A stretch of DNA of 64,000 bases from an uncultured Lachnospiraceae bacterium (GTDB lineage Bacteria > Bacillota > Clostridia > Lachnospirales > Lachnospiraceae). The position numbers and the translations under genes are program-made. Shown here piece after piece: positions 1 to 64,000 of this stretch. The stretch spans positions 1 through 64,000 of the forward strand of contig CADAKQ010000013.1 of NCBI GenBank assembly GCA_902788555.1. Reading direction: 5' to 3'. The notes under the pieces are model-generated. The model did not search any database, had not been told where the DNA came from, and worked only from the letters and a program-made list of their open reading frames with translations. Within the stretch, counting starts at the first letter, position 1. Every line of letters starts with the position of its first letter.

Positions 1-66
1 AGAACTTCTGTCTATTAAGACCAGCTATGGAAAAATATTTCTCATATGATTGTACATGATTGTCAA

Positions 67-232
67 TACTTAAGAACCTTCATCCTCTTCCAACCAACTA
101 AATCCAGCCACCATCCCGAACCCGAATCGTCTCTGTGCGTAGCAGATGATGTCGATGAGGGTGAGGGTAGCGGGTTACGGTAGTAACGAGCAAAGTATAG
201 CGGTTTTAGCCTCGGTTGGGAATACTTAAGTA
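67..232. ncRNA. Candidate structured RNA with nested stems
   Basis: No gene is visible in 1-440, but 67-232 folds into nested helices. An outer 8-bp stem pairs 67-74 (TACTTAAG) with 225-232. A 6-bp stem pairs 90-95 (CCAACC) with 214-219. A 9-bp stem with one bulged A pairs 116-124 with 171-180. Smaller stems are 126-129/153-156 and 132-135/143-146. The segment is clearly richer in G and C than the flanks. One extra pair, T89 with G220, is a wobble only if the RNA is read on the plus strand, which weakly favours plus. No convincing promoter or T-tract was found on either strand. The size and clostridial setting would suit a structured RNA such as the raiA motif, but I cannot confirm any family. 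Confidence 0.5.
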
Positions 233-334
233 ATAATCAATAACGAATTTTCAGTTTAGTTCGAATAAGCTGATATGAATGCACTCTTAACAAATCATTT
301 TCTTCTTTAAGATATACTTTTTCGAAAAAAGTTC

Positions 335-363
335 TTGTGTATTAATTACATTTTATATATAAT
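335..363 (+). promoter_or_regulatory. Probable mutS promoter
   Basis: A perfect TATAAT at 358-363 lies 17 bp downstream of a poor -35 (TTGTGT, 335-340) and about 75 bp before the mutS start. A small hairpin (316-322 with 326-332, ACTTTTT arms) lies just upstream of the -35. The -10 is strong and the -35 is weak. Confidence 0.45.
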
Positions 364-440
364 ATAACTTGTGGTTATTTTAAACTTACTTACAAGATGT
401 TGTATCTTGCGTTTGTTTATGAAACGGAGGACTTTTTTTA

Positions 441-3077
441 ATGGCTAAGCTTTCTCCTATGATGGAGCAATATATAGCAACAAAAGAGCAGTATAAGGAT
501 TGTATTTTATTTTATAGATTGGGTGACTTTTATGAAATGTTCTTTGATGATGCGATTTTGGCATCAAAGGAGCTTGAGCTCACTTTGACCGGTAAGGATT
601 GTGGCTTAGAGGAAAGAGCACCAATGTGCGGTGTACCTCATCATGCTGCGGATATCTATATAAACAGACTAATTGAAAAGGGCTATAAGGTTGCCATTGG
701 AGAGCAGGTAGAGGATCCAAAGCTTGCCAAAGGTCTTGTAAAACGTGAAGTTATTCGTATTGTTACTCCGGGAACAAATATGTCGCAGGAAATTCTTGAT
801 GAATCTAAAAATAATTATCTTATGTGTATTTCCTATTATAATTTTAAATACGGCATATCTGTAGCGGATTTATCGACGGGGGTTTTTAAGACCTGCTCCG
901 TATCTGCTGCAGAAAAGGTAATTGATGAGATAAATAAGTATCAGCCTTCGGAAATAATATATCAGGATACCTTTTCAAGCTCCGGAATTGATATAAGCTT
1001 AACCGTTGATAAGCTTGGAATCACAATATCCGAAGCTCCCGGTCATTATTTTAATTATGATTCAGATGAAGATAATTTGAAGAGACATTTTAATATTTCA
1101 TCAATAAGCGGACTTGGTCTGAATGATTTTCCTGAGCTTGTGGTTTCTTCGGGTGCAATGCTTTTTTATCTATATGATACACAAATGAGTTCACTTAAGC
1201 ATATCAACCATATTGAGCTTTATAGCGTTGATTCTTATATGATTATAGATTCTTCAACGAGAAGAAATCTTGAGCTTACAGAAACGCTTCGAGATAAGCA
1301 GAAGAAGGGTTCGCTTCTCTATGTTCTGGATAAAACAAAAACGGCGATGGGAGCCCGTAAGCTGAGAGAATTTATCGAACAGCCGCTTGTTGATTCGGAT
1401 ATGATTAATAAACGTCTGGATGCTATAGAAGCTCTTAATAATTCTCTTATTACAAGAGAGGAGTTAAGAGAATATCTTAATTCCATATATGATTTAGAAA
1501 GGCTTATGACAAGGATATCCCTAAAAACTGCCAATCCGCGTGATATGCTTGCCTTTAAAAATTCCATTATTTATCTTCCTGATATTAGACATCTTTTGAC
1601 GGAGCTTGATGCAGATATATTTCACGATATATATAATTCAATGGATGAGCTTACTGATCTTTTTTCTCTTTTAGATGCAGCAATAGTTGAGGAACCGCCT
1701 ATTACTATCAAGGAGGGTGGAATTTTCAAGTCGGGCTATATGGATGAGATTGACAGACTTAAGATGGCTAAGAGTGAGTGTAAAAACTGGCTTGCTGATT
1801 TAGAGGATTCCGAGCGTGAAGCTACAGGCATAAAAAATCTAAGGATTAAATATAATAAGGTTTTCGGATATTATTTTGAGGTTACTAATTCCTTTAAGAA
1901 TATGGTTCCGGATTATTTTATAAGAAAACAGACATTGACAAATGCCGAAAGATATACTACAGATAAGCTTGACGATTTATCAAATACCATACTCGGTGCG
2001 GAGGACAAGCTTTTTGCTCTTGAATATGAAACCTTCGTAGCACTTCGTGATAAGATAGGTGATGCCATAACAAGAGTACAGAAGACGGCACATTGTATAG
2101 CTTTAATTGATGCCTTTGCTTCTCTTTCATATGTAGCTGAAAAAAATAATTATGTCAGACCGGTTTTAAATAATGATGGTATTATTAATATAAAGTCCGG
2201 AAGACATCCGGTTGTCGAAAAGGTGCTTGGCAATGATTTATTTGTAGCCAATGATACATATCTTGACAATGACAATAACAGAATTTCAATTATAACCGGT
2301 CCAAATATGGCCGGAAAGTCTACTTATATGAGACAGACAGCTCTTATTGTCCTTATGGCACAGCTTGGTTCCTTTGTTCCTGCCGAGAGTGCTGATATCG
2401 GTATATGTGACAGAATATTTACGAGAGTCGGTGCATCTGATGACCTTGCTTCAGGTCAGTCGACCTTTATGATTGAAATGAACGAGGTTGCCAACATACT
2501 TAGAAATGCAACAAGTAACAGTCTTCTTATTCTTGATGAAATAGGACGTGGCACTTCCACCTTTGATGGTTTAAGTATCGCATGGGCGGTTGTTGAATAT
2601 ATAGCAGACACAAAGCTTTTAGGTGCAAAGACTTTATTTGCAACTCATTATCACGAGCTAACCGAGCTCGAAGGAAAGCTTAGCTCCGTCAATAATTACT
2701 GTATAGCCATCAAGGAAAAGGGCGATGATATAGTTTTCTTAAGAAAAATTATAAAGGGTGGAGCTGACAGAAGCTACGGTATACAGGTGGCCAGGCTTGC
2801 AGGTGTTCCGGATATAGTTTTAAAACGTGCCGGTGAAATTTGCAATCAGTTAATTGCTTCTGATATAGCCAATCAGGTTAAAAATATAGATGTTGAAGGC
2901 AGCTATGAAAACATTAATAAAAAATCTGTAAATAATACCTATGAGCAACTGTCTCTTTTTGGCAACAACTTAGAATCCGAAATAATTGACGAGATAAAAT
3001 CTATGGATTTAAACAACTTAACTCCTATAAATGCCATGCTTTATCTACAGGATTTACAAAAAAAATTGCGGGATTAA
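441..3077 (+). CDS. mutS: DNA mismatch repair protein MutS
   Basis: Recognises mismatches and small loops and recruits MutL. At 878 aa it is full length for MutS1. The mismatch-reading F-Y-E motif is at residues 30-32 in the N-terminal domain, followed by connector, core and clamp domains. The C-terminal ABC-type ATPase has Walker A at 620-628 (GPNMAGKST), then a signature region and a Walker B ending in ILDEIGRGTSTFDG. The ATG at 441 follows a clear GGAGG at 426-430. mutL starts 56 bp downstream with no terminator between, so the two are almost certainly co-transcribed. No odd residues were seen. Confidence 0.98.
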   Translation: MAKLSPMMEQYIATKEQYKDCILFYRLGDFYEMFFDDAILASKELELTLTGKDCGLEERAPMCGVPHHAADIYINRLIEKGYKVAIGEQVEDPKLAKGLVKREVIRIVTPGTNMSQEILDESKNNYLMCISYYNFKYGISVADLSTGVFKTCSVSAAEKVIDEINKYQPSEIIYQDTFSSSGIDISLTVDKLGITISEAPGHYFNYDSDEDNLKRHFNISSISGLGLNDFPELVVSSGAMLFYLYDTQMSSLKHINHIELYSVDSYMIIDSSTRRNLELTETLRDKQKKGSLLYVLDKTKTAMGARKLREFIEQPLVDSDMINKRLDAIEALNNSLITREELREYLNSIYDLERLMTRISLKTANPRDMLAFKNSIIYLPDIRHLLTELDADIFHDIYNSMDELTDLFSLLDAAIVEEPPITIKEGGIFKSGYMDEIDRLKMAKSECKNWLADLEDSEREATGIKNLRIKYNKVFGYYFEVTNSFKNMVPDYFIRKQTLTNAERYTTDKLDDLSNTILGAEDKLFALEYETFVALRDKIGDAITRVQKTAHCIALIDAFASLSYVAEKNNYVRPVLNNDGIINIKSGRHPVVEKVLGNDLFVANDTYLDNDNNRISIITGPNMAGKSTYMRQTALIVLMAQLGSFVPAESADIGICDRIFTRVGASDDLASGQSTFMIEMNEVANILRNATSNSLLILDEIGRGTSTFDGLSIAWAVVEYIADTKLLGAKTLFATHYHELTELEGKLSSVNNYCIAIKEKGDDIVFLRKIIKGGADRSYGIQVARLAGVPDIVLKRAGEICNQLIASDIANQVKNIDVEGSYENINKKSVNNTYEQLSLFGNNLESEIIDEIKSMDLNNLTPINAMLYLQDLQKKLRD

Positions 3078-3133
3078 ATATGCTTGGTTGAAGTACTGCC
3101 TATACTTTAATCAAAGGAAGGTTAGGTTTTATC

Positions 3134-5191
3134 ATGATAAGACTTCTTGATAAAAATGTAGTTGATAAAATTGCGGCAGGAGAGGTTATAGAAAGACCTT
3201 CCTCTGTTGTAAAGGAGCTTTTGGAAAATTCTATTGATTCGGGTGCAAAGGATATAACGGTTGAGATTAAGGAAGGCGGAATGTCCTTTATACGTGTTAC
3301 CGATAACGGCTGTGGAATTCCAAAGGATGAGGTTAGAACAGCCTATATGAGACATGCAACAAGTAAGATTGAAAACGAGGAGGATTTGTCCCACATTTCA
3401 TCACTTGGTTTCAGAGGTGAAGCCCTTTCCACAATAGCAGCAGTAGCACAGACGGAAATGATTACCAAACCCCGGGATTCACTCACCGGAATTAAATATG
3501 TAATACATGGCGGAATTGAGGTAGAATATAAGGAAGTAGGTGTACCGGACGGAACTACTATTGTAGTCAGAAATCTTTTTTATAATACTCCGGCGAGAAA
3601 AAAATTTTTAAAATCGGCGATGACTGAAGGCTCATATATAAATGATCTTGTTTTAAGAATAGCTTTAAGTCATCCGGATATTTCATTTAAATTCATATCA
3701 AACGGAAAAACCAATATATCAACCTCGGGAAACGGCAATATCAAGGATAATATCTATCAGCTTTTTGGTCGTGATATAAGCAACAACCTTATGCCGATAA
3801 GCTATAAAGGTGATTCCATCAAGCTGTCGGGCTTTGTCGGAAAGCCTTTTATATCAAGAGGAAACAGAGGCTTTGAAAATTATTTTATAAATAACAGATA
3901 TATTAAAAGTAATATTATAAACAGAGCCATAGAAGAGGGCTATAAGACCTTTGTAATGCAACACAGGTTTCCTTTTACGGTTATATACATTGAGCTTCCG
4001 AAGGATAAGATAGATGTAAATGTTCATCCAACCAAGATGGAATTTAAATATGATAATGAGCGCGAATTATTTGAGGTTGTTACAAAATCCGTGCGTGATG
4101 CGCTCTTACAAAGAGATTTAATTCCACCGGCAGAATACAATGAAAATGAAAAAAAACGTGATAAGGTTCTTGGTAACGGAGCAGATAATAATACAAACAA
4201 TCCTAAGCCGGCAGAGCCGTTTGAAGAAAAACGCACGTATATTGAAAGTCAGAACAAGGCATTAAATGCATCAAATGCATATAAAAGTATAGCTAACACT
4301 AAAGAAAAAAGCGATGATATACATAAAACGGAAGCAGTTACTCAGGCCCCTCATGAAAAAATAAAGAATTATGACTCTTCCTATAACATATTGAATTCCT
4401 TAAAGGCTGCCGAACCTGATGAGCCTATATATAATATGTTGAATGATAAAGGTGTTGATTATAAGCCTTCAGGGCAAGCAGCTACATCCAATTCCGACAA
4501 AGAGGCTGACGAAAAGCGTGCCAGGGCGTTTGAAACCTATGATAGTTCTAAAATGCCTAAAAAGCCTGAACAGATAGCATTTGAAAATGATGATTTTATC
4601 AGTAAAAATGCCCGAGCAAAGCACAGGCTTATAGGACAGGTGTTTGGAACCTACTGGCTTATGGAATACGAAAATAAGCTCTATATAATGGATCAGCATG
4701 CAGCTCACGAAAAGGTTAATTACGAAAGACTTATACATAATCTTAATACTAAGCAGGTATTGTCACAGCAGCTTATGCCACCTATGGTTATAACCGTAAC
4801 TTATGCTGAAAGACAGGCCATACTTGACAATTTTGACCTTTTTATGAAGGTTGGCTATGATATTGTGGAGTTTGGTGGCAACGAATTCAAAATAAATGCC
4901 GTTCCATCCAATTTGTTCGGCATACATGGCAGAGAAATGTTTATGGAATTTGTTGCATCTTTAATAAATAATGCAGGATACATGTCCAATGATGTTTTTG
5001 TTGGTAAGCTTGCAACTATGGCTTGTAAGGCTGCAATTAAAGGAAATACACCTATTAGCTTTAATGAGGCGGATGCACTTATAGATGAATTGCTTAAGCT
5101 TGAAAATCCATACACTTGTCCGCATGGCAGACCTACAATTATATCAATGTCTCAGTATGAATTAGATAAAAAGTTCAAGAGAATTGTCTAA
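3134..5191 (+). CDS. mutL: DNA mismatch repair endonuclease MutL
   Basis: Links MutS mismatch recognition to strand removal. The N-terminal GHKL ATPase is intact: E28-L-L-E-N at 28-32, D-N-G-C-G-I near 57-62, and G-F-R-G-E-A-L near 97. A low-complexity linker (roughly 335-485) follows. The C-terminal domain carries the metal-dependent nicking motif DQHAAHEKVNYE (about 519-530), ACKAAIKG and CPHGRP (about 662-667). This is therefore the nicking type of MutL found in bacteria without MutH. A good AAGGAAGG site precedes the ATG. The gene follows mutS and ends at an AT-rich hairpin. Confidence 0.97.
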   Translation: MIRLLDKNVVDKIAAGEVIERPSSVVKELLENSIDSGAKDITVEIKEGGMSFIRVTDNGCGIPKDEVRTAYMRHATSKIENEEDLSHISSLGFRGEALSTIAAVAQTEMITKPRDSLTGIKYVIHGGIEVEYKEVGVPDGTTIVVRNLFYNTPARKKFLKSAMTEGSYINDLVLRIALSHPDISFKFISNGKTNISTSGNGNIKDNIYQLFGRDISNNLMPISYKGDSIKLSGFVGKPFISRGNRGFENYFINNRYIKSNIINRAIEEGYKTFVMQHRFPFTVIYIELPKDKIDVNVHPTKMEFKYDNERELFEVVTKSVRDALLQRDLIPPAEYNENEKKRDKVLGNGADNNTNNPKPAEPFEEKRTYIESQNKALNASNAYKSIANTKEKSDDIHKTEAVTQAPHEKIKNYDSSYNILNSLKAAEPDEPIYNMLNDKGVDYKPSGQAATSNSDKEADEKRARAFETYDSSKMPKKPEQIAFENDDFISKNARAKHRLIGQVFGTYWLMEYENKLYIMDQHAAHEKVNYERLIHNLNTKQVLSQQLMPPMVITVTYAERQAILDNFDLFMKVGYDIVEFGGNEFKINAVPSNLFGIHGREMFMEFVASLINNAGYMSNDVFVGKLATMACKAAIKGNTPISFNEADALIDELLKLENPYTCPHGRPTIISMSQYELDKKFKRIV

Positions 5192-5214
5192 AAGTAAAAT
5201 TTACGATATACCAT

Positions 5215-5240
5215 AATTATATATTATTATATAATTTTTT
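5215..5240 (+). terminator. AT-rich hairpin terminator after mutL
   Basis: Perfect 9-bp arms (5215-5223 AATTATATA, 5228-5236 TATATAATT) enclose a TTAT loop and run into a T stretch ending at 5240. It lies 24 bp past the mutL stop. The stem has no G-C pair, so termination may be leaky. Confidence 0.6.
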
Positions 5241-5337
5241 CAGTATATATGATAAAAATTTTGTGTTTATCTACTATTCATATGACAGATTCGACATAAA
5301 TCTGCCAATTTATCTGTTATAATTTATGGAGGTTATT

Positions 5338-6363
5338 ATGAAAAGATTTGCAGGCTATGAAAAGGGTGTTAATTTCGGAGGTTGGTTTTCCCAGTGTGAT
5401 TATTCCAAGGAAAGATTTGATAATTTCATAACGGAAAAAGATTTCAAGAAGGTTTCCGATTGGGGACTTGACCATGTCAGAATCCCGATAGACTATAATC
5501 TTGTGGAAGATGAAGACGGCAATTATCTTGAAGAAGGTTTTGCTTATATTCAAAACGCTATAGATTTATGTGGAAAATATGGACTTAATATGATACTTGA
5601 TGTACATAAGACCTTAGGATTTTCCTTTGACAGCGGAGAAAATGAAGCAGGCTTTTTTGAAAGTGATGAGCTTCAGGAGCATTTTTATATGCTTTGGGAA
5701 GAACTTTCCCGCAGATTCGGAAAATATTATGACAGAGTAGCCTTTGAGTTGCTAAATGAGGTAACGGATAAATGTTTTTTGGATAAATGGAATGAAATTT
5801 CTACTCAATGTATAAAAAGAATCAGAGCTATATGCCCTGATGTATATATCTTAGTAGGCGGATATTGGAATAACAGTATAGAAGCACTCAAGGATTTAGC
5901 TATGCCTTATGATGATAAGATTGTTTATAATTTCCACTGCTATGAGCCTCTTATATTTACACATCAGGGTGCTTACTGGATACCGGATATGCCTTCGGAT
6001 TTGAGGACAGCATACCCGAATACTATTGATAATTACAAGGCTTTACATGAAAATATTAAGAAAAGCAGTCTTTCGATATACGACTTTATTAAAACAAAAA
6101 ATGCTGATGTTTCATTTTTCGAAGAGCTTTTTGCCGAGGCTGTTAAAATTGCCGGGGAAAGAAATGTTTCACTTTACTGTGGTGAATACGGTGTAATAAA
6201 TCTTGCCGATATTGAAAGCACCTTGAAATGGTATAAGGACATAAATTCCGTATTTACAAAATACGGAATCGGTCGTGCCGCCTGGAGCTTCAGAGAGATG
6301 GATTTCGGTCTTGATGATGAGCATATGAAGGATATCATTGATGAGCTTGTAAATTATTTATAA
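5338..6363 (+). CDS. Cytoplasmic GH5-family glycoside hydrolase
   Basis: A TIM-barrel beta-glycosidase of the cellulase (GH5) type, 341 aa. The proton donor is E141 in F-E-L-L-N-E and the nucleophile is E283 in C-G-E-Y-G. V-R-I-P and H-C-Y-E-P motifs fit the family. There is no signal peptide, so it should act inside the cell on imported oligosaccharides; the exact substrate cannot be read. An in-frame ATG at 5326 overlaps the GGAGG at 5328-5332, so I use the ATG at 5338. A 6-bp dyad (5286-5291 with 5299-5304) upstream could be an operator. The gene stands alone between two terminators. Confidence 0.88.
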   Translation: MKRFAGYEKGVNFGGWFSQCDYSKERFDNFITEKDFKKVSDWGLDHVRIPIDYNLVEDEDGNYLEEGFAYIQNAIDLCGKYGLNMILDVHKTLGFSFDSGENEAGFFESDELQEHFYMLWEELSRRFGKYYDRVAFELLNEVTDKCFLDKWNEISTQCIKRIRAICPDVYILVGGYWNNSIEALKDLAMPYDDKIVYNFHCYEPLIFTHQGAYWIPDMPSDLRTAYPNTIDNYKALHENIKKSSLSIYDFIKTKNADVSFFEELFAEAVKIAGERNVSLYCGEYGVINLADIESTLKWYKDINSVFTKYGIGRAAWSFREMDFGLDDEHMKDIIDELVNYL

Positions 6364-6380
6364 ATGTGATAATATAAATG

Positions 6381-6412
6381 GGCTGTTTTGAATAATCAAA
6401 ACAGCCTATTTT
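6381..6412 (+). terminator. Rho-independent terminator after the GH5 gene
   Basis: A perfect 11-bp stem (6381-6391 GGCTGTTTTGA with 6396-6406) closes an ATAA loop and is followed by TATTTT. It separates the glycosidase gene from miaA. Confidence 0.85.
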
Positions 6413-6433
6413 AATATATAAAGGATTTTTATC

Positions 6434-7378
6434 ATGAAGGATAAATTAATCATATTGACAGGTCCGACGGCTGTCGGAAAGACAGATTTATCAATCAAAC
6501 TTGCAAAAGCGGTAGATGGCGAAATTATATCGGCAGATTCTATTCAGGTATATAAACATATGGATATAGGTTCCGCTAAAATAAAAGAATCTGAAATGCA
6601 GGGTGTAAGACACCACCTGATTGATGTCCTTAATCCTAATGAAGACTTTAATGTTGTAACCTTTAAAAATATGGCAGATGCCGCTATAGAAGATATAAAA
6701 AACAGAGGTCATATTCCAATTATAACAGGAGGAACAGGCTTTTATATTCAGGCAGTATTATATGATATAGATTTCAAAGAAAATGAAGATGACGGCTACA
6801 GAACCTTTCTTGAAAACCTGCTTTTTGAAAAGGGTGCCCAATATCTTCACGATATGCTTAAAGAGATAGATAGCAAGTCCGCCGATGACATTCATTATAA
6901 TAATTCTAAAAAGGTTATCAGAGCACTTGAATACCATCATCAGACCGGAGAAAAAATTTCTAAACATAACGAAAGCGAAAGGAAGAAAAACTCTCCCTTT
7001 AATTTTGCCTATTTTGTTTTAAACTGCGACAGGTCAAAGCTTTATCAGCGCATAGAGAAAAGAGTTGATATAATGATAGAGCAAGGTCTTGTTGATGAGG
7101 TAAAGGGGCTTATAGAGGATTATAAGCTTACTAAGGATATGGTTTCCATGCAGGGACTTGGATATAAAGAGATATATGCGTATCTTCAAGGTGAAATCAG
7201 TCTTTCGGATGCAGTTTATATTATAAAACGTGATACAAGACATTTTGCAAAAAGACAGCTCACATGGTTCAGACGTGAAAAGGATGTCACCTGGGTGGAT
7301 AAGGATATATATGCATCCGATGAAAAATGTCTTGAATATATGTTGAGGATTCTAAAGGATAAAGGAATAAGAGAATAA
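6434..7378 (+). CDS. miaA: tRNA dimethylallyltransferase MiaA
   Basis: Adds a dimethylallyl group to N6 of A37 in tRNAs that read UNN codons. At 314 aa it is normal length. The P-loop G-P-T-A-V-G-K-T is at residues 10-17, followed by D-S-I-Q-V-Y, the GSAK segment, G-G-T-G-F-Y-I-Q and a C-terminal R-H-F-A-K-R-Q-L-T-W-F-R that contacts tRNA. AAGGA precedes the ATG at 6434. The next gene starts one base after the stop. In many Firmicutes miaA follows mutS and mutL; here the glycosidase is inserted between them. Confidence 0.96.
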   Translation: MKDKLIILTGPTAVGKTDLSIKLAKAVDGEIISADSIQVYKHMDIGSAKIKESEMQGVRHHLIDVLNPNEDFNVVTFKNMADAAIEDIKNRGHIPIITGGTGFYIQAVLYDIDFKENEDDGYRTFLENLLFEKGAQYLHDMLKEIDSKSADDIHYNNSKKVIRALEYHHQTGEKISKHNESERKKNSPFNFAYFVLNCDRSKLYQRIEKRVDIMIEQGLVDEVKGLIEDYKLTKDMVSMQGLGYKEIYAYLQGEISLSDAVYIIKRDTRHFAKRQLTWFRREKDVTWVDKDIYASDEKCLEYMLRILKDKGIRE

Positions 7379-7379
7379 T

Positions 7380-8684
7380 ATGGAAGAAAATACCAAATAT
7401 GAAGAAGAATTAAAAAAATACTATCTGGAAATCGGTATATCAGATAAGGTTTACGACCTTTGTATGGAAACAGAAAAATCCTTAAAGGAAAGATTTGAAA
7501 AAATTGATAAGATTGCTGAACAAAATCAGATCAAGGTTATAAAAGCTATGCAGGATGCAAAATTTGCCGAAGCTCATTTGAACGGTACTACAGGATATGG
7601 GTATAATGATATAGGAAGAGATGCAATAGAAGAGGTGTATGCTAAAATTTTTAAAACCGAGGATGCGCTGGTAAGACAGCAGATAACCTGTGGTACACAC
7701 GCTCTAACTATAGCACTTTCAGGTAATTTAAGACCGGGAGATGAAATTCTTTCACCCTGCGGTAAGGTTTATGATACCTTAGAGGGTGTAATAGGCGTAA
7801 GAGAGTCAAAGGGTTCTCTTGCTGAGTATGGTATAACCTACAAGCAGGTTGAGCTGCTTCCTGATGGGAATTTTGATTATGATGGTATAAAAAACAGTAT
7901 AAATGAACATACAAAGCTTATAGAAATTCAGCGATCAAAGGGATATGATACACGACATACGCTCTCTGTTGCAGAAATCGGTGATATCATTGGCTTTATA
8001 AAAAATATTAGGCCTGATGTAATCTGTATGGTCGACAACTGCTACGGTGAATTTGTTGAAACAATTGAACCGTCAGAGGTAGGCGCCGATATGGTGGTCG
8101 GTTCTCTCATAAAAAATCCGGGAGGCGGTCTTGCACCTATAGGCGGATATATCTGCGGAACAAAAGAATGTATAGAAAATTGTGCTTACAGACTTACAAG
8201 TCCCGGGCTTGGTAAAGAGGTGGGAGCATCACTTGGTGTTTCAAGAAATATTGCCCAGGGAATATTTATGGCACCTACTGTTACGGCATCTGCCTTAAAA
8301 GGTGCTGTATTTGCAGCAAATATATATGAAAAGCTTGGATTTAAGGCTGTACCCGATTCAAACGAATCAAGGCATGATATAATTCAATCAATAGTATTCG
8401 GAAGACCGGAGCTTATACAGGCTTTTTGTGAAGGTATACAGGCTGCGGCTCCGGTTGACAGCTTCGTTACCCCTGTTCCGTGGGATATGCCGGGTTATGA
8501 CAGTCAGGTTATCATGGCTGCCGGTGCATTTGTATCAGGTGCTTCAATAGAGCTTAGTGCCGATGCACCTATGAAGGAGCCTTATGCAGTTTATTTTCAG
8601 GGTGGTCTTACCTATCCACATGCAAAATTCGGCATCATGATGTCACTTCAAAAAATGATGGAAAAAGGCTTGCTTTTATGGTAA
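7380..8684 (+). CDS. Aluminium-resistance / methionine gamma-lyase-like PLP enzyme
   Basis: A fold-type I PLP enzyme of the YnbB (aluminium resistance, Met_gamma_lyase) family, 434 aa. The PLP lysine is K245 in G-S-L-I-K-N-P-G-G-G. Other family hallmarks are the N-terminal G-T-T-G-Y-G-Y-N-D and the Q-R-S-K-G-Y-D-T-R segment. The family is annotated from sequence as a cystathionine or methionine lyase and the true substrate is not established. The start is one base past the miaA stop with only a weak ribosome site, which suggests translational coupling. The miaA-ynbB pairing is common in Firmicutes. Confidence 0.88.
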   Translation: MEENTKYEEELKKYYLEIGISDKVYDLCMETEKSLKERFEKIDKIAEQNQIKVIKAMQDAKFAEAHLNGTTGYGYNDIGRDAIEEVYAKIFKTEDALVRQQITCGTHALTIALSGNLRPGDEILSPCGKVYDTLEGVIGVRESKGSLAEYGITYKQVELLPDGNFDYDGIKNSINEHTKLIEIQRSKGYDTRHTLSVAEIGDIIGFIKNIRPDVICMVDNCYGEFVETIEPSEVGADMVVGSLIKNPGGGLAPIGGYICGTKECIENCAYRLTSPGLGKEVGASLGVSRNIAQGIFMAPTVTASALKGAVFAANIYEKLGFKAVPDSNESRHDIIQSIVFGRPELIQAFCEGIQAAAPVDSFVTPVPWDMPGYDSQVIMAAGAFVSGASIELSADAPMKEPYAVYFQGGLTYPHAKFGIMMSLQKMMEKGLLLW

Positions 8685-8744
8685 AATATTAGATTGATAA
8701 TTATTATGTCTATGCACTCCGGAGAGGTTAAAGGAGATGACATA

Positions 8745-9434
8745 ATGAGTAACCTGATAAAAGATATAGCAGATTGTGAAAGACCGTATGAAAAAGCAAT
8801 TTCAAACGGTATTGCTTCGTTAAATGATGCAGAACTCTTGGCGGTCATTTTAAGAAGCGGAACCAAAAGTGAAAGCTCAATAGACTTATCAAACAAAATT
8901 CTTAATGCACACAATGTCCATAAAGGATTAAACGGTCTTTTCTTTATGAGAAGAGAGGATTTACTTAATATTAAAGGTGTGGGGAATACTAAGGCAACAC
9001 AGATTCTTGCCTTAACCGAGCTTAGTAAGAGGATTAATGAAACAAAGCTTAAAAATGACATTTGTTATAATAATCCTGAAAAAATTGCAGCATATTATAT
9101 GGAAAAATGCAAGTATCTTACGAAAGAAAGAGTATATATTATGCTCTTTTCAAATTCACATATGCTGATAAAGGAGCTTTTACTTTCCGAGGGAACAGTA
9201 AGCTCATCCTCCGTTTCTCCAAGAGAAATATTTATTGAAGCTTTAAAATATGAAGCCGTTAATTTTATTTTGGTACATAATCATCCTTCTGGCTCACCTG
9301 AACCGAGTAATTCTGATATTTCGGCAACGATTAAAATTAAAGAAGCCGGAAGAATTATGGATATTAATTTATCTGACCACATTATTGTCGGCAACGGCTG
9401 CTATATCAGTCTTGCCGAAAGAGGAATCATCTGA
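8745..9434 (+). CDS. radC: RadC family JAMM protein
   Basis: A 229-aa RadC-family protein. A helix-hairpin-helix-like N-terminal part is followed by a JAMM/MPN domain with H178-N-H180-P-S-G and D191, the zinc-binding metalloprotease-type motif. Its cellular role is unsettled despite the historical DNA repair name. The frame opens at 8694, but AAAGGAGA at 8730-8737 fixes the start at 8745. Its stop overlaps the mreC start by one base. In related genomes mreB lies between radC and mreC; it is absent here. Confidence 0.92.
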   Translation: MSNLIKDIADCERPYEKAISNGIASLNDAELLAVILRSGTKSESSIDLSNKILNAHNVHKGLNGLFFMRREDLLNIKGVGNTKATQILALTELSKRINETKLKNDICYNNPEKIAAYYMEKCKYLTKERVYIMLFSNSHMLIKELLLSEGTVSSSSVSPREIFIEALKYEAVNFILVHNHPSGSPEPSNSDISATIKIKEAGRIMDINLSDHIIVGNGCYISLAERGII

Positions 9435-10282
9435 TGAGATATGATAGAAAAAAAGATATAAGTCCAAAATATTTACTGCTGGCATTGACTATTATTTGCG
9501 TTATACTTATGATAGTTTCTTTTTTTGCGGGTGAAAAGGTTGCTTTTATAAAGAAATACACTAACAGTATTATCACACCTATTCAGCAGGGTATAAATAA
9601 AATAGGCGTATGGACCGATTCAAAGCTTGAAAATTTAAAAGAAATTGAAGAATTGAACTGCGAAAATGATAAGCTTGAAAAGGAAATAGACGGATATAAG
9701 GAACAGATAACCATATATCAAAACAAGCTTGCAGAATTAGAAGAACTGAGAGCTTTATATGAGCTTGATGAAAGCTATCCGGAGTACAATAAAACCGCAG
9801 CACATGTCTTTGCCAAGGACTCTACCTCATGGTTTTCCATCTTTTACATTGACAAGGGAACAAATGACGGAATGTTTGTCGGTGCAAATGTTATGTGCCA
9901 TGACGGACTTGCCGGAATTATTATAGAATGCTATGATGATTATTCAAAGGTAAGAGCCGTTATCGATGATAATTCAAATATAAGCGCGAAAATTATGCCT
10001 TCAAATGCTCTTTGTACCATAGAAGGAAATTTAAACACCTATCAAAACGGTGTTCTTGTTGTAAAAAATATAGATAAGGATGCAAAGATAACAGTAGGAG
10101 ATAAGGTTGTTACCTCTCATATATCCGAGCGATTCCATCAGGGACTTACGGTCGGATATATCGCGGAAATAACCTATGATACCAACAATCTCACAATAAC
10201 TGCAACTATTACTCCGGCTGTTGATTTTAACAATATATCTGATGTTTTAATAATTACAGATAAAAAAACAGAGGTTGATTAG
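9434..10282 (+). CDS. mreC: Rod shape-determining protein MreC
   Basis: A bitopic membrane protein of the elongasome, 282 aa. It has one N-terminal membrane helix (about 14-34), a coiled coil (about 65-105) and the double beta-barrel MreC domain. It scaffolds MreD, RodA and PBP2 on the outer face of the membrane. Its ATG overlaps the radC TGA, so it is translationally coupled. Length and domain order are usual. Confidence 0.94.
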   Translation: MRYDRKKDISPKYLLLALTIICVILMIVSFFAGEKVAFIKKYTNSIITPIQQGINKIGVWTDSKLENLKEIEELNCENDKLEKEIDGYKEQITIYQNKLAELEELRALYELDESYPEYNKTAAHVFAKDSTSWFSIFYIDKGTNDGMFVGANVMCHDGLAGIIIECYDDYSKVRAVIDDNSNISAKIMPSNALCTIEGNLNTYQNGVLVVKNIDKDAKITVGDKVVTSHISERFHQGLTVGYIAEITYDTNNLTITATITPAVDFNNISDVLIITDKKTEVD

Positions 10283-10285
10283 TAT

Positions 10286-10798
10286 ATGCGACGTATAATT
10301 TGTCTTGGTTTTCTTATAATTATAAATTTTACATTGCAGTCAACTATATTTGGTTTTCATGATATTAACTGTATCACACCCAACCTTTTGCTTATTCTTA
10401 CCATGTCCTTTGGTTTGATGCGTGGGCGAAAGGAAGGACTACTGGTTGGCTTTTTCTGTGGCTTTATGGTGGACTGCTTTATATCGGGGATTATGGGACC
10501 GTTTATGCTGTTATATATGCTAATAGGCTATGTAAACGGATTTTTTCATAAGAACTATATGATAGAAGATGTTTTGCTTCCGCTTATAGTTATAATAATA
10601 GATGATATAGTTTTTAATTTTCTTGTTTATATTATATATTTTCTATTACACAGAAGGCTTGAGCTTTCTGATTATTTTTTAAATATTATGCTTCCGGAAG
10701 CACTTATAACGTCACTTTTAACCGTAATCATATATAAGTTTTATGTATTGGTAAACAGGTACCTTAAAGAGAAAGACAGAGGTAAAGAAGCTAAATGA
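10286..10798 (+). CDS. mreD: Rod shape-determining protein MreD
   Basis: A 170-aa polytopic membrane protein with about five predicted membrane helices. It is the partner of MreC in side-wall synthesis. Sequence similarity is weak, as usual for MreD, but length, hydropathy and the place between mreC and a class B PBP make the call firm. A GAGG site sits 11 bases before the ATG. Its end overlaps the next start by four bases (ATGA). Confidence 0.9.
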   Translation: MRRIICLGFLIIINFTLQSTIFGFHDINCITPNLLLILTMSFGLMRGRKEGLLVGFFCGFMVDCFISGIMGPFMLLYMLIGYVNGFFHKNYMIEDVLLPLIVIIIDDIVFNFLVYIIYFLLHRRLELSDYFLNIMLPEALITSLLTVIIYKFYVLVNRYLKEKDRGKEAK

Positions 10799-13638
10799 TT
10801 CGTGAAATTTTATCCTCAATAAAGGAAATAATTTTAGATTATGTAAAGCATAGGCTTTTTCCGGTTACAGTAGTTGTAATTGTTATATTTTCCATACTTA
10901 TAAGACGTCTTTTTGTCCTTCAGATTATAGAGGGAGAGGAGCATATGGAAAACTTTATATATAAGTCGGAAAAAACCTTAAATATTGATTCCGTGAGAGG
11001 CAATATATATGACAGAAACGGAAAGCTTTTGGCGTATAACGAGCTTTCTTATTCAGTTATATACGGAAATGATCCAAATATATCAAATCGCGCAAAAGAG
11101 CTTGATATGTCCGAAAACGATTTAAAAAATCAAATTGTTTACAAAACTATCAATATTCTTGAGTCAAACGGTGATGAGGTTTTTGTTGACTTTCCGATTG
11201 AGCTTACAGATAGCAAGGAGTACAGATTTAAGGTAAAGGATGCCCAGCTTAAAAATTTCAAGAAAAATGTTTATTCCGTTACCAATTTTGATGATTTAAA
11301 TGAAGAACAAAAAAATGCATCTGCTCAGGATATCGTTATGTTTTTAAGAGATGAAAGATTTGAGGTCTCTGATATTTATACTGAAGAAGAAACCATGAAA
11401 ATTCTTTCATGCAGATATAAATTATGGCTTAACAGATATCAGCAGTATGTTCCTGTCACTATAGCTTATGATATAAGTGAGCAGAGTAATGCTGCCATAA
11501 CCGAATATGGCGATGAGCTTTTGGGTATGGAGGTAAATGTTAAGTCCTTAAGAAGATACAATGATGCCGTTTACTTTTCACACATAATCGGATATGTCGG
11601 AAGGATATCCAACGAGGAGCTTCAGGAATATAATAAAAATCTTTCGGATGAAGAAAAATACAACGGAGAAGAGATAGTCGGAAAAACCGGCATAGAACAG
11701 TATTGCGAAGCGGATTTACGTGGTGCGGCAGGATATGAGACTATGTATGTTGATAATCTCGGAAAGGTCATTGAAACCATAGAGTCCAAATCGGCTGAAG
11801 CAGGAAATGATGTTTATCTTACGATAGATGCTGACCTTCAAAAGTATTGTTACGATACTCTTGAGAAGGAGATTGCTTCGATTATTCTTGCTAATCTGGC
11901 ACCTGTTTCCTCAGTTGTAGCCGCTGAAAATGCAAAGATTCCGATAACCGATGTATACTTTGGCTTATTTAATAATAATTATCTTACTCTTGAAGCGATG
12001 ACCGGACCGGATGCTTCTACGCTTGAAAAAGAGATATATGAAAAATTCTATAATCACAAGGAAGTGGTCTTAAATGATATTGAAAACATTTTAACTGAGG
12101 ATTTTACACCGCTATCGGAATTATCTGACGAATATCGGGAGTATATGGAATATATATGTGAGATTCTAAGCAAAAACGATGTATTTAATTCTTCTTTAAT
12201 TCCGGCAGATGATGAAGAATTTTTAAAATATACCAATGATGAGACCTCTTTGGAGCATTATTTAAAGTATGCCATTAGTCTTGAAGCAATTGACATTTCA
12301 ATGCTTGAAGCAAAAAGCGATTATTATGATACTGATGAGATTTATAATCTTTTGTGTGATTATGTAAATAATTATCTTGTAACAGATACCGAATTCGACA
12401 AACTGATTTTAAAAGATATGATAAAATCAAGCGAAATATCAGGAGATGATATCGTTAATCTGATTTATCTCCAGGGAATACTTAATCCGGATTCAGATAA
12501 AGAATATGAGGAATATAAGAACGGACAATACGGACCATATGAATTTATGGTAAAGAAAATTACCAACCTTGATATAACGCCTGCCATGCTTGCCTTAGAC
12601 CCATGTTCAGGTTCGATAGTAGTTACTGATGTAAAAACCGGCGATGTACTGGCTATGGTTAGTTATCCAAGCTACGATAATAATTATATGACTAATGAGG
12701 TGGATGCAGAATACTACAATAAGCTTTTAGAAGATAAAACGACACCGTTGTATAACAGAGCATGTCAGCAAAAGCTTGCACCGGGCTCAACCTATAAGAT
12801 TTTATCATCTGTAGCGGGATTATCCGAAGGAGTTATCGAACAAGGTTCATATATATACTGCTCAGGTGAATTTGATAAGATTGAGCCACCTCCAAAATGC
12901 TGGATATATCCGAGCGGACACGGTGGACTTGATGTAGAAGCTGCCATACAACGTTCCTGCAATGTTTTCTTCTATCAGGTAGGCTATCTTCTTGCCTGGA
13001 CGGAGGATGGAACATATAGTGATTCTTACGGACTTTCAAGACTTGAAAAGTATGCAAGGATGTTTGGCCTTGGTGATTTATCGGGAGTGGAGCTTCCTGA
13101 AATTTCTCCGAGTATATCTGATAGTGATGTAGTTAGAAGTGCCATAGGACAGGGTAAGAATTCATATGCACCGATACAGCTTTCAAGATATGTTTCAACT
13201 GTTGCCAATAGTGGTACCTGCTATAATCTGACATTAATTGATAAGGTTACTGATTATGAGGGAAATGTAATAAGAGATAATCAGGCCGAGGTTTTAAATA
13301 AGCTTACGATTAGTGCTTCAACCTGGGATTCCGTTCATAACGGTATGAGAAGGGTTATAACCTTAAATACTATGGGAAGTGAGCTTGTAAACAGAGTAAA
13401 TGTTTCTGTTGCCGGAAAATCAGGTACAGCTCAGGAAAGTGAGACAAGACCTGACCACGCTTTATTTATCTCTTATGCACCTTATGAAAATCCTGAGGTT
13501 TCCGTAACATGTGTATTGCAAAACGGCTATTCTTCAGGAAATGCAATTGAGCTTGCAGGCTTTGTTTATGCATATATGTATGATCCGGACAAGCTTAACG
13601 GTGCCCAGATGAAGGGTAATGTTATTAATTCCGATTAA
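10795..13638 (+). CDS. mrdA: Penicillin-binding protein 2, elongasome transpeptidase, with large insert
   Basis: A class B PBP that cross-links side-wall peptidoglycan with RodA. It has a membrane anchor near residues 20-40 and a dimerisation domain with an R-G-N-I-Y-D-R-N-G motif. The transpeptidase motifs are S665-T-Y-K668, S721-C-N723 and K875-S-G-T878. At 947 aa it is some 250-300 residues longer than typical PBP2. The extra length is mainly a helical, acidic stretch at about 365-600, placed exactly where the transpeptidase domain should begin (L-T-I-D-A-D-L-Q, then V-V-T-D-V-K-T-G-D-V-L-A-M-V). The catalytic motifs are intact, so it should be active. It overlaps mreD by four bases. Confidence 0.94.
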   Translation: MIREILSSIKEIILDYVKHRLFPVTVVVIVIFSILIRRLFVLQIIEGEEHMENFIYKSEKTLNIDSVRGNIYDRNGKLLAYNELSYSVIYGNDPNISNRAKELDMSENDLKNQIVYKTINILESNGDEVFVDFPIELTDSKEYRFKVKDAQLKNFKKNVYSVTNFDDLNEEQKNASAQDIVMFLRDERFEVSDIYTEEETMKILSCRYKLWLNRYQQYVPVTIAYDISEQSNAAITEYGDELLGMEVNVKSLRRYNDAVYFSHIIGYVGRISNEELQEYNKNLSDEEKYNGEEIVGKTGIEQYCEADLRGAAGYETMYVDNLGKVIETIESKSAEAGNDVYLTIDADLQKYCYDTLEKEIASIILANLAPVSSVVAAENAKIPITDVYFGLFNNNYLTLEAMTGPDASTLEKEIYEKFYNHKEVVLNDIENILTEDFTPLSELSDEYREYMEYICEILSKNDVFNSSLIPADDEEFLKYTNDETSLEHYLKYAISLEAIDISMLEAKSDYYDTDEIYNLLCDYVNNYLVTDTEFDKLILKDMIKSSEISGDDIVNLIYLQGILNPDSDKEYEEYKNGQYGPYEFMVKKITNLDITPAMLALDPCSGSIVVTDVKTGDVLAMVSYPSYDNNYMTNEVDAEYYNKLLEDKTTPLYNRACQQKLAPGSTYKILSSVAGLSEGVIEQGSYIYCSGEFDKIEPPPKCWIYPSGHGGLDVEAAIQRSCNVFFYQVGYLLAWTEDGTYSDSYGLSRLEKYARMFGLGDLSGVELPEISPSISDSDVVRSAIGQGKNSYAPIQLSRYVSTVANSGTCYNLTLIDKVTDYEGNVIRDNQAEVLNKLTISASTWDSVHNGMRRVITLNTMGSELVNRVNVSVAGKSGTAQESETRPDHALFISYAPYENPEVSVTCVLQNGYSSGNAIELAGFVYAYMYDPDKLNGAQMKGNVINSD

Positions 13639-13685
13639 TGATTTTTGACAAATTAAAAAGTTTATAACACTATGTGAGGTGAATA

Positions 13686-14180
13686 ATGCTTAATCCCGTT
13701 ATTATTAAAGGTAATAATATGGGAATTCGTTTGATAATTACACCTGAAGCTTTGATAGACGATATTAAAAATGATTTAAATAAAAAACTTCAGAACAAAA
13801 AACATTATTATACGAATGCGAGGCCCATAGAAATTACTTTTGATGGAAAAACATTAACGGAGGAAGAAAAAAAAGAAATACTGTCTCTCTTAAGTGAAAA
13901 GGGACTTAATATAAAAAATAAAGAAATCAAAAAAAACTATAACGAAGAAAAGAAAGGATTTATCAATTTACAACCCGATAAGGACGGACTCTTTTATTTG
14001 GGAAATCTAAAGTACGGAGAGTCCATTAATGCATCAACAAGTATTATTATTGTTGGAAATATTGAACAGGGTGCATCTGTTATTTCTAAAGGCAATATTA
14101 TCGTAATAGGAGAGCTTGACGGATTTGCTAAAGCAGGAATAAACGGCAATAAAAACGCCTTTGTTTATAATGTAAAATAG
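13686..14180 (+). CDS. minC: Septum site-determining protein MinC, short form
   Basis: An inhibitor of FtsZ assembly recruited by MinD. At 164 aa it is shorter than the usual 210-230. The N-terminal FtsZ-binding domain is recognisable but reduced. The C-terminal beta-helix is clear (S-I-I-I-V-G-N-I-E-Q-G-A through I-V-I-G-E-L-D-G-F-A-K-A-G) and stops soon after G-N-K-N-A-F-V-Y, without the usual tail. GAGGTG precedes the ATG. minD follows 12 bp later, which makes the call secure despite divergence. Confidence 0.88.
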   Translation: MLNPVIIKGNNMGIRLIITPEALIDDIKNDLNKKLQNKKHYYTNARPIEITFDGKTLTEEEKKEILSLLSEKGLNIKNKEIKKNYNEEKKGFINLQPDKDGLFYLGNLKYGESINASTSIIIVGNIEQGASVISKGNIIVIGELDGFAKAGINGNKNAFVYNVK

Positions 14181-14192
14181 GAGGAGTTGTAA

Positions 14193-15008
14193 ATGAGTGA
14201 AGTTATAGTTGTAACAAGTGGTAAGGGCGGCGTTGGGAAAACCACGACAACCGCCAATATAGGAAGTGCCTTAGCAGAATTAGGCTTTAAGGTTCTTTTG
14301 ATAGATACTGATATCGGTCTCAGAAATCTGGATGTTGTAATGGGACTTGATAACAGAATTGTTTATAATATTGTAGATGTGATAGAAGGTACCTGCAAAG
14401 CTAAGCAGGCTATAATTAAGGATAAAGGCTGTCCGCGATTGTCTCTTTTACCTGCTGCCCAGACAAGAGATAAAACTTCTATATCGCCTGAGCAGATGAA
14501 AAAGCTTATGGAGGAGCTTAAGCCGGATTATGATTACATAATAATAGATTGTCCTGCCGGAATTGAACACGGCTTTAAAAATGCCATAGCTGCTGCGGAA
14601 AGAGCCATAATAGTCACAACTCCTGAGGTTTCTGCCATAAGAGATGCCGACAGAATAATTGGAATTCTTAATTCCTGTGAGATGCCTCGTATAGATCTCG
14701 TTATAAATAAAATCAGAATGAATATGGTAAGACGTGGGGAAATGATGTCAGTTGATGATGTTGTTGATATACTGTCAATAAATCTTATAGGAACAGTGAT
14801 GGATGATGAGTCAATCGTTATATCAACCAATCGTGGTGAAATGATAGCAGGAACGAGAACAAAATCCGGAAAGGCTTATAATTATATTGCAAAAAGAATA
14901 GCAGGAGAAACAACAGAAAACGCATATGATGATTATGGTCTGAACATATTCAGACTATTAAAGAAGAAGGATAAAAATGTTCACAAAATTCAATCTCAGG
15001 GATTATAA
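14193..15008 (+). CDS. minD: Septum site-determining ATPase MinD
   Basis: A membrane-cycling ParA-type ATPase that places MinC, 271 aa. The deviant Walker A G-K-G-G-V-G-K-T is at residues 10-17, followed by D-T-D-I-G-L-R-N-L-D and D-C-P-A-G-I-E. The lysine-rich C-terminal tail is the likely membrane-targeting helix. AGGAGG precedes the start. There is no minE after it: the last 32 bp overlap the start of rodA, so topology here probably depends on DivIVA-type factors. Confidence 0.96.
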   Translation: MSEVIVVTSGKGGVGKTTTTANIGSALAELGFKVLLIDTDIGLRNLDVVMGLDNRIVYNIVDVIEGTCKAKQAIIKDKGCPRLSLLPAAQTRDKTSISPEQMKKLMEELKPDYDYIIIDCPAGIEHGFKNAIAAAERAIIVTTPEVSAIRDADRIIGILNSCEMPRIDLVINKIRMNMVRRGEMMSVDDVVDILSINLIGTVMDDESIVISTNRGEMIAGTRTKSGKAYNYIAKRIAGETTENAYDDYGLNIFRLLKKKDKNVHKIQSQGL

Positions 15009-16098
15009 TTTTAAATTACTTATAATGGTTATCGCAATTATGATAATAGGTGTTGTAGCGGTAAACAGTGCAGACGAAAGCTTTACCTTTAAACAGGCAG
15101 TCGGTGTAGTGGTTGGCTTTTTTGTTATGGTTGTTGTTTCATTTATTGATTATCATTTTATATGTAAATTCAGCTATGGCATCTATATTGTAAATGCTGT
15201 CTTGCTTATACTTGTTTTACTTTTTGGTGTAAATGTTAATAATGCGACAAGATGGATAAATATAGGCGGAGATAACGGTATACAGATTCAGCCTTCAGAG
15301 CTTTCAAAAATGCTTATGATTATATTTGTTGCAGCTTTACTCAGTAAATATAAGGATAAGAATAAAATAAATACTTTTAAATGTATAGCTGCCTTTGCCT
15401 GCTATGTCGGCTTGGGTCTTTTGCTTATAGCTGCAGAGCCGGACCTTTCGACTACAATTTGTCTGTTTATGGTACTTGCAACCATGCTTTACGTATCCGG
15501 CTTAAGCTACAAGGTTATAGGTCTTATACTTCTGGTTTTAGTGCCTGTTGCAGGAAGCTTTTTATGGTATATTCAGCTTCCCGGAGACAAAATAATTCTG
15601 AAGCAGTACCAGATTAACCGTATTTTATCGTTTATTTATCCGTCAAAATACGGAGATGACTTTTCCCAGCAGAATAATTCTATTATGGCTATAGGCTCAG
15701 GACAGCTCACGGGTAAAGGATTTAATTCGTCAACCATAGCTACAGTTAAGGATGCCAATTTTATCTCCGAACAACAGACAGACTTTATATTTTCTGTAAT
15801 AGGTGAAGAGCTCGGTTTTATCGGAAGTGTAATTATTATTGCAATTATTATGTTAATAGTGTTACAATGTATAAGGATTGCCAGAAGGTCAAAGGATACC
15901 TGTGGTATGCTTCTTTCAACAGGTGTAGCAACGCTTATTGCATACCAGTCATTTATAAACATCGGTGTAGCAACCGGTGTGCTTCCAAATACCGGTATTC
16001 CTTTACCATTTATTAGCTATGGTTTAAGTTCGTTATTAAGTATATCAATAGGGATTGGAATTGTACTAAATGTTAGCCTTCAAAAGGCGCTTTACTAA
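14977..16098 (+). CDS. rodA: SEDS peptidoglycan glycosyltransferase RodA
   Basis: Polymerises glycan strands for side-wall growth together with PBP2. It is a 373-aa protein with about ten membrane helices. SEDS signatures include W-I-N-I-G-G (about 89-94), Q-P-S-E-L-S-K, A-E-P-D-L-S-T and the C-terminal G-I-P-L-P-F-I-S-Y-G-L-S-S. The start lies inside minD, with AAGAAGG at 14964-14970 before ATG 14977. I prefer RodA over FtsW because it lies with mreCD, PBP2 and minCD. Confidence 0.93.
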   Translation: MFTKFNLRDYNFKLLIMVIAIMIIGVVAVNSADESFTFKQAVGVVVGFFVMVVVSFIDYHFICKFSYGIYIVNAVLLILVLLFGVNVNNATRWINIGGDNGIQIQPSELSKMLMIIFVAALLSKYKDKNKINTFKCIAAFACYVGLGLLLIAAEPDLSTTICLFMVLATMLYVSGLSYKVIGLILLVLVPVAGSFLWYIQLPGDKIILKQYQINRILSFIYPSKYGDDFSQQNNSIMAIGSGQLTGKGFNSSTIATVKDANFISEQQTDFIFSVIGEELGFIGSVIIIAIIMLIVLQCIRIARRSKDTCGMLLSTGVATLIAYQSFINIGVATGVLPNTGIPLPFISYGLSSLLSISIGIGIVLNVSLQKALY

Positions 16099-16113
16099 AC
16101 GAGGAGATATTTT

Positions 16114-16512
16114 ATGAACATCGGGTTAATTGCACACGACGCAAAAAAGAAACTGATGCAGAATTTCTGCATCGCATACAGAGGGATTATGTCCAAGCAT
16201 GAGCTTTATGCAACCGGAACGACAGGACGTATGATAGAAGAGGTATCCAATCTTACCGTACATAAATTCCTTGCCGGACATACAGGAGGAGAGCAACAGC
16301 TTGGCTCCATGATTGAAAGCGATTCCATAGATTTGATGATTTTTTTGAGGGATCCTGAAACCAAGAAATCACATGAGGTTGATATAAATAATATATTTAC
16401 ATTATGTGATATACACAATATTCCGCTTGCAACCAATCTTGCGACGGCGGAGCTTATGATTAAGGCACTCGAAAGAGGAGATTTGGATTGGAGAGAGCTT
16501 TTTAAGCACTAA
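16114..16512 (+). CDS. mgsA: Methylglyoxal synthase, catalytic Asp replaced by Glu
   Basis: Converts dihydroxyacetone phosphate to methylglyoxal and phosphate, a bypass under phosphate limitation. It is 132 aa, the normal bacterial length. H8-D9, T34-G-T-T-G38 and the phosphate-binding features are present. The usual G-G-D-Q-Q, whose Asp is a catalytic base (Asp71 in the E. coli enzyme), reads G-G-E60-Q-Q here. The second acidic residue, in the H-x-x-D segment, is kept. The gene sits between rodA and a carboxypeptidase and has a good GAGGAG site. Confidence 0.93.
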   Translation: MNIGLIAHDAKKKLMQNFCIAYRGIMSKHELYATGTTGRMIEEVSNLTVHKFLAGHTGGEQQLGSMIESDSIDLMIFLRDPETKKSHEVDINNIFTLCDIHNIPLATNLATAELMIKALERGDLDWRELFKH

Positions 16513-16517
16513 GGTAT

Positions 16518-17510
16518 ATGAGGATTTTTAGAGATTTTTTGAAATCAATAATAGTATTGCTTGTTATAATGATGTTTTTTACAATAGTTACATATGTAAA
16601 TAACGACATTGACAAGCCGTATTTTGATGAAAAAACAACAGTGCCGATATCGGTCAGTGATGATAAAAACGCTGCAGGACTTGGCATTACATTTGATGAT
16701 ACAATTATTTATCGTGACAATACAATCAACAGTGAGCTTTTTGATGACTGCTATTATGCTCTTTTTATAAATGAAACAGACCATTATGCATATGCATCTA
16801 AAAATGCGTTTAAAAGAATGTATCCTGCAAGTATGACCAAGCTTATGACAGCTATGATTGTTCTTGATAAAGTTAATTCCAAGGAAATAAGCCTGGATGA
16901 TGTAGTAACCGTTTCAAATTATTACGATTTATCTGCCAAAGGCGGAGGTGTCAATGAGCTTGGGCGAGGTTCCGAGATAACAGTCAAGGATTTGCTTTAT
17001 ACACTTCTAATTCATTCCAATAATTATTATGCACTTATACTTGCAGACTATACTGCCGGAAGTGAGGAAGCCTTTTGTGAGCTTATGAATCAGAAGGCAC
17101 GCTCTATAGGTGCAACAAATACTCACTTTTCAAATCCGCACGGACTTGATGATGTTGATCACTATACTACGGCATATGATATGTATCTTATCATCAAGGA
17201 AGCGCATAAATATGAAATTATTAAGGATATTTGCAGCTTTTCATCATACAATTATTCTTATTATAATGCAAGCGGTAATTTGATAGAAGCTGACGTATCA
17301 GCAACTAATTTTTTCCTGATAGATATGGCAAAGCTTCCGGCTAATTACAACATAGAGGTATGGAAAACAGGAACCGATATAGGTGCCGGAAACTGCCTTA
17401 TTATGTATCTCACTAAGGACGGAAAGGATTACGTTGCAGTTGCTTCCTGCGGTGAGTCAAAGGCTCTGCTGTATGATGCTATAGTAAAAATGCTTTGTCT
17501 TGTAAATTAA
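16518..17510 (+). CDS. Serine-type D-Ala-D-Ala carboxypeptidase
   Basis: A low-molecular-weight PBP (peptidase S11) that trims pentapeptide stems, 330 aa. The active-site motifs are S105-M-T-K108, S167-N-N169 and K283-T-G285. It starts with a membrane helix (about 9-26) that is either a signal peptide or an anchor. No clear C-terminal amphipathic anchor was seen, unlike DacA, so the N-terminal helix may hold it at the membrane. The ribosome site is weak (AAGG). It starts six bases after mgsA, in the same operon. Confidence 0.92.
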   Translation: MRIFRDFLKSIIVLLVIMMFFTIVTYVNNDIDKPYFDEKTTVPISVSDDKNAAGLGITFDDTIIYRDNTINSELFDDCYYALFINETDHYAYASKNAFKRMYPASMTKLMTAMIVLDKVNSKEISLDDVVTVSNYYDLSAKGGGVNELGRGSEITVKDLLYTLLIHSNNYYALILADYTAGSEEAFCELMNQKARSIGATNTHFSNPHGLDDVDHYTTAYDMYLIIKEAHKYEIIKDICSFSSYNYSYYNASGNLIEADVSATNFFLIDMAKLPANYNIEVWKTGTDIGAGNCLIMYLTKDGKDYVAVASCGESKALLYDAIVKMLCLVN

Positions 17511-17532
17511 AATTAAATTCGGTGATTACAAA

Positions 17533-18927
17533 ATGGATAAAAAAAATAAAATAATAAAATTTAACAGAGATATAAAGATAAATATTGCAGGTGTGATTAT
17601 AGCAGCCATCTTTTTATATGTTGTGATTGTATTGATTATCTCTCTAAAAAAGGAGCCTGTTACCACATACAAGGTCAATAAAACCGATATTAATAATAAT
17701 ATAACCTTAGAAGGTCTTGCAATCAGAGATGAAATTGTTTTAAACTCTGAAAAATCAGGTTATGTATGCTATTATATACGTGATGGTGAAAAGGTTATGA
17801 AAAATTCAACTGTCTGTACTATAGATGAGACGGGACAGGTTTATAATACAATAAGTGATTCTGAAAACTATGATAAGCTGCTTACTGCAGATGAATATAA
17901 TGAGGTTCGCTCGCTTATTTCCCTATATAAAATTTCATATAACGATACCAGCTTTTATAATGCCTATAATTTTGAAAATAATCTCAATAACAAGGTTCTT
18001 GAATTAACCAATGAAATGCTCATGCAGCAGGTCGGAGGAAGCTCCGGCGGATTATCACTTGCTGCAGTTAATTCACCGGAAAGCGGTTTGATAACCTACT
18101 ATACAGACGGATATGAAAATTATAATATATCAGATATAAAGAAAAGCGATTTTGATAAATCGAATTATAAAAAAGAAACATTAAAAACGGGAGACATCAT
18201 TTCCTCGGGTACGCCGGTTGTCAAGGTCATTCCAAGTGAAAAGTGGAATATTATGCTTCCGATAAGTGATGATCAGATTGCTTCCGTTAAAGAGGTATAT
18301 AATGAGGAGGGCGAACGATTAAGATTTAAGATAAATAATTCCTCTTACATTATTAAAATGCCTTATGAAATTATAAGCAGTTCGGACGGGAAATATCTGA
18401 ATATCTCACTTGATAAATATTTGCTTAATTTTATGTCGGAAAGATTTGTGACTGTTGAGATAATTCTTGAAGATGATTCAGGACTTAAGGTTCCGGTCAG
18501 TGCACTTACCGATAAGGAGGTTTACCAGATTCCGATTTCTTATCTTTCAGGCGGTAGCAACCAGATGAATAACAATAAACTCAATGTTCAGGTTATGGAT
18601 GATAAAAACGAGATAACCTTAAAGCAGATTTCACCGACTATTTATATGCAGAATGAGGAGTATTGTTATGTTGATCCGCTTGCTTTTGATGAAACGGATG
18701 TGATATTGGATATCAATTCCAACAACAGCCTTGCCGTTTCGCTTATTCCAAAGGTAAGCATAAAAGGTGTTTACTCTGCCAATCGTGGAATTGCCGAGTT
18801 TAAAATGGTGACAGTATTAAAAATGATAGATGAATTTGCTCTTGTAAAAAGTGATGAATCACTTAATATATATGATAATATAATTCTCGATTCAACAAAG
18901 GTATATGAAAATCAGATAATTTACTAA
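17533..18927 (+). CDS. HlyD-like membrane-anchored protein of the division cluster
   Basis: A 464-aa protein with one N-terminal membrane helix (about 14-37). An extracytoplasmic part has two lipoyl-hairpin-like half motifs: S-G-Y-V-x-Y-Y-I-R-D-G-E-K-V near 75, and S-G-L-I-T-Y-Y-T-D-G-Y-E with G-D-I-I-S-S-G-T-P-V near 170-225. This is the pattern of HlyD/RND-type adaptor subunits, yet no transporter is nearby. It lies directly before yggS and sepF with short gaps, so a role at the division site or in envelope assembly is more likely than export. That role is an inference from position only. Confidence 0.65.
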   Translation: MDKKNKIIKFNRDIKINIAGVIIAAIFLYVVIVLIISLKKEPVTTYKVNKTDINNNITLEGLAIRDEIVLNSEKSGYVCYYIRDGEKVMKNSTVCTIDETGQVYNTISDSENYDKLLTADEYNEVRSLISLYKISYNDTSFYNAYNFENNLNNKVLELTNEMLMQQVGGSSGGLSLAAVNSPESGLITYYTDGYENYNISDIKKSDFDKSNYKKETLKTGDIISSGTPVVKVIPSEKWNIMLPISDDQIASVKEVYNEEGERLRFKINNSSYIIKMPYEIISSSDGKYLNISLDKYLLNFMSERFVTVEIILEDDSGLKVPVSALTDKEVYQIPISYLSGGSNQMNNNKLNVQVMDDKNEITLKQISPTIYMQNEEYCYVDPLAFDETDVILDINSNNSLAVSLIPKVSIKGVYSANRGIAEFKMVTVLKMIDEFALVKSDESLNIYDNIILDSTKVYENQIIY

Positions 18928-18940
18928 GGTGGTGTAAAAA

Positions 18941-19633
18941 ATGCTTAAAGAAAATCTTAAAAATGTTCAGGACAATATTGCAGAGGCTTGTATGAAGGTT
19001 AAAAGAAATCCGGAGGAAGTTACACTTGTAGCAGTCAGTAAAACAAAACCTTTATCGGACATTGAAGAGCTTATGACATACGGTGTGACAGAGTACGGAG
19101 AAAACAAAGTTCAGGAGCTTTGTGATAAATTTGAAAATGTATCAAAGCCTGTACATTGGCATCTTATAGGACATCTTCAAACCAATAAGGTTAAGTATAT
19201 TGTCGATAAGGCATGTCTTATACACTCCGTAGATTCCGTTCATCTTGCAAGAGAGATAGAAAAACAGGCAGAAAAAAAGAATGTAGTGGCAAATATTTTA
19301 ATTCAGGTCAACATAGCTCACGAGGAAACCAAGTTTGGAATTGACGAGAAAAACATATATGATATTCTTGATGAAATCAAGTCTTTTAAGCATATTAAGG
19401 TTAAAGGGTTAATGACAATAGCGCCTTTTGTTGAAAATCCCGAAGAAAACAGGGATTATTTTAGAAAAATGCACCAATTATTACTTGACATAAAATCAAA
19501 AAACATTGATAATATTGATATGAGTATTCTCTCCATGGGGATGACTAATGATTATATGGTAGCGATAGAAGAGGGTGCGACCATGGTACGTGTAGGAACG
19601 GGAATCTTCGGAGAGAGAAATTATAATATATAA
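18941..19633 (+). CDS. yggS: PLP homeostasis protein YggS/YlmE
   Basis: A single-domain alanine-racemase-fold protein that binds PLP and buffers its level, 230 aa. The PLP lysine is in V-A-V-S-K-T-K (about 31-37). H-W-H-L-I-G-H-L-Q-T-N-K and the C-terminal S-M-G-M-T-N-D-Y segment are diagnostic. AAGGTGGTG precedes the ATG. As in many Gram-positives it is directly upstream of sepF. Confidence 0.95.
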   Translation: MLKENLKNVQDNIAEACMKVKRNPEEVTLVAVSKTKPLSDIEELMTYGVTEYGENKVQELCDKFENVSKPVHWHLIGHLQTNKVKYIVDKACLIHSVDSVHLAREIEKQAEKKNVVANILIQVNIAHEETKFGIDEKNIYDILDEIKSFKHIKVKGLMTIAPFVENPEENRDYFRKMHQLLLDIKSKNIDNIDMSILSMGMTNDYMVAIEEGATMVRVGTGIFGERNYNI

Positions 19634-19672
19634 TAATGATATTAAAACATTATATGAGGAGATTATGTAATT

Positions 19673-20311
19673 ATGGCTAAAGATTCAAATAAAAGAAGTT
19701 TTTTGGATTTCTTTAAAATGAAGGATTTAGATGATGAAGATGAATTCGAAGATGATTTATTCGATGATGAAGATGAAGACGATGAGGATTTTGAAGTGTC
19801 AAAGCCGCAAAGAAATTCTTATGTAAAAAACAGACCTGTTGAAAAAACGCAGGCTTATTCCAGAAGCTCAGGATATACAGCTGCTTCATCAACAGCATCA
19901 AGAGTGTCACAGGGACAGCAAAGCACATATCAATCATCAAGACCTCAGGCAAGACCACAGAATAATAATCTTGTTGACTTCAATACCAACAAGCAGCAAA
20001 GATCAAATAATTATAAAGGTGGAAGTGAAGTGTACGTAATTAAACCACAAGAGATAAGTGAGTCACAAACAGTTGCAGATTTTCTTAATGCAGGAAAAAC
20101 AATAGTAATAAATATGGAAGGGCTTGAACTTGCCCCTGCACAGAGAATTATAGATTTTATAGGTGGTGCCTGTTATGCTATAGGCGGTTCTTTACAGGCT
20201 ATCTCAGCAAATATTTTTATAGCGGCTCCAAGCTCCATCGAAGTTTCCGGTGATTTAAGAGAAGAAATTTTAAATGAGACAACCGTTTCACCACAGCTTG
20301 GACAATACTAA
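19673..20311 (+). CDS. sepF: Cell division protein SepF
   Basis: Tethers FtsZ filaments to the membrane and aligns them at the septum. It is 212 aa with the usual three parts: a short N-terminal membrane-targeting helix (F-L-D-F-F-K-M), a variable linker, and the C-terminal SepF domain (about 122-205; V-Y-V-I-K-P through R-I-I-D-F-I-G-G-A-C-Y-A-I-G-G). The linker is striking for an Asp/Glu block at about 19-40 and a Q/S/R-rich part. GAGGAGA precedes the start by 10 bases. Confidence 0.95.
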   Translation: MAKDSNKRSFLDFFKMKDLDDEDEFEDDLFDDEDEDDEDFEVSKPQRNSYVKNRPVEKTQAYSRSSGYTAASSTASRVSQGQQSTYQSSRPQARPQNNNLVDFNTNKQQRSNNYKGGSEVYVIKPQEISESQTVADFLNAGKTIVINMEGLELAPAQRIIDFIGGACYAIGGSLQAISANIFIAAPSSIEVSGDLREEILNETTVSPQLGQY

Positions 20312-20367
20312 TATATTATATAATTTGAAGGTATTAATCTATATTATTACGGGGGATGATTGTAAAG

Positions 20368-21612
20368 ATGCTTACACCGGTAGATATTCAACAGAAAAAA
20401 TTCAGAACAGGCTTAGGATATGAGAAAAAGGATGTCAATGCTTTTTTTGATGTTGTTTCTGATTCTTATGAAAAGCTATATCGTTCAAATGCAGAGTTAA
20501 AGGAAAAGGTATTAACCTTAACAGACGGATTACAAAATTATAAATCCAAGGAAGCAGAGCTTGAAAAATCCATTATGATTGCAGAAAAAGATTCTGAGGA
20601 TACAAAATCAAAGGCTCAAAAGGAAGCTAAAAATATAGAACTTGAGGCTAAAAATAAAGCAAAAAATATTCTTGCTGATGCCAAAAAGGAGCTTGCTGAA
20701 ATAACAGAAAAAATTAATGAACTTGAAACTCAATATGCTGCTTATAAATCAAACTTTGTTTATTTTATGAAAAAGCAGTTTGAGCTTTTAGAAGAAGAGG
20801 ATTTTGATCCTAAATCATATATAGACGAAAGAGCTCTTAAAACACTTGGTGTTTCTGTTGGAAGCAGTAGCGGTGGCTCTTCTGATTTTGGTTCATTTAC
20901 CGGAGATCCGCAGATGAGAGATGAGTCTACATTGGGTGGTTTTAATGGCGGTGGCGGTTCTATGTCTATGAATCCTGAGGATAAAGTTAGTACAAGTGCT
21001 GTTTATACATCAAACTTAAGTGCCGGAGAAAATTTTGTAGATCCTTTTAACCCTGATGCAAACAAACAAAACGGAAGATATAATCCTTATGACGGTCGTA
21101 CTGTTACTGAAAAGAAGAAAGGTGAACCGGCGTTTACAGTAAATACTGATGGAATGGGAACGGGAAAATATTCTTCACGTTCTTCCTCAAAGAGCTCACA
21201 AACAAAGAAGAGTACTTCCCAGTCATCTGCAGGAACAAAAAAGACTGAGGAGAAAAAGCAGGAAAAAAAGCCTGAGCCTGCACCAAAGAGCGATGATAAA
21301 AAGGAAGCAGATGCTAAAATTAAGGATATTGTTAATTCCAAGCTAAGCGAGGATAAAGCAAAGGAATCGGCACAAGAAAAAAAAGAACCTAAAAAGCCTG
21401 TAGTAGATAATATTTTTACTTTTGAAAAGGATATTAAAAAGGAGTCACCTTCCGAATCAAAGGAAGAAAGCTCCGTTTCGGAAAATGAATCTGAAATTCC
21501 TACTGTCAATTTTGGTGAGGATGATGTAGAGGTTGAAGTAGAAACCGTTAAGGAAAGTAACCTTCTTGGTGATGGCGAAGATGACGATTCAGGCGATTTC
21601 GAATTTGTTTAA
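20368..21612 (+). CDS. divIVA: DivIVA-domain cell division/polarity protein
   Basis: A curvature-sensing coiled-coil protein that marks division sites and poles. The N-terminal DivIVA motif M-L-T-P-V-D-I-Q-Q-K-K-F with G-Y-E-K-K-D-V-N-A-F-F is clear, then a coiled coil to about 150. The remaining 260 residues are low complexity: a Gly/Ser-rich stretch, a Lys/Glu/Pro-rich stretch and an acidic end. An in-frame ATG at 20356 abuts GGGGG (20351-20355), so the ATG at 20368, which begins the conserved motif, is chosen (414 aa). At over twice the B. subtilis length it is a tailed DivIVA. It follows sepF. Confidence 0.9.
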   Translation: MLTPVDIQQKKFRTGLGYEKKDVNAFFDVVSDSYEKLYRSNAELKEKVLTLTDGLQNYKSKEAELEKSIMIAEKDSEDTKSKAQKEAKNIELEAKNKAKNILADAKKELAEITEKINELETQYAAYKSNFVYFMKKQFELLEEEDFDPKSYIDERALKTLGVSVGSSSGGSSDFGSFTGDPQMRDESTLGGFNGGGGSMSMNPEDKVSTSAVYTSNLSAGENFVDPFNPDANKQNGRYNPYDGRTVTEKKKGEPAFTVNTDGMGTGKYSSRSSSKSSQTKKSTSQSSAGTKKTEEKKQEKKPEPAPKSDDKKEADAKIKDIVNSKLSEDKAKESAQEKKEPKKPVVDNIFTFEKDIKKESPSESKEESSVSENESEIPTVNFGEDDVEVEVETVKESNLLGDGEDDDSGDFEFV

Positions 21613-21635
21613 TATATAAAATAGGAGAATGTAGT

Positions 21636-22745
21636 ATGTTAATAGAGGATATAACAGTTCATGTAGATAATAAACCTGTATATGACATCACATTCAATGA
21701 TTCTTATGATGGATTGGCTGATATTCTTAACAGACTTGGCTTTTCCGGTAAAAAAATATGTATAGTATCTGAAACTAATGTAGCATCCTTATATTTGGAT
21801 GCTATATTAATTTCATTAAACAATGAAGGAATTTTTAATAAAGTTACTACATTTATTTTTAATGCAGGAGAAGAAAATAAGAATCTTGATGTTGTAAGAG
21901 ATTTATATGAACGATTGATAACAGAAAAATTTGACAGAAATGACCTTTTAATTGCCTTAGGAGGCGGTGTTACGGGAGATTTGACCGGATTTGCGGCTGC
22001 AACATACCTTAGAGGTATCGACTTTGTTCAGATTCCTACAAGCCTATTATCACAGGTAGATTCAAGTATAGGCGGTAAGACAGGAGTGGATTTTTCCTCC
22101 TACAAAAATATGGTTGGAGCATTTCATATGCCACGCCTTGTATATATGAATCAAAATTCTTTAAAATCTCTTGATAAAAGACAGTTTATATCGGGTATGG
22201 GAGAGGTTTTAAAGCACGGTCTTATACTCGATGCAGGTTATTATACATGGATAAAAAATAACTTTAGTAAAATCATTACGCTGGATTATGATACTCTTTG
22301 CGAGCTTGTGCATAGAAGCTGTCTGATTAAGCGTATGGTTGTGGAAGAGGATCCTACCGAAAAAGGGAAAAGAGCATTACTAAATTTTGGTCACACACTC
22401 GGACATGCACTTGAAAAGTATATGAATTTTGAGCTTTTGCATGGCGAATGTGTACTTATAGGCTCTATACTTGCATCTTTAATTTCATATAATAAGGGAA
22501 ATATCGATAAAAATACCCTTACTGATATAATTACAACTATTAAAATGTTTGAAATTCCTGCTTTACCAAAGGATATTGATATTGATAAAATAATCGATTA
22601 TACAAGAAATGATAAGAAGGTTGTAGGCGATAAGATAAAATTTATACTTCTTAAGTCTATAGGTAATGCTTATATTGATATGGATGTTACAAAAGAGGAC
22701 ATGAGACAGGCATTTACGGATTATCTTGATCAATATAACATGTAA
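21636..22745 (+). CDS. aroB: 3-dehydroquinate synthase
   Basis: Second step of the shikimate pathway, turning DAHP into 3-dehydroquinate with NAD and a divalent metal. It is 369 aa. Motifs include G-G-G-V-T-G-D (NAD site), P-T-S-L-L-S-Q-V-D-S-S-I-G-G-K-T, and the metal ligands in G-E-V-L-K-H-G, L-N-F-G-H-T-L-G-H-A-L-E and L-H-G-E-C-V. AGGAG precedes the start. It stands alone among division and envelope genes; no other shikimate gene is in view. Confidence 0.96.
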   Translation: MLIEDITVHVDNKPVYDITFNDSYDGLADILNRLGFSGKKICIVSETNVASLYLDAILISLNNEGIFNKVTTFIFNAGEENKNLDVVRDLYERLITEKFDRNDLLIALGGGVTGDLTGFAAATYLRGIDFVQIPTSLLSQVDSSIGGKTGVDFSSYKNMVGAFHMPRLVYMNQNSLKSLDKRQFISGMGEVLKHGLILDAGYYTWIKNNFSKIITLDYDTLCELVHRSCLIKRMVVEEDPTEKGKRALLNFGHTLGHALEKYMNFELLHGECVLIGSILASLISYNKGNIDKNTLTDIITTIKMFEIPALPKDIDIDKIIDYTRNDKKVVGDKIKFILLKSIGNAYIDMDVTKEDMRQAFTDYLDQYNM

Positions 22746-22813
22746 AACTATTATCAATTTATTATTAAGGTAATATAAAAATTTATAAAATCAACGCAGA
22801 AAGCAATAAAATA

Positions 22814-23323
22814 ATGAAAGAAAAAAAATTAAAAATAATGATACTTCCAATTATAATTATAGCTTTACTTACATCCATCGACCAATTTACTAAATTTATC
22901 ATTAAAAGTAAATTCAGTCTGTATGAATCAAAGGAAGTAATAAAAAATATATTTGCAATAACTTATATTCAAAATAAAGGTGCTGCATGGGGAGTGATGC
23001 AGGGAAGAAGAATTTTCTTTTTAATTCTGACTTTCTTTGTGCTAATTGGCTGTTTTTATATTCTATATAATATAGTTGATAACCGTAAATATATTATGTC
23101 AACTATCTGCATAACAGCATTAATATCAGGTGCGCTTGGCAATATGATTGACAGATTTAAGTATGGTTATGTTGTCGATTTCTTTGATTTTAAATTAATT
23201 GATTTTCCTGTATTCAATGTCGCAGATATTTATGTAACTTTAAGTATGTTCGCAATTCTTTTTCTTATGATTTTTATTTATAAGGAAGAGGATTTTGATG
23301 AAATTTTAGGTAAGAAACGCTGA
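22814..23323 (+). CDS. lspA: Lipoprotein signal peptidase (signal peptidase II)
   Basis: Cleaves signal peptides from prolipoproteins after diacylglyceryl transfer. It is 169 aa with four membrane helices. The catalytic aspartates are D113 in G-N-M-I-D-R and D138 in F-N-V-A-D. N-K-G-A-A-W-G is also conserved. The ribosome site is weak. It is directly upstream of rluD, the common Firmicutes pairing. The DUF3048 lipoprotein at 37618-38709 is one local substrate candidate. Confidence 0.95.
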   Translation: MKEKKLKIMILPIIIIALLTSIDQFTKFIIKSKFSLYESKEVIKNIFAITYIQNKGAAWGVMQGRRIFFLILTFFVLIGCFYILYNIVDNRKYIMSTICITALISGALGNMIDRFKYGYVVDFFDFKLIDFPVFNVADIYVTLSMFAILFLMIFIYKEEDFDEILGKKR

Positions 23324-23324
23324 T

Positions 23325-24260
23325 ATGGAAGATTTAAGAATAATAGCTGATGAGAATTATAATGAAGTATTAGGCATCAGAATTGATAAATTTCTTTCTG
23401 AAGAGCTTAACGAGCTTTCAAGGGCATATATTCAAAAATTAATTGAAGATGACTTTATATCGGTCAATTCTATGCCGGTTAAAGCAAATTATAAGATAAA
23501 ATCCGGTGATATAATCGATATAGATATTCCTGAGCCGGAAATAATCGAAATTGTTCCAATGGATATTCCCATTAATATTATATATGAGGATAAAGATATA
23601 ATTGTAGTGGATAAACCAAAGGGTATGGTTGTTCATCCTGCACCGGGACACTATGATGATACACTTGTAAACGCACTTATGTATCATTGTAAAGATTTAT
23701 CGACCATAAATGGCGTTATGAGACCGGGAATTGTCCACAGAATCGATATGGATACTTCAGGTCTTTTGGTTGTTTGTAAAAATGACATTTCCCATAGGAT
23801 TATGGCTGATAAATTCAAAATTCACGATATAAACAGAATTTATACAGCGATTTGCCATAATCATTTTAACGAAGCTGACGGTACAATCGATAAACCTATT
23901 GCAAGACATAAAACAGACCGTAAAAAGATGGCGATTGATCCAAAGGGCAGAAGAGCCGTTACTCATTATCATGTAATCAAAAATCTTAAGGATAATATGT
24001 CCTTAATCGAATGTAAGCTTGAAACCGGACGTACACATCAGATAAGGGTTCATATGGCGAGTATCAATCATCCGTTGCTTGGCGATGAAGTATACGGAAC
24101 CAAATCAAAAAAATTTAATTTAAACGGTCAGGTTTTACATGCAGGAGTTCTTGGATTTAATCATCCGATAACAAATGAATATATGGAATTCAAATCAGAG
24201 CTTCCGGAATACTTTAATAAAATTTTAAATGTGCTTGATGATGCATTATCAAACGCATAA
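23325..24260 (+). CDS. rluD: Large-subunit rRNA pseudouridine synthase, RluD family
   Basis: Isomerises uridines in 23S rRNA. It is 311 aa with an N-terminal S4 RNA-binding domain (about 16-75) and an RluA-type catalytic domain. The catalytic Asp is D141 in H-R-I-D-M-D-T-S-G. R-T-H-Q-I-R-V-H is also conserved. The start is one base past the lspA stop, so the pair is coupled. Its last codons form part of the terminator stem. Assignment to RluD rather than RluC or RluA rests on the S4 domain and context. Confidence 0.9.
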   Translation: MEDLRIIADENYNEVLGIRIDKFLSEELNELSRAYIQKLIEDDFISVNSMPVKANYKIKSGDIIDIDIPEPEIIEIVPMDIPINIIYEDKDIIVVDKPKGMVVHPAPGHYDDTLVNALMYHCKDLSTINGVMRPGIVHRIDMDTSGLLVVCKNDISHRIMADKFKIHDINRIYTAICHNHFNEADGTIDKPIARHKTDRKKMAIDPKGRRAVTHYHVIKNLKDNMSLIECKLETGRTHQIRVHMASINHPLLGDEVYGTKSKKFNLNGQVLHAGVLGFNHPITNEYMEFKSELPEYFNKILNVLDDALSNA

Positions 24261-24294
24261 CACAAAATCATAAAAATGTGTTATGCGTATTTTT
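24253..24294 (+). terminator. Strong terminator overlapping the rluD stop
   Basis: Perfect 12-bp arms (24253-24264 ACGCATAACACA with 24277-24288) enclose a 12-nt A-rich loop and are followed by ATTTTT. The left arm includes the rluD stop codon. It ends the long plus-strand run. Confidence 0.92.
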
Positions 24295-24336
24295 AATCAA
24301 AGACATAAAAAAAGTTAGATTTTATGCGGATTTTCC

Positions 24337-24365
24337 TTGACAAGAGGAGTGCAATATGATATATT
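24337..24365 (+). promoter_or_regulatory. Consensus promoter of the Xer recombinase gene
   Basis: TTGACA (24337-24342), exactly 17 bp, then TATATT (24360-24365). Transcription would begin near 24372, giving a leader of about 125 nt that contains the dif-like site and the TGCATGA repeats. It shows that the recombinase is expressed independently of rluD. Confidence 0.85.
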
Positions 24366-24379
24366 AAAAGTAATCCAAT

Positions 24380-24407
24380 TATTCGCAAAACTCAGGTTTT
24401 ACGAAAA
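24380..24407. other. Candidate dif-like recombination site
   Basis: A 28-bp site with two 11-bp arms (24380-24390 TATTCGCAAAA and 24397-24407 TTTTACGAAAA) around a 6-bp centre CTCAGG. The arms are inverted repeats of each other from 24382 to 24405 with one mismatch. This is the layout of a Xer core site. In streptococci and lactococci the single recombinase XerS has its dif site right next to its gene, as here. A hairpin in the transcript leader is the alternative reading. Confidence 0.45.
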
Positions 24408-24496
24408 GATATGCATGATAATATGCGAAGTAGTGAGCAAACTTGTTTACGAGCTGTTGCATGAAAATATGCATGAAAACCAAGGAGGTACTCTTT

Positions 24497-25546
24497 ATGG
24501 CTGAATTAACATATCAACAACAAATCGACATGCAAAATATAGATTTAATCAGAAATATATCCAAGGAGCTACCGGATTATATGCGTCATTTCTTTCGCTC
24601 AATCCAACAAAGCAAATCCTCACGTACCAGACTTGGTTACGCACGTGACATAAAAAACTTTTTTGAATATATTGTTGAGGCTTATACGGACGCACCTTTA
24701 AATTCGCCCAAGGATGTTACTTTGGATATTCTTTCGTCCATAAATGCGATTTTCATTGAGGATTATGAGGATTATCTTCAAAAGTACTCTAAAAACGGCC
24801 GGATTTACACTAACGATAAAGCTTCAATTAAGCGTAAATTATGCTCTCTTAGTGTTATGTATACCTATTTTTATAAAAATGACATGGTTTCCGGCAATCC
24901 TATCAATAAAATCGAGCGTCCGCGTCTTAAAGATAAACAAATCACCCGTATGGACTATGATGAGGTTGCAAACTTCCTTGATACTGTCGAATACGGCGTT
25001 AATTTGACCGATAAGCAATTACAATATCATGGTAAGGCTAAAAATCGCGATTTGGCGCTTTTAACGCTTATGTTAAGTACAGGTATCCGTATATCCGAAT
25101 GTGTAGGTTTAAACATAAATGATGTTGATTTTAAGAATATGTGCATAAAGGTTACCCGAAAAGGTGGCAAGGAAGCTCTTGTTTATTTTAGTGATGAAGC
25201 TGCCGGGCCTCTTAGCGTGTATATTGATGAAAGAAAGAAAATCGATGCCGTTTCAGGTCACGAAAATGCTCTTTTCCTGTCTTCTCAAAGAAAACGAATC
25301 AGTGTCCGTACCGTTGAAAATATGGTTAAAAAATATGCTCAGTCTTCGGTTCCTTTAAAGCATATTACACCGCATAAGCTTAGAAGCACCTACGGAACCA
25401 ATCTATACCGCGAAACCGACGACATCTACCTGGTTGCCGATGTTTTAGGCCATAGCGACGTAAATACAACCAGAAAACACTATGCCGATATGGATGATGA
25501 CCGTAAACGCCGTGCAAGGAATAAGGTTACTCTCAGGGAAAGTTGA
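24497..25546 (+). CDS. Xer-type tyrosine recombinase, XerS-like
   Basis: A site-specific recombinase of 349 aa. The SAM-like N-terminal core-binding domain spans about 30-130. The catalytic residues are R198 (G-I-R-I-S-E), a lysine in T-R-K-G-G-K, H293-x-x-R296, H319 (L-G-H-S-D) and nucleophile Y329 (R-K-H-Y). Nothing marks it as a phage integrase: no excisionase gene, no tRNA and no cargo genes. The length and the N-terminal P-D-Y-M-R-H-F-F pattern recall the single-recombinase XerS type that resolves chromosome dimers. The frame opens at 24443, but CAAGGAGG at 24481-24488 fixes ATG 24497. Confidence 0.85.
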   Translation: MAELTYQQQIDMQNIDLIRNISKELPDYMRHFFRSIQQSKSSRTRLGYARDIKNFFEYIVEAYTDAPLNSPKDVTLDILSSINAIFIEDYEDYLQKYSKNGRIYTNDKASIKRKLCSLSVMYTYFYKNDMVSGNPINKIERPRLKDKQITRMDYDEVANFLDTVEYGVNLTDKQLQYHGKAKNRDLALLTLMLSTGIRISECVGLNINDVDFKNMCIKVTRKGGKEALVYFSDEAAGPLSVYIDERKKIDAVSGHENALFLSSQRKRISVRTVENMVKKYAQSSVPLKHITPHKLRSTYGTNLYRETDDIYLVADVLGHSDVNTTRKHYADMDDDRKRRARNKVTLRES

Positions 25547-25610
25547 ATTATCTTTATAAATATTACCATAATAATATTATGTAAACAAATTTATAATTAC
25601 TAAAATTATA

Positions 25611-25645
25611 AGGGAATATTCTTAAATAAATTAAGATTATTCCCT
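25611..25645. terminator. Bidirectional hairpin between converging genes
   Basis: AGGGAATA (25611-25618) pairs with TATTCCCT (25638-25645), and TCTTAA (25620-25625) with TTAAGA (25631-25636), with one T-T mismatch between. It lies between the recombinase stop and the HEPN stop and can serve both. No long T-tract is adjacent. Confidence 0.6.
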
Positions 25646-25649
25646 ATAT

Positions 25650-26069
25650 TTAATCTATATTAATTAAATATTTTTTTATTGTATCATAAAACAATTCAGC
25701 GTTAGAAACCTGTTCAGTAACGTCTTGCTTGGAAATAACAGTAAAGTCTCCGTAATCGCTATCACTTCTAACTGTCAAGGCGTCTCCTATTATTTCTGAA
25801 AAAGATTTGTCAAAAACTCCGGTTTTTATATATTTTTCTCTGAAATACGAAACATTTCCTGAATGTCTTTTAAATTCTACACCATCTAATGCTAGTATGC
25901 TTCGAATTGAATGGAAAATACAATAATATGCTCTATTTGTTGCATCTTCATATAATTCATGTTCCAATAATGTTTTTGCAGCCTGTAAACAATTTTTTGC
26001 TTTTTCTAAACGGTATTTTGATAAATCTTTTTTAGTATTTATATTATTAACATCATCAGCGCTGTTCAT
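25650..26069 (-). CDS. HEPN-domain protein of a nucleotidyltransferase pair
   Basis: A 139-aa helical HEPN protein encoded with a minimal nucleotidyltransferase, as in HI0074/HI0073-type and HepT/MntA-type pairs. The core A-Y-Y-C-I-F-H-S-I-R helix is at 47-56 and the conserved Arg is R101. The following residues are S-D-S-D-Y106, so the catalytic R-x4-6-H of RNase HEPN toxins is missing its histidine; a Tyr takes that place. It may thus be a non-nucleolytic HEPN. The frame opens at 26096, but GGGTGG fixes the start at 26069, overlapping the partner gene by 14 bp. Confidence 0.8.
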   Translation of the reverse strand: MNSADDVNNINTKKDLSKYRLEKAKNCLQAAKTLLEHELYEDATNRAYYCIFHSIRSILALDGVEFKRHSGNVSYFREKYIKTGVFDKSFSEIIGDALTVRSDSDYGDFTVISKQDVTEQVSNAELFYDTIKKYLINID

Positions 26070-26394
26070 ATAATACCACCCCGTCTTTCTGAACATTTTG
26101 GTAAAATGGCAAGATACTCATTTTGCTGTAAAATGTATCTTTATCATTCACAATTAGCGTTACAGTTACATTGTTTTCCAAACTTGCATCACTTGATACT
26201 GTTGAAAGACATTTTCTGTATTTAGGCAAATCAACTCTCGGACAATTTAACAAAAACATAATATCCACATCTGAATCATCTTCATAATCACCTCTTGCAT
26301 ATGAACCAAAAAGTATAATTTTGAAAATTATATCTCCTAAAGAATCAATGCCTTTTTTTACTACATCTTTTTTTAAAACTTCTATATCTGCCAT
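26056..26394 (-). CDS. Minimal nucleotidyltransferase (MNT) partner of HEPN
   Basis: A 112-aa pol-beta-type nucleotidyltransferase. G-S-Y-A-R-G and S-D-V-D-I (about 28-43) give the GS...DxD catalytic signature. In characterised HEPN/MNT modules the MNT protein is the antitoxin and adds AMP to its HEPN partner. AAGGTGGTGA precedes the ATG, and the gene has its own promoter. It is translated first and overlaps the HEPN gene. Whether this pair is a toxin-antitoxin or a housekeeping enzyme cannot be read from sequence. Confidence 0.82.
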   Translation of the reverse strand: MADIEVLKKDVVKKGIDSLGDIIFKIILFGSYARGDYEDDSDVDIMFLLNCPRVDLPKYRKCLSTVSSDASLENNVTVTLIVNDKDTFYSKMSILPFYQNVQKDGVVLYEQR

Positions 26395-26424
26395 TTTATC
26401 ACCACCTTTTGTTATATTATAATT

Positions 26425-26453
26425 AGTATAGCTTAAATATAAGGAAATATCAA
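26425..26453 (-). promoter_or_regulatory. Promoter of the MNT-HEPN operon
   Basis: On the minus strand TTGATA (26448-26453), 17 bp, TATACT (26425-26430). Both boxes match consensus at 5 of 6 or nearly so. The start is expected near 26418, about 24 nt before the MNT ATG. Confidence 0.75.
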
Positions 26454-26505
26454 TTATTAAGCTCCATTGATGCTTATTATTACAATTTCTATATTATATT
26501 CCTCA

Positions 26506-27075
26506 TCATAAATATTTAATTGTACATCTTGATTTTTCTATTTTATCCAAAATATTAATTAATATTTCTGAATCATTTGGCAATCTTTTTTTTAGTAGGT
26601 TCCAACCGACAATCTGTAATTCATTTGGAAAAATAACATCATATATCAAATCATTAACTGCATCCCAATTATCCCCACAAAACAAAGGAAAATCTAACTT
26701 TTTCTTAAATACTTTTATCAAATCAGTCTGAGTAAATATATTATTACAATCAATCGTTATTAATTTATTCTTTTTATATTTGTTTTTCAATAATTTTGTA
26801 ATAGAATCATATTTGTTTGTTTCAATAATTTTTTCGACATATGCATCGTTTATCTTTTGATATTGTGGCAAATAATTTTTTCTAATATAATCACTTAAAA
26901 CCCTATGTAAATGGATAATATCTTTTTTTGAATTATAATCAATACTAACTAATTCATTAAAAGTATCTTCATCAAATTCATTCTCAAAAATGTCTATATT
27001 ATCATATAATATTTTTTCAAAATCATTAATACTTATATACCCCTTTAAAAACAAACAAATTATTTCTATATGCAT
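26506..27075 (-). CDS. Barstar-like immunity protein with N-terminal extension
   Basis: A 189-aa protein. The last 95 residues match the barstar fold: an I-D-C-N beta strand, then D-F-P-L-F-C-G-D-N-W-D-A-V-N-D-L-I, which is the barnase-inhibitor signature. The first 85 residues form an unrecognised helical acidic domain seen with some immunity proteins. Barstars bind and block secreted RNases. No barnase-like nuclease is in the window, so it looks like an orphan immunity gene. The gene is very AT-rich and has AAGGAG before the ATG. It sits beside the HEPN/MNT pair but has its own promoter. Confidence 0.75.
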   Translation of the reverse strand: MHIEIICLFLKGYISINDFEKILYDNIDIFENEFDEDTFNELVSIDYNSKKDIIHLHRVLSDYIRKNYLPQYQKINDAYVEKIIETNKYDSITKLLKNKYKKNKLITIDCNNIFTQTDLIKVFKKKLDFPLFCGDNWDAVNDLIYDVIFPNELQIVGWNLLKKRLPNDSEILINILDKIEKSRCTIKYL

Positions 27076-27116
27076 AACTGCTCCTTTTTTATTTTCTCAT
27101 ATAATATCTTAAAACA

Positions 27117-27125
27117 ATTATAACA
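27117..27125 (-). promoter_or_regulatory. Extended -10 promoter of the barstar-like gene
   Basis: TGTTATAAT on the minus strand, a perfect extended -10, starts transcription near 27110, about 35 nt before the ATG. No good -35 is seen at the proper distance. Confidence 0.55.
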
Positions 27126-27166
27126 CTAAAATAATAATTAAATATATAGTTTTTTAAAGAAAATAA

Positions 27167-27175
27167 TGTTATAAT
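27167..27175 (+). promoter_or_regulatory. Extended -10 promoter of the cytidylate-kinase-like gene
   Basis: TGTTATAAT on the plus strand gives a start near 27182 and a 55-nt leader. It mirrors the divergent extended -10 at 27117-27125, with 41 bp between the two, so both genes may share control. Confidence 0.55.
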
Positions 27176-27236
27176 ATTTATATGAAATTTCTGAAGGTAT
27201 TTATTTTCTTTTTAACATCAAAAGGAGGGCTATTTT

Positions 27237-27854
27237 ATGGGTAAAAAAACTATTATCACCATTGGAAGACAATTTGGAAGTAACGGACGTGAAATAGGCA
27301 GAAAGCTTGCTGAAAAGCTGGATTATGCATTTTATGACAAGGAATTACTCTATGAAACTGCCAAGAAAAGCGGTTTAAGCGAGAATTTGCTCAAAAGTCT
27401 TGACGAAAAGCCGTCAAAGAGCTTCCTCTACTCTCTCGTCATGGATCCATACAGCTACGGTTTTACAAGTACCGGATATCATGCAAATCTTAATCAACAG
27501 GCATTTCAGGCTACTTATGATACGATTAAAAGCATAGCTGAAGAAGGTCCTTGTGTATTCGTCGGTAGATGTGCGGATTATGCTTTAAGACATAACGAAA
27601 ATCTGGTTCGTATATTTATATTTGCTCCTCTTGAAAAGAGAATTGAAACAGTTTCAAAGCGTTTTGATTTATCGGAGGATAAGGCAAGAAGCCAGATAAT
27701 CAAGGAAGATAAAGGACGTGCATCCTATTACAATTATTATACCTCAAAGAAATGGGCCTCTCTTGACAGCTATGATATATTTGTAAACAGTAGCCTTATG
27801 GACATAGATAAAACTGTTGATTATATCATAGATATCATTAATAACATGAATTAA
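27237..27854 (+). CDS. Cytidylate kinase-like protein
   Basis: A 205-aa P-loop kinase of the cytidylate kinase-like family. G-R-Q-F-G-S-N-G-R-E-I-G (residues 10-21) is the nucleotide-binding loop of this branch. C-V-F-V-G-R-C-A-D-Y and an R-x-x-x-x-E-D-K-x-R lid follow. Members are common in Clostridia, often beside transporters or alone, and the natural substrate is not known. AAGGAGG precedes the ATG. It is one of two complete plus-strand genes in the right part of the window. Confidence 0.85.
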   Translation: MGKKTIITIGRQFGSNGREIGRKLAEKLDYAFYDKELLYETAKKSGLSENLLKSLDEKPSKSFLYSLVMDPYSYGFTSTGYHANLNQQAFQATYDTIKSIAEEGPCVFVGRCADYALRHNENLVRIFIFAPLEKRIETVSKRFDLSEDKARSQIIKEDKGRASYYNYYTSKKWASLDSYDIFVNSSLMDIDKTVDYIIDIINNMN

Positions 27855-27897
27855 AGTGCTGTTAGATAAAGTCATAAATTTTCAGCCGTTAGAACAA

Positions 27898-27960
27898 TAT
27901 AAAGGACAGATTCTTAATATAGCGTGAACGATATAGCTATACTAGTATCTGTCCTTTATA
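27898..27960 (+). terminator. Long inverted repeat after the kinase-like gene
   Basis: Perfect 14-bp arms (27898-27911 and 27947-27960, TATAAAGGACAGAT and its complement) enclose 35 nt that contain a smaller TATAGC/GCTATA stem. There is no T-tract behind it, so it may be a weak terminator, a transcript-stabilising stem or a small mobile-repeat remnant. Confidence 0.45.
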
Positions 27961-27977
27961 TAATTATTTGAAATTGT

Positions 27978-28037
27978 AAAAAAATAGTCGTACGCCTATA
28001 TTTTATAAAACATTTTACAAATTAAGCCGTACGGCTA
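27978..28037 (-). terminator. Terminator of the sorted surface protein gene
   Basis: Read on the minus strand, ATAGCCGTACG (ending at the gene's own stop) pairs with CGTACGACTAT with one mismatch, and the stem is followed by seven Ts (27978-27984). The start-side arm is itself part of a perfect palindrome AGCCGTACGGCT (28025-28036). Confidence 0.65.
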
Positions 28038-28805
28038 TATTAAGTGCTTTCTGATTTTCATATAAAGGGCTGCAAATGCTGAATATATAATAAGTATAGC
28101 TATTACACCCAAATTTAGCTTATCTCCTGTTTTTGGAACTTCAGCTATGGATGTATCTGTATTATCACCCTGTGCTTCATTTGACAAATAAAATGTATTG
28201 GTATCCGATGAAAAGGTTACAGATGACAGATTAAGATTAATAGCCGGACGCACGCCAAGCTTTTTAAACACATATGTGCCATATTCTTCCACGTTTCCGT
28301 TTTCGCCGTAGACACACGCTGCAACCATATCATGACTGCCGGCTGAATTAAGCCACCAATAATTGAAATCTGTTCCGGTATATTGGGAACATTTTAGTAC
28401 ATCGGAATTTAATTCTTTAGCTTGTTCGGTTGTAAGAAGAAACATACCATCACCATCTACTACGGTTTTTGCATCTGATGATATATTGTTATCAAAGTAA
28501 TTATTTACGGCAGCTTCTACTGTAGAACCGCTATATGTATTGTTTGAACCAAACTCTGATGCAACAACACATTCTTTTGAAAGTAACGTTACCGAACTAT
28601 CATCATAATCAATAAGATACCAGTCCTTTTCATCAAAGTGTACCACTTCACGGGTATTTTTAAGGCTTGTATAGCTCGCAGCTTCTTTGGCCATAGCCGG
28701 AAGTGCTGTTGACATAAAAGACATAATTATGGTAAATGAAAACACAATGCTAAATAATAGCACAATGCTAATTTTTTTCTTTCCGGTTACCGTCCTTTGC
28801 TTCAT
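28035..28805 (-). CDS. Secreted DUF6273-like protein with sortase-type C-terminus
   Basis: A surface protein of 256 aa. A Lys-rich start and a hydrophobic helix (about 12-33) form a signal peptide. The middle resembles DUF6273: W-Y-L-I-D-Y-D-D-S-S-V-T-L-L-S-K, W-W-L-N-S-A-G and G-V-R-P-A-I-N-L. The C-terminus has V-P-K-T-G-D, a hydrophobic helix and a basic tail, the layout of a sortase signal with Val in place of Leu. No sortase gene is in the window. The frame opens at 28841, but AAGGCGG before the second Met and a better signal peptide favour 28805. Confidence 0.75.
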   Translation of the reverse strand: MKQRTVTGKKKISIVLLFSIVFSFTIIMSFMSTALPAMAKEAASYTSLKNTREVVHFDEKDWYLIDYDDSSVTLLSKECVVASEFGSNNTYSGSTVEAAVNNYFDNNISSDAKTVVDGDGMFLLTTEQAKELNSDVLKCSQYTGTDFNYWWLNSAGSHDMVAACVYGENGNVEEYGTYVFKKLGVRPAINLNLSSVTFSSDTNTFYLSNEAQGDNTDTSIAEVPKTGDKLNLGVIAILIIYSAFAALYMKIRKHLI

Positions 28806-28895
28806 AAGAGACCGCCTTGTTACATTATCTCGATGCTTCATCTTAGTTATTCTATCTTATTATATAAATTTTACTTATTTTATTAATTTATTTCA

Positions 28896-30095
28896 TTACC
28901 TCGGCGCCATAAGCTTAGTAATCCCTGCTTTAAGCCCATCTATTGTAAGCGGATACATATCGTAAATCTCTGCTAAGGTTCGTTCTGATTCCATCCATGC
29001 AAGGTCGTTTAGCTTGCCGTGAAATCTCGGATTAAGCCATATGGCTTTCTTATATTTGTCGCGCAGAAGCTTGTTCCATTCATAACCGCTTCGTCCATCG
29101 TTAGGTCCGCGGTAATTGCCGTTTACATCAAATAATTCCTCGGGTGCCATCTGTGCATCACCTACGATTATAACCTTATAATCCTTGTCGGTATGTCTGA
29201 AAAGGTAATCCAGATCAACCCAATTTCCCATCTCACATTCCGCATCCTTATAGACTTTACTGTAGATACAGTTATGGAAATAATAGGTTTTTACGTCCTT
29301 GAAATGATTTGCCTTGTGAACTGCCTGAAATAAGTCATTACAAAGCTCAGAAAAAGGCATCATGGTTCCGCCACAGTCAAATAAAAGCAAAAGCTTGACG
29401 GAGTTCTTACGTGGTTTGTCAAATTCAAGCTTAAGATAGCCGCCGTTATTGCAGGTAGAATCTATGGTTTTATCAAGATCAAGCTCAGTTTTAGCCACAT
29501 CAAGCTTGGCTGAAAACTGTCTTAATCTTCTGAAAGCCATCTGAAACTGCCTTATATCAAGGGTTTTATCATGTCTGAAATCCTGATATTTACGCTCTCC
29601 CATTACCTGAAAGGCTGACTGCTGACCGGGATGTCCGCCGATACGAAGTCCGCCGGGATTACGTCCGCTGTGACCAAAGGCTGAACCTCCGCTGGTTCCA
29701 ATCCAGTAATTACCACCGTTATGCTCCTGATTTTGCTCGGTAACACGCTCGCGGTACATTCTCTTTGTTTCTGCCATATCACGCTTTTGTATATAGCTGT
29801 AGATATCGGCATTAAGCTTGGATGTGTCCATCTCACCCTTATCAAGGAATTTCATTATGATTTCCGGAGGCATCTCCATATCTATGTGAACATTTTTAAA
29901 ATATTCCATAAATGCCATATCGAACTTATCATAGTCGGATTCAGTTTTAACAAGTATCATTCTGCCGAGATTATAAAGTCCCTCAAGGGATGAATATGCA
30001 AGACCTTTGTCAAGTGCGTCCATGAAGGTTATCCATTCAGTTAAAGATACATTGAGCCCCTTATCCCGCAGAACATAGAGAAAATCAGTAAACAA
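28896..30095 (-). CDS. VWA (CoxE-like) protein paired with a MoxR ATPase
   Basis: A 399-aa protein with an N-terminal CoxE-like region and a C-terminal von Willebrand A domain. The MIDAS start is D240-C-G-G-T rather than D-x-S-x-S, a known style in this branch. The start codon is TTG at 30095, with GAGGAG at 30106-30111 in the right place. With the MoxR-type ATPase encoded upstream it should form a chaperone-like pair that remodels or inserts a metal into a client protein. The client is unknown and no obvious target enzyme is adjacent. Confidence 0.85.
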   Translation of the reverse strand: MFTDFLYVLRDKGLNVSLTEWITFMDALDKGLAYSSLEGLYNLGRMILVKTESDYDKFDMAFMEYFKNVHIDMEMPPEIIMKFLDKGEMDTSKLNADIYSYIQKRDMAETKRMYRERVTEQNQEHNGGNYWIGTSGGSAFGHSGRNPGGLRIGGHPGQQSAFQVMGERKYQDFRHDKTLDIRQFQMAFRRLRQFSAKLDVAKTELDLDKTIDSTCNNGGYLKLEFDKPRKNSVKLLLLFDCGGTMMPFSELCNDLFQAVHKANHFKDVKTYYFHNCIYSKVYKDAECEMGNWVDLDYLFRHTDKDYKVIIVGDAQMAPEELFDVNGNYRGPNDGRSGYEWNKLLRDKYKKAIWLNPRFHGKLNDLAWMESERTLAEIYDMYPLTIDGLKAGITKLMAPR

Positions 30096-30184
30096 TTAAT
30101 AAATTCTCCTCTAAAATCTTTTTTATAAAAAATATTAAACAAAAATCTTTTCAACTAAAATATTTTATCTTAAAATCTTTTATA

Positions 30185-31003
30185 CTAATATATTTTCTTT
30201 TTATTAACTATCTCAACATCCTCATCTTTCTTAATCAAAACACCAAGATAAGGAAGCTTGGTTCTTATTATTTCAGGGTCGATACCGCCTATGGTAAGTG
30301 CATTTAGCCAGTCTATAAGCTCAGATGTACTTGGTTTTTTCCTGACCTCCTTTATGCTTCTTATCCAATAAAAGGTATCCATAGCCTGCTTTAAAAGGTT
30401 TTCGTCTATATTGTCGAAATGAACTCTTACGATTTCATCCATTTCCTCCTTCTCAGGAAATGCAATATAATGGAATATACATCTTCTAAGAAATGCGTCA
30501 GGAAGCTCCTTTTCGGCATTTGAGGTTATGATTACAATAGGTCTTGTTTTAGCCTTTATGGTTTCCCTTGTTTCATGTATATAAAATTCCATCTTATCAA
30601 GCTCCCAAAGTAAGTCGTTAGGGAACTCAAGGTCTGCCTTATCAATTTCGTCTATAAGAAGGATTACCTGTTCCTCGGACTTAAATGCCTCACCGAGCTT
30701 ACCGAGCTTGATATATCTTTTTATATCATCCACGCCTTCCTCACCGAACTGGCTGTCATAAAGTCTTTGGATGGTATCATATACATAAAGTCCATCCTGA
30801 GCCTTTGTGGTTGATTTGATATTCCATATATAAAGAGGCATATTAAATGCCTGGCTTATAGCCTCTGCAAGCATGGTTTTTCCGGTTCCCGGTTCACCCT
30901 TTATAAGTAATGGCTTCTCTAAAGCTCTTGCAACATCAACCGCAGCCATAAGCTCCGGAGATGCAACATATTCCTTAGAACCCGTAAATTTCATTTCGTT
31001 CAT
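30185..31003 (-). CDS. MoxR-family AAA+ ATPase
   Basis: A 272-aa AAA+ ATPase. Walker A is G36-E-P-G-T-G-K-T43, Walker B is L-L-I-D-E-I-D-K, sensor 1 is T-S-N-A, and an arginine finger lies in F-L-R-R-C. The C-terminal lid is present. MoxR proteins act with VWA partners to mature or assemble other proteins. AAAGGAA before ATG 31003 selects that start over the longer frame from 31063. The VWA gene follows 89 bp later. Confidence 0.9.
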   Translation of the reverse strand: MNEMKFTGSKEYVASPELMAAVDVARALEKPLLIKGEPGTGKTMLAEAISQAFNMPLYIWNIKSTTKAQDGLYVYDTIQRLYDSQFGEEGVDDIKRYIKLGKLGEAFKSEEQVILLIDEIDKADLEFPNDLLWELDKMEFYIHETRETIKAKTRPIVIITSNAEKELPDAFLRRCIFHYIAFPEKEEMDEIVRVHFDNIDENLLKQAMDTFYWIRSIKEVRKKPSTSELIDWLNALTIGGIDPEIIRTKLPYLGVLIKKDEDVEIVNKKKIY

Positions 31004-31079
31004 ACTATAGTATTCCTTTCTTTTTTTGCATCGTACTTGATTTACGCTGATAAATAATATCATATATTAATGTTATTTT

Positions 31080-32321
31080 CTATTCTCTAACCTGTCCGTT
31101 TCCGTAGATTATATATTTAGTTGATGTAAGTGCCAAGAGTCCCATAGGACCGCGCGCGTGAAGCTTCTGGGTGGATATTCCGAGCTCAGCACCAAAACCA
31201 AACTCAAATCCATCGGTAAATCTTGTGGAAGCATTTACATATACGCAGGCTGAATCGATTTCGTCGAGAAATCTTTGGGCGTTTTCGTAGCTTTCTGTAA
31301 TTATTGCCTCTGAATGTCCGGTACTGTATTTGTTAATATGTTCGATTGCTTCATCTATGCTTTCTACCACCTTTGCCGAGATTATCTTGGCAAGATATTC
31401 GGTTCCGAAGTCTTCTTCGGTTGCAGGCTTAATATATGAAGATATGGATACAGATGCTTCATCGCCCCTTATCTCACAATCATTTGCAGAAAGCATATCA
31501 ACGATAAGAGGAATCGCTCTGTCGGCGATATCCTTATGTATTACTAAGGATTCACAGGCATTGCACACACCGAGTCTTTGAAGCTTGGCATTTTTAATAA
31601 TCGGAATAGCTTTATCAAGATCTGCCGAGCTGTCTATAAAAATGTGGCAATTTCCGGTACCTGTTTCGATTACCGGTATAGTTGCATTTTCGACAACGGT
31701 TCTGATAAGTCCTGCACCGCCTCGCGGAATAAGTAAATCTACATATTTATTAAGCTTCATAAATTGTCTTGCTATTTCTCTGTCTGTATTTTCTATAAGA
31801 TTTATCGCATCCTCGGTAATGCCTTCATTTTTTAAAACTTCTTTTATAACCCTTACAAGTGCGATATTGGAATTAATGCAATCACTTCCGCCTCTTAAAA
31901 TAATGGCATTTCCTGTTTTAAATGTAAGAGCAAATCCGTCAACCGTTACGTTAGGTCTTGATTCATATATAAAACCGATAACTCCCATAGGGACACGCTT
32001 TTGACCTATCATAAGACCGTTAGGACGTTTTTTCATGGATAATACTTCTCCTATCGGGTCATCTAAAGCTACTACTTCTCTCACGCCCTCTGCAATTCCT
32101 TCCAGTCTCTCTTTTGTAAGCTTAAGCCTGTCAAGAAGCGCTTCAGACATACCTTTATTTTTGGCATATTCCATATCTTTACTGTTTTCTGTAATTATTT
32201 CATTTGCATGCGCTACAAGTGCTTCGGCAACCTTAAGCAATGCATTATTTTTTTCATTTTGACCAAGCTTTGCCAAAAGTCTTGATGCAGCCTTGGCTTT
32301 TATTCCTAATTCTTCAAGCAT
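31080..32321 (-). CDS. proA: Glutamate-5-semialdehyde dehydrogenase (gamma-glutamyl phosphate reductase)
   Basis: Second step of proline synthesis, NADPH reduction of glutamyl-5-phosphate. It is 413 aa. The catalytic Cys is in G-V-C-N-A-C-E-S, with [14 protein letters not shown] near the nucleotide site. AAGGAG precedes the ATG. proB is upstream on the same strand, with DUF896 and fthC between, so proline synthesis is split within one transcript. Confidence 0.97.
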
Positions 32322-32401
32322 ATTTTTTCTCCTTATATTATTTTTTAACGATTATTTCAAATTAGTGATTATCTCATATAAGTCCGTAAATCACTGAACT
32401 A

Positions 32402-32950
32402 TTACTTGATTATCCGATCTTCTGTCACAATTATTTCAGGCTTAATATCATAGACCTCAGTCGGTATATCCGGAAAAATCTGCAGCTCATAGCAAACTGC
32501 AACCGTGTGGCACTCGGGGTGCTCGGACAAATATTTGTCGTAATAGCCTCCGCCGTATCCGATTCTTTCTTTATCCTCCGAATATACGGCTCCGGGCATG
32601 ATAATAAGTGTGTTTTCATTTGGAACAAGCTGTCTATCCGAATCCGGCTCCATTATTCCAAAGGCACCGATTATAAGCTTAGTATTCGCATCATAGCTGT
32701 AAAACTCCATATGTTTATTTATCACTCTCGGAAGCCATACTCGTTTACCGTCTTTAAAGGAAGCTTCCATTAAGGAATCAAGATAAACCTCATTATTAAT
32801 GGACATATAAAGACAGATATCTGTAGTTTTTTCGTATACATCAAGCTCGATTACATCCTGACATATACCTCTTGATATATATTCTGCCTCTTTTTTATCA
32901 AGTGAATTTCTAAGAAATAAAACGCTCTCGCGTATATCCTTTTTTGTCAT
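32402..32950 (-). CDS. 5-formyltetrahydrofolate cyclo-ligase
   Basis: Turns 5-formyl-THF into 5,10-methenyl-THF with ATP. It is 182 aa. The signature G-Y-G-G-G-Y-Y-D-K-Y-L near residue 130 is diagnostic. The N-terminal segment (K-K-D-I-R-E-S-V, R-N-S-L) also fits. AGAGGT precedes the ATG. It lies between DUF896 and proA. Confidence 0.94.
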   Translation of the reverse strand: MTKKDIRESVLFLRNSLDKKEAEYISRGICQDVIELDVYEKTTDICLYMSINNEVYLDSLMEASFKDGKRVWLPRVINKHMEFYSYDANTKLIIGAFGIMEPDSDRQLVPNENTLIIMPGAVYSEDKERIGYGGGYYDKYLSEHPECHTVAVCYELQIFPDIPTEVYDIKPEIIVTEDRIIK

Positions 32951-32959
32951 AGCAAACCT

Positions 32960-33184
32960 CTACTGTTTTTTCCTGAGCGGTATATCCTTAACATGAGTTA
33001 TGGAACCGTCTTTTTCCTGAATATTTATATTGTCTAACTGAGCTTTTAAATTACCCTTAACACTATCTATGAATTCTCTTCTTAAAACTGCCTGCTCCTT
33101 TTTTTCTTTCTCAGTTAATCCCTCAGGTGTTTTGCTTTTATGAGCAAGCTCATTTATACGTTTAATCTTTTCGTCAGTCATCAT
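32960..33184 (-). CDS. DUF896 (YnzC-like) small protein
   Basis: A 74-aa helical, charged protein of the DUF896 family. I-x-R-I-N-E-L-A-x-K-x-K-x-x-G-L-T-x-x-E and E-Q-A-V-L-R-R-E-F-I-D are the conserved hairpin. Function is unknown; in B. subtilis one family member is an SOS-regulated gene. AGGAGTGA precedes the start; either of two consecutive ATGs may be used. Confidence 0.92.
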   Translation of the reverse strand: MMTDEKIKRINELAHKSKTPEGLTEKEKKEQAVLRREFIDSVKGNLKAQLDNINIQEKDGSITHVKDIPLRKKQ

Positions 33185-33250
33185 ATACTGTCACTCCTGA
33201 ATCTCACAACATATTTAATAAATACATTCGTTAAAATAACAAATTCAACT

Positions 33251-34102
33251 TTAATTCTTGTAACCCTTATTAACTATAAAATCAAAGGTATCAAATTTTT
33301 CGGAATCATGCGCTATAAATAAGGTTCCTACATCCTCGCCATCAATAAGCTTATTTATAACCTCCAGATCCTCAGCACTTAAGATTGCCATATCTGCACC
33401 TGAATCAGTCGCTATTCTTGCAGCAGAAATCTTGGTCGACATTCCGCCTGTTCCGTACATGGAAATAGCATCCTTAGCCATATCGTCTATTTTTTCATTA
33501 ATCTCTTCAACTACAGAAAGCTTCTTTGCAGTAGGATTTTTATGAGGATCATCAGTATAAAGACCATCTATGTCAGAAAGAATTATAAGTAAATCCGCTT
33601 TTATAAGATGCGCAACAATAGCCGAAAGAGTATCATTATCACCAAATTCTATTTCTTCAGTAGCAACCGTATCATTTTCATTTACGATAGGGATTATACC
33701 CTGCTGCAATATTTCATTTAAAGCATTTTCCGCATTTTGTCTTCTTTCATCATTGGTTATAGCATCAAAGGTTAAAAGTACCTGTGCAGCCAAATGATTG
33801 TATTCCATAAAAAGCTTCTGATACATCATCATAAGCTGAGCCTGTCCGACAGATGCACATGCCTGCTTTAAGGATACAGTCTTTGGCTTATAATTAAGCT
33901 TTAAGGTTTGTCTTCCTACTGCTATCGCACCGGACGAAACAAGTATTACATCCTTATCCTGATTTTTAAGATCGCAAATTATACGTACCAGCTTTTCCAT
34001 CCTTCTAAAATTTACAAGTCCTGTTTCATCATGCATAAGTGATGATGAACCAATCTTAATTACTATTTTTTTCTTATTCTTTAACTGTGCTCTAAAGTCC
34101 AT
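33251..34102 (-). CDS. proB: Glutamate 5-kinase, form without PUA domain
   Basis: First and feedback-controlled step of proline synthesis. It is 283 aa and comprises the amino acid kinase domain only; the C-terminal PUA domain of the E. coli enzyme is absent, as in many Firmicutes. K-I-G-S-S-S, the S-S-G-A-I-A-V-G segment, E-N-D-T-V-A and D-I-D-G-L-Y-T are the key motifs. AGAGG precedes the ATG. Confidence 0.96.
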   Translation of the reverse strand: MDFRAQLKNKKKIVIKIGSSSLMHDETGLVNFRRMEKLVRIICDLKNQDKDVILVSSGAIAVGRQTLKLNYKPKTVSLKQACASVGQAQLMMMYQKLFMEYNHLAAQVLLTFDAITNDERRQNAENALNEILQQGIIPIVNENDTVATEEIEFGDNDTLSAIVAHLIKADLLIILSDIDGLYTDDPHKNPTAKKLSVVEEINEKIDDMAKDAISMYGTGGMSTKISAARIATDSGADMAILSAEDLEVINKLIDGEDVGTLFIAHDSEKFDTFDFIVNKGYKN

Positions 34103-34134
34103 TATTATCCTCTTTCAAATTAATAACCTTTATA

Positions 34135-35853
34135 TTAATTATCCGATTTGTCTTCCAATAAATTATACAGATATCTTGCTGTAGCTTCTGCAACCTTAAT
34201 TCCGTCAACCGAAGCAGAGGTTATTCCTCCTGCATATCCGGCTCCTTCACCACACGGAAATATACCTGTGAGATTGCTCATAAAGCTGTCATCTCTGGGA
34301 AGCTTAACCGGCGATGATGTTCTTGTTTCAACACCTGATAAAACAGCATCATCACAGCCAAAGCCCGAAAGCTTATTATTAAAGCTGTCAATTGCTTCAA
34401 TTATAGCATTATTTACATATACTGGCAAACAGTTATTGATATTTCCGAAACAATATTTTCCTTTTATATCCGGCTTTATCTCACCAAATGATTCCGAAAT
34501 TCTGCCTGACTTGTAATCCTTAAAAAGCTGAACAGGAATTTTGCCCTTACCTTCTCGGTAAGCTGCCGCTTCATATTTTTCCTGAAATTTTACTCCTGCC
34601 AACACACCGAATTTTTCAAAACCTTCGGAGAAAAAATCCTCCGGTGTAACATTACATACTATAGCACTATTTGAGTTTCTTCCGTCCCTCTTGTGATTGC
34701 TCATACCGTTCACAACTGCCTGATTTGTGTCGGATGAAGCATTTACCACATATCCTCCGGGACACATACAAAAACTATAAACATTTCGGCCGTTTTCGGA
34801 ATGATATACTAATTTATAATCAGCAGTCGTAAGTTCATTTTCCTTATTGCTTATTCCGTATTGAGCTTCATTTATAAGCTCTGCAGGATGTTCAATCCTT
34901 ACACCTATTGCAAAAGGCTTAGGCTCCATATTAATTGATGTTTGCGAAAGATAGGAAAATGTATCTCTCGCACTGTGTCCTGTCGCAAGAATAAGTGCAT
35001 TTGTTTCAGTATAGCTTATTTTATTATCAATATTGGAAGTTATTTCAACTCTGATTTTATCTGCGCCTTGTGGTATATCTTTAGATTCATTATTTATGTA
35101 TGAAAAGCCGGTAAATTTTGAATTAAATAACACCCTGCCACCAAGCCTTTCTATTTCCCTTCGCATATTATACATAACATTTCGAAGTTCATTTGTTCCT
35201 ATATGCGGCTTAGAAAGAAAGCCAATATCCAAAGGAGCCCCAAAGCTTATAAAATCATCAATAACCGCACGTATTCTGCCATATTTATCCTTTACTCCGG
35301 TATTTAGTTTACCATCGGAAAAGGTTCCGGCTCCGCCTTCTCCAAAGGAAACATTCGATTCTGGATTTATGTCCTCGCCGTTCCAGAAGGCTTCGACATC
35401 CTTTACACGTTCAAAAACAGATTTGCCTCTTTCAAAAATTACAGGCTTAAAACCCATACGTGCAAGATAAAGTCCGGCAAAATATCCGGCCGGACCTGCT
35501 CCGATTATAACAGGAGACATATAAGTCTTATCTTTTAAATCGAAGTACGGAATCTTATATTCAGGATCATTAGTTGACATAATATTATTATTGTTGCGAT
35601 TATTTTTTAAAATTGTTTTTTCAAAAGAGGATTCAATATCCAAAGAAAGAATATACTGTAGGTTGTCTTTATCTCTTGCATCAATTGAAAGCCTGATTAG
35701 TTTTTTTATCTCAAAATCGTTAGTTTTAAGTATCTGTTTAAGCTTTTTATTTAATGCTTCACAGGCTTTAAGTTCTTTAAGATAATTACAGTCTCTGAGT
35801 TTGTTAATATTCAGTTTTTTTACGCTGATTTTTATCTGATTTAATCTTATCAT
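34135..35853 (-). CDS. FAD-dependent dehydrogenase-like protein (COG2509 type)
   Basis: A 572-aa flavoprotein. An N-terminal substrate-like cap (about 1-105) is followed by the dinucleotide-binding G-A-G-P-A-G-Y-F-A-G near 118 and F-G-E-G-G-A-G-T-F-S-D-G-K-L-N-T. The C-terminal G-E-G-A-G-Y-A-G-G-I-T-S-A is typical. The family is widespread in Firmicutes and its reaction is unknown. The start (35853) lies 50 bp inside the upstream flavoprotein gene. Confidence 0.85.
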   Translation of the reverse strand: MIRLNQIKISVKKLNINKLRDCNYLKELKACEALNKKLKQILKTNDFEIKKLIRLSIDARDKDNLQYILSLDIESSFEKTILKNNRNNNNIMSTNDPEYKIPYFDLKDKTYMSPVIIGAGPAGYFAGLYLARMGFKPVIFERGKSVFERVKDVEAFWNGEDINPESNVSFGEGGAGTFSDGKLNTGVKDKYGRIRAVIDDFISFGAPLDIGFLSKPHIGTNELRNVMYNMRREIERLGGRVLFNSKFTGFSYINNESKDIPQGADKIRVEITSNIDNKISYTETNALILATGHSARDTFSYLSQTSINMEPKPFAIGVRIEHPAELINEAQYGISNKENELTTADYKLVYHSENGRNVYSFCMCPGGYVVNASSDTNQAVVNGMSNHKRDGRNSNSAIVCNVTPEDFFSEGFEKFGVLAGVKFQEKYEAAAYREGKGKIPVQLFKDYKSGRISESFGEIKPDIKGKYCFGNINNCLPVYVNNAIIEAIDSFNNKLSGFGCDDAVLSGVETRTSSPVKLPRDDSFMSNLTGIFPCGEGAGYAGGITSASVDGIKVAEATARYLYNLLEDKSDN

Positions 35854-37099
35854 AGATACCCTTTCCTGCTCTTATTCCCGATATAAATGCATAAGTAAGA
35901 TTATAACCGCCGCATATTCCGTCAATATCCGTAAGCTCACCAACTGCATATAATCCATTTTTATTTGTTATACTCATATCTTTTGGATTGATTATATCAA
36001 GACATATTCCACCTGCTGTAACCTGGGCATTGTCAAAGTCCTTCAAAGCTTTTATTTCAATATTAAAGCTATGAAGGGCTTCTGTAATTTTTTTAACATA
36101 TTGCTCATCATATTTAATATCATTACACGAAGCTTTTATATCTTTTTCAATATTATCAACTATATATCCTGCAAGCTTATCATTAAGAAAATTATTTAAA
36201 ACTGCCTTTGGTCTTCTGTAATTGCTTTTCTTAAATACATCAAAAATTATCTCGTCCTTTATATCGGGTAATAAATCAAGACTTATATAAGCTCTTTTTT
36301 GCGAGCTTATAAGAGAGCCTGCTTTACCTGAAAGATTAAAAATCATAATACCTGAGATACCATAGTCTGTAAACTGAAGTTCTCCCTCCTCACAGGCATA
36401 CATGGTCTTAAAAGCATTATTTTTTTTACTGTCATCATAAAGAAAAGCCCTTGCTCTTATTCTTACTCCGCTAAGAATACTTATGTCATCCTTTGTTATG
36501 AGTCCGCATAAGGATGGTCTTATATCAGTACAATTAATATCCAGAGCCTTTGCAAGCTCGTATCCTTTTTTCGAACCTCCTAAGCTTTCATATCCGGCTC
36601 CTCCACAGGCTAATACTACATTTGATGCATGGATAATATCATTTTTTTTAGTTTTTATAACATATGCTTCATCTATATAATCAATCTTTTCAACACATGT
36701 CTTAAGCAAAGCGTCAATCTTAAGTTCTTTAATTTTATCTGTCAGAGTCCACATAAGCGATGATGCCTGCAAGGAATATGGATAAACATAGGAACCTATA
36801 TCATATGTAGGCATCCCGAGTGAAAAAAGAAAATCTGTTATCTCCTTATCGGGACTGCTTTTAATGAAAAGCCTTTTTAAAAAGCCTTCATAATCAGAAA
36901 ATGAGGAATTATAGTATTTCGAATAAGCTCTATCAAAATTATGATTGGTAATATTGCATCTTCCATTCCCTGAAGCATATATTTTTCTTCCGAGCTTGGC
37001 TTCTTTTTCAATTATTATACATTTTAAACCCATACCGGCAGCAGCTATGGCACATGCCATACCTGAAGCACCGCCACCGATTATACAAACATCGTACAT
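35804..37099 (-). CDS. HI0933-like NAD(P)/FAD-dependent oxidoreductase
   Basis: A 431-aa flavoprotein of the YhiN/HI0933 family. The FAD site G-G-G-A-S-G-M-A-C-A is near residues 9-18. R-K-I-Y-A-S-G-N-G-R-C-N-I-T-N and the C-terminal G-G-Y-N-L-T-Y-A-F-I-S-G are diagnostic. Physiological substrates are unsettled, though a gut relative (BaiN) has been linked to bile-acid reduction. The frame opens at 37171, but GGGAG sets the start at 37099. It overlaps the next flavoprotein gene by 50 bp. Confidence 0.88.
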   Translation of the reverse strand: MYDVCIIGGGASGMACAIAAAGMGLKCIIIEKEAKLGRKIYASGNGRCNITNHNFDRAYSKYYNSSFSDYEGFLKRLFIKSSPDKEITDFLFSLGMPTYDIGSYVYPYSLQASSLMWTLTDKIKELKIDALLKTCVEKIDYIDEAYVIKTKKNDIIHASNVVLACGGAGYESLGGSKKGYELAKALDINCTDIRPSLCGLITKDDISILSGVRIRARAFLYDDSKKNNAFKTMYACEEGELQFTDYGISGIMIFNLSGKAGSLISSQKRAYISLDLLPDIKDEIIFDVFKKSNYRRPKAVLNNFLNDKLAGYIVDNIEKDIKASCNDIKYDEQYVKKITEALHSFNIEIKALKDFDNAQVTAGGICLDIINPKDMSITNKNGLYAVGELTDIDGICGGYNLTYAFISGIRAGKGIYDKIKSDKNQRKKTEY

Positions 37100-37130
37100 T
37101 GCATCTCCCAAAATATATCTTTCATTCTTT

Positions 37131-37574
37131 TCAGCTCGCAAGCGATTCGAGAAAATCAAATAACTCCTCAAGTGAATTAAAGGATATATTGTCTTTTATT
37201 TTTTCATATTGTTCCTTGTCGAGCAGCTCCAAAACTCCGGCATCTATGTCAGTAAATTCATAAACAGTATCTAAGTCATTGAAATAAACAATTACATACC
37301 CATCTCTTATTCCAAGTATATATTTATCCTTTGTTTTATAATAATCCTGCTTATTATTATCAATATATGAGTTAGCACTCTGAACACTGTAATTATCATC
37401 AAAATCGGACAGCATGCTGTTTTCCTCGATATCATAATCCTCAATTATATTTTCGGTTAATATAATTTCCCTGTCAGGCTTACTTTTGCTGTGCCTGTAA
37501 AGCATGGAAGCAATAAAATATGATACGGTAAATATTGATATTAACAAACTGATATATAAAAATAATTTCTTCAT
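37131..37574 (-). CDS. Membrane-anchored protein with BofC-like C-terminus
   Basis: A 147-aa protein I do not fully recognise. One N-terminal helix (about 5-25) exports the rest. The C-terminal half Y-I-L-G-I-R-D-G-Y-V-I-V-Y-F-N-D with Y-E-F-T-D-I resembles the C-terminal domain of BofC, a forespore regulator of sigma-K checkpoint signalling. That would fit with sporulation genes nearby, but the match is by eye. AAGGAGT places the start at 37574 rather than 37583. Confidence 0.55.
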   Translation of the reverse strand: MKKLFLYISLLISIFTVSYFIASMLYRHSKSKPDREIILTENIIEDYDIEENSMLSDFDDNYSVQSANSYIDNNKQDYYKTKDKYILGIRDGYVIVYFNDLDTVYEFTDIDAGVLELLDKEQYEKIKDNISFNSLEELFDFLESLAS

Positions 37575-37617
37575 GGCATTCACTCCTTGAAGAAATTATT
37601 TCCTAAAATATATAAAA

Positions 37618-38709
37618 TTATTCTATAACAATTGATGCAGGAATAGTATAGTCAAAAACGGTCACAAATGTATTACCCGGATTTAACTTCATCTCAGTTC
37701 CGTCCTCTTTAAATAATTTAGGAACTCCTCCTACATTCTCCCATCTACCCTTTATATACTGTCCATCCGTAAAGTAATATACATCAAGACCTGAGGTCCA
37801 ATTAACAAATCTATAATAACCTGTGTCATCTGTGGAATATTCTACCATAAGGATTACAACATTTTTATAACTAAGCTGTTCACCTGTTTCAGCATCCGTT
37901 TGAGGAGAACCATATTGTGTCCTGTAATATAAGCCATCACCTGCATTATATTCAAAATATGGTGTATAATATTCGTTAAATGCTGTAACAACCTTATTGG
38001 CAGGAGTACCGTTTTCTAAAGGCTTGTCTTTATAATTAAAGCTGAACATCTTTTCATAGTTGTCACCATGCTGATAATCATAGCCCTTATATTCTATACC
38101 CGAAGCTATAAGGTCAGAGTTTGTATAAACATTGTGTGGAGCAGGTCTGTCACTTGATCTGTAATACATTATGTCACCAAGATAAATTCCGTTTAAAGAG
38201 TTAATACTTGAGTCTCCCTCAATCATCTCCTGTGCAGTAGGCGACCAACCGTAATGTCCGTAAAAGGCATCATACATTTTTGCAAGCTGGACATAAGGAA
38301 CTCTTGCACTTCTGATAGGACCAAGCTTTTCTATATCATCATATGTATCAAAAACACAAAGATATCTTGTTATTCCACCTTCAACAAGGATTTCATATGT
38401 AATTGCAGCTTTTGATATTCCGGACTGTGGCATTGCTTCTGAAATATTATTAATCATAAGGCAAAACGGACGTTGATTCTCGTATTTCTCATCAATCCAC
38501 TCTCCTGTTAAATCACTTAGAATATATCCTTCTTTGGATATAACCTGAATATCCTCTGCAGAGCCATCCATAGTTGATACAGGTGATAAATTAATCTGTG
38601 CCTGTGTTGTAACTTCTTCTTCCTTCTTTTCTTTACCGCAGCCTGACAATAACAACGAAGTCATCATCGCACATGCAAGTAAAGCTGTAGCTTTTTTAGT
38701 TTTCTTCAT
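37618..38709 (-). CDS. DUF3048 lipoprotein (YerB-like)
   Basis: A 363-aa lipoprotein. The N-terminal signal ends in L-L-L-S-G-C, so Cys24 is lipidated by Lgt and processed by LspA. The two DUF3048 parts follow: N-R-P-F-C-L-M-I-N-N with G-P-I-R-S-A-R-V-P-Y, and a C-terminal domain with G-R-W. Family function is unknown (YerB in Bacillus). It overlaps the ybeY end by 14 bp, so it is translated from the ybeY transcript. Confidence 0.9.
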   Translation of the reverse strand: MKKTKKATALLACAMMTSLLLSGCGKEKKEEEVTTQAQINLSPVSTMDGSAEDIQVISKEGYILSDLTGEWIDEKYENQRPFCLMINNISEAMPQSGISKAAITYEILVEGGITRYLCVFDTYDDIEKLGPIRSARVPYVQLAKMYDAFYGHYGWSPTAQEMIEGDSSINSLNGIYLGDIMYYRSSDRPAPHNVYTNSDLIASGIEYKGYDYQHGDNYEKMFSFNYKDKPLENGTPANKVVTAFNEYYTPYFEYNAGDGLYYRTQYGSPQTDAETGEQLSYKNVVILMVEYSTDDTGYYRFVNWTSGLDVYYFTDGQYIKGRWENVGGVPKLFKEDGTEMKLNPGNTFVTVFDYTIPASIVIE

Positions 38710-39208
38710 AATCTCGTGTATATCCTTTCATAATAAGTATTTCTTCCTGCTTCTCTTCCATAAGAAGCCTTTCTTCATCCTCTACATGGTCATAACCAAA
38801 CAAATGAAGCATACTGTGTGCTGTCAGAAAAGCAAGCTCACGATATATAGAATGATTGAATTCCATAGCCTGAGATTTAACTCGATCAACATTGAGAATA
38901 ATATCTCCAAGCATAAGCTCCTTTGTATCCTGATTAAAATAATCAGCAGACATATTCCCTATTACCGAAAAATCAGCAGGTCTATCATATTCAATTAACG
39001 GGAAGGATAAAACATCCGTCGGCGAATCTATATCCCTGAATTCCTTATTGATGCTTTTTATACCGTCATTATCCGTAAATATAACATTTAACTCACACTT
39101 AAAAGGACATTTGACATATTCCTCTGAAGCCGTTACTATTTCATTTACAATTTGGATAAATCTTTCCGGAAGCTCATAATCTAATTCATTTTCAATATAA
39201 ACACTCAT
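38696..39208 (-). CDS. ybeY: rRNA maturation endoribonuclease YbeY
   Basis: A metal-dependent RNase needed for 16S 3'-end maturation and ribosome quality control, 170 aa. The zinc triad H-S-M-L-H-L-F-G-Y-D-H is near the C-terminus. D-V-L-S-F-P lies in the middle. GAGGGA precedes the ATG, and a near-consensus promoter lies directly upstream. Although phoH is next door, as usual, the promoter lets ybeY be transcribed separately. Confidence 0.95.
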   Translation of the reverse strand: MSVYIENELDYELPERFIQIVNEIVTASEEYVKCPFKCELNVIFTDNDGIKSINKEFRDIDSPTDVLSFPLIEYDRPADFSVIGNMSADYFNQDTKELMLGDIILNVDRVKSQAMEFNHSIYRELAFLTAHSMLHLFGYDHVEDEERLLMEEKQEEILIMKGYTRDYEEN

Positions 39209-39232
39209 CGGTATCCCTCTTCTAACTTAATC

Positions 39233-39261
39233 ATTATACACTAAATCTGTGGTTTAATCAA
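39233..39261 (-). promoter_or_regulatory. Promoter of the ybeY-led operon
   Basis: Minus strand TTGATT (39256-39261), 17 bp, TATAAT (39233-39238). The start is expected near 39226, only 18 nt before the ybeY ATG. An AT-only 9-bp hairpin at 39282-39303 upstream may end phoH transcripts. Confidence 0.75.
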
Positions 39262-39315
39262 GCATAATACCACATATATCGTATATTTTTAATAAAAAAT
39301 ATAATTTAATATTAA

Positions 39316-40320
39316 TTATCTTTTTTTGTCACTTTCATTATGCTTATTATTTTTTATTCTGCTTTCATATGCCTCATACGCATTTACTATTTTTTGAACC
39401 AGAGGATGTCTTACAACATCTTCACTGGTAAAATTAATGACAGCTATATCTTCAATTTTATTTAAAACCTTAAGTGCTACCTCGAGACCTGACTTTTCGT
39501 TTGGAGATAAATCCTTTTGAGACAAATCTCCGGTTATAATGGCTTTGGAACCAAATCCGATTCTCGTCAGAAACATTTTCATCTGTGCGGGAGTTGTATT
39601 TTGAGCTTCATCCAATACTATATAGGAATTATCAAGGGTTCTTCCTCTCATATATGCCAAAGGTGCAACCTCGATAAGCCCCTTCTCCATATTTTTCATA
39701 AAGCTTTCCGCTCCCATTATTTCATATAAAGCATCATAAAGCGGTCGAAGATAAGGGTCTACTTTACTTTGTAGGTCTCCCGGTAAAAAACCGAGCTTCT
39801 CTCCTGCCTCGATAGCCGGACGCGTAAGTATAATTCTGTTTACCTCATTATTTTTAAATGCAGTTATAGCCTTCGCCATGGCAAGATATGTTTTTCCGGT
39901 TCCGGCCGGGCCTGTCCCAAAAACAATCATATTATTATCAATTGCTTCAACATATTTTTTTTGACCAAGAGTTTTGGCTTTAACAGGCTTACCGTTTATA
40001 GTATGACATATGATATTTATATCTTTGTCAAGCTCACTTATGGTTTCAACATCCTTATCCTTTGATTTTGTAAGAGAAACCGCATAGTTTATCTCCTGTT
40101 CAGTTATTACATTTCCGTGGTCGGAAAGCTTTATCATTTGTTCAATTACGGAAGCTGCCCTTTTTACATTTTCCTCTGTACCTACGATTCTTAGGCTTTC
40201 GTTTCTTAAAACTATAGTTACTTTATACGACTTTTCTATATTTTTTATATTCTTATCATATTGTCCGAAAACATTTTGTATATGCTTTTCAGGCACGGTT
40301 ATGGTTTCAATATATGCCAT
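39316..40320 (-). CDS. phoH: PhoH-family ATPase
   Basis: A 334-aa protein. A short KH-like N-terminal region is followed by a PhoH ATPase with Walker A G-P-A-G-T-G-K-T near 137 and Walker B Y-I-V-L-D-E-A-Q-N. PhoH proteins are thought to act in RNA metabolism with YbeY. GGAGAAG lies inside the end of yqfD, and the genes overlap by 14 bp. Confidence 0.94.
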   Translation of the reverse strand: MAYIETITVPEKHIQNVFGQYDKNIKNIEKSYKVTIVLRNESLRIVGTEENVKRAASVIEQMIKLSDHGNVITEQEINYAVSLTKSKDKDVETISELDKDINIICHTINGKPVKAKTLGQKKYVEAIDNNMIVFGTGPAGTGKTYLAMAKAITAFKNNEVNRIILTRPAIEAGEKLGFLPGDLQSKVDPYLRPLYDALYEIMGAESFMKNMEKGLIEVAPLAYMRGRTLDNSYIVLDEAQNTTPAQMKMFLTRIGFGSKAIITGDLSQKDLSPNEKSGLEVALKVLNKIEDIAVINFTSEDVVRHPLVQKIVNAYEAYESRIKNNKHNESDKKR

Positions 40321-41533
40321 CAGCTTCTTCTCCTTGATTTATAATTGTAATATCTGCAGGAATCCCAATCAACTCCTTTGTTACTATTGTTCCATCTGCT
40401 TTACAGATATCACCGTTAATCTCTATTTTAACATTATTTTCAAGTATTTCTACCCCTTTTTTGTTTAATTCTTCTATATATGCATTAAGCTTATTCCGAG
40501 CCTTCATATCCGCCTCTTTATCAGTATATTTTTTCAGTACAGGCTCATACTCCATAACTCTGCTTTTTTTAACAGAAACAGGAAGATAAAAAAACGAACC
40601 GAGCTTAAGTCTGATTTCATCCGTGGCAATATCATAATTATTATATTTTTTGTTTGATTTTGGAAGCTTAATTGCTTTATCTCCTATTATAAGTCCGAAA
40701 TATTTTTTTTGATTTCCGGTATACTCCTTCTCATAATAATCCATAGAAAAGCTGTCATGGTATTCATAAGAAACTACAGCATAAATCTGTCCGTTCGCGG
40801 GTACATATGAGGTTTCGATAAGTTCATCATAATCATTATAAAGATTAATAGCACCCGTTATAAGTATATCTCCTTTTTTTACCTCATCACCCTTTCCGGC
40901 AACCCTTGTACCCGATTCAATGTATATATCAGTTATAAGTCCGTCCTTAGCTGCAACTATATTACACGGAACGGTATTTTCCTTTATCATATCAGGAGCA
41001 ATAGTTTCATTAATACTTATATTTAATCTGGTTCCTTTCAGCTCACAGCTTATCCATGCGATATCATCATATTCTGCTCTTAAACTTTTTTCAAGCTCAG
41101 TACAATTAATTTTACCCTTTGCTGTTCCGATTCTTATATTATAATCATTTAATGTTTGTATAATTTGTTCATCCGTATATATTTTTTCTCCGGAGATATT
41201 AATATCCCATATAAAAAAAGAAAAGGAATATATTATTCCAAAAAACAACAATAGGCCCAGTAAAAAAATTTTTCTTTTTTTATAACGAAAAAAAAGATAC
41301 GGCATGCCCTTTTTATCTATTATTTCGGCTTTGGTACCTGTCTTTTCCAAATAAGGAATAAGCTCTTTATATCCATTTTTCGAAATATATATGGTTTTAC
41401 ATCCGTCTGATTCGGAAATTCTCCATATATTTATTCCGTTTTTTAAACATAAATTAATTGTTCTGTCTTTAGAATTACCGGACAGACATATTATAAGATA
41501 TCCTTTCAACCAAATAATAAATTTTTTTAACAT
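40307..41533 (-). CDS. yqfD: Sporulation protein YqfD
   Basis: A 408-aa membrane protein. A soluble N-terminal part of about 85 residues is followed by one strong membrane helix (about 92-112) and a long extracytoplasmic domain with I-N-E-T-I-A-P and V-A-A-K-D-G-L-I-T-D-I-Y-I-E-S-G-T. YqfD is a mother-cell protein needed for efficient sporulation in Bacillus. The yqfC-yqfD-phoH-ybeY order is the standard one. The ribosome site is weak, so coupling to yqfC is likely. Confidence 0.9.
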   Translation of the reverse strand: MLKKFIIWLKGYLIICLSGNSKDRTINLCLKNGINIWRISESDGCKTIYISKNGYKELIPYLEKTGTKAEIIDKKGMPYLFFRYKKRKIFLLGLLLFFGIIYSFSFFIWDINISGEKIYTDEQIIQTLNDYNIRIGTAKGKINCTELEKSLRAEYDDIAWISCELKGTRLNISINETIAPDMIKENTVPCNIVAAKDGLITDIYIESGTRVAGKGDEVKKGDILITGAINLYNDYDELIETSYVPANGQIYAVVSYEYHDSFSMDYYEKEYTGNQKKYFGLIIGDKAIKLPKSNKKYNNYDIATDEIRLKLGSFFYLPVSVKKSRVMEYEPVLKKYTDKEADMKARNKLNAYIEELNKKGVEILENNVKIEINGDICKADGTIVTKELIGIPADITIINQGEEADGIY

Positions 41534-41538
41534 TATTT

Positions 41539-41745
41539 TTACTGATTAACCCAGCTTATATCTTCTATTTGTCCGCTTACTACCATGCTAACCTCTGAAA
41601 ATGAATCAATACATAGATTATTACCTTTTATTTCTAAGATTTTATCTTTACATTTTAAAGACATCTTTGCCGAATTAAAATTAATTATATTTTTATAACC
41701 ATCAATATGTACGGATTTATTGTCATATAATATAACCTGAGTCAT
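41539..41745 (-). CDS. yqfC: YabP/YqfC-family sporulation protein
   Basis: A 68-aa all-beta protein of the YabP/YqfC family, with a V-x-I-x-G-Y-x-N-I start, a central L-E-I-K-G-N-N-L-C-I and a closing V-S-G-x-I-E-D-I-S-W. It is somewhat shorter than usual. GGAG fixes the start at 41745 rather than 41757. It stands first in the yqfC-yqfD-phoH run and has a sigma-E-like promoter candidate. Confidence 0.85.
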   Translation of the reverse strand: MTQVILYDNKSVHIDGYKNIINFNSAKMSLKCKDKILEIKGNNLCIDSFSEVSMVVSGQIEDISWVNQ

Positions 41746-41765
41746 ATTAAACTCCATTTTTTATT

Positions 41766-41793
41766 ATATTATGTTGATAATATCTACAATATG
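41766..41793 (-). promoter_or_regulatory. Possible sigma-E type promoter of yqfC
   Basis: Minus strand CATATT (41788-41793), 14 bp, CATAATAT (41766-41773). This resembles the Bacillus sigma-E pattern (ATATT, about 14 bp, CATACAAT). A TATAAT also falls in the same place, so a vegetative reading cannot be ruled out. Confidence 0.35.
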
Positions 41794-41808
41794 AATAATA
41801 TGTCAGAG

Positions 41809-41836
41809 AAAAAAAGAGAACCAAAACAGGTTCTCT
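41809..41836 (-). terminator. Terminator after rpsU
   Basis: Read on the minus strand, AGAGAACC (41829-41836) pairs with GGTTCTCT (41815-41822) across a 6-nt loop, followed directly by a T-tract (41809-41814). It separates rpsU from yqfC. Confidence 0.9.
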
Positions 41837-41860
41837 TTATATAGTAATAAATAAACTAAA

Positions 41861-42037
41861 TTATTTATATTTGCGTTTTCTGGCAGCTTCTGACTTCTTC
41901 TTACGCTTAACGCTTGGCTTTTCGTAATGCTCTCTCTTACGAATCTCCTGCTGAATACCTGCCTTTGCACAATTTCTCTTGAATCTGCGAAGTGCACTAT
42001 CCAAAGTTTCGTTTTCCTTAACTATTACGTTTGACAT
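41861..42037 (-). CDS. rpsU: 30S ribosomal protein bS21
   Basis: A 58-aa basic ribosomal protein that aids initiation. The sequence runs [21 protein letters not shown], ending in a K/R-rich tail. The frame opens 117 bp upstream, but AGGGAGG and family length fix ATG 42037. It has its own promoter and terminator. In other Firmicutes it is often next to yqeY; that gene is absent here. Confidence 0.97.
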
Positions 42038-42122
42038 TCTATCCTCAACCTCCCTCCAGTTGCAAAATATCTTATGTTCGTGCTTAACAACTGTTTGGGT
42101 ACTTCCAAATCGCACAGAAACT

Positions 42123-42150
42123 ATTATACCATAATATATTATTTCGTCAA
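42123..42150 (-). promoter_or_regulatory. rpsU promoter
   Basis: Minus strand TTGACG (42145-42150), 16 bp, TATAAT (42123-42128). Transcription should begin near 42116 and give an 80-nt leader before the S21 start. Confidence 0.82.
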
Positions 42151-42180
42151 CCAAAAAATGAAATTAATTGTAAAAATTTT

Positions 42181-43572
42181 CTAATTTTCTATATTTTTTG
42201 GCTTAACTATATACATATCGTCATCAAGACTGTAATCAAGACTACCCTTTGCGCATACTACTTCAATAACATGATCCTTGGCATATTCTATTCTGCCCCA
42301 ATCACGGTCCGATAAAAAGGAATAATCCGATCTATGATTATAAGCTTCAAGAACAGGAATAACACCTATAGTCTCATTTGTCCAATATACATAGGTTGGA
42401 GCAACTTTTACTTCCGACACATAGCAATTTGCTTTTCCGTTATTATATTCCTTTTTAAAGGTAAAATCCGTTATTATGCCTAAATCCTTATTTACACCAT
42501 CATAAACCTGACTTGATACAAAATTTCCAAAGGAATATACAACATACCCGGTTCTTGTTGTTCCATCGGGGTTCTCTATTGTTCTTACATCGATTGGTTC
42601 AACAACATGCGGATGTCCTCCGAAAATGACATCTGCTCCGGCATCAAACAAACCATCAACCACCATCTCCTGCCATGAATCAGGGACTTCCGTATATTCT
42701 GTTCCAAAATGAATAAGCGGACACACAAAATCCACTCCTGCTGCATCCAGTGCACGAACCTTACTATACATCTCCTCAAGCTTTGCGTCATCATATATAT
42801 CAAGCGTATTTATACAATATGGTCTTTCCGAAGGAACAGGAAGACCATTTGTTCCATACGTATATGCTACAAATCCAAAGGTTATACCGTTTACTTCAAT
42901 TATACACTGTTTATCACATTCCTCCTGCGATTTAAATGTTCCTGTATGTAGCATTCCGATCGAATCAAGATAATCTATGGTAGCGTAAATACCATCCTCC
43001 CATGAATCAAGTGAATGATTATTAGCAGTTTGAAGAAAATCAACGCCTGCCTCCTTTAAATTATCCGCCAAAATCTCCGGGGAGGAAAACATCGGATAAT
43101 CTGAATAACCGAGCACATCGTTTATCGAACCATTGTATCTTCCCGGCAAAGTTGTTTCAAGATTTGCTATCGTAAAATCCGCATGCGAAAGATATTTTTT
43201 AACATATGTAAAGCTGTCCGATACATCAAAGGAATCAGTTGCGGAATCATAGCTTCGTTCTATCTGCCAGGAGTGCATCATAACATCACCAACAACTGTA
43301 AGTGTAGCCTCCTTTGGAGGTGCGTCTATTTGAAAATCCGTTCTTTCAATCATCGGTATTTTCTTTATATTTATCGTATAGTCCTTAGGCTTTGATGCTT
43401 TTTTATACCTTATAAACGCAATTCCGCCCCATACAGTGCCGATTATAAGCATAATAAATACCGTAAAAATAATTGAAATCTGTATTTTTCTTATTTTTCT
43501 TCGCCGAGCAAGACTTCTTCGCCTTTGCTCTCTAAGCTCATTTATTCTTTTTTGCTTTTCTTCATTTGTCAT
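42181..43572 (-). CDS. CapA/PgsA-like metallophosphatase-fold membrane protein
   Basis: A 463-aa protein. A basic N-terminus and one membrane helix (about 28-50) are followed by the CapA (poly-gamma-glutamate synthesis) domain. Its calcineurin-like metal motifs are V-G-D-V-M-M-H near 98, N-L-E-T-T, A-N-N-H-S-L-D and G-G-H-P-H-V-V-E-P. No capB or capC gene is near. Stand-alone CapA proteins are common in Clostridia and their substrate is unknown. GAGGA precedes the ATG. Confidence 0.87.
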   Translation of the reverse strand: MTNEEKQKRINELREQRRRSLARRRKIRKIQISIIFTVFIMLIIGTVWGGIAFIRYKKASKPKDYTINIKKIPMIERTDFQIDAPPKEATLTVVGDVMMHSWQIERSYDSATDSFDVSDSFTYVKKYLSHADFTIANLETTLPGRYNGSINDVLGYSDYPMFSSPEILADNLKEAGVDFLQTANNHSLDSWEDGIYATIDYLDSIGMLHTGTFKSQEECDKQCIIEVNGITFGFVAYTYGTNGLPVPSERPYCINTLDIYDDAKLEEMYSKVRALDAAGVDFVCPLIHFGTEYTEVPDSWQEMVVDGLFDAGADVIFGGHPHVVEPIDVRTIENPDGTTRTGYVVYSFGNFVSSQVYDGVNKDLGIITDFTFKKEYNNGKANCYVSEVKVAPTYVYWTNETIGVIPVLEAYNHRSDYSFLSDRDWGRIEYAKDHVIEVVCAKGSLDYSLDDDMYIVKPKNIEN

Positions 43573-43609
43573 TATATATCCTCGATAGAATAAATATAAT
43601 TATTACAAT

Positions 43610-46249
43610 TTATGAGAGCTGTGCTTTAGCTTCTTCTATACCCTGACTTAAGGCTTCCTTGATACCATCCGGATTTTTTCCGCCGGCCTGAGCCATATTA
43701 GGGCGACCGCCTCCGCCTCCACCGACAAGACCGGAAATCTTTTTAATTATGTTTCCTGCATGTGCTCCTGCCTTTACGGCGTCATCCGTTGCCATAACTA
43801 TAAGATTAACCTTACCATCTATGGATGAAGCAAGTATTACAACACCTGAACCGATTTTTACCTTCATATCATCGCCAAGTGTTCTAAGAGCATTCATATC
43901 AATATCCTTAACCTCGATAGGAAGAATCTTATAAGTACCTAAGTCAACCATATTGCTCATAACATCGCCAACAGAATCCTTAGCCATCTTATCCTTAAGC
44001 TTTTGATTTTCAGACTGAAGCGCTTTAATCTCTGCCATAAGTGAATCAATTTTGTCCGCAAGCTTTGAAGGCTCTGTTTTTGCTTTTATGGATGCTTCAT
44101 TTAATTCTTTCTCAACATTTTTATAATAATCAAAAGCACCCTTTGAGGTCAGAGCCTCTATACGTCTTACACCTGCGGCAACACCTGCCTCAGAAACAAT
44201 CTTAAAAGTATTGATAACACCTGTGCTCGGTACATGTGTACCGCCGCAAAGCTCCTTTGAAAAATCACCGATACTCACAACTCGGACGGATTCACCGTAT
44301 TTTTCACCAAAAAGTGCCATAGCACCTGTCTTTTTTGCATCCTCAAGGCTCATTATATCAGTTGTAACAGCTATATCCTTTTCTATTTCTGAATTGACAA
44401 TTTCTTCAACCTTTTCTATCTCTTCCACGGTCATAGGCTTATTGTACGTAAAATCGAAACGCAGTCTGTCCATTGCAACATATGAACCGGCCTGTTCAAC
44501 CTGATTACCAAGAACAATTTTTAATGCCTTTTGTAAAAGGTGTGTAGCTGAATGATTCTTGCAGGTAAGTGCTCTTTGATTTTCATCGACATTAAGCTTA
44601 ACCTCATCTCCAAGTCTTATGCTTCCTTTACTTACATAACCTACATGTGCTATTTTTCCACCAACAACCTTAATTGTATCCTGAACGATAAACTCACCGT
44701 CAGGAGCGGTGATGACTCCTGAATCTCCGCACTGACCACCCATAGTTGCATAAAAAGGTGTTCCGGCTACAAATATTGAACCGTTCTCTCCGCAGCAAAG
44801 CTCCTTAACTACCTCTTTGTCGGTAGTCATTGCATTTATCTTTGACTTATGAACAAGTGAATCATATCCTACAAAAAGATTATCTATAGTAAGTGGTATC
44901 TGCTCATATACGGTTGCATCAGCTCCCATATAGTTGGTTGTCTTTCTTGCATTTCTTGCCTTTACTCTTTGTTCGTCCATACAGGTATTAAAGCCCTCTT
45001 CATCCACATCTATACCGGATTCCTCAAGAATTTCTTTTGTCAAATCAAGAGGGAAGCCATAAGTATCATAAAGCTTAAAGGCTCTTTCACCTGAAAGGAT
45101 TTTTGAATCTATTTTCTTGGTTTCATCAATATATCCGTTTAATATCGAAAGTCCCTGATCTATGGTTTTATTGAAATTTTCTTCCTCTGTATTTAATATT
45201 GAGAAGATGTGTTCCTTCTTTTCTTCAAGCTCTGGATATGCATCCTTAGAGCACTCTATAACCGTCTTAGAAAGTTCAGCCAGAAAACTTCCCTTTATTC
45301 CGAGAAGACGTCCGTGTCTTGCCGCACGGCGAAGAAGTCTTCTTAAGACATATCCACGACCTTCATTGGAAGGAAGTATACCGTCAGAGGTCATAAAGGT
45401 AACAGAACGGATATGGTCAGTAATAAGTCTTATAGAAACATCATTTTTTTCATTCTCCTTATAGGCAACATGTGCCATTTCACAAACCTTATCCCTAAGA
45501 GCCTTTATAGTATCGACATCGAATATAGAATCTACATCCTGAACAACAACCGCAAGTCTTTCAAGTCCCATTCCTGTATCTATATTTTTATTTTCAAGTA
45601 AGGTATAGTTACCCTTTCCATCGTTTTCAAACTGCGTAAATACGTTGTTCCAAACCTCCATATATCTGTCGCAGTCACATCCTACTTTACAGTCAGGTTT
45701 ACCACAGCCAAACTTTTCGCCACGGTCATAATAAATCTCAGAACAAGGTCCGCAAGGTCCTGCTCCATGCTCCCAGAAATTATCCTCCTTGCCGAATTTA
45801 TAAATCCTGTCGGCAGGGATACCCACTTCTTTGTTCCATATATCAAATGCTTCATCATCATCAAGATATACTGACGGATATAATCTGTCGGCATCAAGAC
45901 CAACCACCTCGGTTAAAAATTCCCAGCTCCAGGCAATCGCTTCATGCTTAAAATAATCACCAAAAGAGAAATTACCGAGCATTTCAAAAAATGTACCATG
46001 TCTTGCTGTTTTGCCGACATTTTCAATATCTCCGGTTCTAATACACTTCTGGCATGTAGTTACCCTTCTTCTCGGTGGAATCTCCTGACCTGTAAAATAT
46101 GGCTTTAAAGGTGCCATACCTGCATTAATAAGCAATAAGCTGTTGTCGTTATGCGGAATCAATGAAAAGCTCTTCATCTTAAGATGACCCTTGCTTTCAA
46201 AGAAATCCAAATACATTGATCTTAATTCGTTTACACCGTACTTTTTCAC
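43610..46249 (-). CDS. alaS: Alanyl-tRNA synthetase
   Basis: Charges tRNA-Ala and clears mischarged Ser. It is 879 aa with a class II catalytic core (R-x-T-T-C-Q-K-C-I-R-T-G-D, F-E-M-L-G-N-F-S-F-G-D-Y-F), an editing domain with the H-S-A-T-H-L-L zinc motif and C-G-G-T-H, and the C-terminal DHHA1 region ending in G-G-G-G-R-P-N-M-A-Q-A-G-G. The usual start is a GTG at 46249, since GGAGG sits 8 bases before it; the longer frame from 46264 would begin with a TTG inside that ribosome site. Confidence 0.96.
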   Translation of the reverse strand: MKKYGVNELRSMYLDFFESKGHLKMKSFSLIPHNDNSLLLINAGMAPLKPYFTGQEIPPRRRVTTCQKCIRTGDIENVGKTARHGTFFEMLGNFSFGDYFKHEAIAWSWEFLTEVVGLDADRLYPSVYLDDDEAFDIWNKEVGIPADRIYKFGKEDNFWEHGAGPCGPCSEIYYDRGEKFGCGKPDCKVGCDCDRYMEVWNNVFTQFENDGKGNYTLLENKNIDTGMGLERLAVVVQDVDSIFDVDTIKALRDKVCEMAHVAYKENEKNDVSIRLITDHIRSVTFMTSDGILPSNEGRGYVLRRLLRRAARHGRLLGIKGSFLAELSKTVIECSKDAYPELEEKKEHIFSILNTEEENFNKTIDQGLSILNGYIDETKKIDSKILSGERAFKLYDTYGFPLDLTKEILEESGIDVDEEGFNTCMDEQRVKARNARKTTNYMGADATVYEQIPLTIDNLFVGYDSLVHKSKINAMTTDKEVVKELCCGENGSIFVAGTPFYATMGGQCGDSGVITAPDGEFIVQDTIKVVGGKIAHVGYVSKGSIRLGDEVKLNVDENQRALTCKNHSATHLLQKALKIVLGNQVEQAGSYVAMDRLRFDFTYNKPMTVEEIEKVEEIVNSEIEKDIAVTTDIMSLEDAKKTGAMALFGEKYGESVRVVSIGDFSKELCGGTHVPSTGVINTFKIVSEAGVAAGVRRIEALTSKGAFDYYKNVEKELNEASIKAKTEPSKLADKIDSLMAEIKALQSENQKLKDKMAKDSVGDVMSNMVDLGTYKILPIEVKDIDMNALRTLGDDMKVKIGSGVVILASSIDGKVNLIVMATDDAVKAGAHAGNIIKKISGLVGGGGGGRPNMAQAGGKNPDGIKEALSQGIEEAKAQLS

Positions 46250-46267
46250 GATTATATCCTCCAAGCT

Positions 46268-46417
46268 TTATTCGTTACTGCCGCCTTCGGCAGTTTCAAC
46301 CTTTTCATCTTTTCTTTTTCTTAAAACCTTACCAACCTGTATGCCTAAAAATGCACATACAATCATGGCTACAAATTTGATTAAATAGCTAACAATCTCT
46401 GTTAATAAAGCACTCAT
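46268..46417 (-). CDS. Small single-helix membrane protein upstream of alaS
   Basis: A 49-aa protein: a short lead, one hydrophobic helix (about 9-29, L-I-K-F-V-A-M-I-V-C-A-F-L-G) and a basic then acidic tail (R-K-R-K-D-E-K through G-G-S-N-E). GGAGG precedes the ATG at 46417 by seven bases. It fits between hisIE and alaS with 18-19 bp gaps, so it is part of the transcript. I do not know a function; the topology suggests a cytoplasmic tail. Confidence 0.7.
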   Translation of the reverse strand: MSALLTEIVSYLIKFVAMIVCAFLGIQVGKVLRKRKDEKVETAEGGSNE

Positions 46418-46436
46418 ACATATACCTCCGTTTCAT

Positions 46437-47699
46437 CTATCTTCTGTCTGCCAGTTCCTTTATAACCTCATTCCAGGATACTCCTCTTTCGACCATAAGT
46501 ACCATAAGGTGATATAAGAAATCGGCAATTTCATATTTTATTTCTTCAGGATCAGGATTCTTCGCCGCAATAATTATCTCAGCAGCTTCCTCTCCTACCT
46601 TCTTAAGAATCTTATCTATACCCTTATCAAAGAGATAATTGGTATACGAACCTTCTTTAGGATTTGACTTTCTGTCCTCGATAATAGCATATTCCTCCAA
46701 AAAAACCTTTAAAGGATTGGTATCGTCATACTCTTTTTTAACTAAATCCTTAAAGAAGCATGTTCTGCTTCCGGTATGACAGGCAGCTCCGATCTGAGAA
46801 ACCTTTGCCAAAATCGTATCATTGTCACAATCTATCGTAAGAGATTTAACAAACTGGAAATGTCCGCTCGTTTCACCCTTTGTCCAAAGCTCATTTCTGC
46901 TCCTGCTAAAATAAGTCATTCTTCCTGTTTCGATTGTTTTATTGAAAGCCTCCTCATTCATATAAGCCATCATCAAAACCTCTGCCGTCTTATAATGCTG
47001 TACAATAACAGGTATAAGTCCTTCTTTATTAAGCTTAAACTCTGAAAAAGAAAGTGAGCTTTCGAATAAATTGACCGGAATATTTCGTGCCTTACATGCC
47101 TGCTTTATCTCCATAACATCATGCTGTTTTAAATTATACAGACTGATTGTTTCCGCACTCGTTGCTTCAAGCATATCGGCAATCTCGGATGGAACTGTCG
47201 AATATGTGGAGGCTACAATCGGAAGGCCAACCTCTTTTCTTATCTTTTTAACAAGCTCAATATAATTATTAACCTTGTTATTATGTATAAGCAAAAGTTC
47301 TCCTGCCCCTGCTCTTTTTAAGGTTTTTCCGTATTCTACCGGATTTTCGCAATCGGAAAGATCAATCGTTACTATTATTCTTTCCGAGCCAAATCTGTCG
47401 GAGGCCTCCTTTACTATGTCAATATTTTCCAACGGAGCTGTTTTCATACAAACCTTTGAAGCTCCGGCATATAAAAGCTTCTTGATATCCTCAAGACGTC
47501 TTACACCGCCACAGGCGATAAGCGGTATATCAAGCTGTCTTGTTATTTCTTTAATAGTTGCAATATTCTTGTCTATATCCTCCCTTGCACAGGAGCTGTC
47601 AAAAAATGCAATTTCATCTGCTCCCGCATCATTATAAAATAATGCTTCCTCTAAAGGATTTTCCAATGAAAGACATGGAATTATCTTTTTGTAGCCCAT
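46437..47699 (-). CDS. hisI: HisF-like domain fused to HisIE
   Basis: A 420-aa fusion. Residues 1-215 are a HisA/HisF-type barrel, 216-320 a PRA-cyclohydrolase (HisI; zinc motif [11 protein letters not shown], metal D-x-D-x-D) and 325-420 a PRA-ATP pyrophosphatase (His[22 protein letters not shown]). The HisIE parts look active, catalysing steps 2 and 3 of histidine synthesis. The barrel starts I-I-P-C-L-S11, where HisF has catalytic Asp11, and lacks the following K-D-G-R-V-V-K-G loop. The second Asp (D113 in V-T-I-D) is kept. The barrel is therefore probably not a cyclase. GGGAGG precedes the ATG. Confidence 0.92.
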
Positions 47700-47710
47700 T
47701 TTATTCCTCC

Positions 47711-48304
47711 CTATAAGCTTCCTTTGGTGGAAAGAATCTTTCCATCTAATCTGTCGTTATATCCGGTTGCTATATCAAGCGCCTTTGCAAACGCCTTAAA
47801 AGCAGCTTCAATAATATGATGATTATTTTCTCCCGAAATTTGCTTTAAATGTATATTCATGCCGGCACTATAGGAAACTGCATAGAAAAATTCTTTTACC
47901 ATTTCAGTGTCCATATATCCGACTCTGTCTGTTGTAAAATTCATGTCAAAGCTAAGATACGGCCTTCCCGATAAATCAACCGCACAAAGCACCAAAGCAT
48001 CATCCATAGGGAGCATAAATGAACCAAAACGTTCAATTCCCTCCTTATCGCCAAGTGCCTTGGCAATAGCCTGTCCAAGAACAATGCCTGTATCCTCGAT
48101 TGTATGATGACAATCCACTATGATATCTCCAATAGTCTTAACATCAAGATTGAAAAAGCCATGTCTTGCAAAGCTGTTAAGCATATGATCGAAAAATCCT
48201 ATTCCCGTATCGATTTCAGCATTTCCCGTACCATCAATATCAAGCGTAAGACATATATCTGTCTCACTCGTCTTTCTTTTAATTGTGGCTGTTCTTTCTG
48301 ACAT
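47711..48304 (-). CDS. hisB: Imidazoleglycerol-phosphate dehydratase
   Basis: Step 7 of histidine synthesis (dehydration of imidazoleglycerol phosphate), 197 aa, monofunctional. The metal-binding repeats are [14 protein letters not shown] and [13 protein letters not shown] precedes the ATG. It lies 11 bp before the hisF'IE fusion. Confidence 0.97.
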
Positions 48305-48430
48305 AAAATCACTCCCTAATCAATTCATAATATAGTTTTAAACGCAGCAATTTTACGTGAAATAATTTTATCACTGCGAATCATTATTTTTAATAAACAA
48401 AGATATAATATTATAACACTTATTACTTAT

Positions 48431-49720
48431 TTATTCAAATCTTACCCTGATTGAATTTGCATGTGCAGTAAGCTTTTCCGATTCGGCAAATGCGATTATA
48501 TCCTTGGAAACAGGTTCCAACGCTTCTTTTGAATAGTATATAAGGCTTGATTTTTTTATAAAATCATCAACACTAAGAGGTGAGAAGAACTTTGCCGTAC
48601 CGTTTGTCGGAAGGACATGGTTAGGACCGGCAAAATAATCTCCCAAAGGCTCTGAAGAATATTCACCAAGGAATATCGCTCCTGCATTTTTAATCTTTGT
48701 CATAGTTTCGAAAGGATTTGCAGTAACTATCTCAAGATGCTCACTTGCAATCTCGTTTACTGTATCAATGGCATCCTCCATATTGTCTGCGACAAGAATA
48801 TATCCGTAATTATCAACCGATTTTCTTATTATGTCCTTTCTGGATAAAACATTTATAAACTTCTCGGCTTCATCCGACACCTTTTCGGCAAGCTCATGTG
48901 AAGTAGTAACAAGAATGGCTGAAGCCATCTCATCATGCTCTGCCTGAGATAAAAGATCTGCCGCAACAAATCTCGGATTAGCAGTATCATCTGCCAAAAC
49001 CATAACCTCGCTCGGACCGGCAACAGAATCAATGCTTACATGTCCGAAAACCATCCTCTTAGCAAGAGCAACAAAGATATTACCGGGACCAACTATCTTA
49101 TCAACCTTAGGTATACTTTCTGTACCATAAGCAAGTGCGGCGATAGCCTGTGCTCCGCCCGCCTTATATATAGTATCAACTCCTGCTTCGTTTGCAGCAA
49201 CTAAGGTCATATCATAGACCTTGCCATCTGAATCACATGGAGTAGTCATAATTATTTCACTAACTCCGGCAACCTTAGCCGGTATAACATTCATAAGCAC
49301 TGATGAAGGATAAACAGCCTTTCCACCCGGTACATAAACTCCGACTTTTTCAAGCGGAGTGACCTTTTGTCCAAGCATAATTCCATTATCTTTGGAATCA
49401 AACCAGCTATACTGCATTTGCTTTTCATGATAGGTTCTTATGTTATAAATTGCTTTTCTTATAACCTCAACCAAATCCTTATCAACTCTTTTATAAGCAT
49501 CCTCAATTTCTTCGCCGGTTACCTTAATGTTAGATGCATTTATCTTAGCCTTATCAAATTTCTCGGTATATTTAAATAAAGCTTCATCCCTGTTTACATG
49601 TATGTCTTCAACAATATCCTTAACTATAGCTTCATAATCACCATAATTGTCAGGACTTCTTTTTAAAAGATTATTTAATATATCTTTTTTGGTTTCATCT
49701 GTGAGTTTAACTATTCTCAT
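48431..49720 (-). CDS. hisD: Histidinol dehydrogenase
   Basis: Last two oxidations to histidine, zinc and NAD dependent. It is 429 aa. P-G-G-K-A-V-Y-P-S-S-V-L-M-N, G-P-G-N and the H-D-E/S-E-H-L-E segments hold zinc and active-site residues. GGAGG precedes the ATG. A 126-bp gap to hisB contains only a short stem (CGCAG/CTGCG arms) without a T-tract. Confidence 0.97.
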   Translation of the reverse strand: MRIVKLTDETKKDILNNLLKRSPDNYGDYEAIVKDIVEDIHVNRDEALFKYTEKFDKAKINASNIKVTGEEIEDAYKRVDKDLVEVIRKAIYNIRTYHEKQMQYSWFDSKDNGIMLGQKVTPLEKVGVYVPGGKAVYPSSVLMNVIPAKVAGVSEIIMTTPCDSDGKVYDMTLVAANEAGVDTIYKAGGAQAIAALAYGTESIPKVDKIVGPGNIFVALAKRMVFGHVSIDSVAGPSEVMVLADDTANPRFVAADLLSQAEHDEMASAILVTTSHELAEKVSDEAEKFINVLSRKDIIRKSVDNYGYILVADNMEDAIDTVNEIASEHLEIVTANPFETMTKIKNAGAIFLGEYSSEPLGDYFAGPNHVLPTNGTAKFFSPLSVDDFIKKSSLIYYSKEALEPVSKDIIAFAESEKLTAHANSIRVRFE

Positions 49721-49805
49721 TATTGCGCCTCCATTATTTGTAATACATTAAGTTGACATAACATTATTATTGTAATCAATAATCAGATTTAAACATTTTT
49801 TATAA

Positions 49806-50447
49806 TTATTCCTTAATCAAATGATTCAACTCATTTAATATATTTCTTATACGCTCATGTTCCATCTTAAGGCTTACCTGATTTACAACCACTCTTGCAG
49901 ATAACGGACATATCTCTTCCAAAACACAAAGACCGTTTTCCTTAAGTGTTGAACCGGTTTCAACTATATCAACTATAACCTCCGATAAATCCACAATAGG
50001 TGCCAGCTCAACCGAACCGTTAAGCTTAATTATCTCAACCGTCTGATTTTTCTTATTCTGAAAATAATCCTTAGCTATATTAGGATATTTGCTCGCAACG
50101 CGTATAATCTCATTTTTACTGAGAAGCTCTTTTGCCGAAGCGGGTCCGCACACACACATACGACATTTTCCAAAGCCAAGGTCCATAACCTCATAAAGAT
50201 TTCTTCCTTCTTCAAGTATCGTATCCTTTCCCACCACTCCGACATCGGCTGCTCCATACTCTACATAAGTAGGAACATCTGATGCCTTAGCAAGAAAGAA
50301 TTTTATCTTATGCTCTTCATTTGTAAATATAAGCTTTCTTGTATCAGGGTCCTTAATCTCTTCACAGGTAATTCCCATTTGTTCAAATAATTCCAATGTC
50401 TTTTTTGCAAGTCTGCCTTTTGCAAGTGCAAAGGTTAAATATCTCAT
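49806..50447 (-). CDS. hisG: ATP phosphoribosyltransferase, short catalytic form
   Basis: First step of histidine synthesis. It is 213 aa, the short HisG that lacks the regulatory ACT domain and depends on HisZ, which is encoded just upstream. L-T-F-A-L-A-K-G-R and the [15 protein letters not shown] loop are present. GAGGAT sets the start at 50447 instead of 50462. Confidence 0.95.
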
Positions 50448-50478
50448 ATTTTCTATCCTCATTTTAAAATCTGTTCAA

Positions 50479-51741
50479 CTAAAAGCTCTTTAGAGTCTTA
50501 ATATCAGTTTCGGTTACATTTTCATTTATCAATGAATAAATATCAAGCTTTTCGTTATCCTTAACAACATAAACTCCGGAAAAATGAAGCTTTTTAGCAT
50601 AATCTATATAATCACTTATACTGTGTTTTGCTGATTTTCTTATAAGTTCTATCTTTTTATTCTTTTCTCTATAGTACGTTGCTAACTCAATAGCTGACTT
50701 TTGTTGCTCTCTTTCGTATAAGATAAGTATATTTGAATAATCAAGCTCGATTTCTATCTTATTTCTTGAAATGGCACTCATAAGCTCGTCCACATAAATT
50801 GCAAAGCCTACAGCCGGTGCATCCTTACCGAACTTCTCCATCAGATTATTATATCTGCCGCCTTTTACTATGGCGTCACCCGTTCCATAGGTGTAGCCTC
50901 TGAATATAATTCCGGTATAATAATTGTATCTGTTAATCATGCTTAAATCAAAGCTTACATATTTCTCGAAGCCATAAGCCGAAAGAGCATTGTAAACCCG
51001 CTTCATTCTTTCTATCGCTTCTATAGAACGGGCATTATTAACAAGCTCCCCCGCCTTGTCAAGCATTTCCAAACCGCCAAACAACATGTTAAAGCCTGAT
51101 ATTGCCTTTTTAATTTTTTCATCAATGTTAAGCGATGAAACAAATTCTGATAAACCGAAAAAATTTTTTATATGTATCAGCTCTCTTATTCTGTCCTCGG
51201 TTTCCTTATTTATTCCGGCTTCTTCTATTATACCTTTAAAATAATCTATCTCACCGATTTCAATTTGAAATTCCTTAAGACCTGCTTCCTTAAGGCAGCT
51301 TATAACACAAGCAATAATTTCCGCATCAGCAGCAGAGCTGTCATCATTTATAAGCTCGCATCCAACCTGTGTAACTTCATTCAGCTTTCCCTGATGTAAA
51401 GGGGCATTTATAAAAGTATTTCCACTGTAGCAAAGTCTTATCGGCAAATCCACATCCGAATAGTATTTTGCAACACACCTTGCTACACTCGGAGTCATAT
51501 CTGGTCTTAAAACAAGCGTATTATTATTACGGTCAAAAAATTTATACATTTCATTGGACGGAGCAGAGCCCTTATCCATATTAAATATATCAAAGTATTC
51601 AAAGGTAGGTGTGGAAATATCCTGATAACTGTATAACAAAAGGACATGATGGATATGCTCTAAAACCTTTAGCTTTCGTTTAAATTCCAAATCATATATA
51701 TCCCTGACACCCTCAGGGGTATGTAAAAGTTTTTCGTTCAT
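50479..51741 (-). CDS. hisZ: ATP phosphoribosyltransferase regulatory subunit HisZ
   Basis: A HisRS-like regulatory partner of short HisG, 420 aa. L-L-H-T-P-E-G-V-R-D-I-Y at the start, R-P-D-M-T-P-S-V-A-R and a G-G-R-Y-N-N motif come from the class II synthetase core, but there is no anticodon-binding domain of normal HisRS size. The frame opens at 51777, and AAGGAG with the family start supports 51741. It is the first gene of the operon, with a consensus promoter 84 bp upstream. Confidence 0.93.
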   Translation of the reverse strand: MNEKLLHTPEGVRDIYDLEFKRKLKVLEHIHHVLLLYSYQDISTPTFEYFDIFNMDKGSAPSNEMYKFFDRNNNTLVLRPDMTPSVARCVAKYYSDVDLPIRLCYSGNTFINAPLHQGKLNEVTQVGCELINDDSSAADAEIIACVISCLKEAGLKEFQIEIGEIDYFKGIIEEAGINKETEDRIRELIHIKNFFGLSEFVSSLNIDEKIKKAISGFNMLFGGLEMLDKAGELVNNARSIEAIERMKRVYNALSAYGFEKYVSFDLSMINRYNYYTGIIFRGYTYGTGDAIVKGGRYNNLMEKFGKDAPAVGFAIYVDELMSAISRNKIEIELDYSNILILYEREQQKSAIELATYYREKNKKIELIRKSAKHSISDYIDYAKKLHFSGVYVVKDNEKLDIYSLINENVTETDIKTLKSF

Positions 51742-51831
51742 ATCTTCCAATCTCCTTGCCATAAAACTATTTGACATTGAAATACATTACTCAAATAACA
51801 AAAGTAATATATCATAAAATATCAACAATTT

Positions 51832-51859
51832 ATTATACTATAAAATCCGCTAATTTCAA
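51832..51859 (-). promoter_or_regulatory. Histidine operon promoter
   Basis: Minus strand TTGAAA (51854-51859), 16 bp, TATAAT (51832-51837). The start falls near 51825, leaving an 84-nt leader, too short for a T-box. The spacing to the divergent lexA promoter is about 60 bp. Confidence 0.8.
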
Positions 51860-51908
51860 ACAAAAAAATTATTTATATATGATTATTAAAATATTTTTAT
51901 ATAAATCA

Positions 51909-51920
51909 GAACATTAGTTT
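51909..51920 (+). promoter_or_regulatory. LexA box 1
   Basis: GAACATTAGTTT, one base off the Gram-positive SOS box GAAC-N4-GTTC. It overlaps the lexA -35 region. Confidence 0.6.
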
Positions 51921-51947
51921 GCATTTCGAACAAATGTGTGATATAAT
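51919..51947 (+). promoter_or_regulatory. lexA promoter
   Basis: TTGCAT (51919-51924), 17 bp, TATAAT (51942-51947), with an extended TGA just before the -10. Expected start near 51954, with a 63-nt leader to lexA. Confidence 0.75.
51928..51939 (+). promoter_or_regulatory. LexA box 2
   Basis: GAACAAATGTGT, a looser match whose left half CGAAC is perfect. It sits inside the promoter spacer, centred 19 bp after box 1, so LexA could bind both on one face less than two turns apart. Confidence 0.5.
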
Positions 51948-52016
51948 TATGAAGTAAATTAGAAGCCGGGCAAATGTTAAAAAAGCTTACAGAACATAAC
52001 CCAAGGAGGTTTAAAT

Positions 52017-52631
52017 ATGGAGATTTTATCTGCAAAGCAACAGGAAATATTAGAATATTTAAAGGAATGTATACTTAAAAAAGGCTATCCCCCTGCAGTA
52101 AGAGAGATATGCGATGCCGTACATCTAAAATCCACATCCTCTGTTCATGCTCATCTTGAAACACTCGAAACAAAGGGCTATATAAGACGAGACCCTACAA
52201 AGCCCAGAGCTATTGAAATACTTGATGATACATTTAATCTTGCAAGACGAGAGCTTGTAAATGTACCTATAGTAGGAACAATAACAGCCGGTGAGCCGAT
52301 TCTTGCTGTTGAAAATATCGAGGGATACTTTCCTGTTCCTCCTGAATATATAAAAACCAACAAAGAACTGTTTATGCTTAAGGTAAAAGGGGAAAGTATG
52401 ATAAATGCCGGTATATTTAACGGCGATTTGGTTATGGTGGAAAAAACCGAAACTGCCAGAAATATGGACATAGTTGTAGCCTTAATTGATGATTCCGCAA
52501 CAGTAAAGACATTTTATAAAGAAGATGGATATGTAAGGCTTCAACCGGAAAATGATACTATGGAGCCAATCATAGTCAGGGACAATCTCTCGATTTTAGG
52601 TAAGGTTGTCGGATTATTCAGAACATTTTAA
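52017..52631 (+). CDS. lexA: SOS repressor LexA
   Basis: Represses DNA-damage genes and cleaves itself when RecA is activated. It is 204 aa. The winged-helix DNA-binding domain (1-70) is followed by the cleavage site A91-G92 in T-I-T-A-G-E-P. The serine-lysine dyad is S127 (G-E-S-M) and K164 (T-V-K-T). CCAAGGAGG precedes the ATG. It is the main plus-strand exception in the right part of the window and has two LexA boxes in its promoter. Confidence 0.97.
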
Positions 52632-52644
52632 TCAAAATATATTT

Positions 52645-52739
52645 GTCAGATTAAAAATATATGTCATTTTATAAGATATGGGTAGGTTGTTATAACAATT
52701 ATCCATATCTTATAATCTTACATATCTTATAATCTGACA
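52645..52739. repeat. Nested perfect inverted repeats between converging genes
   Basis: Outer arms TGTCAGATTA (52645-52654) and its complement (52730-52739) enclose an inner 13-bp pair, TTATAAGATATGG (52670-52682) with 52703-52715. The inner loop holds a 12-bp palindrome TTGTTATAACAA (52687-52698). It lies between lexA and a minus-strand gene and may act as a two-way terminator or a cruciform. Confidence 0.7.
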
Positions 52740-52749
52740 TATTTTATAA

Positions 52750-53079
52750 TTAGCTAATCATTATATCGCAGTAAATTGCATCTTTATTTTCTTTAGAGGT
52801 TATGTATCTGTATCTTATACATTTCCCTTCATTAAAACGCACGTGCATTTCAGAGTATGGATAAGAAACGCTTTTATTAAACATATCAAAGCAGTAAACG
52901 GAATTTTCCACATTAAATTCCTTTAGCTTTATATCAACTATATATCTTTGGAAATTAACTGTAACAGTATATTTTTTTATCATCTCACAGTTTGCAAGAA
53001 AATATGACAATCGGTTATATATCTCTTCATTTTCTTTGATATTGACCATATTTAAAAATTCGTTTATTACCTTATACAT
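52750..53079 (-). CDS. Hypothetical protein, 109 aa
   Basis: Not recognised. It is a small soluble alpha/beta protein with no signal peptide. Features include N-F-Q-R-Y-I-V-D-I-K-L-K in the middle and many aromatic residues in the second half. CGGAGTGA precedes the ATG, and codon use is like the neighbours, so it is probably real. It lies 26 bp downstream of the HD-GYP gene and may share its transcript. Confidence 0.6.
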   Translation of the reverse strand: MYKVINEFLNMVNIKENEEIYNRLSYFLANCEMIKKYTVTVNFQRYIVDIKLKEFNVENSVYCFDMFNKSVSYPYSEMHVRFNEGKCIRYRYITSKENKDAIYCDIMIS

Positions 53080-53105
53080 ACTATCACTCCGTTATGTCTA
53101 AAAAT

Positions 53106-54293
53106 CTAGTAAATCTGTTTATCCTGAATTCTATAATAAACCTCTTTAAACTCATCAAAATTCTGAATGAATAATTTTATTACCGCAGGATCAAAATGCT
53201 TACCGCTAAGACTGACTATCTCATTAAACGTTTCTTCAAGTGTCCAACCTTTTTTATAATATCTGTCAGAGGTTAAGGCGTCAAATACGTCACATACAGC
53301 CATAAGTCGACTTATATAAGCTATATCTTCACCCTTCATACCGAGATAACCTGAACCATCCCATCTTTCATGATGTTCCTTGGCAAGTATACAGGCTATG
53401 TGCATAAGCTCTCCCGGGCATTTTTCAAGAAGTGCTTCACCATATAATACATGATTTTTCATAATCTGATATTCTTCATCAGTCAGCTTCTCAGGCTTAT
53501 CAAGTATTTCTTCGCTAATCATCAATTTTCCTATATCATGCATCATGGAAGCCGTTGCAAGCATATCCACATACTCCTCATCAAAGCCGGATGCCCTTCC
53601 CATTATACGCATATATTCAGAAACTCTTTTAATATGCTCACCTGTAGACTTGGATTTACTTTCACTTATTTCAGAGAAGGCAAATATAAGACCTTTTTGA
53701 TTGTTCTGCATTGTAACAGCCGTATCAATGGCTGAATTAATCATCATGGAGTTTCTTTGAACTATAAAATAAGCCGCTATGGAAAGAATAAATATAACAA
53801 CTATATGTACAACCGCATAATGCATCAAAACATCATCATATGTACTGTATGGATTACCGATAAAATAATTAATATATCTGACAGATAAAAAATCCGATAT
53901 TAAAATACTCATTGAAACAAGCAACGTTGTGAAAAGAACAAAGGTCTGATTGTAATAAAGTGCCGCCATAAGAATCGGAAAAAGCATAATCGGGAACAGA
54001 TAGCTTGAAAACATGGTGAGCATAATAGTCATATCTATACAGATACAGATAATAACGATATGCTTTGTAAAGCGTGATTCATCCCATTTAAAAATATTTA
54101 TTACAAGAACCGGAATAAGAGCAATAATAACGGAAACAGAAAACAGTATAACAAGCAAAGCCCTGTCTATATCTGAAACAAAAAAGCTATAGACAAAGCC
54201 TAAAACCATAAGAGCAATTAACGCTTTCATACACCTTGCGGATAATTGATTTATTTTTTTATAATTATCCTTAACTATACTATCTGATTTCAT
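53106..54293 (-). CDS. Membrane HD-GYP-type phosphodiesterase
   Basis: A 395-aa protein with about six membrane helices (20-190) and an HD-GYP domain. H252-D253-I-G-K and H-H-E-R-W-D-G-S-G-Y are intact. The GYP signature reads G-Y-L-G, so the Pro is replaced by Leu. HD-GYP proteins hydrolyse cyclic di-GMP or related dinucleotides. Its ATG overlaps the rsfS stop (ATGA), so it is at the tail of the rplU-rsfS operon. Confidence 0.88.
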   Translation of the reverse strand: MKSDSIVKDNYKKINQLSARCMKALIALMVLGFVYSFFVSDIDRALLVILFSVSVIIALIPVLVINIFKWDESRFTKHIVIICICIDMTIMLTMFSSYLFPIMLFPILMAALYYNQTFVLFTTLLVSMSILISDFLSVRYINYFIGNPYSTYDDVLMHYAVVHIVVIFILSIAAYFIVQRNSMMINSAIDTAVTMQNNQKGLIFAFSEISESKSKSTGEHIKRVSEYMRIMGRASGFDEEYVDMLATASMMHDIGKLMISEEILDKPEKLTDEEYQIMKNHVLYGEALLEKCPGELMHIACILAKEHHERWDGSGYLGMKGEDIAYISRLMAVCDVFDALTSDRYYKKGWTLEETFNEIVSLSGKHFDPAVIKLFIQNFDEFKEVYYRIQDKQIY

Positions 54294-54646
54294 AAATCCT
54301 GCAAATCTCCAATCGATATATCACGTCCATCATGCCAGATATGCTCTAAATCATAAAATGAACGTTCGTTTTCTGAAAATATATGGACTATTATATCATA
54401 ATAATCAAGTAAAATCCATCCTCCATTTGAATAACCTTCTTTATTTTTCAATTTATACTTAGATTTATGCATCATCTCATCAACGTTATCACACAAAGCC
54501 TGAACATGGTTGTTATTTGAACCATCAGCAATAACAAGATAATCCCCAATTGAAGAAATATCACCTATATATATAATTCTTATGTCATTTGCTTTCTTGT
54601 CGTCCAATGCGTTGTATGCAATTTTGACCATTTCCTTTGAATTCAT
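54290..54646 (-). CDS. rsfS: Ribosomal silencing factor RsfS
   Basis: Binds bL14 and blocks subunit joining during starvation. It is 118 aa of the DUF143/Iojap fold, with G-D-Y-L-V-I-A-D-G and W-I-L-L-D-Y-Y-D-I-I-V-H-I-F. GAGGAG sets the start at 54646 rather than 54670. It follows yqeK, as in most Firmicutes. Confidence 0.94.
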   Translation of the reverse strand: MNSKEMVKIAYNALDDKKANDIRIIYIGDISSIGDYLVIADGSNNNHVQALCDNVDEMMHKSKYKLKNKEGYSNGGWILLDYYDIIVHIFSENERSFYDLEHIWHDGRDISIGDLQDL

Positions 54647-54703
54647 AAAATTCTCCTCATAAACTTTCATTTCTCTAATTTTAATTTTTTCATATCCGAA
54701 AAT

Positions 54704-55267
54704 TTATTTATTCACATAATAATCATAAGTCATCTTGGTCATATAGTCCATATCATCCATACTTGCTTCAAGATACTCGATAGTATTCTTTAAAATATGA
54801 ACAATACAATTATCTAAATCCGTGAAAGCTTCCTTACGGATTTCTTCCATATCCTTTATCATTTTTCTGTTAGGTTCGATATAATCCGCAACAAATATTA
54901 TCTTTTCAAGAAGCGACATATTAGGTCTTCCTGTCGTATGCCATGTTATGGCATTTAGTATATCCTCATCAATAATATCAAATTTATATCTTGCAAAATA
55001 CGCTCCAAGCTTGGCGTGCAGCATTTCCGGATGACTCTCCTCATATTTATTGACAGGGAGTCCGTACTTTCTTGCTTTTTCAAGCTTTTCCTTGGAGGTA
55101 AGTCCTTTTGCACAATCATGTAAAAGTCCTGCTGTTCTTGCAACTTCTATATCAGCCCCATAAACCATAGCCATACAGGCAGCCGTATAAGCGACACCAA
55201 CTGAATGCTCGAATCTTTTGTCGCTTATTTTTTCTTTTAATTTCTGTATCATTTTTTCCTTATTCAT
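54704..55267 (-). CDS. yqeK: HD-domain diadenosine tetraphosphatase YqeK
   Basis: Symmetrically cleaves Ap4A, 187 aa. HD motifs are R-F-E-H-S-V-G-V-A, H-D-C-A-K-G and the W-H-T-T-G segment. GGAGTG before ATG 55267 selects that start over 55288. It lies between nadD and rsfS in the canonical cluster. Confidence 0.92.
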   Translation of the reverse strand: MNKEKMIQKLKEKISDKRFEHSVGVAYTAACMAMVYGADIEVARTAGLLHDCAKGLTSKEKLEKARKYGLPVNKYEESHPEMLHAKLGAYFARYKFDIIDEDILNAITWHTTGRPNMSLLEKIIFVADYIEPNRKMIKDMEEIRKEAFTDLDNCIVHILKNTIEYLEASMDDMDYMTKMTYDYYVNK

Positions 55268-55309
55268 AAAAGCACTCCATCCGGTCAAAGTTTAAAGATA
55301 GTTAAATTC

Positions 55310-55984
55310 TTAATTAAAGTATAACCTGTTTTTTAAAATATAATTTTTTACTTTCTCCGGTACTCTTCTTTTCAGATATTCCTCAAGCCTTTTTGAGGTG
55401 TCTTTATCGAAGGAATCAGAATTTCTCATTATAAACCTTCTTATCAGTGAGGACGAAATATTCATATTAGGTGATTTTATAAATTCTATCCTTGCAGCCA
55501 TATTTTTCTTACAAAGCTTTTCTGCGCATTTTCTCATATCATCGTAATCACTGTTTCTTTTTGCGACAAGTAAGGTGCACATTTTTAAAACATCCTTGTA
55601 CCTGTGCCATTTATCGATTGTAAACAACGAATCCGCACCTACAATATAGTATATCTTTATATAAGGATTTATCATATATATATCCTTTAAAGTATCATAT
55701 GTGTAGGTTATTCCGCCTCTTTTTATCTCTGCATCAGACACTTCACAAAAATCAAATGATGAAACCGCCTGATTTATCAGCTTTATACGCTCTTTCGGAC
55801 TAATAATCTCGTTAGTTCCCTTATAAGCCGGTTTATTGTTCGGAAGAATGATTATCTTTTCAATATCCGAAAACTGTTTCATAGCTTTTTGAGCAAGCAT
55901 TATATGTCCGTTATGAATCGGATTAAATGTTCCGCCCAAAATGCCTATACAATTATATTTTAAAAACACTGAATTATCTTTCAT
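55310..55984 (-). CDS. nadD: Nicotinate-nucleotide adenylyltransferase
   Basis: Forms deamido-NAD from nicotinate mononucleotide and ATP. It is 224 aa with a Rossmann nucleotidyltransferase core: G-G-T-F-N-P-I-H-N-G-H near 16-26 and the C-terminal I-S-S-S-L-I-R. A short N-terminal tail precedes the motif. It lies between yhbY and yqeK. Confidence 0.95.
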   Translation of the reverse strand: MKDNSVFLKYNCIGILGGTFNPIHNGHIMLAQKAMKQFSDIEKIIILPNNKPAYKGTNEIISPKERIKLINQAVSSFDFCEVSDAEIKRGGITYTYDTLKDIYMINPYIKIYYIVGADSLFTIDKWHRYKDVLKMCTLLVAKRNSDYDDMRKCAEKLCKKNMAARIEFIKSPNMNISSSLIRRFIMRNSDSFDKDTSKRLEEYLKRRVPEKVKNYILKNRLYFN

Positions 55985-55997
55985 AAAAATCTCTTTT

Positions 55998-56288
55998 TTA
56001 TTTTGGAAATATAATTTTGGGATTCTTTTTGTCAGGCTTATATAAAATTATTTTTTTACCTACAACCTGTACAACCTGACTATGAGTTCTTTCTGCAACT
56101 GCCTCAGCTATCGCATGAGGATCATCAAGGCAGTTTTTCAGAACTCCGATTTTTATAAGTTCTCTCTTATTAAACGCCTCATCTATAGCATTGGTTACTT
56201 CAGGTGTAAGACTTGATTTTCCTACATTTATAATAGGGTCTATATTCATTGCAAGACCTTTAAGATAAGCTCTTTGTTTGCTTGTCAT
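55998..56288 (-). CDS. yhbY: YhbY-type (CRM) RNA-binding protein
   Basis: A 96-aa CRS1/YhbY-domain protein linked to pre-50S assembly. L-K-G-L-A-M-N-I-D-P-I-I-N-V-G-K, K-R-E-L-I-K-I-G-V-L and a GxxG-like loop are present. CGGAGG precedes the ATG. It lies 13 bp before nadD. Confidence 0.93.
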   Translation of the reverse strand: MTSKQRAYLKGLAMNIDPIINVGKSSLTPEVTNAIDEAFNKRELIKIGVLKNCLDDPHAIAEAVAERTHSQVVQVVGKKIILYKPDKKNPKIIFPK

Positions 56289-56336
56289 AATAATCCTCCG
56301 TTAATAACACTTGAATTAAATATACATATTAAATTA

Positions 56337-57623
56337 TTACTTATAATAATCAAATTCAAGACCGTATAATCGTACCGTGTCGCCTTCATTTATACCAAGC
56401 GCCTCAAGCTGTTCTAATATGCCATTATCCTTCAGGAAATTCTGGAAGAAGGCAAAGCCCTTTTCGGATTCAAGATTGGTATAGCCAAGCATTCTTTCAA
56501 TTCTCGGACCTTCAACACGAAATACTCCGTCCTCATCCTTCCATACCTCAAACGGAAGTTCGGGATTATCCGGAAAATCAATCTCCATCTCGGGCTCAAA
56601 CTCAACAACTTCAACGTCTGACTCTTTAACAAGTCCGTTCACATACCATAAAAGCTCATTAAGACCTTTACCGGATACTGCGGATATCGGAAATACCTTT
56701 ATACCCTTCGGCTCATATTCATCCCTAAGCTTTTTAATAACCGTTTCATAAGCATCACCATATAAGGCATCACATTTATTCGCAGCTATAACCTGAGGTC
56801 TGTCGGGTAGCTTTTCATTATATGTGGCAAGCTCATTATTTATCGTTTCTATATCTTCAATAGGGTCTCTTCCCTCCGTTGATGCCGCATCCACCATATG
56901 AACCAAAACCTTGGTTCTTTCAATATGCCTTAAAAACTCAAAGCCAAGTCCCACTCCTTCGGATGCGCCCTCAATAATTCCCGGAATATCAGCAATAACA
57001 AAGCCATTGTTCTCATCCAGATCAACCACACCAAGATTTGGATTTAAGGTTGTAAAATGATAATTGGCAATCTTAGGCTTTGCATTGGTAACTCGGGATA
57101 AAAACGTGGATTTACCGACATTCGGAAAGCCTACAAGTCCGACATCTGCTATAACCTTTAGCTCCAATGTTATCCACATTTCTTTTGCCGCCTGTCCCGG
57201 CTGTGCATATTTCGGTGCCTGCATAACAGAGGTCACATAATGTCTGTTACCCTTTCCGCCTCTGCCGCCCTTTAACAGCACTACCGGCTCGGTTTTATTG
57301 GACATATCAAGTATAACCTTTCCTGTCTCAGCATCCTTTATAACCGTTCCCGCAGGAACCTTAAGAATAACATCTTCACCGTCGGCACCATGACAATTTT
57401 TCTTTCCGCCCTCTTCGCCATCCTGTGCCTTATATTTTCTAATATGTCTAAAATCTGTAAGTGTATTTAAACCGGGGTCAACCACAAAGACGACATCTCC
57501 GCCTTTTCCACCGTCTCCGCCGTCCGGTCCGCCGTTTGGAACATAAAGCTCACGGCGAAATGAGACATGACCGTCTCCGCCCTTGCCGGATTTTATAAAT
57601 ATTTTTGCTCTGTCAGCGAACAT
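56337..57623 (-). CDS. obgE: GTPase ObgE/CgtA
   Basis: An essential 50S-associated GTPase of 428 aa. The Gly-rich Obg fold (1-158) is followed by a G domain with G-F-P-N-V-G-K-S-T, T-T-L-N-P-N, D-I-P-G and N-K-C-D, then a C-terminal OCT domain. GGAGG precedes the ATG. It is downstream of rpmA behind a modest hairpin. Confidence 0.97.
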   Translation of the reverse strand: MFADRAKIFIKSGKGGDGHVSFRRELYVPNGGPDGGDGGKGGDVVFVVDPGLNTLTDFRHIRKYKAQDGEEGGKKNCHGADGEDVILKVPAGTVIKDAETGKVILDMSNKTEPVVLLKGGRGGKGNRHYVTSVMQAPKYAQPGQAAKEMWITLELKVIADVGLVGFPNVGKSTFLSRVTNAKPKIANYHFTTLNPNLGVVDLDENNGFVIADIPGIIEGASEGVGLGFEFLRHIERTKVLVHMVDAASTEGRDPIEDIETINNELATYNEKLPDRPQVIAANKCDALYGDAYETVIKKLRDEYEPKGIKVFPISAVSGKGLNELLWYVNGLVKESDVEVVEFEPEMEIDFPDNPELPFEVWKDEDGVFRVEGPRIERMLGYTNLESEKGFAFFQNFLKDNGILEQLEALGINEGDTVRLYGLEFDYYK

Positions 57624-57683
57624 AATAACCTCCGTTTAAAATAATATTACAAAAAATAATATATCGCTTCTTAATAAGTAATA

Positions 57684-57708
57684 AAGCCGAGATAAAATAT
57701 CCCGGCTT
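57684..57708 (-). terminator. Intra-operon hairpin after rpmA
   Basis: On the minus strand AAGCCGGGAT pairs with ATCTCGGCTT (one G-U pair) across a 5-nt loop. The T-tract is broken (TTATT), so it probably reduces rather than blocks read-through to obgE. Confidence 0.6.
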
Positions 57709-57716
57709 ATAAAATA

Positions 57717-58007
57717 TTAGTTTTCTGTTGAAACCGGATAGATTGAAACCTGCTTCTTATCTCTACCCTTTCTCTCGAAACGTACGATACCATCAACAAG
57801 TGCGAATAATGTATCGTCACCGCCACGACCAACGTTCACACCAGGGTGAATCTTAGTTCCACGCTGTCTGTATAATATATTGCCAGCCTTTACAAACTGT
57901 CCGTCTGCTCTCTTTGCTCCGAGTCTCTTAGACTCTGAATCACGTCCGTTCTTAGTAGAACCAACACCCTTCTTATGAGCAAAGAACTGTAAATTCATCT
58001 TTAACAT
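57717..58007 (-). CDS. rpmA: 50S ribosomal protein bL27 with cleavable leader
   Basis: A 96-aa L27. The nine leading residues M-L-K-M-N-L-Q-F-F precede A10-H-K-K-G, the Firmicutes prepeptide that must be removed by the Prp protease so the N-terminus can reach the peptidyl-transferase centre. The prp gene is directly upstream. Confidence 0.97.
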
Positions 58008-58009
58008 AT

Positions 58010-58336
58010 TTACACCTCCTTGAAGTTTACTTGTAAATATTTACTACCATACTCTTTTTCAATACCCAATATACCAAGAGCCAACGATTCAAGTAGTAAC
58101 TGTCCTTTTTCATCAGATTCAGATGTAAACTTAAATTTAAGTAATCCTGATTTTCCTTCTTCAACACTAAATTTGTTATCGGTAAGGCTTTCAACGGAAT
58201 TGACTGTATTTATCGCAAGAACTGAAACAGCCGAACAAACAATATCCTTTCCGTATTTACCGAAAAAAGCATGTCCGCTTATGCTAAAGCCCTTATATCT
58301 TCCATCTGAATTCCTATAAAATATTGCATTAATCAT
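58010..58336 (-). CDS. prp: Ribosomal-processing cysteine protease Prp
   Basis: Removes the L27 leader. It is 108 aa. The catalytic dyad is H22 (S-G-H-A) and C34 (D-I-V-C-S-A-V-S), at the same numbers as in the S. aureus enzyme. The frame could open with TTG at 58342, but ATG 58336 begins the conserved sequence. No good ribosome site is seen, so coupling to rplU (9 bp upstream) is likely. Confidence 0.93.
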
Positions 58337-58345
58337 AATCAAATA

Positions 58346-58651
58346 TTAAGCATTGATTGCTTTGATTTCAACCTTAGTAAACGGCTGTCTGTGTCCCTGC
58401 TTCTTATGATAGCCGGACTTTCTCTTGTACTTGTATACGACTACCTTCTTAGCCTTACCTTCGCCAAGAACAGTTGCCTTTACTGAAGACTTCTTGCAAT
58501 CCTCGCCACAAATTATATCCTTGTCATTGTTTACTGCAACAACATCAAATGATACTTCGTCGCCTTCTTTTGCATTAAGCTTTTCTACCTTAATGATATC
58601 TCCTTCAGCTACCTTGTACTGCTTACCGCCTGTTGCTATAATTGCGTACAT
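58346..58651 (-). CDS. rplU: 50S ribosomal protein bL21
   Basis: A 101-aa ribosomal protein that begins M-Y-A-I-I-A-T-G-G-K-Q-Y and ends with a basic tail, normal for L21. AGGAGG fixes ATG 58651 (the frame runs upstream to 58699). It is the first gene of the rplU-prp-rpmA-obgE operon. Confidence 0.97.
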   Translation of the reverse strand: MYAIIATGGKQYKVAEGDIIKVEKLNAKEGDEVSFDVVAVNNDKDIICGEDCKKSSVKATVLGEGKAKKVVVYKYKRKSGYHKKQGHRQPFTKVEIKAINA

Positions 58652-58734
58652 ATGGTTACCTCCTATTATCATTACTCGCCAGTTACGGTGATGCCTCAAA
58701 AATGGGCATACTTATACCTTCCTGTGCGGCACAC
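58652..58734 (-). promoter_or_regulatory. Probable L21 leader
   Basis: An 83-nt 5' UTR with local stems (for example ATGCC/GGCAT around a 9-nt loop) and a G/C content above the surroundings. Position and size match the autoregulatory L21 leader of Firmicutes; I did not verify the consensus. Confidence 0.5.
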
Positions 58735-58740
58735 TCAGAT

Positions 58741-58769
58741 ACTATAACATTATGCAAAAAAAATGTCAA
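58741..58769 (-). promoter_or_regulatory. rplU operon promoter
   Basis: Minus strand TTGACA (58764-58769), 17 bp that begin with eight Ts, TATAGT (58741-58746). It is one of the best promoters in the window. Confidence 0.9.
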
Positions 58770-58802
58770 GGAAATATTTATCTATAATTTCCAAAAAAAA
58801 TA

Positions 58803-60476
58803 TTATTCCTGCTTCGTCGGATCTATACCCTGCATATATTGCTGAAGGACCTGCTTATTTGCTTCAATATCGGGAACAAGAACAGCCATACCGTCAACAT
58901 TTTGCGAACTGTATGTGCCTTCAGCAGGAAGATAATAGCTTTGCATACTTCCTCCACCGCATCTTACAAAGAAAAATGCCGATTTCAAAATATTAAATGA
59001 GCTTATATCTGTAGTTATATTTGGTGCAGCTCCATCCAACACACTAAAACCTTTTAGAATATGACCGCCTTTTATTTTATCTATTACTGCCATTATAACA
59101 GTCCTTTGCCTGTTGGTCCTGTCCCAATCGGAATTACCGACATGACGTATTCTTGAATAACCAAGCACCTGCCCCGGAGTAAGGGTATTGACACCTTCAT
59201 GAAGATTCCATGTCTCGACCGCAACCTCATCAGTTGTACCGAGCTCCGGATGCTGGTTAAGATAATCTGCTTCTTCGGCGGTAAGCTCGATATCCAGATC
59301 GCCAACAGAAGTCATAGCCTCCATAAAGCCTCCAAAATCAACAAGTGCATTTCCGTCAATTTTAATTCCAAGATTATATTCTATAGTCTGGTCAAGCAAA
59401 TCTATACCACCAAAGGCAAAAGCAGCATTTATTCTGTTACTGCCATAACCCGGTATCTCTACATACATATCTCTCATTATGGATGTAAGTGATACGGTAT
59501 GCGTACTTCTGTTGATTGTACAAAGCATTATAGTATCCGCTCTTTGCATACCCTGGCCTTCTCTTGCATCCTGACCAATTAAGAGAATATTTATAACATC
59601 ACCTTTAAAATTATCTGTTCTTTTTGATACCTCTGTTGTCACTCTGTCCATTTTGTTAAGAGCCTTCATAGCAAGTCCTATACCTATACCGCATATACAT
59701 AATATAAGTACAAGAAATATTATGAGAGATTTTAAAAGCGGATGCTTTTTTTTCTTTTTTCTTTTTTGTTCATTCATTTGATTATTCTTTATATTATTTT
59801 TATTTTCGTTATAATCTGATTTCATATTTTTTCTTTTATCTTCACGCTGAATCGGTTGAGGCTGTCCATTATCGTACTGTCGCATCTTTTGAGACTGCTG
59901 TTTAACCTGCTGAGGCTGATTTTTGTTTATGTGCTGCTGATTTTGCATCGGTCGATTATTATGTGCCTGATTGTGCTGAGACTGTTGCTGATTATGTACC
60001 TGCCGGTTTTGTATCGGTCGATTATTATGTGCCTGTTGATGCTGCGTTTTTTGTTGATTATGTACCGGTTGCTGATTGACAGGCGGTTGCTTTATCTGTT
60101 GATGATAAACCGGATGGTTTATCACCGGCTGCTGTATTTGATTTTGTTGACTTATCGTAGGCTGCTGTTGCACCGGCTGATGATAAGCTTGCTGTGCAGG
60201 CTGTTGGAAAGGCTGCTGATATGCAGTCTGCTGTGTATTGAAAGCACTATCTGTAAAAGCACTGTCAGTAAATGCACTGTCTATATATGTATTATCAGTA
60301 AATGCGCTGTCAACAAATGCACTGTCATTAAGGTAAGAATTATCCGGCGCAAAAGCACTATCTGTAAAAGCACTGTCTTCCAAATATGAATTATCATTAA
60401 TATTCATTTTTGCGCGTTCTTCTGTCTGTATTCTTCTGAGTTCCTCTAATTGTCTAAGTTCTTCTTCCTTAGTCAT
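58803..60476 (-). CDS. LytR-CpsA-Psr protein with repeat-rich N-terminus
   Basis: A membrane LCP protein that transfers lipid-linked glycopolymers to peptidoglycan. The LCP domain (about 295-500) has L-L-I-G-Q-D-A-R, R-A-D-T-I-M-L, S-L-T-S-I-M-R-D-M-Y-V and the Y-S-R-I-R-H segment. One membrane helix lies near 250-272 after a K/R-rich patch. The cytoplasmic N-terminus is unusual: seven D-S-A-F copies (about 35-85), then a Gln/Asn-rich stretch to about 215 with repeated Q-A-H-N-N-R-P. The start is ATG 60476. The ribosome site is separated from it by a hairpin. Confidence 0.88.
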   Translation of the reverse strand: MTKEEELRQLEELRRIQTEERAKMNINDNSYLEDSAFTDSAFAPDNSYLNDSAFVDSAFTDNTYIDSAFTDSAFTDSAFNTQQTAYQQPFQQPAQQAYHQPVQQQPTISQQNQIQQPVINHPVYHQQIKQPPVNQQPVHNQQKTQHQQAHNNRPIQNRQVHNQQQSQHNQAHNNRPMQNQQHINKNQPQQVKQQSQKMRQYDNGQPQPIQREDKRKNMKSDYNENKNNIKNNQMNEQKRKKKKKHPLLKSLIIFLVLILCICGIGIGLAMKALNKMDRVTTEVSKRTDNFKGDVINILLIGQDAREGQGMQRADTIMLCTINRSTHTVSLTSIMRDMYVEIPGYGSNRINAAFAFGGIDLLDQTIEYNLGIKIDGNALVDFGGFMEAMTSVGDLDIELTAEEADYLNQHPELGTTDEVAVETWNLHEGVNTLTPGQVLGYSRIRHVGNSDWDRTNRQRTVIMAVIDKIKGGHILKGFSVLDGAAPNITTDISSFNILKSAFFFVRCGGGSMQSYYLPAEGTYSSQNVDGMAVLVPDIEANKQVLQQYMQGIDPTKQE

Positions 60477-60487
60477 ATTATAATCCG

Positions 60488-60516
60488 GTACAATTATCAA
60501 AAAAATATAATTGTAC
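60488..60516 (-). promoter_or_regulatory. Hairpin between ribosome site and start codon
   Basis: Perfect 10-bp arms (60507-60516 and 60488-60497, GTACAATTAT) close a 9-nt loop. On the minus strand AAAGGAAG lies directly before it and the ATG 11 nt after it. Folding would bring the ribosome site to normal distance. A weaker GGA just before the ATG is the alternative. Confidence 0.55.
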
Positions 60517-60648
60517 TTCCTTTCTCATTTTTAATGGCTACATTATATGACTATTATATAACTAAATCAATTATTTTTTATATAAAAACATAATAATATT
60601 TTTTTAAACTTTTATTAAAATCCAACTATTACTCACGCATCGCTTATC

Positions 60649-60792
60649 CACACGCAAAGCGTGTGTCGGTTATATAGGGGTGTAAATGACGAGAGGTATC
60701 GAAAAGTTGCTAAGCAAGGCGTTAAGCATCAGCGTGCTTTGCGTGTAACTATTCGATACCTCTTATTATTTATATCAGTCTATATAACCGAC
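60649..60792. repeat. Nested inverted-repeat element of 144 bp
   Basis: In the 300-bp gap between the LCP and surface genes. A hairpin CACACGC-AAA-GCGTGTG (60649-60665) adjoins an outer 13-bp stem (60665-60677 with 60780-60792). Inside are a 12-bp stem (60692-60703 with 60752-60763) and a stem GCAAGGC/GCTTTGC (60714-60720 with 60736-60742). GCTTTGCGTGT at 60736-60746 could pair instead with the first hairpin. It could be a structured RNA, a terminator complex or a small non-autonomous repeat. The rest of the gap is AT-rich with nothing seen. Confidence 0.6.
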
Positions 60793-60803
60793 CATAATTT
60801 AGT

Positions 60804-63287
60804 TTAGTAAAGTGCAACTCCGTTGCCCTGCATATAGCATTGTCTTCCTTCCCAGTCATAGGTTATCTGGTCTTTCATAAGTGTTCCGTCGGCATTGGCA
60901 TAGCCGTATCCTTCTGCGATACCTTCTGTAGGCATATCATCGCCCCATTTTACCGTATCTGAGAATTGAAACCATTTATCTATCTCCATAACTCCATATG
61001 GATTTATATAGTAAAGAACAGTTCCTGTCTTGTCATAGGTTATTACATCGACATACATATATCCATATACATTAAAGAAACAGTAATCGTCAACCTCTTC
61101 TCCTGCTATACTATGCTTTACATGTGCAAAATCATTAAATACCTCATGTCCGTTCTCATCAAAGTAGATAACATGCTCACCATCCGGATGATAGGTTAAT
61201 CTGTCTCTCATAGCTGTTCCGTCCCACTGGAAGAAATAAGTATCAGTTCCGTCACACGCAAAGCCTCTGTAGACCTCTTTATCGTTTGCCGTGTAACAGG
61301 TTACATCTCCGTTATCCTGTATATAGAAATGAAGTCCGTCATTATCAGCCACAAGCTCACCCTCATCCAAATCCTCCGGCTTCAAAACGACCGGTTCTTC
61401 AGTGGTTGGTTCTTCCTTTGCAGGTTCTTCAGGTTTTGGCTCTTCCTTTGCAGGTTCTTCAGGTTTTGGCTCTTCCCTTGCAGGCTCCTCAGGCTTTGGT
61501 TCTTCCTTCGGTTCTTCCTTTGCAGGCTCTTCTTCAATTGTCACTTCAATACACTCAGCGTCCACATCATTATGATTAGCATCTCCTACAACCTTGTACC
61601 ATACATAGTAGGTTCCGGCTTCGGTAGCTGTAGGGATGGATGTGGTATAAAGGTTTTCATCCGTCGGAGCCGTGTTCTCGGTGGTCACGGCATAGTACAA
61701 TTTGCCATCACCGGTGGAACCAGCATTAATCAGCTCCTGTGCCTTTCCGTTATATGTCAGGGTCTTAGCCGTCGGTGCGGTCACGGTTGGATCAGCTTTG
61801 TTGATGGTCAGCTTCACCTTGCATTCAACTGCTGCATAGTTGTCGGCGTCCGTCGGTGTAAACACCACATCATACTCAGTAGCGTTACTGTCGGAGACAG
61901 CGGGCTTTGTTTCTGTGTTCTTCCATGCGAACATGCCTGCCACTGTAGTATCTCCCAGCTTCGCCACACCGCCCGTCAGCGTGCTGTCTGCAAGCTTTTG
62001 ACCATAGGTAATGGCGGATGCTGTCGGAATCGTTGAGATTGAAGGTGTTGCCTTTACAATAGTAAAGTCCACACTGGCGGTTGCCTCGCCGACAGTCACC
62101 TTTGCTGTATAATCACCGGCATCCTTTACATTCGCAGCTTGCACCTCCTCTGCTCCCTGATAATACTTGATTGTATAATCATCAGGAAACGCCATGGTGT
62201 TGTAATCGTCGCTGAGTGTCGCAGCCTTACTACTGCCATCATAGGTCAACTCTGTTGGGGCGCTAATGGTAAGAGTCAAGACATCATTAATGTCGCAGGT
62301 TCCATCGCCATTGCAAGTCGCGGTGATAGTACTGCCAGATGCTTCATAGGTGAAGCTATGCGTGTGGGGAGGGTATCCAAGAGCCAAAGCATACACCGTG
62401 TAACCATCGTTGTACGCCGTCTCTCCGATTGCTTTAAGCTCGTCCGCAGTCTTTTCTGTCGCATTATCAGCGTTCACAGCACTGCCGGTAATGGTTGCGG
62501 TTGAAAGATAATAGCAGTCTGCTACTGTTCCAAATTTTCTTCCTATCACCCTGCCTGCATATGAATATTCATTCGCATTCACTGCTGAAATATCGCACAA
62601 TGATACACAGTTATTAACAGTACCTGTGGATTGCCCCGCGATTCCGGCGGTATACGCGTAGTGATTGCTAGCTCCAGTCCAATTGAGTGTCCCGGAAGCA
62701 ACACAATGGTTGATTGTCCCTTTATTTATTCCAGTAATGCCGCCATAAAAATCCCCTGAACCCGTAATTGACACGGAACTGGAGCAGTTTTGAATGGTAC
62801 CGCTGTTGTCTCCGGCAATACCACCATAGTATTGTCCCGAGCCGCTGATAGATCCTGCAACCGAGAGATTTTTTACAGTAGCTCCATTCCCGATAAGGGC
62901 AAACAGCCCTATGTAATCGTCACTATCATTGGCAACATGGTAAGTAACCGTTTTCCCGTTTCCGTCAAATGTACCCTTGAAATCACGACGTATAATATCT
63001 CTTCCCATTTCTAAATAGCCGATAGGGTTCCAGTTATCATTGCCGCAGTCGATATTCGCAGTCAGCTTAAAATACTTGCCACTGTAATCCGTACCGGCAT
63101 TGACGCTATCTCTCAGGCTTTTCAGGTCATCCAAACTGGAAATGAGATAGGGACTTGACTCCGTTCCTTCACCGGACCATTCTTGTGCATACGCCGTCAG
63201 GCCCATCCCCGGCATCAGTCCGACAATCATCGCCAACGTGAGCAAAATGCCGAGCAGCTTTCTTCCTATTTTTCTTTTTTTCTTCAT
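60804..63287 (-). CDS. Large secreted surface protein with GLUG, Ig-like and C-terminal repeats
   Basis: An 827-aa exported protein. The signal peptide (1-35) ends near A-Y-A-Q. GLUG-type repeats follow (about 110-250; Y-Y-G-G-I-A-G-D-N-S-G-T-I-Q-N-C and similar), then two or three Ig-like/MBG domains (about 330-590), a Pro/Glu repeat (about 590-635) and a C-terminal block of aromatic/Gly repeats (640-827) like cell-wall-binding repeats. It lacks a sortase motif. AAGGAGG precedes the ATG. The 5' part is much richer in G and C than the 3' part, so it is probably chimeric or recently acquired. Confidence 0.82.
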   Translation of the reverse strand: MKKKRKIGRKLLGILLTLAMIVGLMPGMGLTAYAQEWSGEGTESSPYLISSLDDLKSLRDSVNAGTDYSGKYFKLTANIDCGNDNWNPIGYLEMGRDIIRRDFKGTFDGNGKTVTYHVANDSDDYIGLFALIGNGATVKNLSVAGSISGSGQYYGGIAGDNSGTIQNCSSSVSITGSGDFYGGITGINKGTINHCVASGTLNWTGASNHYAYTAGIAGQSTGTVNNCVSLCDISAVNANEYSYAGRVIGRKFGTVADCYYLSTATITGSAVNADNATEKTADELKAIGETAYNDGYTVYALALGYPPHTHSFTYEASGSTITATCNGDGTCDINDVLTLTISAPTELTYDGSSKAATLSDDYNTMAFPDDYTIKYYQGAEEVQAANVKDAGDYTAKVTVGEATASVDFTIVKATPSISTIPTASAITYGQKLADSTLTGGVAKLGDTTVAGMFAWKNTETKPAVSDSNATEYDVVFTPTDADNYAAVECKVKLTINKADPTVTAPTAKTLTYNGKAQELINAGSTGDGKLYYAVTTENTAPTDENLYTTSIPTATEAGTYYVWYKVVGDANHNDVDAECIEVTIEEEPAKEEPKEEPKPEEPAREEPKPEEPAKEEPKPEEPAKEEPTTEEPVVLKPEDLDEGELVADNDGLHFYIQDNGDVTCYTANDKEVYRGFACDGTDTYFFQWDGTAMRDRLTYHPDGEHVIYFDENGHEVFNDFAHVKHSIAGEEVDDYCFFNVYGYMYVDVITYDKTGTVLYYINPYGVMEIDKWFQFSDTVKWGDDMPTEGIAEGYGYANADGTLMKDQITYDWEGRQCYMQGNGVALY
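61399..61530 (-). repeat. Tandem 33-bp repeat coding for a Pro/Glu stalk
   Basis: About three copies of a 33-bp unit plus partial copies encode E-E-P-A-K-E-E-P-K-P-E. Copy number can change without a frameshift because the unit is a multiple of three. It separates the Ig-like part from the C-terminal repeats. Confidence 0.8.
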
Positions 63288-63319
63288 TTAAACTTCCTCC
63301 TTGAAATTATTTATTTTAA

Positions 63320-63515
63320 AGAAGCGCCCATCTCATAAGCTTCGCTTATTCGATGATGCGGCATTCGCCGCATCATCGTCCAATCTGTAATCCGTCCGCC
63401 CGTGAGCAAGCTCCCGTCGTCCGGCTTCCATCTTGTCCTTGGCGCTTCTCATTGCTAACGCACAAAGAAACCGCCTTACATGACAGGGCGTACTACCCCG
63501 TCAAGTAAGACGGTT
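63320..63515 (-). promoter_or_regulatory. GC-rich structured leader of the surface protein gene
   Basis: The leader contains a 12-bp perfect hairpin (63351-63362 with 63367-63378), a 9-bp stem joining 63320-63328 to 63441-63449, and a long imperfect hairpin at about 63470-63515. Base composition is unlike the AT-rich genome. It could be a riboswitch-like control, an attenuator or sequence brought in with the gene. No known class was recognised. Confidence 0.55.
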
Positions 63516-63702
63516 ATCCATCACGAATATATGTTGTTTTATACGAAAAAAGGGCGCAGTTATACTGAACTGAACTGAACTGAACTGAACTGAACTGAAC
63601 TGAACTGAACTGAACTGAACTGAACTGAACTGAACTGAACTGAACAATTATGTTTGATCTATATTTAATAAGAACCGAAGTTCTCTCTTCATGTATCGGC
63701 AT
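63514..63702 (-). other. Possible leader reading frame across the pentamer repeat
   Basis: A 62-codon frame starts 41 nt after the predicted transcription start and reads through the repeat as V-Q-F-S-S units. The ribosome site is poor (TAGG). Gain or loss of a 5-bp unit would shift it. It may be chance, or a leader peptide that senses the repeat. Confidence 0.25.
63564..63645. repeat. Pentanucleotide repeat, 16 copies of ACTGA
   Basis: 82 bp of perfect ACTGA units (16 copies plus two bases) lie within the transcribed leader of the surface protein gene, between its promoter and start codon. A perfect short tandem repeat of this length is prone to slippage. Confidence 0.97.
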
Positions 63703-63749
63703 GCCTACGTGGATTCTTTACCCTGCGCAGGGCATAAAGATACACATAT

Positions 63750-63778
63750 ATTATAGCAAAATCTGACGTTGAGCGCAA
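63750..63778 (-). promoter_or_regulatory. Promoter of the surface protein leader
   Basis: Minus strand TTGCGC (63773-63778), 17 bp, TATAAT (63750-63755), with an extended TGC before the -10. The start is near 63743, so the leader is about 455 nt. A perfect 12-bp palindrome CCCTGCGCAGGG (63721-63732) lies just inside the transcript. Confidence 0.75.
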
Positions 63779-63838
63779 AGAAAATTTGAAGAAATATTAA
63801 AAAAATCGGGCAACCACTAAATTATATCATTTTTAAAT

Positions 63839-63867
63839 CAAAAAAAGTGTGCCAATTTGTCACACTT
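63839..63867 (-). terminator. Hairpin with T-tract upstream of the surface gene promoter
   Basis: AAGTGTG pairs with CACACTT (63845-63851 with 63861-63867) around a 9-nt loop, followed on the minus strand by six or more Ts. It shields the surface gene from upstream transcription. Confidence 0.75.
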
Positions 63868-63899
63868 CACTATAATTATAATTTATATATGCAAATTAA

Positions 63900-63945
63900 A
63901 AAAGTAACCGGTTTCGGTCGTTTGCGATTGGCATCGGTTATTTTT
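63900..63945. terminator. Terminator of the gene entering from the right
   Basis: Eleven-base arms (63900-63910 with 63935-63945, core TAACCG/CGGTTA, one G-T pair) have A and T runs on both sides, so it can work both ways. It lies 22 bp past the stop at 63967. Confidence 0.7.
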
Positions 63946-63966
63946 ATTTTACCTGTCACATAGCTA

Positions 63967-64000
63967 TCAGATCTGTCCCTCAATATAATCAATCACAAAG
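63967..64000 (-). CDS. C-terminal end of a gene cut by the window edge
   Basis: Only the last ten residues are visible (F-V-I-D-Y-I-E-G-Q-I, then TGA). A terminator right after the stop supports a real gene end. The product cannot be named. Confidence 0.4.
   Translation of the reverse strand, partial: FVIDYIEGQI

Follow-up and report, generated by a model that had tools for sequence, protein, structure and literature searches.

Does the point at which the genes of this uncultured Lachnospiraceae contig change direction mark the replication terminus, and is the Xer-type recombinase gene that lies there, behind a 28-bp inverted site, part of a system that resolves chromosome dimers? The stretch of DNA analyzed here (the window) covers positions 1-64,000 of contig C13, which is 126,198 bp long. 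The source assembly amounts to 2.70 Mb in 54 contigs, is 88.7% complete and is not closed, and the distances to dnaA reported below come from relatives. Loci nearly identical to it are records of uncultured Lachnospiraceae, one of them from a roe deer omasum. Orthologues of the recombinase were surveyed first in 61 genomes, 24 of them from other families of the order, and family-wide pattern searches covered 397 Lachnospiraceae genomes from 144 genera. A further 20 genomes, 11 of them in a single contig, were chosen mostly for carrying the dif-like site, and 398 genomes formed a phylum sample for the palindrome described below.

Gene direction, GC skew and the dif-like site

Counting ORFs of at least 100 aa, 21 run on the plus strand left of the site and 30 on the minus strand right of 28 kb. 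Two plus-strand ORFs that break this pattern (27237-27854 and 52017-52631) do not lie over a minus-strand ORF; elsewhere, to the left as to the right, ORFs on the opposite strand overlap longer ones and were treated as shadows. Apart from these two exceptions, the switch in gene direction noted in the preliminary description is therefore borne out. GC skew and gene direction both switch at 24000-26000, the terminus region. In 2-kb blocks the skew ranges from +0.12 to +0.21 up to 24 kb, is close to zero at 24-26 kb and is negative afterwards, and the cumulative maximum of the window falls at 25247, within xerS and 0.87 kb from the site. The third-position skew is +0.09 for the 21 genes that run rightwards on the left-hand side of the site; for the three rightward genes right of it, the values are -0.20 (xerS), -0.16 (a cytidylate-kinase-like gene) and 0.00. 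Negative or zero values in rightward genes beyond the site indicate that the skew switch is not just a coding-strand effect.

The division genes sepF and divIVA, together with lspA and an RluA-type pseudouridine synthase gene (18941-24260), run up to the terminus. Right after xerS, the stretch 25650-27075 encodes an MntA-like nucleotidyltransferase (26056-26394; PADLOC PDC-S09 match), which has a 148-aa ORF of unknown kind next to it, as well as a barstar-like protein (26506-27075). Further on, a weak VWA/CoxE-like protein lies beside an AAA ATPase (28896-31063), and the latter matches the MadB and IetA defence models, under the curated cut-offs where these are given.

The 28-bp dif-like site, TATTCGCAAAACTCAGGTTTTACGAAAA (24380-24407, plus strand), has arms TATTCGCAAAA and TTTTACGAAAA around CTCAGG if taken as 11-6-11. 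The recombinase gene starts 117 bp after its first base, which confirms the reported position of the site upstream of the gene. Judging the site by its dyad symmetry alone was dropped: 17 dyads of equal form and at least equal quality, the site included, occur in the 64 kb, so that the symmetry of 24380-24407 in itself proves nothing, and a repeat finder run on the window did not list it. The site is considered real because it is conserved in relatives. It is the sole match to TATTCGCAAAACTCAGGTTTTACGAAAA at up to three mismatches in the window, and at the same tolerance a symmetric consensus matches 24380-24407 only in the whole 2.70-Mb assembly, in agreement with the uniqueness that the preliminary description had predicted. 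The conservation next to the gene that it named as a further check was also found, as the site lies 51-215 bp 5' of the gene start, with 0-6 mismatches, in all 30 same-genus loci (the window's own counted). This adjacency is kept in the genus but not across all genera.

Across the family, a pattern search with the core TTCGNNAAACNNNNGTTTNNCGAA matched 84 of the 397 genomes (42 of 144 genera), and the reversed-pattern control matched 3 of 397. The exact core pattern has no match in the other 313 genomes, a part of which is accounted for by variants; distant relatives carry, for example, TATTCGTGAAACCATAGTTTTGCGAAAA and TATACGACAAACACATGTTTTTCAAATA, and even with variants considered the site was not found in every genome. 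The single copy per chromosome that characterizes a dif site is seen in the window's own assembly and in 82 of the 84 genomes with the pattern, the other two (G246 and G249) having two copies each. In both of these genomes the copies sit on different contigs, possibly reflecting a second replicon, contamination or an integrated element.

A promoter-like sequence, TTGACA-17-TATATT with an extended -10 (24337-24365, plus strand; 11 of 12 in a consensus scan), is located directly 5' of the dif-like site. Eight such sites were seen in the scanned stretch and 6.9 were expected by chance, so the match is no evidence of function. As the sequence ends 14 bp 5' of dif, transcription of xerS may cross dif. 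Several relatives have promoter-like letters on the downstream side of dif instead.

Single-contig genomes of relatives place the site opposite the origin, at the skew switch; ten of the 11 have it 0.455-0.537 of the circle away from dnaA. The dnaA-to-site fractions of the contig are 0.46 in G006, G441 and G175, 0.47 in G185, 0.48 in G265 and G408, 0.51 in G210 and G226, 0.52 in G172, 0.54 in G289, and 0.38 in the outlier G057. For the two-contig assemblies they are 0.49 (G424) and 0.34 (G139, where dnaA matched in two separate pieces). In 8 of 13 genomes the skew maximum is no more than 250 bp from the site, and in all 13 it is no more than 3.6 kb away; these are local maxima, as most of the stretches used extended over 20-40 kb with the site inside. 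G006, a closed genome of the same genus, gave 19 readable chromosome samples (a 20th was masked), which change sign only twice, at 1.90-2.05 Mb, with dnaA at 1.97 Mb, and at 0.59-0.66 Mb, with the site at 0.626 Mb.

Genomes in which the gene lies 3.6-58 kb from the site separate the two as landmarks, and in five of six the skew maximum falls within 135 bp of the site. The distances of gene and skew maximum from the site are about 58 kb and 120 bp in G289, 57 kb and 19 bp in G172, 12 kb and 135 bp in G210, 12.5 kb and 13 bp in G265, and 3.6 kb and 13 bp in G441; in G424 the gene is 16 kb off and the maximum 2.2 kb from the site. Thirteen long loci separate site and gene by over 1 kb; nine of them place the maximum no farther than 250 bp from the site, and in L086, L087, L092 and L110 it is 1.3-5.3 kb off. 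Where site and gene adjoin, the maximum is often inside or past xerS, up to 6.7 kb (L034, L044), and in G226 skew and site differ by 3.5 kb. Because the skew maximum stays at the site when the gene is kilobases away, the terminus is marked by the dif-like site rather than by the xerS gene. The claimed replication terminus is thus upheld by the skew turnover at the site in the window and by the position of the site opposite dnaA in closed relatives, and the skew extremum, another check proposed earlier, lies at or near the site in both.

The XerS-like recombinase and its probable role

The gene next to the site encodes a XerS-like tyrosine recombinase of 349 aa (24497-25546, plus strand). Its start is an ATG behind AAGGAGG, and the mechanical ORF begins at a TTG at 24443. 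The NCBIfam XerS model, NF003462, ranked top of 13 models with 207.3 bits, under its curated cut-off of 267, and the XerA, XerC and XerD models gave 155-166 bits. Six residues (R198, K222, H293, R296, H319 and Y329), whose catalytic roles were assigned by comparison with XerH (PMC5241119) and E. coli XerD, are invariant in all 34 aligned orthologues, which were drawn from 110 loci examined for the site. The protein therefore possesses the complete R-K-H-R-H-Y active site of a XerS, at a length close to the approximately 356 aa typical of that family. An AlphaFold model of it (pLDDT 88.8, pTM 0.63) had XerA, an integron integrase, XerH (5jjv, 5jk0) and the Tn1549 integrase as top structural matches, with E. 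coli XerD at rank 17.

The first survey identified a clear orthologue (E≤1e-70) in 54 of its 61 genomes; for those from outside the family, the figure is 23 of 24. An orthologue is also present in all 20 genomes chosen mostly for the site. The seven genomes of the survey in which none was found at this threshold (G002, G007, G010, G016, G031, G034 and G051) are all multi-contig, and G031, G034 and G051 are at least 90% complete. In G034, which belongs to the same genus and is 99% complete, the best match has an E value of 2.5e-27 and the exact dif pattern is absent, owing to either an assembly gap or a real loss. Second, more distant relatives of the gene occur in G017 and G424.

With high confidence, we regard the locus as a Lachnospiraceae chromosome terminus with a XerS-type, single-recombinase chromosome-dimer-resolution module. 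Its site and gene are conserved, and the site is single-copy and lies at the terminus. By analogy with the recombinase family, the module would operate through binding, recombination and control by FtsK. Most likely the XerS-like protein occupies the two arms of the 28-bp dif (24380-24407); it would swap strands between the two dif copies of a dimeric chromosome at division, FtsK bringing the two copies together as XerS, XerH and XerCD suggest.

Two other roles for the gene and its site were weighed. The gene might be the integrase of a mobile element and the 28-bp site its attachment site, which would suit the gene kinds of variable regions found on the right-hand side (barstar-like, weakly MntA-like nucleotidyltransferase) and the second relatives in two genomes; this is very improbable given that nearly every genome across the order has one clear orthologue and that the site remains at the terminus where the gene is elsewhere. 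A site that was merely an operator or leader of xerS, with no part in replication, would agree with the promoter-like sequence directly 5' of it, itself a chance-level match. Such a role scarcely accounts for a site that is found at the skew switch though up to 58 kb from the gene, or for site-gene distances that vary from 44 to 453 bp even in adjacent cases, and we hold it to be highly unlikely. The terminus, dif and XerS-like reading of the preliminary description is thus strongly supported. For a major family of gut bacteria, the dif-like site offers a terminus landmark at the level of sequence, almost always in one copy, by which genomes and MAGs can be oriented and checked.

XerD and a palindrome near the terminus

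One part of the preliminary description, a single Xer recombinase, did not hold: the assembly encodes five PF00589 proteins, one of which is a XerD above the NCBIfam cut-off (G000:C34:22829-23683, L183; 341 bits, cut-off 329.6). This XerD and a palindrome near the terminus are a more interesting lead than the terminus, dif and XerS reading itself. Among the 397 family genomes, at least 279 have a XerD-model match at E≤1e-60, at least 222 at E≤1e-80 and at least 165 above the curated cut-off; the search scored five candidates in most genomes, misses are no proof of absence, and the weaker class takes in other Xer paralogues.

The XerD alignment comprised 54 sequences, namely L176-L189 (14, five of them under the cut-off) and L297-L336 (40 from 40 genomes, all taken from the top of the list of XerD-model matches); L199, a truncated XerD-like piece of G157 that also lacks the lysine discussed here, was left out. 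In all 54, the beta2-beta3 lysine is absent from the alignment column where E. coli XerD has its GKG lysine, which we take to be the catalytic K172. The GKGNKER motif has turned, typically, into C-x-D-x-x-KER. About 10 of the 54 have a lysine one place before the acidic residue, where others have R, H, S, T or Q, which means that lysine is not conserved at the shifted position either. The remaining five catalytic residues are kept in 48 of 54 sequences, and L185-L189 and G161 have lost more. Six other Xer paralogues (L190, L194-L198) retain GKGxKER or similar, and E. coli XerD (PDB 1a0p), the comparator from outside the family, retains the lysine as well. The Lachnospiraceae XerD accordingly lacks the catalytic lysine of a canonical, recombination-competent XerD. 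In XerH, according to the portion of PMC5241119 consulted, the catalytic lysine sits in the beta2-beta3 turn, and the Cre mutant K201A, altered at the equivalent lysine, is described in excerpts of PMC4381057 as catalytically inactive while still binding and synapsing its sites. Following the behaviour of Cre K201A, we infer that the Lachnospiraceae XerD is inactive; it seems to have lost recombination chemistry.

Just 3' of the xerS stop lies a degenerate terminus palindrome, ATTACCATAA-TAATA-TTATGTAAAC (ATTACCATAATAATATTATGTAAAC; 25562-25586, plus strand), consisting of one perfect XerD-like half-site, TTATGTAAAC, and a partner half-site with three mismatches. It is the sole match in the assembly, at up to three mismatches, to the palindrome GTTTACATAA-N5-TTATGTAAAC. 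With at most one mismatch, this palindrome occurs in one or two copies in 59 of the 397 family genomes (27 of 144 genera), as against 1 of 397 for the reversed control. Two of the 398 genomes in the phylum sample contained it, neither of them a member of the family; it is thus not simply the Bacillus signal, and the idea of a general phylum signal was dropped as unsupported. Spacing was examined in loci fetched via xerS alone (L049-L110, 722,612 bp), where a 5-bp spacer separates 17 of 17 pairs at up to one mismatch, 25 of 26 at up to two and 29 of 37 at up to three, and the reversed control gave none at any mismatch level. The palindrome centres fall outside ORFs of at least 100 aa in 46 of 50 cases. 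TTATGTAAAC is identical at 8 of 10 positions to the TTATGTCAAG end of a suggested Frankia dif, as quoted in the excerpted text of PMC3025954, and a half-site resembling a XerD arm near the terminus is what an SMC-unloading site would be expected to have.

Of 20 genomes with both the palindrome and the exact dif pattern, 15 have the two on one contig and three on different contigs, and for the remaining two the place of dif is not among the matches listed. Every palindrome copy in the 15 one-contig genomes (20 places) is within 34 kb of dif; some of the shared contigs are short, but G172 is closed at 4.5 Mb and the G111 contig measures 430 kb. Palindrome-centred stretches of 20 kb, 17 in number, contained a clear dif-like site in 5 and xerS in 7. 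Among the 12 genomes with two copies, six (G111, G297, G345, G137, G346, G409) have one copy on each side of dif or the skew maximum and three (G172, G203, G355) have both on one side, the other three (G268, G302, G307) not being placed. The closed same-genus genome G006 has no palindrome even at up to three mismatches. At that tolerance, matches were also found far from dif in G210, G289, G185 and G265, and 7 of 20 genomes yielded a total of 8 matches to the reversed control, for which reason only those at up to two mismatches were counted as meaningful in that 20-genome search.

Several identities of the palindrome were considered and rejected. It does not behave as a second canonical dif, because in closed genomes with the palindrome 1.4-120 kb separate it from dif; G293 is an exception, with the palindrome 0.5 kb from the skew maximum and beside a weak dif-like sequence. 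Nor do the copies appear to be the ends of an element integrated at dif, since their spacers differ in 11 of 12 two-copy genomes, the exception being G137, where the spacers are alike and in opposite orientation. An RNA element was set aside because an Rfam search of the window between 23.0 and 27.5 kb found nothing and compensatory change was nearly absent. Outside the family, L337 (G587:C33) carries a perfect palindrome 0.5 kb from an intact Xer gene near a skew switch; in this single case it is perhaps a symmetric dif of that lineage.

How XerD and the palindrome may be related is a matter on which we can be no more than tentative. Our proposal, to which we give slightly less than an even chance, is that XerS resolves dimers at dif and that XerD binds the near-dif palindromes without recombination, plausibly unloading SMC; it extends the main XerS/dif reading and is not opposed to it. 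The XerS-like enzyme would have taken over chromosome-dimer resolution at its own dif, XerD would have lost the catalytic lysine, along with other active-site residues in some genomes, and would recognize paired XerD half-sites that form a palindrome close to dif, probably for SMC unloading at the terminus. XerD would then have been kept as a sequence-specific DNA-binding protein. The proposal draws on the lysine missing from 54 of 54 XerD and retained in six Xer paralogues and E. coli XerD, on the excess of the palindrome over its reversed control with the uniform 5-bp spacing (17 of 17), and on its location close to dif in 15 of 15 one-contig genomes and on both sides of dif or the skew switch in 6 of 12 two-copy genomes. 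Furthermore, XerD-model matches at 1e-60 are found in at least 56 of the 59 palindrome genomes and at least 223 of the 338 others (Fisher p 9e-7), and at 1e-80 in at least 52 of 59 and at least 170 of 338 (Fisher p 2e-8), p-values that are too small because the genomes are related. The Cre K201A precedent of binding without catalysis (PMC4381057) points in the same direction, as does the description of XerD, in the available parts of PMC12322038, PMC8242196 and PMC13342612, as a sequence-specific SMC unloader at the B. subtilis terminus. Against it, the palindrome at up to one mismatch is absent from 223 of the 279 genomes with a XerD match, from the closed G006 even at three, and from nearly all of the phylum sample (present in 2 of 398); three palindrome genomes (G203, G254, G315) have no XerD match at 1e-60, and only 5 of the 17 palindrome-centred stretches show a clear dif-like site and 7 xerS.

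An intrinsic terminator or RNA hairpin in place of a XerD site would explain why the arms often extend into variable complementary stems, the first flanking pair being complementary in 48 of 71 cases and the eighth in 25 of 71. It would not explain why the arm sequence itself is kept across genera or why there are just one or two copies per genome, and the flanking ORFs are convergent in only 16 of 49 cases. Across 34 sites, 50 one-sided arm changes were counted against 2 two-sided ones, 1 compensatory, a comparison in which the selection of sites favours one-sided changes. Their prevalence speaks for recognition of double-stranded half-sites, though many copies lie within longer hairpins, and we consider a terminator or hairpin unlikely. 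If the division of labour between XerS and XerD is true, a whole bacterial family would have fixed a natural separation-of-function mutant in its XerD. Should the palindromes prove to be bound by XerD, comparative genomics could tell recombination and SMC unloading apart, in a way that is directly testable.

Comparison with known Xer systems

A XerS-type one-recombinase module is unreported for Lachnospiraceae in the literature searched, where we found no report of XerS in the family; subscription papers were thinly covered, and absence from print is not implied. Queries combining Lachnospiraceae with both a dif site and XerD matched, in the indexed text, only a paper on Lactobacillus amylovorus resistance genes. 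In streptococci and lactococci, XerS acts on difSL and dimers are resolved at division with FtsK, according to extracts of the review PMC5357621. The system described here resembles it in having one tyrosine recombinase some 350 aa long (356 aa there), a gene beside the site (30 of 30 same-genus loci) and a position at the terminus, as well as arms with outer TTC/GAA and inner AAAA/TTTT, the letters being set against the halves quoted in that review. The difSL site is given there as 31 bp with an 11-bp centre, in contrast to the conserved block of 28 bp with near-equal arms found here. In addition, the protein scores under the cut-off of the curated XerS model and shares the genome with a further Xer, a XerD without the catalytic lysine; gene and site are far apart in several genera, the gene being free to move. 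The streptococcal XerS/dif layout proposed in the preliminary description therefore stands as regards a gene beside a site at the terminus; the XerS cut-off is not reached, and the site is not the 31-bp difSL. The XerS principle nevertheless reaches well beyond streptococci.

XerH/difH of epsilonproteobacteria is similar in its single recombinase of 354-362 aa and a site near the gene, as given in passages of PMC5357621 and PMC5241119, and in the structural matches of 5jjv and 5jk0 to the XerS-like model; it differs by low sequence similarity (XerH 38.6 bits, XerA 79.4 bits). The XerC/XerD-dif system shares the 28-bp site, the skew switch and the single site per chromosome, and differs in the site sequence and in that the Lachnospiraceae XerD lacks the catalytic lysine. 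Karaboja (2021) reportedly described XerD-dependent SMC unloading at the terminus of B. subtilis. Common to that system and the present one are XerD-like half-sites near the terminus, with a XerD-model match in at least 279 of the 397 family genomes; here, unlike there, recombination would fall to another enzyme, and the half-sites form perfect 5-bp-spaced palindromes that are seldom found outside the family (2 of 398).

The closest parallel for two kinds of Xer in one cell is Lactobacillus helveticus, which has other Xer genes (XerCD) besides a XerS close to the skew switch and in which the XerS site was not found, as stated in the section of Kono et al. 2011 (PMC3025954) available. The same section regards the coexistence of XerS and XerCD as a possible evolutionary intermediate and does not mention Lachnospiraceae. 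The present findings bear on this coexistence: here, in contrast to L. helveticus, the site is found, and XerD persists minus a catalytic residue.
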